32,467 bases of DNA from Tenericutes bacterium ADurb.Bin239. Lineage in GTDB: Bacteria > Bacillota_I > Bacilli_A > RFN20 > CAG-826. The DNA lies in the NCBI GenBank assembly GCA_002069815.1, contig MWCB01000017.1, forward strand, positions 1 to 32,467, written 5' to 3'. Positions within the stretch are counted from its first letter, which is position 1. Each line of letters opens with the position of its first letter. Positions 1 to 32,467 of this stretch are shown piece by piece. The notes beneath the pieces are model-generated. The model searched no databases. It was given only the letters and a program-made list of their open reading frames with translations, and had not been told where the DNA came from. The position numbers were made by a program, and so were the translations under genes.

Positions 1-133
1 AAATAATTCTATGTTTAGAATATTTTTTACTATGCTCTTATCATTTAACTTGATTTATTAATAGTTAAAACCTCCGTTTATATAATAGTATCACTCTTAG
101 TAGTTAATGTCAAAATGCATATAGACATATAAA

Positions 134-195
134 TAGCGATTAAATCGCTAAAAGAGTCTGTTAAATAAAAACAAGGCACCGCACTGGTGCCTTGT
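134..195 (-). terminator. Tandem terminator hairpins downstream of the peroxiredoxin gene
   Basis: Two perfect inverted repeats follow the peroxiredoxin stop on the minus strand. The first (171-195) has 10-bp arms ACAAGGCACC/GGTGCCTTGT around a 5-nt loop and is followed on the minus strand by a T-rich tract. The second (134-150) has 7-bp arms TAGCGAT/ATCGCTA around TAA and is again followed by T-rich sequence on the minus strand. The nearer hairpin is a convincing Rho-independent terminator; the second may be a backup or an unrelated palindrome. Confidence 0.75.
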
Positions 196-214
196 TTATC
201 GCCTTGGTATTATC

Positions 215-880
215 CTATTTTAATTTTTTATAGGAGAACCACCAGTCATAACTCTTTGCTTCACCACGCGCAACTAACGCGAGCCGATCAGCTTTTTGTT
301 GTTCAGTTCCTGGCGGTGGTAAGATAACCATATCTTTACCTAAGAAAGCGTTATTGGGATAGTTTTCAGGAGCGGCAACTTTATTAGCGTCCGCCACTTG
401 AAGGGCATTTAGGGCACGTTTTACTTCGTAAACGGCACGACCAATTTCTTGTGGGTAGTACATCATTAAGCGTAAATTACCTTTGGGGTCAACAATGTAG
501 ACCGCACGGACGGTATTTGTGCCTTTGCCAGGGTGAACCATGCCAAGCGCACTAGCAACACGACCTAATTCGTCGGCAATAATTGGAAATCCAATTTCTT
601 TTCCCGTAATTTTAGCAATAGCTTCAGTCCATTTCATGTGCGATTGTAATTGGTCAATTGATAAGCCGAGAAGTTCGGTGTTCATTTTTTTGAATTCTTC
701 GAGTTCTTCGTTAAAAGCAATAAATTCAGTCGTGCAGACTGGAGTGAAATCACCAGGGTGTGAGAAGAGAATAAACCATTTTCCTTCATAGTCATTCGGT
801 AATTTCTTTTTCCCAAATGTAGTCATAACATCTAATTCGGGGAAGCGATCGCCAAGAGCTGGCATTTTAAGTGTATCCAT
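215..880 (-). CDS. 1-Cys peroxiredoxin (Prx6-type, AhpC/TSA superfamily)
   Basis: This 221-residue cytosolic thiol peroxidase would reduce H2O2, organic hydroperoxides and possibly peroxynitrite. The Prx active site HPGDFTPVCTTEF is clear, with peroxidatic Cys49, and a conserved Arg lies in TNTVRAVYIVDP. The long C-terminal extension is typical of the Prx6/archaeal-type subfamily. No other cysteine is present, so it is a true 1-Cys enzyme and must be regenerated by an outside thiol. The start at 880 has an AAGGAGG Shine-Dalgarno a few bases upstream. It is transcribed alone, with its own promoter and terminator. The assignment to the Prx6 group is firm; the physiological reductant cannot be inferred. 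Confidence 0.95.
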   Translation of the reverse strand: MDTLKMPALGDRFPELDVMTTFGKKKLPNDYEGKWFILFSHPGDFTPVCTTEFIAFNEELEEFKKMNTELLGLSIDQLQSHMKWTEAIAKITGKEIGFPIIADELGRVASALGMVHPGKGTNTVRAVYIVDPKGNLRLMMYYPQEIGRAVYEVKRALNALQVADANKVAAPENYPNNAFLGKDMVILPPPGTEQQKADRLALVARGEAKSYDWWFSYKKLK

Positions 881-905
881 ATATCTAATTCCTCCTTATA
901 TTTTT

Positions 906-944
906 ACGTTATTATTTTAACGTTTTTTAAAGATTAACTCTCAA
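906..944 (-). promoter_or_regulatory. Probable peroxiredoxin promoter with an overlapping palindrome
   Basis: On the minus strand a TTGAGA (939-944) lies 19 bp before TAAAAT (914-919), followed by the AAGGAGG of the peroxiredoxin gene. An 18-bp inverted repeat, ACGTTA-N6-TAACGT (906-923), covers the -10 box, where a peroxide or redox repressor could act. It does not match the published PerR consensus, so any regulator is unknown. Confidence 0.4.
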
Positions 945-1035
945 CATATGCTTTTGCCATGAAAGATAGACAAATAAATAATATTAAAGCGCAAATATTA
1001 CCGCTTTCATAAATGCATTCTTGCAAAAAGAGTAA

Positions 1036-1068
1036 TTTACAATTATAGATGTATGCTATAATTAAACC
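1036..1068 (+). promoter_or_regulatory. Promoter giving a probable leaderless mRNA
   Basis: TTTACA (1036-1041), a 15-bp spacer and an extended -10 TGC-TATAAT (1054-1062) precede the ATG at 1069 by only 6 nt. Transcription should start at or next to the A of the ATG, and there is no Shine-Dalgarno sequence. Confidence 0.65.
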
Positions 1069-1542
1069 ATGCAAATTGTGCGTATTATTATTTTAATTCT
1101 CGTTGTTATATTCTTGCTCTTAGCATTTGTTTTTATGCATATTTCTTTAGATTACACTCGTCAATTAAAGAAGAGTAAAGAAACAATCTATAGTCTTTTT
1201 GCGGGGCAAATTGCCCTTTTTAGTATTATTGGTAAAGAATTAAGGCAACCAAATAGTGATGAAGAAATAATGCATGAACTTTTAGAAGAACGCGACTTCA
1301 CGAAATTAAATAAAATTGTTGCCGAAAAAGAAAGAGCATACCAAGAATTAGCCGCTAAGAAGAAGAACGGTAACGAGCAAGTTAATCAATTACTCCAAGG
1401 CCTTAGTGAAAATGTCATTCTTATCCGCAACGAAATATATCGCCATAACAAATTAGTGGATAACATCAATGTGAATGTTGATTCCGTCGTTTTTTCGTTA
1501 TTTGTAGTTATTTTAAGGCTTAAGCGCCTTACTAAAATATAG
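1069..1542 (+). CDS. Small single-pass membrane protein of unknown function
   Basis: I do not recognise this 157-residue protein. Residues about 5-25 form one strongly hydrophobic segment (IIILILVVIFLLLAFVFMHI), which is a membrane anchor or uncleaved signal. The rest is charged and probably helical, rich in Glu, Lys and Asn (about residues 60-135), and ends in a second hydrophobic stretch near 138-150 (VVFSLFVVILRL). No cysteines or catalytic motif stand out. The gene seems to be translated from a leaderless message and lies just upstream of gpmI, which has its own promoter. A structural role at the membrane is only a guess. Confidence 0.7.
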   Translation: MQIVRIIILILVVIFLLLAFVFMHISLDYTRQLKKSKETIYSLFAGQIALFSIIGKELRQPNSDEEIMHELLEERDFTKLNKIVAEKERAYQELAAKKKNGNEQVNQLLQGLSENVILIRNEIYRHNKLVDNINVNVDSVVFSLFVVILRLKRLTKI

Positions 1543-1575
1543 ATAATTAAGCATTTCTACACACAAAAGGGCATT

Positions 1576-1594
1576 ATAGTAATATAATTACTAT
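1576..1594 (+). promoter_or_regulatory. gpmI promoter centred in a 19-bp palindrome
   Basis: TATAAT (1583-1588) lies inside the perfect inverted repeat ATAGTAAT-ATA-ATTACTAT (1576-1594). The AAAGAGG Shine-Dalgarno and the gpmI ATG at 1614 follow. The -35 region is weak. The palindrome could be an operator, or a coincidence of AT-rich sequence. Confidence 0.45.
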
Positions 1595-1613
1595 CGGAAA
1601 GAGGTTTTTAATT

Positions 1614-3215
1614 ATGAAGAAACGTCCTATTATCTTAACAATCTTAGATGGCTATGGTTATAGTAAAAAAATAAAAGGGAACGCGGTTAGAGCGGCAAAT
1701 ACTCCTAACATTTCTGGATTCTATAAAAAGTATCCGACCGTTTTAATTGAAGCATCAGGTGAAGCCGTTGGTCTTCCAGAAGGCCAAATGGGCAATAGTG
1801 AGGTTGGTCACCAAAATATTGGCGCGGGCCGCATTGTCTATCAATCATTAACCTACATTAATCAACTTATTAAAGATGGTCGTTTTTTTGAAAATGAGAT
1901 ATTCATTAATGCCGTTAAACACACTCTCAAATACAATTCTAAATTACATCTAATGGGCCTCGTCAGTGATGGTGGTGTTCACTCCCATATCACGCATATT
2001 ACTGCTTTTTTAGATCTAGCAAAAATGCATGGAGCCAAAGAAGTTTATCTTCATGCACTTATGGACGGACGTGATGTTTCGCCGCAAGCTGGTCCTGAAT
2101 ATATTCAATATTTAGTTGATCATATGGAGAAAATTAAGTTTGGAAAGCTCGCCACTATTGGTGGACGTTATTATGGAATGGATCGTGATAAAAACTTAAA
2201 CCGCACTAATGTTCATTATGATGCGATTGTTAATCGTAAAGGTTTATTCTTTAGTGATTTTAGAAAATATTTCAAAGAACAATATGAAACTCTACCGAAA
2301 AATGGTTTTGATGCCAGTGATGAATTTTTAGTGCCCGCGATTAATGAAAAAGTATATGGTCAATTAGGTGATAACGATGCTCTTATCTTCTTTAATTTCC
2401 GCCCTGATCGCGCTATTCAATTTGGCACGATTGTAACTAATCCATATTTCTATCAAAATCCACCTTTAAAAGATGGTAAACCAGAATATAAAGCATTCGT
2501 CCCCAATCCTATCCTAAAGAATATTTATTATGTATGTACGATGAAATATGCTGATTCAGTCCGTGGTCCCATCGCTTTATCTTTGCCAAAACTTGATAAC
2601 GGTTTGGGTGTCTTTTTAGCGGACAAAGGTTACACTCAACTTCGTATCGCCGAAACGGAAAAGTATGCTCATGTGACCTTTTTCTTTGATGGAACGGTAA
2701 ATTATGATGGCGTTGAAAAACCAGAACTTAAAGGTTGCCGCCGCATTCTTGTTCCTTCGCCCAAAGTGGCAACTTATGACTTACAACCAGAAATGTCAGC
2801 GCCGGGAGTTACTGCGGCCTTACTTAAAGAACTAGATAAAGGCGATCTTGATGTTGTTATTTTAAATTTTGCTAACCCTGATATGGTTGGTCACACGGCA
2901 ATTGAAAGCGCCGTTATCAAAGCTCTTGAAGCAGTGGATGAATGTGTTGGTCGTATTTTGAAATGGGTTCATAAACATGATGCGACGATTATGATTACCG
3001 CTGACCATGGTAATAGTGAAAAGTTACTTGATGAAGATGGTAAGCCATTTACCGCGCACACAACTAATCCGGTTCGCTTTGCTATTAACCGTAAAGGAAT
3101 TAAATTAATGGAAGAGGGCGGTAAACTTAGTAACATCGCTCCCACTATTATTGAATTACTTGGGGAAACTCCACCAGTGGAAATGAGTGAACCAAGTCTA
3201 ATAATAAAACAATAG
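1614..3215 (+). CDS. gpmI: 2,3-bisphosphoglycerate-independent phosphoglycerate mutase
   Basis: It interconverts 3- and 2-phosphoglycerate in glycolysis through a phosphoserine intermediate in a Mn2+-dependent, alkaline-phosphatase-fold enzyme in the cytosol. The 533-residue length is slightly above the usual 510. Metal-binding Asp12 (ILDGYG) and catalytic Ser62 (QMGNSEVGHQNIG) sit at the positions known from the Geobacillus enzyme. DGRDVSP, NFRPDRA and TADHGNSE further mark the family. The start has a good AAAGAGG Shine-Dalgarno. An M3 peptidase gene follows after 13 nt with its own ribosome-binding site, so the two are probably co-transcribed. Confidence 0.98.
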   Translation: MKKRPIILTILDGYGYSKKIKGNAVRAANTPNISGFYKKYPTVLIEASGEAVGLPEGQMGNSEVGHQNIGAGRIVYQSLTYINQLIKDGRFFENEIFINAVKHTLKYNSKLHLMGLVSDGGVHSHITHITAFLDLAKMHGAKEVYLHALMDGRDVSPQAGPEYIQYLVDHMEKIKFGKLATIGGRYYGMDRDKNLNRTNVHYDAIVNRKGLFFSDFRKYFKEQYETLPKNGFDASDEFLVPAINEKVYGQLGDNDALIFFNFRPDRAIQFGTIVTNPYFYQNPPLKDGKPEYKAFVPNPILKNIYYVCTMKYADSVRGPIALSLPKLDNGLGVFLADKGYTQLRIAETEKYAHVTFFFDGTVNYDGVEKPELKGCRRILVPSPKVATYDLQPEMSAPGVTAALLKELDKGDLDVVILNFANPDMVGHTAIESAVIKALEAVDECVGRILKWVHKHDATIMITADHGNSEKLLDEDGKPFTAHTTNPVRFAINRKGIKLMEEGGKLSNIAPTIIELLGETPPVEMSEPSLIIKQ

Positions 3216-3228
3216 AAAGGAATTAATT

Positions 3229-4932
3229 ATGAAATTTAGTGATTATCCATTTGTCATTCCCGACATTGAAAAAATTCAAAAACAATTAACAAAGTATATT
3301 GGCGACTTTAAAAACGCTAAAGATGCAAACGCCGCGTCACGGGTTATGCGTAAAATTGCTAACTACATTGATGACTTTGTTACCGACGCTGTTATCATCA
3401 GTGTTAAATTCTCACAAGATTCACGTAATGAAGAATATGTGAAGGCGCAAGAATATGTTGATCACCATTTTCCATATTTAAGCGCACTTTTAAATGAGTA
3501 CAATAAACTACTGGTGGCTACTCCTTTCCGCGCTGAATTAGAAAAGAAATGGGGAAGTTATTTATTTGCAATGATTGAAAATCAACTTAAAATTTTTGAT
3601 CCTTCAATTATTGAATTATTACAAAAAGAATCATTGCTCACAAATGAATATTCAAAACTTATTGCGGGCGCCCAAATTAAGTTTGATGGTGAAGTTTATA
3701 ACATTCCACAAATGGGCAAATTCACCCAACATAAAGATCGCGACATTAGAAAACGTGCCAGTGCCGCAGTCGTTAAGTTTTTTGCGAAAAATGATGCTGA
3801 ACTTGGTCGAATTTATCATGAATTAGTGCAAGTGCGGCATGCAATGGCGCTTAAACTCGGTTATAAAAACTATATTGAACTCGGTTATTTAAAATTAGGT
3901 CGTCTTGATTACACCGCTAAAGAAGTTGCGGATTATCGTGCGCAAATTTATCGTGAAGTTGTCCCGTTAGCGCATAAACTTTATCGAACAAGTTTACGTC
4001 GTGCTGGAATTAAAACTCCGCGTTACTATGATTTGAACCAAGACTTTAGTGATGGTAATCCTGTTCCACTTGGCAATAGTGAATACTTAGTGAAAGCCGC
4101 CACTAAAATGTATGATGAATTAAGTCCAGAAACGGGGGAATTTTTCCGTTTTATGGTTGAAAAAGAACTATTAGATTTAGATGCACGTCCCGGTAAACGA
4201 GGTGGCGGTTATATGACTTACTTCCCCCGCTATCAAGCTCCATTTATCTTTGCAAACTTTAATGGTACTGCTGGTGATGTTGATACGTTAACCCATGAAG
4301 TTGGGCATGCCTACCAAGGATATGAAAGTCGGCACATTAAAGTTGGGGAATATCGTCAACCGACGCTTGAAGCCTGCGAAATCCACAGCATGAGCATGGA
4401 ATTCTTTGCTTGGCCATGGATGGAATCTTTCTTTGATGACGCTGATAAGTATCGCTTATCCCATTTAGAAGGAACGATTAAATTCTTGCCTTATGGGGTC
4501 GCGGTTGATGAATTCCAAGAAGGAGTTTACGCTAATCCAGAAATGACACACGACCAAAGAAAAGCGATGTGGCGTGAAATCGAAAAGAAATATTTACCAA
4601 TTCGTAATTATAAGGGGGCACCTTACTTAGAAGAAGGTGGTTTCTGGTTACGTCAAAGTCATATCTTCAGTAGTCCTTTTTATTATATTGACTACACTCT
4701 AGCCCAAGTTGTTGCTTTCCAATTTGCCACTGAAATGTGGAAAAACCCTGATCGGGCTTGGAAGAAGTATGTTAAACTTTGTAAACTTGGTGGTCGTTAT
4801 CCATTTGTTGAACTACTAGAAAAAGCTAAGCTTCGCAATCCGTTCATAGATGGTAATGTCCGACGAGTTATTACGCCCCTTAAACGTAAATTAAAAGAAT
4901 TAGCACAAGTGTTAGATAGTAAAAATAAATAA
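3229..4932 (+). CDS. M3 family oligoendopeptidase (PepF-like)
   Basis: This 567-residue cytosolic zinc metallopeptidase would cleave short peptides. The zinc motif HEVGH is at residues 356-360, followed by the third-ligand region TLEACEIHSMSME near 377-389 and a Tyr/Gly-rich C-terminal lobe (RQSHIFSSPFYYIDYTLAQ) typical of M3 peptidases. There is no signal peptide. AAAGGAATT precedes the ATG. It lies 13 nt after gpmI and is followed by a strong bidirectional terminator. It is closer to the M3 oligoendopeptidases of Bacilli than to thimet-type PepB; the exact substrate range cannot be read from sequence. Confidence 0.92.
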   Translation: MKFSDYPFVIPDIEKIQKQLTKYIGDFKNAKDANAASRVMRKIANYIDDFVTDAVIISVKFSQDSRNEEYVKAQEYVDHHFPYLSALLNEYNKLLVATPFRAELEKKWGSYLFAMIENQLKIFDPSIIELLQKESLLTNEYSKLIAGAQIKFDGEVYNIPQMGKFTQHKDRDIRKRASAAVVKFFAKNDAELGRIYHELVQVRHAMALKLGYKNYIELGYLKLGRLDYTAKEVADYRAQIYREVVPLAHKLYRTSLRRAGIKTPRYYDLNQDFSDGNPVPLGNSEYLVKAATKMYDELSPETGEFFRFMVEKELLDLDARPGKRGGGYMTYFPRYQAPFIFANFNGTAGDVDTLTHEVGHAYQGYESRHIKVGEYRQPTLEACEIHSMSMEFFAWPWMESFFDDADKYRLSHLEGTIKFLPYGVAVDEFQEGVYANPEMTHDQRKAMWREIEKKYLPIRNYKGAPYLEEGGFWLRQSHIFSSPFYYIDYTLAQVVAFQFATEMWKNPDRAWKKYVKLCKLGGRYPFVELLEKAKLRNPFIDGNVRRVITPLKRKLKELAQVLDSKNK

Positions 4933-4947
4933 TTACTAAAGTTATTA

Positions 4948-4977
4948 AAAAGGGCAGCTAACCTTGGCTGCCCTTTT
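4948..4977. terminator. Bidirectional terminator between the M3 peptidase and rex
   Basis: AAAAGGGCAGC/GCTGCCCTTTT is a perfect 11-bp stem with an 8-nt loop. The A-run on one side and the T-run on the other let it serve both convergent genes. Confidence 0.9.
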
Positions 4978-4982
4978 CTAGT

Positions 4983-5649
4983 TTATTTTTTTGGTTTCTT
5001 TCTTTTTTCTTTTGATGTTTTTAAGTTTAAGTTATAGTTTAAAAGACTAAGACTACTTGCCATATTTTCATTTTGTAAGACGACATCTTTAGGGACCCGA
5101 ATATGAATGGGCGCGAAGTTCCAGATAGCTTTAATCCCAACTGAGACAGCGTAATCGACAAGTTCTTGGGCATGCTCCTTTGGCACAGTAATAATCGCAA
5201 TTTGAGCGTTTGTTTCTTCTACGACTTTTGCTAAATCATTAACGGCATAAATAGGTTTGTTATTAACCTTCGTACCCACTAATGCGGGATTATTATCAAT
5301 TCCAGCCGTAATTTGCAGGCCCCATTCAACAAAACCACCATAATTTAAAAGAGCGCGGCCAAGATGACCAACGCCAATTATAACCGCGTTTGTTAATTTA
5401 GTGTAGACACCAAATTCAAGAATTTCCGCCACTAAGACATCTGCTTCTCGACCAAGTTTAGGATTACCTGGTGTTTTACAAATTTGCGATAAATCTTTTT
5501 TTAACAGTTTCAACATTAATACCAGTGATAGCACTAATTTGGGGGGCAGTGATATAGCGTGCCCCATCTTCAAGAAGGCGCCGGGACACGGTTAAGTATA
5601 TGGGGACTCGATAGACAAGATTTTTGGATATTTGTTTATTTTTACTCAT
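4983..5649 (-). pseudogene. rex: Redox-sensing repressor Rex, frameshifted at an A7 run
   Basis: Rex represses fermentation and NADH-handling genes when NAD+ is high. The reading frame from the ATG at 5649 has a good GAAAGGGG Shine-Dalgarno and encodes the winged-helix domain (VYRVPIYLTVSRRL, ITAPQIS, GINVETVKK). It then reaches a run of seven A (5496-5502), and frame 0 stops at 5476-5478 after 57 residues. The next frame continues exactly as Rex: KDLSQICKTPGNPKLGREAD, then a Rossmann motif GVGHLGRALL and the NADH-binding domain through to 4983. Six A would restore a 221-residue protein of normal length. The event could be a real mutation, a homopolymer sequencing error or transcriptional slippage. 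A frame that opens at 5573 gives an N-terminus (MKMGHAISL) unrelated to Rex and is not the start. Confidence 0.85.
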
Positions 5650-5669
5650 AAAAAAAGACCCCTTTCTTA

Positions 5670-5705
5670 TTGTGGAAATATTTCCCTACCACATTCTTTA
5701 TTATA
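5670..5705 (-). promoter_or_regulatory. rex promoter and possible Rex operator
   Basis: A minus-strand TATAAT lies at 5700-5705. Between it and the Shine-Dalgarno is TTGTGGAAATATTTCCCTA (5670-5688, plus strand). Its left half and AT-rich centre resemble the Rex box TTGTGAAATATTTCACAA, but the right half is poor. Placement just downstream of the expected transcription start would suit autorepression. Confidence 0.4.
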
Positions 5706-5723
5706 TATAAAAAAAGGGCAAAA

Positions 5724-5763
5724 GAAAAATAGAGACACGAATAATTACGAGATAGTCTCTATT
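5724..5763 (-). terminator. Terminator of the GT2 glycosyltransferase gene
   Basis: AATAGAGAC (5728-5736) pairs with GTCTCTATT (5755-5763). On the minus strand the hairpin is followed by a T-run (complement of the A-run at 5721-5729). The loop of 18 nt is rather long. Confidence 0.6.
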
Positions 5764-5774
5764 TATTCGGTAAT

Positions 5775-6698
5775 TTATTCAATGTTTGATTCTTCAGTTA
5801 AGTAGTGCGGTCTTGCTAAAAGTTGATCACGAATATCATATTGAACCTTAAGAATGTATTTAAGAACAAGATTAATTAGAAATACCCCGACTGTGATTGC
5901 AATATAAACCCACCGCAGTTCATACTTATAAATATGAGCAAAAACAATTTGCAAAATTATACCGATTCCAAGGAATAAACCAATTAAATTTGGCACTAGT
6001 TCGTAGATGCGCGAGAATTGTTCTATTCCAGTCATCCCGTATTTGAAAAGTTTTTTAAATGACCATTTAGTAGTACCAGCTTCACGTTCATGATAATCAT
6101 ATTCCACACATTTTCGTTTAAAACCAATCTGCGAAGAAATGCCTTTTGAATAACGACGATTATCTTTATATGCGAGAAAAGCTTTAATCACATCGCGGTC
6201 AAGAAGGGCAAAGTCGCGAGCACTAGGGACACTATTTTTGTCACCCGTCAACCGCGCGTACACTTTGTAGAAGAGGTTTGAAAAAACCTTCTTAAAGAAA
6301 GCTTGTCCTTTGCGGTCTTTATTTCGCGCGAAGATGTATTTATAGCCTTCTTCGTAATATCTAAAAAAATCAATCATTAGGGAAGGTGGATCTTGTAAGT
6401 CAGCGTCCATAAATAAACAGGCATCAACATCCATTTTGAGTGATGCTTCAAGACCCGCTAACATGGAGGATTCTTTGCCAAAGTTACGAGAAAACGAAAT
6501 ATATTTAACTCTTGTGTCTTTTTTGGCCTTTTCCTTAATTAAAGCAAGCGTATTATCCTTTGACCCGTCATCTACAAATAAAAATACAAAATCATAGTTA
6601 GGTAATTTTGGTAAAACTTTATTAATCTCATCATAGAGAATATCAATCATCGCTTCCTCGTTATAACAAGGAATAATGAGACTTATTTTTTTCTGCAT
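5775..6698 (-). CDS. GT2 glycosyltransferase, polyprenyl-phosphate type (CsbB/GtrB-like)
   Basis: This 307-residue enzyme probably transfers a sugar from a nucleotide sugar to undecaprenyl phosphate on the cytoplasmic face. The N-terminal GT-A domain shows SLIIPCYNEE, VDDGSKDNT and MDADLQDPP (DXD-like). Two hydrophobic helices near residues 235-255 and 265-285 match the C-terminal membrane anchor of the DPM1/GtrB/CsbB group. AAGGGAG precedes the start. It is divergent from a YfhO gene 83 bp away, and a GtrA flippase lies 5 kb downstream. In Bacillus subtilis, CsbB, GtcA and YfhO work together to glycosylate lipoteichoic acid. The sugar and acceptor are unknown here. Confidence 0.9.
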   Translation of the reverse strand: MQKKISLIIPCYNEEAMIDILYDEINKVLPKLPNYDFVFLFVDDGSKDNTLALIKEKAKKDTRVKYISFSRNFGKESSMLAGLEASLKMDVDACLFMDADLQDPPSLMIDFFRYYEEGYKYIFARNKDRKGQAFFKKVFSNLFYKVYARLTGDKNSVPSARDFALLDRDVIKAFLAYKDNRRYSKGISSQIGFKRKCVEYDYHEREAGTTKWSFKKLFKYGMTGIEQFSRIYELVPNLIGLFLGIGIILQIVFAHIYKYELRWVYIAITVGVFLINLVLKYILKVQYDIRDQLLARPHYLTEESNIE

Positions 6699-6768
6699 AA
6701 ATAGCTCCCTTAGTTAATAAAATCATATCATTTTAAGGTTAATAAGTAAATTTTTAATATATTCATAA

Positions 6769-6781
6769 TATAATTAAACAT
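6769..6781 (+). promoter_or_regulatory. -10 box placing the yfhO start at or near the 5' end of the mRNA
   Basis: TATAAT (6769-6774) is followed after 7 nt by the ATG at 6782, with no Shine-Dalgarno. The stretch TATAATTAAAC matches that before the gene at 1069. No good -35 is visible. Confidence 0.55.
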
Positions 6782-9535
6782 ATGAGTAATGGGCTTATAA
6801 ATAAAATTAAAAATATAAAAGGCGCTGATATTAAGCGAGTATTACTTTTAACTTTACCTTTTATTATGGCGTTTTTTATTCCTTTTATTTTAGCTATTAT
6901 TCTTTTTACGAAAAACGGATATTACCCCTTTAAAGGTGATGGTCATTCGTTAGCAATGATTGATATGAGTGGCCAGTATATGGCTTTTTTCCGCTATTAT
7001 AAGACGTTACTTGATGGCGAAGTAGATATCATATATACATTGGGAAAAGTAACAGGCGGTGATTTCCTTTCAATTTTTACGTATTACTTAGCATCTCCTT
7101 TTAATTTACTCATAAAGTTTTATCCCGCTAGTGAATTACCAAAAGTTTTAATATGGATTGTTGTTTTGAAAATAAGTACCGCTGGTCTAACGGCATACAT
7201 TGCCCTGCAAGCCATCAATAAAAATGGGTATATCAATCTCTTATTTAGTGTTGCGTATGCATTAATGGCCTATAATATCGTCTATTACTCAAATATTATG
7301 TGGTTGGATGGAGTTTTAGCATTACCACTTGTCGCCTTAGGAATTCATTATCTCGTTAATAAGAAAAGTTTACTTTTATACGTCTTTTCCCTAGCGTATA
7401 CAATTGCGACATCATGGTATATCGGTATTATGGTCGCAATGTTTTCCGTCTTCTTTTTCTTGTTCAAGTTTTTTAGTTTAGAAACAAAGATGCATTTGCG
7501 CAAGAAGTTACTTTTAACCTTTGTTCTTAGTTCCCTTTTAGCGGGTCTCTTCTCTTTTGGGTTTTGGGGAACAGCGTTCGTTAATTTGTTAGGTACGAAA
7601 GGGTCAACAAGTTTTACCAACTTACCCAAAACGATAAAGGAATTTTATAACGTTGTTGATATTGAACGGGGCTTCTTATTTGGTAATTATGCAGGGATGT
7701 CTGACATTATGCATCCTACGACAGTCATTTATGCGGGTGCGCTTCCCCTTTTCTTAATGCTTATGTTTTTTGCTAATCCGCGTTTTAATATTCAAAAAAG
7801 AGTGGGAGCAGCGGTTTTAGTTTTAATCTATCTTTTTGCCTTCTTTAACGAAGGGATTGACCATCTTTTCCACGGCGGTCCTGCTCCAAACTGGTTTCCA
7901 GGGAGATATGGATTTATTTTTAGTTTTATTGTTATTTATTTAGCGTCATTAAGTATGCGTGAATATAAACATACAAAGGTGTATGCTTTTATTGCTCCTG
8001 TTGTTATTTATATAGCATTAATTATTTCACTCAGTGCTAAAAAAATTGAATTTAACAAATTAACTTTCTTATACTTTGGATTAGTGCTTTTTCTACTAGT
8101 CGGTCTTTTCTTGTTAAATAGATTTGTATTTAAAGAAAGCGAGAATGAAGAAAGTATAGTTAAGCCTTATCAAAAATACGTTACTGCGGTGGTTTCGTTA
8201 GCTTTAATAATCGTCAGCGCTATTAACGTATACGGTAATTCGAACCGCATTTTGCTGATGTTTAACAATACTTTACAACATGAATCAATGGATGCTTACC
8301 GCAATAATGAAAAAATTGGAGCAGCGGTTGACTTTGTTAAAGAATGGGATAAAAGCTTATATCGGTTAGAGAAATCATTCATCAGAAGTGAATCTTATAA
8401 TAACGCTAATAATGATGCGATGTATTTTGGATATAACGGTATTTCTCATTATTCATCAAGCGAAAAACGACAAGTAATGGAGTACATGCGTAAGATTGGC
8501 TTCCATTACAATGGCTTTAATTTTAATTACGCAAATGGTTCAACTTTAGCTATCAACTCTTATTTAGGTATTAAGTATTTATTAGATAAAGGGGATAATC
8601 GTAATTTCGATTTTGTGCGCGAGTTACCAATGCTTGATGATGGATTAGCGGATGGGATTAATACCTATGAAAATATATATGTGCTCTCCTTTTTAATGCC
8701 CATTGAAAAGACGAATATATCATACGTTGGCGATGGGATTCGACAAAGTGATGATTCAGTGTATTGGTTTGATATGTTTGAATATCAAAATCATTTATTT
8801 AAAACGATTACGCGTAGTGTTGTCGATGAATTTGGTAATCCTAAAGACATCTTTAAAAAGGCAACATACACTACAACTTTAAGTAATGTAACTGCGCTAG
8901 CAGAACCATATCACTATAAGGTGGGTAGCGCTGGCGACATATATTATGATATAACCCTAGATCAAGACACTAACTATTACTATTATATTAAAGGACCCGT
9001 GAGTCAAGATTTAAGGCTTTATGAACGGGGCTCTTTTGTTCGTTATTTCTCGTATCATGGTTATCAACTTAATGGTTTAAGAAGAACAACCCCAACCGCT
9101 AAATTAAATGTGAACATTAAAGCACCGCAAGAAAACATCATGCTAAAAGAAGCAATATATTATGAGGACCTAACAATCTTAGGTGAATATATTGCGGCGA
9201 TTAAAGATATTGCGGACGTTAACATCAAACAAGAAAAAACGTCGCACTATACGGCCGATGTTATTACTAACAAAGATGATCAATATATGCTTTTAACATT
9301 ACCTTACAATAGAAACTTGCGCGTCTTTGTGGATGGCAAAAGAGTTGAAACCACGACACGCTTTAATATTTTTACGGGTTTTACTATTCCTAGTGAAGGA
9401 CACCATAAAATCAAAATAAAATACGTCGAATTGACGTATCAAATAGGACTTCCAATTGGTATATTAAGTGCAGTTGGCACGATTGTAGTTACCGTTTTAG
9501 CAAAAAATAAAAAGAAAAAAGAACAAGAAGATTAA
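6782..9535 (+). CDS. YfhO family polytopic membrane protein (probable GT-C glycosyltransferase)
   Basis: The 917-residue protein has about a dozen membrane helices in residues 20-480, a large loop domain (about 490-885) that is probably extracellular, and a final helix (IGLPIGILSAVGTIVVTVLA) ending in a Lys-rich cytoplasmic tail. The first loop carries the acidic pattern GDGHSLAMIDMSGQY typical of YfhO, and the segment HGGPAPNWFPGRYGF is also characteristic. In Bacillus subtilis YfhO is the outer-face GT-C enzyme that moves GlcNAc from a polyprenyl carrier to lipoteichoic acid. The divergent neighbour is a CsbB-like GT2, which supports the same division of labour. The stop codon overlaps that of the convergent gene in a shared TTAA. 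Confidence 0.88.
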   Translation: MSNGLINKIKNIKGADIKRVLLLTLPFIMAFFIPFILAIILFTKNGYYPFKGDGHSLAMIDMSGQYMAFFRYYKTLLDGEVDIIYTLGKVTGGDFLSIFTYYLASPFNLLIKFYPASELPKVLIWIVVLKISTAGLTAYIALQAINKNGYINLLFSVAYALMAYNIVYYSNIMWLDGVLALPLVALGIHYLVNKKSLLLYVFSLAYTIATSWYIGIMVAMFSVFFFLFKFFSLETKMHLRKKLLLTFVLSSLLAGLFSFGFWGTAFVNLLGTKGSTSFTNLPKTIKEFYNVVDIERGFLFGNYAGMSDIMHPTTVIYAGALPLFLMLMFFANPRFNIQKRVGAAVLVLIYLFAFFNEGIDHLFHGGPAPNWFPGRYGFIFSFIVIYLASLSMREYKHTKVYAFIAPVVIYIALIISLSAKKIEFNKLTFLYFGLVLFLLVGLFLLNRFVFKESENEESIVKPYQKYVTAVVSLALIIVSAINVYGNSNRILLMFNNTLQHESMDAYRNNEKIGAAVDFVKEWDKSLYRLEKSFIRSESYNNANNDAMYFGYNGISHYSSSEKRQVMEYMRKIGFHYNGFNFNYANGSTLAINSYLGIKYLLDKGDNRNFDFVRELPMLDDGLADGINTYENIYVLSFLMPIEKTNISYVGDGIRQSDDSVYWFDMFEYQNHLFKTITRSVVDEFGNPKDIFKKATYTTTLSNVTALAEPYHYKVGSAGDIYYDITLDQDTNYYYYIKGPVSQDLRLYERGSFVRYFSYHGYQLNGLRRTTPTAKLNVNIKAPQENIMLKEAIYYEDLTILGEYIAAIKDIADVNIKQEKTSHYTADVITNKDDQYMLLTLPYNRNLRVFVDGKRVETTTRFNIFTGFTIPSEGHHKIKIKYVELTYQIGLPIGILSAVGTIVVTVLAKNKKKKEQED

Positions 9536-10833
9536 ATCTTAGTTTCTTCACTATTAGTTTCTAATTGCGCAGGTTCAGCGTCTTTCTCCAAGACGTTTTT
9601 TGCATCGACCATTAAAGCAATCATTAATCCTAAATTAATAAGAGCGGCTAATCTGACACAATCTTTGTCTAAGAACTTAAAGATATATTGTCCGGTTAAG
9701 AAATGTGTATATGTTAATACACTTGAAAACGACATCAGGACCGCATATAGGTATTTTCGTTTATAAATTAATACATAAAGTATTAAAAAGACGTCCGCCA
9801 TATAGAAATAGCGTTCGTGCATATGTGGTAAGAAGAAGGGGGATACGAGCGAGAATAACACGGAGACAAAGATAATATTCTTTGGTGTAGCGGGCACTTT
9901 ATAGTGATATAAGAAAAGAAGGGTAATGCCAACAGCAATAAAAGCCACAAAAAGGCCTGCTCCTGCATTAATACCCTCATAAAACTTATTAAATTCAAAG
10001 AAGGCATAAATAGATCCCGCGCCATAGTTAGCGTTTTTATAAAGTCCGCTGATTTGGAGTTTGTACATTTCAAAGGGCATGCCAAAAGGAGCCCCAGCTA
10101 TATAACTAGGAATAAAGGTTAAAAACATCGCCAAAAACATTACCAAGAAATAACGGAGCTTAAACTTTTTATTAAGCCACATAAAGATTAAGACGGGTAA
10201 AAAGAATGTTGTTTGCAACTTAGTGGCCGTCGCTAGACCTAAGACTATCATCGCAAGGAAATGTTTATTTTTAAGTAATAACCATAGTGTCCACACAATA
10301 AGCGCAACATAGAGTTGATCACATTGTCCCCACACGGCTGAATTAAGAATACTTGTAGGAAAGAAAACTAAGACCGTAAAAGAAATAAGCGAGAAGAACC
10401 AGCTTTTATTAAATTCACGAATTAGAAGTATCACCCCAAAAGCAAGTAAATAATCACAAATAATGTTTGTTATTTTAATTGATATATGACCTTCAATTGG
10501 AAAGTAAGAAAGAAACGCTAATAAATTAATATAGGCAACGGGATAGTCGCCAGGCTTAGTAATACCAGTCTCTTTCCACGGGTAAGTACCGAGTGCTTTA
10601 AAGCCCCCATTTGCTTTTAAGTAGTTAAACCATGTTAAAAGAGCATAACGCATATCACCACTTATGTAGTAAAAAAATGCGATACGGACAATGACTGATG
10701 CAATTAAAACAACAGCAAAAACAAGCCACAAATAATGCTTACGGAAGAACTTCATAAATCCTTCATAAAGCATATTAAAGAATGACTCTATTTTTGTATT
10801 TACGTTTTGCCATTTAGTTTTAAATGTCTTCAT
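9532..10833 (-). CDS. GT-C membrane glycosyltransferase (mannosyltransferase-like)
   Basis: The 433-residue protein has about 10 membrane helices after a 30-residue cytoplasmic start. GT-C features include an acidic residue in the first outer loop (YISGDMRYALLTWFNYLKA), the pattern NSAVWGQCDQLY near residue 165 and PHMHERYFY near 337, as found in polyprenyl-phosphate-sugar dependent transferases such as the PIG-V/Gpi18-like and related bacterial groups. It is unrelated in sequence to its convergent neighbour YfhO but probably uses the same type of lipid-linked donor. The start at 10833 has only a weak AAGAGA upstream; a -10-like TATGAT lies at 10862-10867. No terminator separates it from yfhO. 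Confidence 0.82.
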   Translation of the reverse strand: MKTFKTKWQNVNTKIESFFNMLYEGFMKFFRKHYLWLVFAVVLIASVIVRIAFFYYISGDMRYALLTWFNYLKANGGFKALGTYPWKETGITKPGDYPVAYINLLAFLSYFPIEGHISIKITNIICDYLLAFGVILLIREFNKSWFFSLISFTVLVFFPTSILNSAVWGQCDQLYVALIVWTLWLLLKNKHFLAMIVLGLATATKLQTTFFLPVLIFMWLNKKFKLRYFLVMFLAMFLTFIPSYIAGAPFGMPFEMYKLQISGLYKNANYGAGSIYAFFEFNKFYEGINAGAGLFVAFIAVGITLLFLYHYKVPATPKNIIFVSVLFSLVSPFFLPHMHERYFYMADVFLILYVLIYKRKYLYAVLMSFSSVLTYTHFLTGQYIFKFLDKDCVRLAALINLGLMIALMVDAKNVLEKDAEPAQLETNSEETKI

Positions 10834-10844
10834 TATAAAATCTC

Positions 10845-10867
10845 TTACTTAAGTAAAGTTTATCATA
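10845..10867 (-). promoter_or_regulatory. Promoter -10 and leader palindrome of the GT-C gene
   Basis: Minus-strand TATGAT (10862-10867) is followed by the perfect palindrome TTACTTAAGTAA (10845-10856), about where transcription would begin. It may be an operator, but 12-bp AT-rich palindromes also arise by chance. Confidence 0.3.
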
Positions 10868-10896
10868 GTTTAAAATAAATGCGATTTCGCTCTAAA

Positions 10897-11061
10897 TTAC
10901 TTTCGCCGCGGTGGGACAAAAGAGACTTCCACCTTACCAGCTTTATTATACACCTGTTTAGTTCTTTTTAAGCCTCTTGATACGAGCATTACATCAATTT
11001 TCAAGGTTAAAAGATCAAATACTGATTTTTCCGTTATCATTTTAATGTCTTTCTTAATCAT
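10897..11061 (-). CDS. Small basic protein of unknown function (54 aa)
   Basis: I do not recognise this 54-residue product. It is Lys/Arg-rich and ends in FVPPRRK, with no membrane segment. I chose the ATG at 11061 because GAAAGGGG lies 8 nt upstream and a TATAAT at 11137-11142 (minus strand) places the transcription start inside the longer frame that opens at 11166. The leader of about 70 nt can fold so that GCCCC (11097-11101) pairs with the GGGGC (11070-11074) overlapping the Shine-Dalgarno. The GT-C gene follows about 60 bp downstream on the same strand. That it is translated is likely but not certain. Confidence 0.5.
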   Translation of the reverse strand: MIKKDIKMITEKSVFDLLTLKIDVMLVSRGLKRTKQVYNKAGKVEVSFVPPRRK

Positions 11062-11069
11062 AAATAAAA

Positions 11070-11142
11070 GCCCCTTTCCGTAGCGGTTTATAATGAGGGG
11101 CATTAGTGATAATGTTATGAACCACCTTACTTTTTTATTATA
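11070..11142 (-). promoter_or_regulatory. Promoter and leader with a Shine-Dalgarno-masking hairpin
   Basis: The minus-strand -10 TATAAT lies at 11137-11142. In the transcript, GCCCC at 11101-11097 can pair with GGGGC at 11074-11070, which is followed by TTTTATTT and the ATG. The 3' arm contains the GGGG of the ribosome-binding site. The hairpin could work as a translation switch or as a weak attenuator. Confidence 0.4.
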
Positions 11143-11167
11143 CATTAAAGTTGTGATATTCGCCATT

Positions 11168-11204
11168 TAAAAAACAAAAAAAGTCCCAATGCTTAGGACT
11201 TAAT
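11168..11204 (-). terminator. Terminator of tRNA-Leu(GAG)
   Basis: On the minus strand AAGTCC pairs with GGACTT across a loop of about 9 nt, followed by a run of seven T. It directly follows the tRNA. Confidence 0.8.
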
Positions 11205-11214
11205 TTTATTGTGT

Positions 11215-11298
11215 TGGTGCAGCCAGTGAGACTTGAACTCACACGGGAATACCATACGCCCCTCAAACGTACGCGTCTACCAGTTCCGCCATGGCTGC
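11215..11298 (-). tRNA. tRNA-Leu(GAG)
   Basis: This 84-nt class II tRNA has a 7-bp acceptor stem starting GCAGCC, a long variable arm and an encoded CCA (11215-11217). The anticodon loop TTGAGGG gives GAG, which reads CTC and CTT. Confidence 0.95.
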
Positions 11299-11308
11299 GT
11301 CGTCTTAA

Positions 11309-11336
11309 ATTATAACAACTTTTGGAAATGTTTCAA
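11309..11336 (-). promoter_or_regulatory. tRNA-Leu(GAG) promoter
   Basis: The minus strand shows TTGAAA (11331-11336), a 16-bp spacer and TATAAT (11309-11314), placing the transcription start a few bases before the mature tRNA 5' end at 11298. Confidence 0.75.
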
Positions 11337-11367
11337 AGACAATAATACAAAAGTTAGTCTAATTAGT

Positions 11368-11895
11368 CTATTCAAGAGTAGAAGTAGTGTCTTTTGCTTC
11401 TCTTTCAATTGTTTCTTGTTTCTTTGGTCTAAATAAAATAAGTTTCCGCGTTACGTAGTTATAAATTAAAACAACAAAAGTAGCGACACCGAAGATAAAT
11501 AAAAACCAAATATAATTGTCTTCCATTGGAATAATTAAATTGCCAACTTCCTTGATGACATAGTTAATTAAAAAACCACCCGCGGATAATAACACAAAAA
11601 TAATAAAACCTTTCGCTGATCTTGATGTCTTCTTGTTGGCAACATTTTTAAAAACGACAATAACGGAAAGAATATAATTAGTGATAACCCCAAAAATAAA
11701 TCCAAAAAGGGCCGCAAGAAAGATATTGGGAGTAATAGTAATTGGTCCAATCTTAACGGCTTCCGCGATAGGATAAATAATGTATTGGATAAGGGAACTA
11801 ACCCCTAGATCAACTAAAGTACAAATAACTCCAACAATAATAAAACGAAGTATTTCTGCTTGATTTTTCTTGTCTTTTAAAAACGCTTTGAGCAT
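11368..11895 (-). CDS. GtrA family membrane protein (probable polyprenyl-phosphate-sugar flippase)
   Basis: The 175-residue protein has four membrane helices (about residues 15-37, 50-75, 88-110 and 120-140) in the GtrA/DPMS3 arrangement. It opens with the typical QAEILRFIIVGVICTLVDLG and ends the domain with YNYVTRKLILFR. GtrA/GtcA proteins help move lipid-linked sugars across the membrane. With the CsbB-like GT2 at 5775-6698 and YfhO at 6782-9535 this completes a three-component glycosylation set. It is divergent from pduL. Its direct role in flipping is an inference from the family. Confidence 0.88.
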   Translation of the reverse strand: MLKAFLKDKKNQAEILRFIIVGVICTLVDLGVSSLIQYIIYPIAEAVKIGPITITPNIFLAALFGFIFGVITNYILSVIVVFKNVANKKTSRSAKGFIIFVLLSAGGFLINYVIKEVGNLIIPMEDNYIWFLFIFGVATFVVLIYNYVTRKLILFRPKKQETIEREAKDTTSTLE

Positions 11896-11962
11896 AGTTT
11901 CTTGAATCCTTTCATCGGTAAATATTATATTATCATTTTTTGACTAATATAGCGGTCATTTT

Positions 11963-12011
11963 CACTATAAATAGTGACATAATAGCAAAATAGTCACAGA
12001 ATTGATATAAT
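11963..12011 (+). promoter_or_regulatory. pduL promoter region with palindrome
   Basis: TATAAT at 12006-12011 is the -10 of pduL. The first in-frame ATG at 12013 lies before the expected transcription start, so it cannot be used. A palindrome CACTAT-AA-ATAGTG (11963-11976) sits between the gtrA and pduL promoters and could serve as a shared operator. Confidence 0.5.
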
Positions 12012-12039
12012 TATGGCGGTAAATAAAGGAGATTATTAT

Positions 12040-12618
12040 ATGCGAAAAATATTAATTGAAACATCAGCGCGCCACATTCATCTCAGTGAAGCAGATTTAG
12101 AAACATTATGTGGGAAAGGGGCCAAATTAGAAGTCCGTGGACCACTTAGCCAACCGGGCCAATTTTCGACGCCGACACGTTTAACTATCGTTGGCCAGAA
12201 GCGAAATATTGAACGTGTTACTGTTTTAGGTCCAACGCGCAAAGAAACCCAAGTTGAAATTTCACAAACAGATGCATTCACATTAGGCATTGATGTTCCC
12301 ATTCGTGAAAGCGGTGATATTAAAGGAACGCCTGGCGTTACCCTTATTGGTCCAGCGGGCGAAGTCACTCTTGATAAGGGGATAATTATTGCTAAGCGCC
12401 ATATCCATATGACGCCAGCGGACGCTAAAAAATTTAATGTTACTAATGGTGAAGTAGTCGGTGTTCGAGTTAAAACGCCAGAACGCAGCCTAGTTTTTGA
12501 AGACGTTGTTATTCGGGTTCGTGATGACTTTGCTTTAGCGATGCATATTGATACTGATGAAGCTAATGCAGCGGGCATAAAAGGCGAAGTTTACGGCGAA
12601 TTAATTAAATTAGGGTAA
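12040..12618 (+). CDS. pduL: PduL-type phosphate acyltransferase (phosphotransacetylase)
   Basis: It converts acetyl-CoA and phosphate to acetyl phosphate and CoA, linking pyruvate breakdown to ATP formation through acetate kinase. The 192-residue protein shows the duplicated PduL barrel with zinc-ligand motifs RHIHL (near residue 11) and RHIHM (near residue 122). I start it at 12040, with AAAGGAG 9 nt upstream. A longer frame from 12013 would begin upstream of the likely transcription start. There is no N-terminal encapsulation helix and there are no microcompartment genes nearby, so it is probably a housekeeping enzyme replacing Pta, as in Acholeplasma. It stands alone, with its own terminator. 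Confidence 0.95.
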   Translation: MRKILIETSARHIHLSEADLETLCGKGAKLEVRGPLSQPGQFSTPTRLTIVGQKRNIERVTVLGPTRKETQVEISQTDAFTLGIDVPIRESGDIKGTPGVTLIGPAGEVTLDKGIIIAKRHIHMTPADAKKFNVTNGEVVGVRVKTPERSLVFEDVVIRVRDDFALAMHIDTDEANAAGIKGEVYGELIKLG

Positions 12619-12647
12619 TCCTTAACGCTTAATATTAATAAACTTTA

Positions 12648-12672
12648 AACATCTCTATTGAGATGTTTTTTG
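12648..12672 (+). terminator. pduL terminator
   Basis: AACATCTC-TATT-GAGATGTT (12648-12667) is followed by a T-run. Confidence 0.9.
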
Positions 12673-12761
12673 TTTCTAATTCTCTTTTTAATAACATATT
12701 TTGCTTATTGGTAATTACTTTTAAGCCTAAATATGCCACAATAAAAGTGGAGGAATATTAT

Positions 12762-14090
12762 ATGTATAATTATGACGTAATTATTGTCGGTGCGGGAACC
12801 GCAGGCACTTATTTTTCCTATTTGCTTGGAAAACGAGGTCTTAAAGTTCTCGTTATCGATAAAGACTCGGAAAAAAATCTAGCGAAACGACTAGATATTT
12901 TCCATTTCACCACCCAATCATTTGCCCGCTTTAATTTGCCAGAATCAAAAGCGGGTGACCCCGAATTTGTTTCCAAATTTTCGTACATTTATTCACGCTC
13001 GGCGCTTGATAATTACGAGAAGAAAAATTTCCTGGAAGTTCATGTTATGCACTTACCTTTATTTATTCAAAGGTTGCGAAACAAAGCGTTGAAGGAAGGA
13101 GTGGAATTTAGATTTTCCACGGAATTTAAAGGTTTACTTTACGATGATAAGCAAAGAATCAATGGCATCGAAACAAAAGCTGAAGAAAAAATACGCGCAC
13201 GTCTTGTCGTTGATGCTTCAGGTATTCCAAGTGTTGTTCGAACAGTAGTCAAAGATCCGTATATGGAAAACTTCCCTATCGGACCCCGTGACAAGTTTTA
13301 TGTGTTCTTAAAATATGTGAAGTTAAAAGATCCGAAAGTTAAAATTGATATGTCCCTAAGTTGGCCCTATTATAAGGGTTGGATTGCTCCGCAACAAAAT
13401 AAAGATGGAGCCATTGTTGGGGTCGGCGCTAATATATCGGTTGATTATGCGCGGAAATGCATGAAAAAGTTTGAAGATAGTATTAAACTTCCTGAATACA
13501 CTTTACAATATGAAGAATGGGGAGCCACACCCTATCGTCGTCCGCCTTATAGTTTTGTGACAGACGGATTCCTTGTTTTAGGAGATGCCGCCTGCTTAAC
13601 ACAACCAATGAATGGTGAAGGTATCACCTCGGCGTGGGTGCAATCAACTCCCGCGGCGGACATTGTTGCCGAAGCTCTCAAAGATCGTAAGTATCCAACT
13701 AAAGAAGCCCTTTGGCCAATCAATGTTATGTATCAAACAGGTGAAGGTGCTGAATTTGCTGGGCAACGTGCGCTTCTTGTTGGGGCCGTTAATATGACTA
13801 AAGCCGATAATGATTACTTATATGCGAACGGTATTATCTTTAAGAGTGATGACGAAGAAGTAAAAGGTAGTGTCGCGGGCAACTTAATTAAAGGAGTGTT
13901 AAAAGGTAAATTTACTTTAGCCGCTCTTCGTAGTTTGATGCGCGCAAGCGGTACTGGTAATAAATTAACTAAACACTATAAAAAATATCCAACAACACCA
14001 GAAGGTTACTTAAACTGGAAGAAAAGAGCTGATTGTCTATGGAAAAAAGCCGGTTCCATGGCTGATAATGTTAAAGATGCAGAGGAATAA
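12762..14090 (+). CDS. FAD-dependent oxidoreductase of the geranylgeranyl-reductase family
   Basis: The 442-residue flavoprotein has an N-terminal Rossmann motif DVIIVGAGTAGTYFSYLLG and a second FAD motif LVLGDAACLTQPMNGEGITSAW near residue 270, as in geranylgeranyl reductases and related GGR-like or squalene-epoxidase-fold enzymes. I chose ATG 12762, which has AGTGGAGG 9 nt upstream; the open frame before it (from 12663) runs into the pduL terminator. It is followed after 2 nt by an MFS transporter, so the two form one unit. Reduction of an isoprenoid or other polyunsaturated lipid is the family expectation. The true substrate is unknown, and the transporter may carry it or a related compound. 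Confidence 0.82.
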   Translation: MYNYDVIIVGAGTAGTYFSYLLGKRGLKVLVIDKDSEKNLAKRLDIFHFTTQSFARFNLPESKAGDPEFVSKFSYIYSRSALDNYEKKNFLEVHVMHLPLFIQRLRNKALKEGVEFRFSTEFKGLLYDDKQRINGIETKAEEKIRARLVVDASGIPSVVRTVVKDPYMENFPIGPRDKFYVFLKYVKLKDPKVKIDMSLSWPYYKGWIAPQQNKDGAIVGVGANISVDYARKCMKKFEDSIKLPEYTLQYEEWGATPYRRPPYSFVTDGFLVLGDAACLTQPMNGEGITSAWVQSTPAADIVAEALKDRKYPTKEALWPINVMYQTGEGAEFAGQRALLVGAVNMTKADNDYLYANGIIFKSDDEEVKGSVAGNLIKGVLKGKFTLAALRSLMRASGTGNKLTKHYKKYPTTPEGYLNWKKRADCLWKKAGSMADNVKDAEE

Positions 14091-14092
14091 TA

Positions 14093-15565
14093 ATGCTACG
14101 AAACAATAATAATACTAAACCGAAAAAGACAGTAAACGGTCTTCATCCTGTTCGCTTCTGGATTATCGTGACCGTTATGGGTCTAGCTGGACACTTGTGT
14201 TGGAACATTGAAAACCAATGGTTTAATACATTTGTGTACGCTAAAATTGGTGGCGATGTTTCGATTGTGACATGGATGGTTATTGTCAGTGCCACAGTTA
14301 CGACTTTGTCTACCTTTATTTTTGGAACCCTAAGTGACCGAATGGGTAAACGGAAACGCTTTGTATCAATTGGTTATATTTTATGGGGTGTTGCGACGAT
14401 TTTGTTTGGTTTAACAGAGTTTGCTCGCAGTTCAGGAATTGGTTTCTTAATTTCACTTACAGGTTTTTTAGTTGTCTTTACTGATGCTGTGATGTCCTTC
14501 TTAGGGTCGCTTGCTTTTGATGCAGGCTATACGACATGGGTTAATGATTACACGGATGAAACAAACCAAGGGCAAATTGGGGGCGCTTTTGCGGCGCTTC
14601 CTGTTTTGGGTACAATTATTGGTACCGTCATTGGTGGTATTTTGGTTAATATTGGTAATCCCACTGTTGGAACGGAAAGTTATAATCCAAGTCTCGATAA
14701 TTATCAATTATTATTTTGGGGCATGGGCATTTTTGTTATTCTCATTGGAATTGCTTCCATCTTCTTGATGAAAGATGCACCAGACATTAAACCACATAAA
14801 GAAGGTTCATATTTTAAGCAATTTGCCCAAGTCTTTAATTTTAAAAAATTAAAAGGTCACAAAGAAAATAAAGAAATGTTCTTAGCGTGTCTTGTGGCTT
14901 GTTTCTTTTTCATACCATTTAACTTTTACTTTGTGCATATGGGGAACTGGTTAATTTATGATATTGGATTTACCGCTGGAGATATGGGTCTAATTGAAGG
15001 AATTGCTCTCATATTTTCCGTGCTAATTACCATTCCGTTTGCTAAACTAATTAATCGAAATCGAATTCCACTTGTGGCCCTTGTTGCTATCTTAGTAAAC
15101 GCAATTGGCTTAATAATGCTTTTCACCTTCATTAAAGATCCAAGCAATGTTGATAATAGTAGTGCCTTCAATCTTAAAAACGTTCCCTTGTTCGTTGCGG
15201 TCTTCTTAGTGGGAGCGGGTTATGTTTTAATTACCCAAACATGTATGGTGTGGGTCCGTGGCCTTTTTCCAAAAGAAAATCGCGGACAATTTGAAGGGAT
15301 TCGTTCATTATTCTTTACCCTTCTCCCCATGTTTATTGGTACATTAGCGGGTAATTTTATTATTAAAAATACAAGTCATAGCGAACAGCTAGACTTATAT
15401 GGAAATCCGATTGATGTTCCCCAAGAAAACTTATTTCTCTTTGCGGGATTAATGGTTTTACTGACAATCGTTCCGTTAGTGTTTGCGTGGCGTGCTTATG
15501 ATAAGCGGTTAAAAGAACAACGTTCGCTCGCGGATAAAATTGAAATTGTTGAACTTGAAAAATAA
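14093..15565 (+). CDS. MFS transporter, 12 helices
   Basis: The 490-residue protein has about 12 membrane helices and the MFS loop 2-3 signature FGTLSDRMGKRKRF near residue 80. The Trp/Asn-rich first helix (GHLCWNIENQWFNTFVY) resembles the SLC45/GPH-like branch of sugar carriers. AGAGGA precedes the ATG, which begins 2 nt after the stop of the oxidoreductase, so the genes are translationally linked. Substrate and direction of transport cannot be deduced. A terminator follows. Confidence 0.88.
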   Translation: MLRNNNNTKPKKTVNGLHPVRFWIIVTVMGLAGHLCWNIENQWFNTFVYAKIGGDVSIVTWMVIVSATVTTLSTFIFGTLSDRMGKRKRFVSIGYILWGVATILFGLTEFARSSGIGFLISLTGFLVVFTDAVMSFLGSLAFDAGYTTWVNDYTDETNQGQIGGAFAALPVLGTIIGTVIGGILVNIGNPTVGTESYNPSLDNYQLLFWGMGIFVILIGIASIFLMKDAPDIKPHKEGSYFKQFAQVFNFKKLKGHKENKEMFLACLVACFFFIPFNFYFVHMGNWLIYDIGFTAGDMGLIEGIALIFSVLITIPFAKLINRNRIPLVALVAILVNAIGLIMLFTFIKDPSNVDNSSAFNLKNVPLFVAVFLVGAGYVLITQTCMVWVRGLFPKENRGQFEGIRSLFFTLLPMFIGTLAGNFIIKNTSHSEQLDLYGNPIDVPQENLFLFAGLMVLLTIVPLVFAWRAYDKRLKEQRSLADKIEIVELEK

Positions 15566-15589
15566 ATAAATAACACACTGCAAGACGAC

Positions 15590-15617
15590 AGGGATGAATG
15601 CAGCATCCCTGTTTTTA
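15590..15617 (+). terminator. Terminator of the oxidoreductase/MFS unit
   Basis: ACAGGGATG pairs with CATCCCTGT across a short loop and is followed by TTTTATTG. Confidence 0.9.
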
Positions 15618-15663
15618 TTGTTTTATAATATTAATATTATTGCTTTAATAAACCGACTTATTT

Positions 15664-15672
15664 TGCTATACT
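15664..15672 (+). promoter_or_regulatory. metK promoter (extended -10)
   Basis: TGC-TATACT (15664-15672) is an extended -10. The -35 is poor. Transcription should begin close to 15679, just before the first strand of the riboswitch P1 helix at 15681. Confidence 0.55.
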
Positions 15673-15680
15673 AACAATGA

Positions 15681-15811
15681 CCTTATCAAGAACTACATTG
15701 TGGCATTCTTGTAGTAGCAACTCTTATGAACATAAGTAAGTGCTGGCCAAAGGCAAATCTTGTAACGATAAGGAAAGTGTTAAATTACTTTCCTTGCGAA
15801 AGTAATTTTAA
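15681..15811 (+). promoter_or_regulatory. Compact S-box-like (SAM-I-type) riboswitch before metK
   Basis: P1 is CCTTATC (15681-15687) with GATAAGG (15767-15773), followed by AAGA as in SAM-I. P2 is ACTACA/TGTAGT (15692-15697/15710-15715) with TGGC in its loop (15701-15704). Then come GCAAC (15717-15721), P3 CTTAT-GAAC-ATAAG and GTGCTG (15740-15745), whose GCTG can pair with the P2-loop TGGC, as UGGC/GCUA does in SAM-I. Expression platform: AAGGAAAGT (15770-15778), overlapping P1, pairs with ACTTTCCTT (15787-15795). That excludes the stem AAATTACTTTC/GAAAGTAATTT (15782-15792/15798-15808), which is followed by a short U-rich tract. High SAM should favour P1 and termination. The kink-turn of P2 and a full P4 appear to be missing. 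Confidence 0.75.
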
Positions 15812-15828
15812 TTAACGGAGGAACAATT

Positions 15829-17010
15829 ATGGCTAAATATCGATTATTTACCAGCGAATCAGTAAGTGAAGGACATCCTGATAAAGTATGCGATCAAATT
15901 AGTGATGCGATTTTAGATGCGGTTTTAGCTATTGATCATAAGGCGAAAGTAGCGTGTGAAGTATTTGCCACTAAAAACTTTGTACTGATAAGTGGTGAAA
16001 CTTCCTTAGCGGAAAAAGATGCGCCTGATTACGCGGCGATTGCTCGTGAAGTCATTAGCGATATTGGCTATACGGATCCCGCTTTACATTTCAGCGCGGA
16101 TGAAGTTGAAGTAGTTATTAAAATGAATAATCAAAGTAGTGATATTGCCCAAGGGGTAAATCAACCGCGACCCGAAGATCAAGGCGCTGGTGATCAAGGA
16201 ATTATGTTTGGGTACGCAACTAATGAAAGTGAGGGTTTAATGCCGCTGGCGATTGTTATTGCTCATAAATTAATGCGAGTGGCTACCAAAATGCGCAAAG
16301 ATGGCGAATTCCCTGGTGCACGCCCCGATATGAAGTCGCAAGTGACCATGCGTTATTATGAAGATGGGCACTCTGAAATTGACACCATATTAATGAGTGT
16401 CCAGCATGATGAAGATGTTAATTTTAAAGACTTTAAAAAGTTTATCCATCAAAATATTATGGTGCCAATTGCTAGGAGTTTTGGAATGAATACAGATTTC
16501 AAATATTTAGTTAATCCCACTGGTCGTTTTGTTATTGGGGGACCGGCGGGTGATACGGGTTTAACTGGTCGCAAAATAATTGTTGATACGTATGGTGGAT
16601 ATGCCAAACATGGTGGCGGTGCTTTCAGTGGGAAAGACCCAAGCAAGGTTGATAGAAGTGCAGCGTATTATGCCCGCTATATTGCTAAAAACTTAGTAGG
16701 GTCAGGGGTGTGTGAAGAAGTCGAAATTCAACTAAGTTATGCTATTGGTGTGCCAGAGCCATTAAGTATTGCGGTTGACACTTTTGGAACAGGAAAAGTT
16801 CCAAATGACGTCATTTTAGCGGCAATTTCCAAGTATTTTGACTGTCGCCCCGGGATGATTACACAAGAATTTAGCTTGCGAAAACCAGCTTTTAAATATC
16901 GTGACTTAGCCGCTCATGGTCATTTTGGACGCCCCGATATTAATATTCCATGGGAGCGTTTAGATAAAGTTAAAGTGCTTCAAAGTTACTTTAAAAAACA
17001 TTTAGTGTAA
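15829..17010 (+). CDS. metK: S-adenosylmethionine synthetase
   Basis: It makes SAM from methionine and ATP in the cytosol. The 393-residue protein is of normal length. The N-terminal FTSESVSEGHPDKVCDQISD, the loop signature GAGDQGIMFGYA and the phosphate-binding GGGAFSGKDPSKVDRS are all intact. ACGGAGG lies 7 nt before the ATG. It is preceded by a SAM-sensing leader, so end-product repression by attenuation is expected. No methionine or cysteine synthesis genes are nearby. Confidence 0.99.
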   Translation: MAKYRLFTSESVSEGHPDKVCDQISDAILDAVLAIDHKAKVACEVFATKNFVLISGETSLAEKDAPDYAAIAREVISDIGYTDPALHFSADEVEVVIKMNNQSSDIAQGVNQPRPEDQGAGDQGIMFGYATNESEGLMPLAIVIAHKLMRVATKMRKDGEFPGARPDMKSQVTMRYYEDGHSEIDTILMSVQHDEDVNFKDFKKFIHQNIMVPIARSFGMNTDFKYLVNPTGRFVIGGPAGDTGLTGRKIIVDTYGGYAKHGGGAFSGKDPSKVDRSAAYYARYIAKNLVGSGVCEEVEIQLSYAIGVPEPLSIAVDTFGTGKVPNDVILAAISKYFDCRPGMITQEFSLRKPAFKYRDLAAHGHFGRPDINIPWERLDKVKVLQSYFKKHLV

Positions 17011-17095
17011 ATCAAGTCTTTCTAGTTTATAAATTAGATTAGGCATGGTAAAATAAAGGTACATAAGCCATCTCTTGATAGAAAGGAAACGATAA

Positions 17096-17656
17096 ATGAA
17101 ATATCAAATTGTTGGCAAAAACATCGTCGTTACCGACGCAATAAGAAATGCGTTAGAAAAGAAACTTTCCCGCATGGACAAATACTTCGTTATCGGTGAT
17201 GATATCGACTGTCGCGCAGTGGTATCCAAAATCCGTTCGACCGCAAAAGTTGAAGTGACAATCTTCACCAAACATATGATCTTCCGGGCCGAGGAAACTG
17301 ATCCAGATCTCTATTCAGCCTTTGATAAGGCGATTGATTCATTAGAAGGGCAAATGCGTAAACTTAAAACGAGGCTTAGTCGACGCAACCGCGTTGGTTT
17401 GGGAGAAGCAATTGCTCAAGCTATTGCCTTTGATAATATTGAAGGTGAAGCGGTCGATGAATCTGAACACAAAGTTGTCCGTCTTAAATCAATTTACTTA
17501 GAACCAATGTCACTTGAAGATGCGATTATGCGAATGGAAGCTTTGTCTCATAAATTCTTCCTCTACCTTGATGCGGAAGATAATTTAATTTCACTCCTCT
17601 ATATTCGCAATGATGGTGGTTACGGCATTATTCAGGCTGAAAACAAAATTAAATAA
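17096..17656 (+). CDS. hpf: Ribosome hibernation promoting factor, long form
   Basis: The 186-residue protein binds the 30S decoding centre and joins ribosomes into inactive 100S dimers in stationary phase. Residues 1-100 are the YfiA/RaiA-type domain (IVVTDAIRNALEKKLSRMDKY). A linker of about 25 residues leads to the C-terminal dimerisation domain (VVRLKSIYLEPMSLEDAIMRME... YIRNDGGYGIIQ) that defines long HPF. AAAGGA precedes the ATG. An extended -10 TGG-TAAAAT lies upstream near 17046-17054. It is followed by a terminator and appears monocistronic. Confidence 0.97.
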   Translation: MKYQIVGKNIVVTDAIRNALEKKLSRMDKYFVIGDDIDCRAVVSKIRSTAKVEVTIFTKHMIFRAEETDPDLYSAFDKAIDSLEGQMRKLKTRLSRRNRVGLGEAIAQAIAFDNIEGEAVDESEHKVVRLKSIYLEPMSLEDAIMRMEALSHKFFLYLDAEDNLISLLYIRNDGGYGIIQAENKIK

Positions 17657-17687
17657 TCGTTAAGAGCGAAAATTACCCAAAGTTAAG

Positions 17688-17716
17688 AGGCTAGGCAGGT
17701 CCTAGCCTTTCTTTAT
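17688..17716 (+). terminator. hpf terminator
   Basis: AGGCTAGG pairs with CCTAGCCT (17688-17708) around a 5-nt loop, followed by a T-rich tract. Confidence 0.9.
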
Positions 17717-17741
17717 TTTCATCGTAATAAATTATTTATTG

Positions 17742-17756
17742 TATAATTATTACGCT
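17742..17756 (+). promoter_or_regulatory. -10 box for a probable leaderless operon mRNA
   Basis: TATAAT near 17742-17748 lies about 9 nt before the ATG at 17757. No Shine-Dalgarno exists. A TTG in frame just upstream overlaps the -10 and cannot be the start. Confidence 0.55.
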
Positions 17757-18593
17757 ATGGGAGAAAATTATAAATTACTCGCAACTGACTTAGACGGAAC
17801 GCTTTTCTACCCGAAGCGCCCCGTTTCCCTCATTTCGAAAAAGAATAAGAGATTTTTAAATAAATTTATAGATGAGGGTAATAAAGTCGTCCTAGTTACA
17901 GGACGGAGTCCTGATTTTACTAAGCGTGTCTTTGAAGTTTTAGGACGCGAAGTTGATGTGATTGGGATGAATGGGGCCTATACGATTATTGATGGTCAAA
18001 TTAAAGACGAACATTTCCTTGATTTCCACGTTGAAGAAATGCTCTATGACCTTAACACGATGTTCCCAATCTTAGGATCAATGCTTATATCGCAGAAGTA
18101 TCCGCTTTTAATATCAACGCCTCCAGTGGGTAAGTTTATTGAAATTTTCTATCATATCTATTATAAGTTGATGGGGCGTTACGCTGAAGATTATCATTTC
18201 TCCAATGAAGAATTTTTAAAAGAAATTAAATCCAAACATGTTTACAAGATAATGTTATTTTTTGGAATATCGCGCCGTGGCGAAAGAAAAGCAGCAGAAG
18301 CTAACCGCTATTTACGCAAACATTACCCCGACCAATTTGAAGCAAGTTGGACCGGCGGATTTATTGAAATAACCCCAGCGGGAGTTTCAAAAGCCAATGG
18401 GATTAAAGCGTATGCGGAAGCCAAAAATATTTCTGCGGAAAACGTTTATGTTGTGGGTGATTCTGGAAATGATATTTCAATGTTTAACGCATTTTATGAA
18501 CGTTCTTTTTGTATGAAGCATTCACATAAAAAGGTGAAAAAGTACGCTAAAACGATTATTCGTCGCTTTCATCACTTAGAAAAATATTTATAG
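17757..18593 (+). CDS. Cof-type HAD-IIB phosphatase
   Basis: The 278-residue cytosolic hydrolase carries the HAD nucleophile motif LLATDLDGTLF (Asp11/Asp13), motif II VLVTGRS, a type IIB cap (about residues 85-190) and the C-terminal GDSGNDISMF Mg2+ site. Cof enzymes dephosphorylate sugar phosphates, flavin mononucleotide or similar small molecules; the substrate here is unknown. The start at 17757 was chosen because the upstream codon overlaps the -10. It heads a four-gene run with spacings of 12, 2 and 9 nt. Confidence 0.92.
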   Translation: MGENYKLLATDLDGTLFYPKRPVSLISKKNKRFLNKFIDEGNKVVLVTGRSPDFTKRVFEVLGREVDVIGMNGAYTIIDGQIKDEHFLDFHVEEMLYDLNTMFPILGSMLISQKYPLLISTPPVGKFIEIFYHIYYKLMGRYAEDYHFSNEEFLKEIKSKHVYKIMLFFGISRRGERKAAEANRYLRKHYPDQFEASWTGGFIEITPAGVSKANGIKAYAEAKNISAENVYVVGDSGNDISMFNAFYERSFCMKHSHKKVKKYAKTIIRRFHHLEKYL

Positions 18594-18605
18594 AAAGAGG
18601 TAATT

Positions 18606-19463
18606 ATGAATACAGTTACACAATATATCCTTGGTATCTATCAACTTAACATGATTATCCGTGATACGGTGACTTATGTTGCCCCCCGCAAAGATCAAAA
18701 GTTTAGTAAGGAAATTTATGAACACCGCGCTCGTAGTTTTGAACTTTTAACCGCGGAAGGCTCACCGTTTGCTCATTTTATTTCCATCAATCAAGAAAAA
18801 GCGGAAAAGTTAGTGCAAAACATTGAAGAATTTAAAAAAGAAATGTATTCACCTGAATCACGTATCTTTAAAGTTGTGGGTGATGAAGTAGAAGTTGATC
18901 ATAAGATGCATTATCGCGTCTATGAAATGAGTGTAGGTATCTACCAAACACTACTTGATGTCTTAATTGGCTACTTAAAATATGCTAAAGACAATAAACA
19001 ATTAGAACATCGCATTGATGAATTAATTAGTGCCGATGAATATTACTTTCGAAGTTTAGCGTATTTCGCCATCATCAATGATGTCTTTAAACTTTTCAAG
19101 GAATTTAGTGATGTGATGCATCAACATAAAGGCGAACCAAACCCAGTCGCTAAGTTTATTAATGAAGATATCAATAAAATGGTTCAACTCATTGCGTTCA
19201 TGAATAAGCATAATAAAGTGACAAATTTAACCTTCAAAAAAATGACGGACTTAATTAATGCTTTTGTCGAACATATGGGCGGACAACGTGAATTGCCAGA
19301 AGGTAAAGGATTCCCAGAATTATTCACGGAATTAAATGATTTTGCGCTTAAGACACTCCAAGATGCTGAAAACAACTGGCGCGCCCTATTTATTCCAATT
19401 GCCAAAGAATATCAAGATGAAATTAATAAAAGAGAAAGGAAAAATCCCGAAGATTTATCGTAA
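18606..19463 (+). CDS. Predicted all-helical cytosolic protein of unknown function
   Basis: I do not recognise this 285-residue protein. It has no signal peptide, no membrane segment, no cysteine and no obvious catalytic motif. The sequence reads as a series of amphipathic helices with many charged residues (for example KAEKLVQNIEEFKKEM and NDVFKLFKEFSDVMHQ), and with His-rich positions near HRARSF, MHYRVYEM and MHQHKGE. AGAAAGAGG precedes its ATG. It sits between a Cof phosphatase and a DegV protein, with the next ATG 2 nt after its stop, so it is part of that operon. Confidence 0.8.
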   Translation: MNTVTQYILGIYQLNMIIRDTVTYVAPRKDQKFSKEIYEHRARSFELLTAEGSPFAHFISINQEKAEKLVQNIEEFKKEMYSPESRIFKVVGDEVEVDHKMHYRVYEMSVGIYQTLLDVLIGYLKYAKDNKQLEHRIDELISADEYYFRSLAYFAIINDVFKLFKEFSDVMHQHKGEPNPVAKFINEDINKMVQLIAFMNKHNKVTNLTFKKMTDLINAFVEHMGGQRELPEGKGFPELFTELNDFALKTLQDAENNWRALFIPIAKEYQDEINKRERKNPEDLS

Positions 19464-19465
19464 AG

Positions 19466-20326
19466 ATGAGAAAAACAGCACTTATATTTGATTCCACTGC
19501 TATTATTGCTGAAGAACATATCAAAAAATATGATATTAGTTTCGTTTCGTTAAATGTTGCAATTGAAGGCGTAAATTTCCGGGCTTTGGATATTAATGAA
19601 GAAGAATTTAAAAATAAATTTTATACTTATAAAAGCGTTAAAAGTGGCTCACCATCTGTTTTTGAATTTATTAGTGCTATCAACGATAAATTTGATAAGG
19701 GATATAAAGAAGTTGTCGTTATCACTTTGTCGAGCGGGCTAAGTTCAACCCATGCGGTTGCGGCTTGTGCCATTGAAAATTTAAGTCCCGAACGCAAAGC
19801 TAAAACATTTTTACATGATTCTAATAATGCCTCAGTTGGGATTGAACCACTGATGTATTCACTTCTTGAACTCTTAGATAAAGATCCAAGTGCCGCGGAA
19901 CTTATTAAGGCCCTTGAAGTTCGTGCTCCCCAAAGTCGCGTATTATTTGAAATTGATAACTTGCGGCACTTATACCGTGGTGGGCGGCTCAATCCTCTTA
20001 AATATTTTATTGGCATGGCTTTAAAAATTAAACCGCTTATTGAGTTTGAGAATGGTGAATTAAAAGTTATTGGGCAAAACCGAAGTCGACGCAAAACGAT
20101 GGATACAATTTTAGGTAAGATTGATGGCTTTGTCCAAAAATTTAAAAATGTGTATGTTGGTTTATTTACATACGCGACTGATGATAATATATTTAAAGCA
20201 ATTTATGGTATAATCAAAGAACGATGGCCGCAAATTAAGATTAACTTTACTAAGAAAATATGTCCGGTCTTTACAACCCACCTTGGTATTGATGGCTATT
20301 CAGTTGCGGTTGTAAGCTACAATTAG
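19466..20326 (+). CDS. DegV family fatty-acid-binding protein
   Basis: The 286-residue protein has the DegV marks: an N-terminal IFDSTA strand, SGSPSVFEF near residue 52 and the lipid-carboxylate contact TLSSGLSSTHAVAACA near residues 85-100. DegV/FakB proteins present fatty acids to the kinase FakA for use in phospholipid synthesis. No fakA is in this window. Translation is probably coupled to the preceding gene, since only 2 nt separate stop and start and there is no clear Shine-Dalgarno. An acyl-ACP thioesterase elsewhere in the window could supply free fatty acids, but that link is inference. Confidence 0.93.
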   Translation: MRKTALIFDSTAIIAEEHIKKYDISFVSLNVAIEGVNFRALDINEEEFKNKFYTYKSVKSGSPSVFEFISAINDKFDKGYKEVVVITLSSGLSSTHAVAACAIENLSPERKAKTFLHDSNNASVGIEPLMYSLLELLDKDPSAAELIKALEVRAPQSRVLFEIDNLRHLYRGGRLNPLKYFIGMALKIKPLIEFENGELKVIGQNRSRRKTMDTILGKIDGFVQKFKNVYVGLFTYATDDNIFKAIYGIIKERWPQIKINFTKKICPVFTTHLGIDGYSVAVVSYN

Positions 20327-20335
20327 GAGGAAAAT

Positions 20336-20662
20336 ATGGCGAAAAGAAAAAATAATGGTGGAGAGTTAACCCTTTACATTGTTTATGCAGTTATTGCCCT
20401 TGCGGGTTTAACCTTAGCAGTCTTACATATGGTGGGCATGAATATTACGAACATTGAAAATCCACTCCGTATCGCTGACGAAAAGTTTGCCGAAAAGATG
20501 AAAATGAGTTTTCTCGTCTTTGGTTCATTGCTCGTCGTCTGTGCGGGCGTTTTAAGTGCAATCACCTTAGCGATTAACGGCAATCGCGCCGAGTTAGAAG
20601 AAGAAAAAAGAGCCCGGCGTCGTCAGCGGATGGCTCTTGAAGATTTTAGTGAATTAGAATAA
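20336..20662 (+). CDS. Small two-helix membrane protein of unknown function
   Basis: The 108-residue product has two membrane helices (about residues 11-30 and 59-82) joined by a polar loop. It ends in a highly charged tail rich in Glu and Arg (ELEEEKRARRRQRMALEDF). TAGGAGG lies just before the ATG. It is the last gene of the Cof/unknown/DegV operon and is followed by a terminator. No function can be assigned. Confidence 0.75.
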   Translation: MAKRKNNGGELTLYIVYAVIALAGLTLAVLHMVGMNITNIENPLRIADEKFAEKMKMSFLVFGSLLVVCAGVLSAITLAINGNRAELEEEKRARRRQRMALEDFSELE

Positions 20663-20688
20663 TAATAATAATAATATTTTTTAAATAT

Positions 20689-20720
20689 GCACTACTAGGC
20701 GACTGGTAGTGCTTTTATTT
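20689..20720. terminator. Terminator overlapping the stop codon of the kinase-like gene
   Basis: GCACTACTAG pairs with CTGGTAGTGC across a GCGA tetraloop (20689-20712), followed on the plus strand by TTTTATTTT. The 5' part of the hairpin includes the TAG stop (20695-20697) of the convergent minus-strand gene, so it serves the plus operon well and the minus gene less cleanly. Confidence 0.85.
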
Positions 20721-21570
20721 TATTCATAAGATAGCGCGCAAATGTAAGATAATCTTCACTATATTTTTTAAAGTCAATATGGAGTTTCGCGCTTTGTCCG
20801 TTTAAATGTTTTTGTAAGGCAACAACATGCCACTGTAAAACTTGGAAAAGACGATGGAACTTGACGCGTCTAATTTCGTGCGGAAAAGCTTTTCGACCTA
20901 AATAATAATCAAGTAAAGTGAGACTATCATTAAAATCAATATTACCAAAACTAGCAATATCAAAATAGATGTCATTCATCCCCGCAAATTCAAAGTCAAG
21001 TAAAGTATAATCAGTGTCATTTTTCACTATGTTTGTGCGTTGGGCATCTCCATGAGTGAACACTAAATCTAAATCTTTATAAGTCGTGGCGTTTTCCTTT
21101 AACCAAAAGGCCTTAATTTCAAAATATTCTGGAGTTAAGCACCCTTTTACTAATGTTTCATACTTTTCTAAACGTTGTATTTGACCATAGTCAACCCCTT
21201 CAATTGGTAGTTTATGCAGTTTATGTAATTCGTGCGCAACCCCAACATAGTCTTCACTTGTTAAGTCATTTGTTAAATTATGACCAGGGATGTATTCTGC
21301 GATTTTAATACCCGTATCAGTGTCATAAAATAAGGTCTTACTAGTGATATTAAAAGGTTCAAGCAGAAAGAGATGTAATTTTTCAGTGGGATAATCCACG
21401 AAAACCTTCCCTTCTAAATTGGCGATTCGGATAACGTAATCTTGCCCATTAATAATAACGTGGTAAGTGTAATTGCTCATTCCACCTAAGAAGCGTTCTT
21501 GATATTCTAAGGTAATATTATTTGTGCCCAGATATTTCTTAAAAGTATTAACAATTTTCTCTTTATGCAT
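20695..21570 (-). CDS. Choline/ethanolamine kinase-like phosphotransferase (LicA/APH fold)
   Basis: The 291-residue protein has the aminoglycoside-phosphotransferase/choline-kinase fold. The catalytic loop FTHGDAQRTNIV (near residue 190) has the HGD-N pattern, and the metal-binding motif LLDFEFAGMNDIYFDIASFG follows. The N-lobe GGMSNYTYHV and YVIRIA (Lys replaced by Arg) are as in LicA/CotS-type kinases. It may phosphorylate choline, ethanolamine or another amino alcohol for surface decoration; thiamine kinase is an alternative. The mRNA looks leaderless: TATGAT ends 6 nt before the ATG, with no Shine-Dalgarno. Confidence 0.82.
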   Translation of the reverse strand: MHKEKIVNTFKKYLGTNNITLEYQERFLGGMSNYTYHVIINGQDYVIRIANLEGKVFVDYPTEKLHLFLLEPFNITSKTLFYDTDTGIKIAEYIPGHNLTNDLTSEDYVGVAHELHKLHKLPIEGVDYGQIQRLEKYETLVKGCLTPEYFEIKAFWLKENATTYKDLDLVFTHGDAQRTNIVKNDTDYTLLDFEFAGMNDIYFDIASFGNIDFNDSLTLLDYYLGRKAFPHEIRRVKFHRLFQVLQWHVVALQKHLNGQSAKLHIDFKKYSEDYLTFARYLMNKIKALPVA

Positions 21571-21576
21571 GGATAT

Positions 21577-21615
21577 ATCATACTACTTAATAACGAAATT
21601 TGTTATTATTAAGTA
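21577..21615. promoter_or_regulatory. Divergent promoter region with inverted repeat
   Basis: The gap between the kinase-like gene and tRNA-Arg(CCT) is about 48 bp. TACTTAATAA (21584-21593) and TTATTAAGTA (21606-21615) form an inverted repeat. The minus -10 TATGAT (21577-21582) and a likely plus -10 TATTAT (21604-21609) flank or overlap the arms. Confidence 0.45.
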
Positions 21616-21618
21616 TGC

Positions 21619-21694
21619 GCGCTGGTAGCTCAGTGGATAGAGCAATCGCCTCCTAAGCGGTAGGTCGGAGGTTTGAATCCTCCCCAGTGCGCCA
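21619..21694 (+). tRNA. tRNA-Arg(CCT)
   Basis: The 76-nt cloverleaf has acceptor GCGCTGG/CCAGTGC, T-arm GGAGG-TTTGAAT-CCTCC and an encoded CCA. The anticodon loop CTCCTAA gives CCT, which reads AGG. Confidence 0.95.
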
Positions 21695-21702
21695 CTCTTT
21701 TT

Positions 21703-22056
21703 ATGAAAAAGCATTATTATACATTACGACCACAGCCATTTAACCGTATAAAAGAAGGACGCAAAAAAATTGGAATGCGTCTTTTTGATGATAAACGACA
21801 AAATTTAAAAGTGGGTGATGTTATTTGTTTCACAAATACCGAAACGAACGAAGAACTAAATGTTGAAGTTTTAGCGCTCACCCGGTTTAAAGATTTTAAT
21901 GAACTTTACGCGGCTTTTACACCCCTTGATTTAGGTTATTTAGAAGCAGAAACCATTTCCCCCCAAGATATGGAAAAATACTATTCAGCGCGCCAAATTA
22001 TGAAGTTTGGTGTCCTAGCGATTCGGATAAAGGTTCTCAATAGTGAAAATGTTTGA
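21703..22056 (+). CDS. ASCH-domain protein
   Basis: The 117-residue product carries the ASCH (PUA-like) pattern: YYTLRPQPFNRIKEGRKKIGMRL, DDKRQNLKVGDVICF and a conserved central strand pair. ASCH proteins are thought to bind RNA, and some act on modified nucleosides such as N4-acetylcytidine. The ATG at 21703 is 8 nt after the tRNA-Arg CCA and has no Shine-Dalgarno; the open frame upstream lies inside the tRNA and is not used. It therefore seems to be expressed from a tRNA-mRNA transcript. It ends in TGA, the only such stop in the window, and this TGA is part of the -35 box of the next tRNA. Confidence 0.85.
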   Translation: MKKHYYTLRPQPFNRIKEGRKKIGMRLFDDKRQNLKVGDVICFTNTETNEELNVEVLALTRFKDFNELYAAFTPLDLGYLEAETISPQDMEKYYSARQIMKFGVLAIRIKVLNSENV

Positions 22057-22081
22057 CAACATTCTTAAATAGTATTATTAT
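22053..22081 (+). promoter_or_regulatory. tRNA-Ala promoter overlapping the ASCH stop codon
   Basis: TTGACA (22053-22058), a 17-bp spacer and TATTAT (22076-22081) form a near-consensus promoter. The ASCH stop TGA (22054-22056) is contained in the -35 box. The tRNA begins 13 nt after the -10. Confidence 0.75.
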
Positions 22082-22094
22082 AAACAAGCAATTA

Positions 22095-22170
22095 GGGGCC
22101 GTAGCTCACCTGGGAGAGCGCCTCCATGGCATGGAGGAGGTAGCGAGTTCGATCCTCGTCGGCTCCACCA
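22095..22170 (+). tRNA. tRNA-Ala(GGC)
   Basis: The 76-nt cloverleaf has acceptor GGGGCCG/CGGCTCC, an encoded CCA, anticodon stem CCTCC/GGAGG and loop ATGGCAT. Anticodon GGC reads GCC and GCT. Confidence 0.96.
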
Positions 22171-22182
22171 TTATTGCTAGTT

Positions 22183-22222
22183 ACTCGATATTTGGATTCT
22201 TCGCTAAATGTCGAGTTTTTTT
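22183..22222 (+). terminator. Terminator of tRNA-Ala
   Basis: ACTCGA-ATTT pairs with AAAT-TCGAGT, with one mismatched position, and is followed by a run of seven T. Confidence 0.85.
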
Positions 22223-22239
22223 AATAAAGTATTAGTGAC

Positions 22240-22261
22240 ACTAATTTGATAAACTATAAAT
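22240..22261 (+). promoter_or_regulatory. Possible leaderless promoter of the GH13 gene
   Basis: TGA-TAAACT reads as an extended -10 ending 6 nt before the ATG at 22262. The stretch before the ATG has no Shine-Dalgarno. A -35-like TAGTGACA lies upstream. Confidence 0.4.
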
Positions 22262-23545
22262 ATGAAAAGAAAAACATATTTACGCAACCAAACAATCTAT
22301 CAAATCTACGTTCGTAATCATACGGCGGAAGGGACTTTTGTCGCTTTGATTAAAGACTTACCAAGAATCAAGGAGCTTGGTGTTGACATTCTCTATTTAC
22401 TTCCGATTCATCCCATTGGAAAAGTAGCCCGGAAAGGGAAATTAGGGAGTCCTTACGCTATTAGTGATTACTATTTAATTAATCCTGAACTAGGTACCCT
22501 TGAAGATTTCCAAGTCTTCCTTAATATCGCCCATTCTTATGGCTTTAAAATTATGATTGATATTGTGCTCCATCACACTAGTCCCGACGCCGAGTTATTA
22601 AAAGAATATCCTGAATTTTACTTTTATAAAAATGGCAAACTTGGCAATAAGGTAGGAGAATGGAGTGATATTATTGATCTTGATTACCATAATCGTGAAC
22701 TTTGGGACTATATGGCGGAGATGCTCATGTACTGGGCTGATCTTGGAGTAGATGGATTTCGCGCTGATGTGGCCCCGCTTGTCCCCCTTGCTTTTTGGGA
22801 ATATGTTAGAGCTAAACTCGATGTTATCAATCCTGATTTAATTTGGTTAAGCGAATCAGTGGAACCACATTTTATTACTAACTTACGCGCCGCAAATCAT
22901 ATTGCGCACGATGACGTTGAACTTTATAGTGCGTTTGATATTTTATATGACTATGATGTTTATCCTTCGCTTAAAGCTTACTTAGAAGGCAAAAAGGCAC
23001 TTAAAGATTATTTAGATGGTGTCCGTTATCAAGAAAAGAATTATCCTAATGGTTATTTAAAAATTAGGACCATTGAAAATCATGACACTTCCCGAATTGC
23101 CGCACTTTGTAAGAATGAACAAATTTTGCGTAATGTTACGGCATGGTCTTTCTTCCAAAATGGAGTGGGCTTTATTTATGCAGGTCAAGAAGTTAAAGCC
23201 AAGCATCGTCCCACCTTATTTGATATTGATAAAGTTGATCTAACGATTAAAGATCAAGATTACTATGATTTCATCACCTTACTAGTGGAAATGAAGAAAC
23301 ATCCCGTTTTTGCCGAAATTTCATCCTTTAACATTATTGGTGATGGTGAAGATGATGTTATTATTTCTAATATTAAATCACTAGTAGAAAAAGCTTATGG
23401 TTTCTTTAATTTAGGGAAAAAAGCTAAAGTCGTTAAAACTAAATTAAGTGATGGTGAATATATTAACATCATTGATAATAAAGAAGTTATTGTTAAAAAC
23501 GGGGCACTAAAAATTAGCGAACCAATTATCATTATTGAAGAATAA
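22262..23545 (+). CDS. Cytosolic alpha-amylase family glycosyl hydrolase (GH13)
   Basis: The 427-residue enzyme has the GH13 regions in order: IMIDIVLHHTSP (region I), GFRADVA with the nucleophile Asp (region II), LSESVEPH with the acid Glu (region III) and ENHDTSR (region IV). It lacks a signal peptide and so acts inside the cell on glycogen, maltodextrin or related alpha-glucans. The barrel is short and the C-terminal beta domain is small. Specificity (alpha-amylase, neopullulanase or sucrose-isomerase-like) cannot be decided. It stands alone between two tRNA genes. Confidence 0.93.
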   Translation: MKRKTYLRNQTIYQIYVRNHTAEGTFVALIKDLPRIKELGVDILYLLPIHPIGKVARKGKLGSPYAISDYYLINPELGTLEDFQVFLNIAHSYGFKIMIDIVLHHTSPDAELLKEYPEFYFYKNGKLGNKVGEWSDIIDLDYHNRELWDYMAEMLMYWADLGVDGFRADVAPLVPLAFWEYVRAKLDVINPDLIWLSESVEPHFITNLRAANHIAHDDVELYSAFDILYDYDVYPSLKAYLEGKKALKDYLDGVRYQEKNYPNGYLKIRTIENHDTSRIAALCKNEQILRNVTAWSFFQNGVGFIYAGQEVKAKHRPTLFDIDKVDLTIKDQDYYDFITLLVEMKKHPVFAEISSFNIIGDGEDDVIISNIKSLVEKAYGFFNLGKKAKVVKTKLSDGEYINIIDNKEVIVKNGALKISEPIIIIEE

Positions 23546-23556
23546 TATTAACGCAG

Positions 23557-23565
23557 TGTTAAAAT
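23557..23565 (+). promoter_or_regulatory. tRNA-Leu(CAG) promoter (extended -10)
   Basis: TGT-TAAAAT (23557-23565) ends 9 nt before the tRNA. A TTGAAG lies 19 bp upstream inside the end of the GH13 gene. Confidence 0.55.
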
Positions 23566-23574
23566 AAATGACAG

Positions 23575-23659
23575 GCAGCCATGGCGGAATTGGTAGACGC
23601 GCAAGTTTCAGACGCTTGTATTGAAAGATGTGGGGGTTCAAGTCCCTCTGGCTGCACCA
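23575..23659 (+). tRNA. tRNA-Leu(CAG)
   Basis: An 85-nt class II tRNA with acceptor start GCAGCCA, a long variable arm and encoded CCA. The anticodon loop TTCAGAC gives CAG, which reads CTG. Confidence 0.95.
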
Positions 23660-23690
23660 GTCTTATGGGAACATCCAATAATTATTAATG

Positions 23691-23718
23691 TGTGGTTAGG
23701 CAACTAATCACATTTTTA
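23691..23718 (+). terminator. Terminator of tRNA-Leu(CAG)
   Basis: TGTGGTTAG-GCAA-CTAATCACA (one G-T pair) followed by TTTTT. Confidence 0.85.
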
Positions 23719-23795
23719 AATTAAGGTTTAATTATATTAATATACTTAGAAAATTGATCTAATTATTGGAAAATCTTTAAATATTACAATATCGC

Positions 23796-23846
23796 TTGAA
23801 TTAAGAGTTAGCGACGGCTAACATAGACTTGTTAGCAACGGCTAAC
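23796..23846 (+). promoter_or_regulatory. feo promoter with two tandem GTTAGC palindromes
   Basis: GTTAGC-GACG-GCTAAC (23807-23822) and GTTAGC-AACG-GCTAAC (23831-23846) are nearly identical 16-bp palindromes, 24 bp apart. A weak promoter TTGAAT-17 bp-TAACAT (23796-23801/23819-23824) overlaps the first, and the second lies at the expected start point. The arrangement suggests operators for a dimeric repressor. The half-site GTTAG/CTAAC recalls that of DtxR/IdeR, but with wider spacing. Confidence 0.6.
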
Positions 23847-23857
23847 TGGAGCAGACA

Positions 23858-24070
23858 ATGATACTACCAATAGCAAGTCCAGAACGCGATTATGTCATTT
23901 TAGAAGTAATTGGAGCCGATAAGCTTCGGCACTATTTAGCGTCGCTTGGAATTATTAAGGGCAGACCTTTAAGGATCATGTCACAAGGAAAAGGCGGCAC
24001 TATTATTTTAGTAAATGAAACGCGCCTCGCGCTCAACTACGATATTGCTAAGTTAATTATCATTGCTTAA
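23858..24070 (+). CDS. feoA: FeoA-domain protein, first copy
   Basis: The 70-residue SH3-like protein supports ferrous iron uptake by FeoB. It has the FeoA pattern: a hydrophobic LRHYLASLGIIKGRPLRI core and NETRLALNYDIAKLIIIA at the C-terminus. CTGGAG is its ribosome-binding site. The next feoA begins 13 nt after its stop. It is the first gene of a four-gene feo operon behind two palindromes. Confidence 0.88.
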   Translation: MILPIASPERDYVILEVIGADKLRHYLASLGIIKGRPLRIMSQGKGGTIILVNETRLALNYDIAKLIIIA

Positions 24071-24083
24071 GGAAGGACAAAAT

Positions 24084-24371
24084 ATGACTGAAGAACAACT
24101 TAATATTGAAATTGGGAATTTAGCTAAACTAAGTCTTGTTCCAATTGGCACAAGTGGAATTATTCAGGAAGTGTATGGTGAAGGACGCTTACGTCGTCGT
24201 CTTCTTGATATGGGACTTACACCTGGGACCGAAGTTTTTTTAAGAAAAAAGGCGCCACTAGGAGATCCGCTTGAATTAACCTTACGTGGTTATGAACTTT
24301 CAATACGAAAAAATGAAGCGGAATTAATTATCATTGCTATTACTGATCTTGATAAGAAAGGGGAAAAATAA
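24084..24371 (+). CDS. feoA: FeoA-domain protein, second copy
   Basis: The 95-residue FeoA protein has the canonical SGIIQEVYGEGRLRRRLLDMGLTPGTEVFLRKKAPLGDP-type core and a C-terminal ELSIRKNEAELIII. An N-terminal extension of about 20 residues is not seen in the first copy. I start it at ATG 24084, with AAGGAAGG upstream, rather than the TTG at 24063. It is followed after 1 nt by feoB, so the two are translationally coupled. Confidence 0.9.
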   Translation: MTEEQLNIEIGNLAKLSLVPIGTSGIIQEVYGEGRLRRRLLDMGLTPGTEVFLRKKAPLGDPLELTLRGYELSIRKNEAELIIIAITDLDKKGEK

Positions 24372-24372
24372 A

Positions 24373-26643
24373 ATGCAAAAAAGAATAAGAGTCGCCCTTT
24401 TAGGTAATCCAAATTCAGGGAAAACGACCCTTTTTAATAGTTTAACAGGTGCAACTGCCTATGTTGGGAATTGGCCCGGTGTCACCGCCGAAAAAAGAAG
24501 TGGAACCTATTATTTTAAAGGCAGGGGAAAAAATAAAGAAGGTATTGAAATTATTGATTTACCAGGTATATATTCTCTATCACCCTATACTCTTGAAGAA
24601 GTAATCTCGCGTAACTATATCTTAAAAGAAAAACCAGATGTTGTTATTAACGTGATTGATGCCACAAACTTAGAACGCAATCTTTATATGACAACCCAAC
24701 TTTTAGAGATGGATGTTCCTGTCGTTTTAGCGCTTAATATGGTTGATGCGCTTAAAGAAAGCGGTAAGACAGTTGATTACACTAAATTACAAGAATTATT
24801 GAAAGTACCTGTTGTTCCAATCTCTGCTTTACGGGAAAAGGGATTACATGACTTAATGTTGGTCACTAAAAAAGAAGCAAGTAATAAGCGCGCAGCTTAT
24901 ACGGTTATTGATGATGAAATAATTGATAAAGTCGTAACGATTTATAAGAAATATCGAGTTGCTAATCCGTTATTTCACGCGATAAAAGCTTTAGAAAAAG
25001 ATGAAATTGAAGAAACCGAAAATAAAGAAGCTTATGCTGATGTTCAAACTTTACTCGCTACTGATAAAAAAGACTATGAAGCAGTAATTGCCGATCTCCG
25101 TTATCAGTATTTAACACCGTTATGCGCTAAAATAAGTACCAAACCACATCGTAGTCAAAAAGAAAAGTGGACCAAGTCCGACCGAATTGACAATGTTTTA
25201 ACCCATAAGATATGGGGAATAGTCATAATGCTTGTTACCCTCTTCTTTGTATTTAACTTTACTTTTAGTGGGGATTTATTTTTCTTAGGAGCCTTTGGTG
25301 TTAATTTTGGCGAAGGCTACGAAGGTTTAATTAAAATTGTTGTAGATGGTGAAGAATTTAGACCATTTGCTGGTTTATTTTATACCGATGGCGGGATAAA
25401 CTCAATTGGCGAATTTTTCCACATTATCGCCGGCGATAATGAAACGGGTGTTTTAGGTTTAATTTCATTAGGTGTTAAGTCACTATTACTTAAATGGAAT
25501 AGCCCCGATTGGGTTGTCGGCTTTTTCTATGATGGGGTTTTAAACGGAGTGAGCGCCGTCTTAGGTTTTGTCCCGCAAGTTATGATTCTCTATACTTTCT
25601 TTTCAATTATGGAAGATAGTGGCTATATGGCGCGGATTGCCTTTATGCTTGACCGTATTTTTCGTCGATTTGGTGTGTCAGGTCGCGCTTTTATCCCCAT
25701 GATTATGGGCTTTGGGTGCGCTATTCCGGCAATGATTAATGCGCGGACATTAGCAACGGAAAAAGAACGAACAAAAACAATTCGGGTTATTCCTTTCTTT
25801 ACCTGTGGGGCAAAAGCTGAATTTATCGCAATTATTGCCGCGGCTCTATCCGTAGCAATCGGAGTTGATGCTGGTTTATTCACATTTTCGATGTATATTT
25901 TAGGGATTATTGTGGCTATTATATCGGTTATTGTCATGAATAAGACAACGCAGCGTGAACAAGTACCCCCTTTTATCATGGAATTACCGCCTTATCATAC
26001 TCCGCAATTAAAATCGCTAGCTCTCCATGTTCATAATAAAGCAAAACATTTCGTCATAAAAGCTTTCACCATTATTTTAGCCTCAACAGTGGTGATTTGG
26101 TTATTGTCGAATTTTAACTGGAATTGGCAAATGGTGGATGAAAATGGAACGGGTTCAATTTTACAAAACTTAGGTGCCTTTATTCAACCACTATTTACAC
26201 CACTTGGCTTTGGTATGCAGGCTGGCGAACATGGGTGGACATTAACCGTTGCATCAATTCAAGGAATCGTAGCAAAAGAAAACGTGACCGCTACTGCGGA
26301 AACGCTTGCTAGTGTTGTTGGAGTGGATGGGTTTACTGGTATTGTCCAAGCCACAGGGCTTAGTGCTGCTGCGGTGTTAGCGTTTAGTGTCTTTAACTTA
26401 TTAACGATTCCGTGCTTTGCCGCGATTGCAACAGCGAAAACAGAGTTAGGTAATCGTAAGACGTATATTTGGACCATTGTTTATTGGTTCTTATTAAGTT
26501 ACGTTTTAGGGGCTATTACATATGTTAGTTTCCGCTATGTGTGGACACTAGCTATCAGCGTTCCAGTTACGGTTGCTTTGATAGTGTTACTTATTATTTA
26601 TGATCGTTATAAAAGAAGACAAGAGTTAGCGATTGAGAACTAA
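24373..26643 (+). CDS. feoB: Ferrous iron transport GTPase FeoB
   Basis: The 756-residue inner-membrane Fe2+ transporter has an N-terminal GTPase domain: G1 GNPNSGKTT, switch region YVGNWPGVTAEKRSG, G3 DLPG and G4 NMVD. A helical regulatory region follows, then about 8-10 membrane helices (residues about 275-750) with the Gate motifs VPQVMILYTFFSIMEDSGYMARIAF and MGFGCAIPAMINARTL and the pore motif PFFTCGAK. ATG 24373 has AAGGGG upstream, one nt after the feoA stop. A short Cys-rich gene follows 18 nt downstream. Length and motif set are normal. Confidence 0.98.
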   Translation: MQKRIRVALLGNPNSGKTTLFNSLTGATAYVGNWPGVTAEKRSGTYYFKGRGKNKEGIEIIDLPGIYSLSPYTLEEVISRNYILKEKPDVVINVIDATNLERNLYMTTQLLEMDVPVVLALNMVDALKESGKTVDYTKLQELLKVPVVPISALREKGLHDLMLVTKKEASNKRAAYTVIDDEIIDKVVTIYKKYRVANPLFHAIKALEKDEIEETENKEAYADVQTLLATDKKDYEAVIADLRYQYLTPLCAKISTKPHRSQKEKWTKSDRIDNVLTHKIWGIVIMLVTLFFVFNFTFSGDLFFLGAFGVNFGEGYEGLIKIVVDGEEFRPFAGLFYTDGGINSIGEFFHIIAGDNETGVLGLISLGVKSLLLKWNSPDWVVGFFYDGVLNGVSAVLGFVPQVMILYTFFSIMEDSGYMARIAFMLDRIFRRFGVSGRAFIPMIMGFGCAIPAMINARTLATEKERTKTIRVIPFFTCGAKAEFIAIIAAALSVAIGVDAGLFTFSMYILGIIVAIISVIVMNKTTQREQVPPFIMELPPYHTPQLKSLALHVHNKAKHFVIKAFTIILASTVVIWLLSNFNWNWQMVDENGTGSILQNLGAFIQPLFTPLGFGMQAGEHGWTLTVASIQGIVAKENVTATAETLASVVGVDGFTGIVQATGLSAAAVLAFSVFNLLTIPCFAAIATAKTELGNRKTYIWTIVYWFLLSYVLGAITYVSFRYVWTLAISVPVTVALIVLLIIYDRYKRRQELAIEN

Positions 26644-26661
26644 TAGCGAAGGATTTTAAAT

Positions 26662-26838
26662 ATGTTACATTGGACCGAAATATTTACTATTATCTTTATC
26701 GTCATCGTTTTAATTAGCGTTAGTGCTTATCTTATTAAACAGCGAAAAAGCGGTAAGGTAGGATGCAGTGTTAATTGTGGGCATTGCCCCACTAAGCAAA
26801 TTGATATAGTAGCGTATTATCGTAAACATTATAAATAA
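26662..26838 (+). CDS. FeoB-associated Cys-rich small membrane protein
   Basis: This 58-residue gene has one N-terminal helix (about residues 7-26, IFTIIFIVIVLISVSAYLI), a basic hinge QRKSGK and a Cys cluster VGCSVNCGHCPTK (Cys35, Cys39, Cys42). This matches the FeoB-associated Cys-rich family that takes the FeoC place in Bacilli and Clostridia. AAGGA lies 7-8 nt before the ATG. It follows feoB by 18 nt and is followed by a terminator. The cluster may bind iron or an Fe-S centre; this is inferred, not shown. Confidence 0.85.
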   Translation: MLHWTEIFTIIFIVIVLISVSAYLIKQRKSGKVGCSVNCGHCPTKQIDIVAYYRKHYK

Positions 26839-26862
26839 GGTTAGTACTGAGGAAATATAATT

Positions 26863-26887
26863 AAAAAGGGACACATGTCCCTTTTTT
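26863..26887. terminator. Bidirectional terminator between the feo operon and the DtxR-type gene
   Basis: AAAAAGGGAC-ACAT-GTCCCTTTTT is a perfect 10-bp stem with A and T tracts on both sides. Confidence 0.92.
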
Positions 26888-26907
26888 GCATAATTTAATT
26901 AATAAAT

Positions 26908-27273
26908 TTATTTATCTTTTATATGCCTTTTAAGGGCTTCAAACGATTCTTCACTTATGATATGTTCAATTTCACAAGCGTCATTAGCGGCCGTTTCTTC
27001 ACTAACGCCAAGGGTGATAAGAGCTTTAGTCAACACATCATGACGGTCATAAAGACTCTTCGCGGCATCTAAGCCTTTTGGTGTTAAAAAAATATGACCT
27101 TCATCATTAATACTAATATAGTTGTCCTTGCGTAAATTACCAACCGCGCGGCTGACACTTGGTTTTGAAAAATTCATGTATTCAGCAATGTCTATAGAAC
27201 GGACTGGATGAATCTTTTTTGTAAGAATATATATAGTCTTTAAATACATTTCGCCTGATGGTTTTAATCCCAT
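26908..27273 (-). CDS. DtxR/MntR family metal-dependent regulator
   Basis: The 121-residue protein has an N-terminal winged helix-turn-helix (SIDIAEYMNFSKPSVSRAVGNLRKDNYI), a wing and a metal-binding dimerisation domain with the conserved pattern DACEIEHIISEESFEALKRHI. It is short, lacking the SH3 domain of DtxR, and is most like MntR or the small Fe/Mn regulators of Firmicutes. GAGGAG lies 11 nt before the ATG. It faces the feo operon convergently and is the obvious candidate to bind the GTTAGC palindromes upstream of feoA. Whether it senses iron or manganese cannot be read from sequence. Confidence 0.93.
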   Translation of the reverse strand: MGLKPSGEMYLKTIYILTKKIHPVRSIDIAEYMNFSKPSVSRAVGNLRKDNYISINDEGHIFLTPKGLDAAKSLYDRHDVLTKALITLGVSEETAANDACEIEHIISEESFEALKRHIKDK

Positions 27274-27451
27274 ATCATCAACGTCTCCTCGAATATGAAT
27301 TTCCTACATTCAAAATAACATAACACTATTGAAAAAGCAACGATACAAAATTTTAGAAACGTAATTTATACAAATAGGAACGAATGTAAATGTGTCTAAA
27401 TATTAGCAAAATTGATGAAGATAACACCTAACGTAGAAGTGGTAAGAAAAA
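27274..27451. other. Intergenic region between the DtxR-type regulator and the GGDEF/EAL gene
   Basis: This 178-bp stretch should hold the promoter of the regulator, read leftward. I see no strong -10/-35 pair, only AT-rich candidates. No clear terminator is visible for the GGDEF/EAL gene. Confidence 0.5.
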
Positions 27452-30400
27452 CTATTTATTTTTAAGAAATTCTTCAAGTGCTTCTCTTGGTAGCGGTCTT
27501 GAATAATAATACCCTTGGATTTCATCACAACCAATCTCTCTTATTAAAGCTGCTTGTTCCTTTGTTTCGACCCCTTCAGCGGTAATCGCAGCTTTAAGCG
27601 CTCGCGCTAATGAAATAATCGTTTTCACAATGACACTCTTCTTTTCTTCGAAAGTAATATCATCAACAACGCTTTTATCTATTTTTATGCGATTAAAGGG
27701 TACGAGTTGTAAATGGTGAAATGATGAATATCCTTTACCGAAATCATCAATAGCAATATTTATGCCAGCTTTTTTTAATTCGGCTAATTTTGCAATTGTA
27801 TCCGCGAAATTTTGGGATAATAAGCTTTCAGTAACTTCAAGTTCAACATATTTTGGGTCTACCTTGTGTTTCTTTATTAGTTTTAAAATATTATTAACGA
27901 AATTTTCCTTACGAAATTGGGCAATTGATAAATTGATAGAAAAGCGAAGTGGCGGAAAACCTTTTGCGACAAGGCGGTTATGTTCTTTAAGCGCCTGTTC
28001 TAGGACCCATAACCCGACATCATGGATTAAGCCAGTTTGTTCCAGCATTGGGATAAAGACATCAGGCGGCACTCTCCTACCTTCATCTGTCGTCCAGCGA
28101 AGGAGTGCTTCAACTCCCACTACTTTTTCGGCGCAACAGCTAATTTGCGGTTGAAAATGCAAATCAAACTCTTTATTTTGCATTGATTTAAAAAGTTTAT
28201 TCGTGAGAAAAGTATTTTCCTCAATATGGCTTTTTAGTTGCTCCGAACAAAACACAAGTTTTGTGTCAGATGTTTTCGCGGCATATCCCGCTAAGTCAGC
28301 ATTTTGTAAAAGAGTATCCGCATCTTTTCCGTCGTCAGGATAACTCGCTACCCCAATCGCGGTAGTAACAAATAATGATTCAATTCCTTCTTTAGGTAGA
28401 ATGGGATTAGCAAAAACATCGACGATTTTATTGGCGCACATCTCAATTTGTTCCGTGGTTTCGGCAATCGGCATAACAATAATAAATTTGTCCTCCGCGA
28501 CTCGCGCGAGAGTACAACCTTCTTTCATTAGTTTTTTAAGAATTAATGCTGATTTTATTACGACTTGTTCGCCAATATTTTGCCCAAAACTATCGTTTAT
28601 CATCCTTAGATTTTCAAGTTCAATATTAAAAATAACTAACTTATCCGACTCTTTTCTATTATCCAAAAGTTGCTCTAAGTTTTTTCTAAGCATATTTCGG
28701 TTCGGTAATTTGGTGGATTTGTCAAAATAGGCGAATTCGTATAGCCTTTCTTCATACAAGATTTTTTTAATTGTATCGCCCAAGATATTGGCAAGTATTT
28801 TCAAAAAATGCAATCGACTTTCCGTAAATCTTTTATCACTTGGATTTTTGTATTCAATAACAAAGAAACCTTTTGATTTTTTATCAATTACTATTGGTAG
28901 TGCAAAGAAGGAGTTAATTCCTCTTTCGATGAAAAAATTTCTTTGATAACCAGTTTCAACAACAGAAAGGGTGGTAACATCTTCGCACAAGATAGGGGTG
29001 TTTTGTGAAACTAGCGGTTTTACTTCAGGGAAATTGGCTGTTTTAAATGTTGTTCCGCGTTCAAAAGGAGATGATTCTCTTTCATCCGCCATATATACGT
29101 TAAGAATCTTTGCATTTTCATAATTTTCGTCTAACTCAAATAAGTAGGCGCTGTCAAAATTGAGAATTTCAGCAGTCATTACGAACATTTCATCAACTTT
29201 TGTTCTAACATTATCCCGATCAACGGAAATGAAGTTTGTTGAAACTTTTTCAAGAATTTCTTGTTCTTTTGAAAAGCGTTGATATCCGCGTAATTTTGAA
29301 GCATATTCTTTCGTAATATATTGCACCGCAAAATAAGAAAGCACGATGATAAAAAGTCTTTTCATATATTGGGCGCTATTGATAACAGTGGATACTTCGG
29401 GATAAATAATCCAAAGAATAATTTGAGTTGCAACAGTAACTAACAAAAAGAATAAAGTATGGCGTTTACTGTCAAGAATAATGGAATAAAGGAGAAATAC
29501 GATATATATTGCCCATACGGTCGATGCTCCAATATTGACATCTTTTATTATGAAAAAACTCATACCGACTACGCTTGTTATGAGAAAAAGAAGATTTTGA
29601 ACGCTGTGTTTTTTAAAACGAGGTATAAATAGTAAAAATACCCCAAAAAGCCACACAATTAAAGAGAGCAAAAGTTCATTTAGGAAGTTGCCTTTTGCAA
29701 TAAAGTGTCCAGTAAAAAAAGATCCAGCGGCCCCGATGGTAAATATCGCTGCTGCTGTTTGAAATAAACGTAATCGGTTTTCATCTTCTTGGGTTGAATG
29801 GGATTCGGAAGGAGAAAAATCCTTTCTTATTGTTTTTTCAATTAGTACGCCAAATTTTCTAAGTGTTAAAAATAATAAGATTGCGGGCGAGACTAATAAT
29901 ACGATGGCTATTTTTGGCATTTCCATAAATCCCCATACGCGCGGAAAAACGTCAGTAGTTATACCTAGAAGAAAGCATATCACTACGGATATTATGAAAT
30001 ATGTTACATATCGTTTGATGGGAGAAGTAGATTCCAATTTTTTCCACCATCGAATAAGTAATATAACAGCGGTGAGTGAATAAACAGAAGCATATAAAGC
30101 AATCCAAATTGGTCCAATATTCGCGGTAAGAAAATTTCGCAAATCGACGTCAATTATTAATAGTTCATATTGTACTTCCGACAAATATCCGTAAGGTGCA
30201 AATAAAATGATGCTTATAATGGCGGGTGAATAAAGCAAAAAATGTTTCACAAACCTATTTGTTTTTTTATTGTAACCAGTTAAAACTATTACAAAGTGGA
30301 GAAAAAAACTGTAAAATGGACCCCACCCTATAACAGAGAAAGCGTTCCAAAAAATACTTGCTTCGGTAGTAGGAACTGAGATTGAAAAGGAATAGGCAAA

Positions 30401-30547
30401 GGCCCACGCTGCCATTGAAAGTGTTAATAATAGAAAATGTTGATTAGTGCGACTTTTTGTGTTGAATATAATAGTGTAGATCCCAAAAAACATATAAAAG
30501 GAACCACAGAGAAAAAAGATTATGGCTAGCAATGTATTATAGTCCAT
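27452..30547 (-). CDS. Membrane GAF-GGDEF-EAL protein with degenerate GGDEF, probable c-di-GMP phosphodiesterase
   Basis: The 1031-residue protein begins with about 7 helices (residues 5-235) resembling the histidine-kinase N-terminal 7TM sensor module. A second set of about 5-6 helices follows (about 265-415). A GAF-like domain covers about 437-590 (FDSAYLFELDE, INSFFALPIV). A GGDEF-like domain (from about 604) has AEDKF near residue 683 in place of GGDEF, so it is probably not a cyclase. The EAL domain (about 790-1031) is intact: VEALLRW near 811, ELEVTESLL, IDDFGKGYSSF, IKIDKSVV and AEGVETKEQ. AAAGGAG precedes the ATG. It is the only c-di-GMP gene here and probably responds to an unknown membrane signal. 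Confidence 0.92.
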   Translation of the reverse strand: MDYNTLLAIIFFLCGSFYMFFGIYTIIFNTKSRTNQHFLLLTLSMAAWAFAYSFSISVPTTEASIFWNAFSVIGWGPFYSFFLHFVIVLTGYNKKTNRFVKHFLLYSPAIISIILFAPYGYLSEVQYELLIIDVDLRNFLTANIGPIWIALYASVYSLTAVILLIRWWKKLESTSPIKRYVTYFIISVVICFLLGITTDVFPRVWGFMEMPKIAIVLLVSPAILLFLTLRKFGVLIEKTIRKDFSPSESHSTQEDENRLRLFQTAAAIFTIGAAGSFFTGHFIAKGNFLNELLLSLIVWLFGVFLLFIPRFKKHSVQNLLFLITSVVGMSFFIIKDVNIGASTVWAIYIVFLLYSIILDSKRHTLFFLLVTVATQIILWIIYPEVSTVINSAQYMKRLFIIVLSYFAVQYITKEYASKLRGYQRFSKEQEILEKVSTNFISVDRDNVRTKVDEMFVMTAEILNFDSAYLFELDENYENAKILNVYMADERESSPFERGTTFKTANFPEVKPLVSQNTPILCEDVTTLSVVETGYQRNFFIERGINSFFALPIVIDKKSKGFFVIEYKNPSDKRFTESRLHFLKILANILGDTIKKILYEERLYEFAYFDKSTKLPNRNMLRKNLEQLLDNRKESDKLVIFNIELENLRMINDSFGQNIGEQVVIKSALILKKLMKEGCTLARVAEDKFIIVMPIAETTEQIEMCANKIVDVFANPILPKEGIESLFVTTAIGVASYPDDGKDADTLLQNADLAGYAAKTSDTKLVFCSEQLKSHIEENTFLTNKLFKSMQNKEFDLHFQPQISCCAEKVVGVEALLRWTTDEGRRVPPDVFIPMLEQTGLIHDVGLWVLEQALKEHNRLVAKGFPPLRFSINLSIAQFRKENFVNNILKLIKKHKVDPKYVELEVTESLLSQNFADTIAKLAELKKAGINIAIDDFGKGYSSFHHLQLVPFNRIKIDKSVVDDITFEEKKSVIVKTIISLARALKAAITAEGVETKEQAALIREIGCDEIQGYYYSRPLPREALEEFLKNK

Positions 30548-30838
30548 AGTTTCTCCTTTCTTCGCTCAACATTTGATTGAGAATTAATTGTATCATATCA
30601 TTGTCAATAATAACAATTGTTTAATGCCATAAACAATAATAAAAAAATGATTATGACTTGAAATTACTTTGCGGTCCTGCTTAATAAGTTAGTTGTACAA
30701 CTTATGGCCTCAATTTTCATATGATAGCAAGAAATGCTAAAGAGGCAAAAGATGTGCGATTCTCCATAAATAGTGTAAGATAATAGTATCGCCTTAATCG
30801 CTAGATTAAAGCACTCAATAATAGGAGGAAATACATAG
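30548..30838. other. Intergenic region between the GGDEF/EAL gene and the thioesterase gene
   Basis: These 291 bp contain two divergent leaders. On the minus side TTGTTA-18 bp-TACAAT gives a possible promoter for the GGDEF/EAL gene. Toward the thioesterase lie an inverted repeat ATAAGTT/AACTTAT (30684-30705) with GTTGTACAAC at its centre, an AGCA/TGCT hairpin near 30725, and a TTAATC/GATTAA hairpin (about 30793-30810) just before AGGAGG. I recognise no known riboswitch, and the small frames here lack a ribosome-binding site. Confidence 0.5.
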
Positions 30839-31561
30839 ATGAAGGTGGAAAACAAATATACACAAAAATATGTATTGACAACTAATTATTATGATCCAAA
30901 CAATAATATTGGTGTTCAAGGCACCCTTGATTTATTTCAAAATATCGCGGCGCGTCATGCTTTTCTTTTAGGGGCCGGGAAAACGCATCTTGAAAAACTA
31001 AACCTCGCGTGGGTTATTGCCCGCACCGAAATAGAATATGTAACGTACCCGGAAACGCCATTAGAAGTAGAAGTTATGACATGGCCTCGTCCCGCGACCC
31101 GCTTTTACTTTGATCGTTATTATAAAATAGTTAATCCCGTTACAAATGAAGTTATAGCTATATCGAGAAGTAGATGGGTGTTAATTGATGTTGAATCACG
31201 GAAAATAGTGGGCGCTGATCGTTATGATTATCCGCTTACTTTTTATCACGAAGAAGAGCCTTTTGATCACCCCTTTCCCCGCCCTAGCGTTAGTGAAAAT
31301 AAAGTAGGAGAGTACATTGTTCGTCCTAGCGACATTGATGAAAATGGCCATTTGAATAATTCAAAATACGGGAATATAATCTTTGATTATCTTGATTTAA
31401 AGAAAGAGCAAAAGATTAAAAGTATTACTATTAACTACGCAAATGAAGCTTTCGAAGGTGAAGTTATAACCATTAGTCGCGAGATTGAAAGTTCTAAAAT
31501 TATAATTGCGGGTCATAAAGGTGATACAATTGTGTTTAATAGTGAGGTAATTATTAAGTAA
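30839..31561 (+). CDS. Acyl-ACP thioesterase (FatA/FatB family)
   Basis: The 240-residue double hot-dog protein would release free fatty acids from acyl-ACP in the cytosol. The N-terminal half shows TLDLFQNIAARHA, LAWVIARTEIEY and ISRSRWVLIDVESRKIV. The second hot dog shows the catalytic DIDENGHLNNSKY near residues 163-175, where the Asp-Asn-His pattern of the family is kept. A strong AGGAGG lies at 30823-30828. The ZIP gene starts one base after its stop, so the two are co-transcribed. Chain-length preference is unknown. Confidence 0.93.
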   Translation: MKVENKYTQKYVLTTNYYDPNNNIGVQGTLDLFQNIAARHAFLLGAGKTHLEKLNLAWVIARTEIEYVTYPETPLEVEVMTWPRPATRFYFDRYYKIVNPVTNEVIAISRSRWVLIDVESRKIVGADRYDYPLTFYHEEEPFDHPFPRPSVSENKVGEYIVRPSDIDENGHLNNSKYGNIIFDYLDLKKEQKIKSITINYANEAFEGEVITISREIESSKIIIAGHKGDTIVFNSEVIIK

Positions 31562-31562
31562 C

Positions 31563-32384
31563 ATGTTAACAACCCTTGAACTATGGATTATTATTATCGG
31601 AATGACCGTTCCGTTTCTTGCTACTGCATTAGGCGCAGCCGCTGTTTTCTTATTCCGCGGTCAAATTAGTGACAAAGTTAATAGTATTTTACTTGGCTTT
31701 GCGGCGGGAGTAATGATTGCGGCTTCAGTGTGGTCCCTAATTATTCCTAGTTTAGAATTCGCCACCGCTAGTGGTTGGGGCAAACTTGCTATCATTCCCG
31801 TTGCGGTTGGTTTTGTTTTAGGCGTTTTATTTTTATGGCTTATTGACCATCTTGTTCCACATATGCACCATCGCAGCAAAGATGAAGAAGGTTTACCTGC
31901 GAAAAAGATGAGCAATGATGTCAAACTATTTTTAGCGATGACGATTCATAATTTCCCCGAAGGAATTGCGGTTGGTTTTGCTTTTGCTGTTGCTTACGCT
32001 GGTATTACTAATCCTGATAGTGTTAGTATTTCCCTTTTTAGTGCGCTCGCCCTTTCCATTGGGATGGCAATTCAAAATATTCCGGAAGGGGCCGCGGTTA
32101 GTTTACCGATGGCACGCCGCTTGGAGAGTAAAGGTAAAGCTTTTGGCTTTGGTGTAGCTAGTGCGATTGTCGAACCAATTGGTGCCATCTTAGCCTTTCT
32201 CTTTGCTACTGTTTTCCAAGCACTATTACCATGGTTTTTAAGTTTTGCCGCTGGTGCGATGATGTTTGTTGTTGTTGAAGACTTAATTCCCGAAGCGAAT
32301 TTAAGTGGGACTGAGCACCAAGGAACATTCGCGGTGATGCTTGGCTTTGTTTTAATGATGATTTTAGATATAGTATTAGGGTAA
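31563..32384 (+). CDS. ZIP family divalent metal transporter
   Basis: The 273-residue membrane protein has 8 predicted helices and both ZIP metal-path motifs, HNFPEGIAVGFA in helix 4 and NIPEGAAVSLP in helix 5. A cytoplasmic His/charged loop HMHHRSKDEEG lies between helices 3 and 4. ZIP proteins import Zn2+, Fe2+ or Mn2+; some bacterial members work as facilitated channels. There is no good Shine-Dalgarno, and the ATG starts 1 nt after the thioesterase stop, so translation is probably coupled. A tRNA begins 9 nt after its stop. Confidence 0.93.
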   Translation: MLTTLELWIIIIGMTVPFLATALGAAAVFLFRGQISDKVNSILLGFAAGVMIAASVWSLIIPSLEFATASGWGKLAIIPVAVGFVLGVLFLWLIDHLVPHMHHRSKDEEGLPAKKMSNDVKLFLAMTIHNFPEGIAVGFAFAVAYAGITNPDSVSISLFSALALSIGMAIQNIPEGAAVSLPMARRLESKGKAFGFGVASAIVEPIGAILAFLFATVFQALLPWFLSFAAGAMMFVVVEDLIPEANLSGTEHQGTFAVMLGFVLMMILDIVLG

Positions 32385-32393
32385 ACATTTTTT

Positions 32394-32467
32394 GCGCTCG
32401 TAGCTCAGGTGGATAGAGTACAACCCTCCGAAGGTTGGGGTCACACGTTCGAGTCGTGTCGGGCGCG
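32394..32467 (+). tRNA. tRNA-Arg(CCG), cut before CCA by the window end
   Basis: Acceptor GCGCTCG pairs with CGGGCGC. The anticodon stem is CAACC/GGTTG and the loop CTCCGAA gives CCG, which reads CGG. The discriminator base is G and the window ends there. It follows the ZIP gene by 9 nt and may share its transcript. Confidence 0.92.

Follow-up and report, generated by a model that had tools for sequence, protein, structure and literature searches.

The leader of the S-adenosylmethionine synthetase gene metK in the Tenericutes bacterium ADurb.Bin239 is very likely a SAM-sensing transcriptional OFF switch, whose sensor is a form of the SAM-I aptamer peculiar to this lineage, without the P2b helix and the kink-turn. 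The element is real, since its agreement with the predicted structure is far beyond chance and its helices covary within one uncultured Bacilli-like family. An aptamer of the SAM-I clan without a kink-turn lies before metK throughout this family, and in most of the relatives it is probably connected to the expression platform by a new type of link. The window, which is the whole stretch of 32,467 nucleotides that was analysed, lies on contig C17 of a genome of 1.29 Mb in 68 contigs that is 94% complete.

The gene that precedes the metK leader has the appearance of a major-facilitator-type transporter and is followed by a terminator-like hairpin (Table 1). This hairpin (15587-15613) and the promoter-like site that ends at 15672 suggest that the metK leader is probably its own transcript beginning at P1, and the site would place the transcript start at approximately the first base of P1. 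The site is weak evidence when taken alone, since 2 sites of such quality were found and 1.7 were expected; a TATAAT-like box a few bases 5' of P1 also occurs in relatives, for example L009 and L013. A second, diverged metK-like gene is present in the same genome (G000:C40:1764-2852, L063; 48% identity), and the riboswitch core was not seen in its leader.

Table 1. Positions in the window of the parts of the metK leader and of the neighbouring features (RNA letters are used for the leader; an empty cell means that no entry is available).
Feature	Positions	Strand	Remarks
Gene preceding the leader, major-facilitator-type transporter by appearance	14093-15565		
Terminator-like hairpin after the transporter gene	15587-15613		
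Promoter-like site, TTAATA-16-TATACT, TG before the -10 box	15645-15672	+	9/12 matches
P1 5' strand, CCUUAUC	15681-15687	+	Pairs with 15767-15773; covariation
J1/2, AAGA	15688-15691	+	Equivalents of SAM-I G11 (15690) and A12 (15691), each invariant in 100/100 family leaders
P2, uninterrupted, 6 bp, without P2b or kink-turn	15692-15697/15710-15715	+	Covariation, signature scan
Loop L2	15698-15709	+	Caps P2
Pseudoknot strand in L2, UGGC	15701-15704	+	Predicted by homology to relatives
Pseudoknot partner in J3/4, GCCA	15746-15749	+	Predicted by homology to relatives
P3 with the SAM-I internal loop GCAAC/GUGC	15717-15743; loop 15717-15721/15740-15743	+	Covariation, invariant core
P3 outer stem	15723-15727/15732-15736	+	
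P4, reduced	15753-15756/15760-15763, loop 15757-15759	+	Predicted by homology; alignments A1 and A2
P1 3' strand, GAUAAGG	15767-15773	+	Common to the antiterminator from 15770 on
Antiterminator, AAGGAAAGU/ACUUUCCUU	15770-15778/15787-15795	+	9 bp; 11 with flanking G.U pairs
Terminator-like hairpin, loop CUUGC, short U run	15782-15792/15798-15808	+	About -6.7 kcal/mol
metK (S-adenosylmethionine synthetase), controlled gene	15829-17010	+	Directly downstream of the leader

A preliminary description of this region had proposed a lineage-specific, reduced aptamer of the SAM-I type with a terminator/antiterminator switch before metK, and this reading is supported by the present analysis. The landmarks on which it was based, CTTATCAAGA (15682-15691), GCAAC (15717-15721), GTGC (15740-15743) and GATAAG (15767-15772), are all present where it had placed them, as are the 6-bp P2 (15692-15697/15710-15715) with TGGC (15701-15704) in its loop and the two downstream pairings AAGGAAAGT/ACTTTCCTT and AAATTACTTTC/GAAAGTAATTT, which are mutually exclusive as claimed. 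The pseudoknot was only half correctly drawn: the TGGC strand is retained, but its proposed partner, GCTG (15742-15745), is rejected because homology gives GCCA (15746-15749) and because the first two bases of GCTG belong to P3. The 3-bp GCC/GGC stem that had been taken for P4 (15746-15748/15752-15754) overlaps the pseudoknot strand, and its pairing yields only -1.3 kcal/mol; judging from the relatives, it is probably not P4, which would instead be the next hairpin. P4 in the window thus corresponds approximately to G15753-A15756/U15760-U15763, with 4 bp, one of them G.U, and a 3-nt loop, while that of the relatives has 5-6 bp and a longer loop; J4/1 (AAC) adjoins P4 in the window, as it does in all of the relatives. 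P4 is atrophied in the window's genus, and the dwarf form is a peculiarity of that genus. When the window is considered alone, the 4-bp pseudoknot is not above chance (random combinations of L2 and J3/4 average 3.6 bp) and neither is the small P4, so that both assignments in the window are predictions that rest on homology.

The relatives supply the statistical weight that a single leader cannot. The metK gene was found in 55 of 58 relatives, and most leaders of the family have the same core in the same place, directly upstream of metK in those that were read. In an alignment of 34 family aptamers (A1), 96% of the cells in P1-P4 are paired and 21 pairs show two-sided change, a result that none of 500 shuffles produced. 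Across 100 family leaders, 95.1% of the cells in P1-P4 and the pseudoknot together are paired, with a covariation score of 0.624 as against 0.187 after shuffling. The pseudoknot between L2 and J3/4 is paired in 87.7% of cells, all 6 of its pairs show two-sided change, and when L2 and J3/4 were permuted against each other, the observed pairing was reached in 0 of 5000 trials; its strands vary widely while remaining complementary (AGAGA/UCUCU, AGGGAA/UUCCCU, CAACG/CGUUG in L008 and AUGGCG/CGCCAU in L078). Covariation across related metK leaders had been named beforehand as the observation on which the aptamer reading could fail, and it was found for P1, P2, P3, P4 and the pseudoknot.

A covariance model built for the family aptamer (R1) detects a single copy in each of 194 genomes among the 224 of the family, and in 112 of the 119 good ones. 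In a sample of the class, 50 of 296 genomes match, those outside the family with lower scores, and in a sample of the phylum all of the matches listed belong to the same class, with none outside the family at a typical family score. Named relatives include Candidatus Alloenteromonas pullistercoris and gut or rumen genomes labelled Mollicutes or Erysipelotrichaceae. Among the order relatives, the family f3 (G035, G042, G047, G052, G056) has the MetK closest to that of the family (62-64% identity), and its members give no match to the aptamer model, which implies that this control of metK has been lost or replaced there.

The positions in contact with SAM or around it in SAM-I (as listed in PMC3764141) are preserved almost without exception: U7, G11, A12, G43, C44, A45, A46, C47, G56, U57, G58, C59, G86 and A87 are each found in 100/100 family leaders, and A6 and U88 in 96/100. 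The element very probably works in the same way as canonical SAM-I, with SAM as the presumed ligand. A derivative of SAM-I with an altered ligand has a precedent in the spermidine riboswitch, a SAM-I variant which shares the SAM-I architecture and is sometimes found before metK, including one metK example (PMC10853860). That class, however, has changed J1/2 and the P3 internal loop at the SAM-contact positions, which are unchanged here, G11, A12, A45, A46, U57 and G58 being conserved in 100/100 leaders, and a change of ligand is accordingly given very little credence.

The absence of a kink-turn in P2, which had been noted for the window, is borne out as a trait of the whole family. A strict kink-turn signature (GA, at least 3 bp, loop, at least 3 bp, 2-4 nt, GA) occurs in only 3 of 100 family leaders, in overlapping strands, and in 12 of 100 after shuffling, whereas it is found in 16 of 32 outgroup leaders and in the SAM-I riboswitch of T. 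tengcongensis, which served as a positive control. P2 averages 6.7 bp in the family and 4.9 bp in the outgroups, and the pseudoknot between L2 and J3/4 averages 5.4 bp and 3.5 bp, respectively, with 4 bp in the window. In the family a straight P2 appears to have taken the place of the kinked P2a-P2b element, its loop making contact with J3/4 through a longer pseudoknot. The loop of the straight P2 would pair directly with J3/4 and so hold P2/P3 alongside P1/P4 without a kink; that such an arrangement works in three dimensions is something we infer from the sequences. The kink-turn is conserved in standard SAM-I (PMC2258182), and its disruption there lowers or abolishes the binding of SAM (PMC3651934, PMC5061560), which counts against the function of an aptamer without it. 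The SAM-I kink-turn is a textbook example of a required tertiary element, and a natural clade of roughly 200 species manages without it, which offers ready sequences for testing the purpose of the kink and its replacement by a pseudoknot. A SAM-I aptamer without a kink-turn was not found in the open-access literature, which is weak evidence of novelty because subscription journals lay largely outside the search.

RF00162, the SAM-I model, does not score the window at E 10 and passes its gathering cut-off in only about 5 metK leaders among 116 family genomes, while order-level relatives reach 46-65 bits with it at the same position before metK. Since many of these relatives pass, the element of the family grades into ordinary SAM-I; since most family leaders fall under the Rfam SAM cut-off, the regulation of metK in the family goes largely unannotated. 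A cmscan of the window against Rfam at gathering and permissive thresholds gave no SAM-clan match, even at E 10. The sole SAM-type line in the window is a SAM-SAH match on the terminator (10 bits, E 9.6), which is taken as chance, and an RF00162 match elsewhere in the same genome (G000:C24, 12.9 bits, E 4.9) was dismissed likewise.

It could be argued that the element is an ordinary SAM-I riboswitch with a degenerate and unrecognised kink-turn, and hence structurally nothing new. The gene context and the core are the same, RF00162 recognises the order-level relatives, and L2 retains an AUGAA-like sequence similar to the kink-turn's 3' strand. P2b, however, cannot be formed, because P2 is continuous (mean 6.7 bp) and the 5' half of its loop is the pseudoknot strand, and the strict signature occurs below its shuffled rate, which makes this explanation unlikely. 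The element is not filed as canonical SAM-I because it departs from that class in two of the defining features that were tested: the kink-turn is missing and the Rfam score falls short. It shares with SAM-I (the S box) the four-way junction of P1-P4, the GCAAC/GUGC internal loop of P3, the AAGA of J1/2, the SAM-contact bases, the pseudoknot PK-1 between L2 and J3/4, an antiterminator that competes with P1, and the metK context; it differs in the loss of P2b and the kink-turn, in a continuous P2 of 6-7 bp, in a PK-1 about 2 bp longer, in scores that mostly lie under the RF00162 cut-off, and in a P4 loop that pairs with the terminator in many relatives.

The preliminary description had placed the element between SAM-I and SAM-I/IV, and this placement does not stand. 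An undivided P2 and a P4 are both described for SAM-I/IV, which also has the same core, so membership in that class, or an intermediate position towards it, might be considered; but SAM-I/IV is described without PK-1 (PMC6890682), which in the family is kept, lengthened and covarying, and a search of 57 family genomes with its model RF01725 gave nothing above the cut-off, nor did the window's genome yield a match at E 1. Such an affiliation is highly improbable. SAM-IV has the same ligand core and PK-1 but differs in having P2a/P2b, P5 and PK-2 and in lacking P4 (PMC6890682). The PK-2 of SAM-I/IV joins the P3 loop to the 3' flank, and the P3 loops of the family are mostly 3-5 nt long.

The aptamer with a straight P2 is joined in the window to a switch of the classical type. 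The antiterminator has a stability of -12.5 kcal/mol when its flanking G.U pairs are counted; 5 of its bases belong also to P1, and it has AAGG in common with the P1 3' strand. The fold and its conservation, the lack of a kink-turn and the mutual exclusion of the pairings can be read from the sequences, as can the P4-loop complementarity of the relatives; the direction of the switch is presumably OFF. When SAM is plentiful, P1 (15681-15687/15767-15773) would be held closed and its 3' strand barred from downstream pairing, so that the hairpin at 15782-15808 could form and transcription would stop; when SAM is scarce, 15770-15778 would pair with 15787-15795 and metK would be transcribed. A point against this reading is that the computed fold of lowest energy for the whole leader (-31.1) has the antiterminator formed and P1 in an alternative form, in which UUA-CAAGA pairs with UCUUG-UAA (15683-15691/15758-15765). 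Such a helix would conceal J1/2 and release the 3' side of P1, and may be the P1 of the SAM-free state. The A+T-rich composition of the terminator-like hairpin and the shortness of its U run count against the proposed switch, and a simple terminator scan did not list the hairpin because it has fewer than three G-C pairs; in the next genus (L005) a run of seven T follows the homologous hairpin, which supports the reading of the window's hairpin as a terminator.

In most of the relatives the platform has an additional feature. In 74 of 97 leaders, examples being L009, L013, L020, L023 and L030, at least 5 nt of the P4 apical loop (consensus UCCCACA) can pair with the loop of the terminator and the first part of its 3' arm (UGUGGGA), and the bases change together (CCCACA/UGUGGG, CCCAUAA/UUAUGGG, CCCAGAA/UUCUGGG, CCCACG/CGUGGG, CCCACC/GGUGGG, UCCCCG/CGGGGA). 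When each P4 loop was compared with its own and with permuted terminators, the observed match was reached in 0 of 4000 permutations overall, in 0 of 4000 shuffled within genera, and in 0 of 2000 in each of five subsamples with a single species per genus. The control comparison of the P4 loop with the terminator 5' arm was null, and the outgroups gave no match (3.59 observed, 3.71 permuted). The corresponding pairing in the window itself (GCAA/UUGC, 4 nt) is at chance level and was rejected.

The P4 loop is probably a second limb of the antiterminator in most relatives, which would hold the terminator 3' arm as it emerges. In leaders with the P4 pairing the antiterminator overlaps P1 by only 1.2 bp, and its stability falls 7.3 kcal/mol short of that of the terminator, whereas those without it have a classical antiterminator with a P1 overlap of 4.3 bp and an energy gap of 0.4. 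Over 29 genera, longer P4 matches go with a larger energy gap between antiterminator and terminator (rho 0.77), a link that is partly built in because the terminator GGG pairs with the loop and also makes the stem stronger, and with a smaller P1 overlap (rho -0.58). The trait changes at least 4 times on supported branches of the MetK tree, and 8 times on the best tree; phylogenetically independent pairs for P4 pairing and platform type number 2.0 agreeing and 0.0 opposing, which is too few and not significant.

The same complementarity could instead reflect a kissing contact that stabilizes the formed terminator and promotes termination. As a rule, about three of the bases that pair are located in the terminator loop, and in 65 of 97 leaders the pairing spans the loop and the 3' arm. 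The pairing, however, normally extends into the 3' arm, the terminator stem of L023 and L218 encloses almost all of it, and leaders that have it possess stronger rather than weaker terminators and weaker antiterminators. A pro-termination contact is for these reasons rather unlikely, and an antiterminator limb is preferred. The cobalamin riboswitch offers an analogy in its L5-L13 kissing loop, where an aptamer loop also pairs with the expression platform; the aptamer and ligand are different there, and docking represses, while the proposed role of the P4 loop is antitermination.

A broader scheme, which has about an even chance of being correct, is that SAM-I has been rebuilt twice in this family: the kink-turn gave way to a long pseudoknot from a plain P2, and in most genera the P4 loop came to catch the terminator 3' arm, so that control by SAM would pass through P4 besides or instead of the exchange at P1, while the window's genus would have given up the second device and either kept the classical switch or returned to it. 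If this is true, it would be an undescribed route from a SAM-I aptamer to its expression platform, and one that has been switched on and off repeatedly between close genera. No pairing between a SAM-I P4 loop and a terminator was found in the open-access literature, which, with subscription journals largely outside its scope, says little about novelty.

A second compact SAM-I-like element occurs in the same family (L312-L315, L317, L318, L322 and others), including the window's own genus (G001:C23:6308-6397). It has the core CCATAAAGAG, a P2 with a kink-turn, a CAAGC/GCTTG pseudoknot and no P4, and it scores 45-62 bits with RF00162. The genes that follow it are unrelated or unknown (N-formylglutamate amidohydrolase-like, AAA/M41, Sel1, and several without a Pfam match), and the 3' strand of its P1 resembles the 3' arm of the next terminator-like hairpin.
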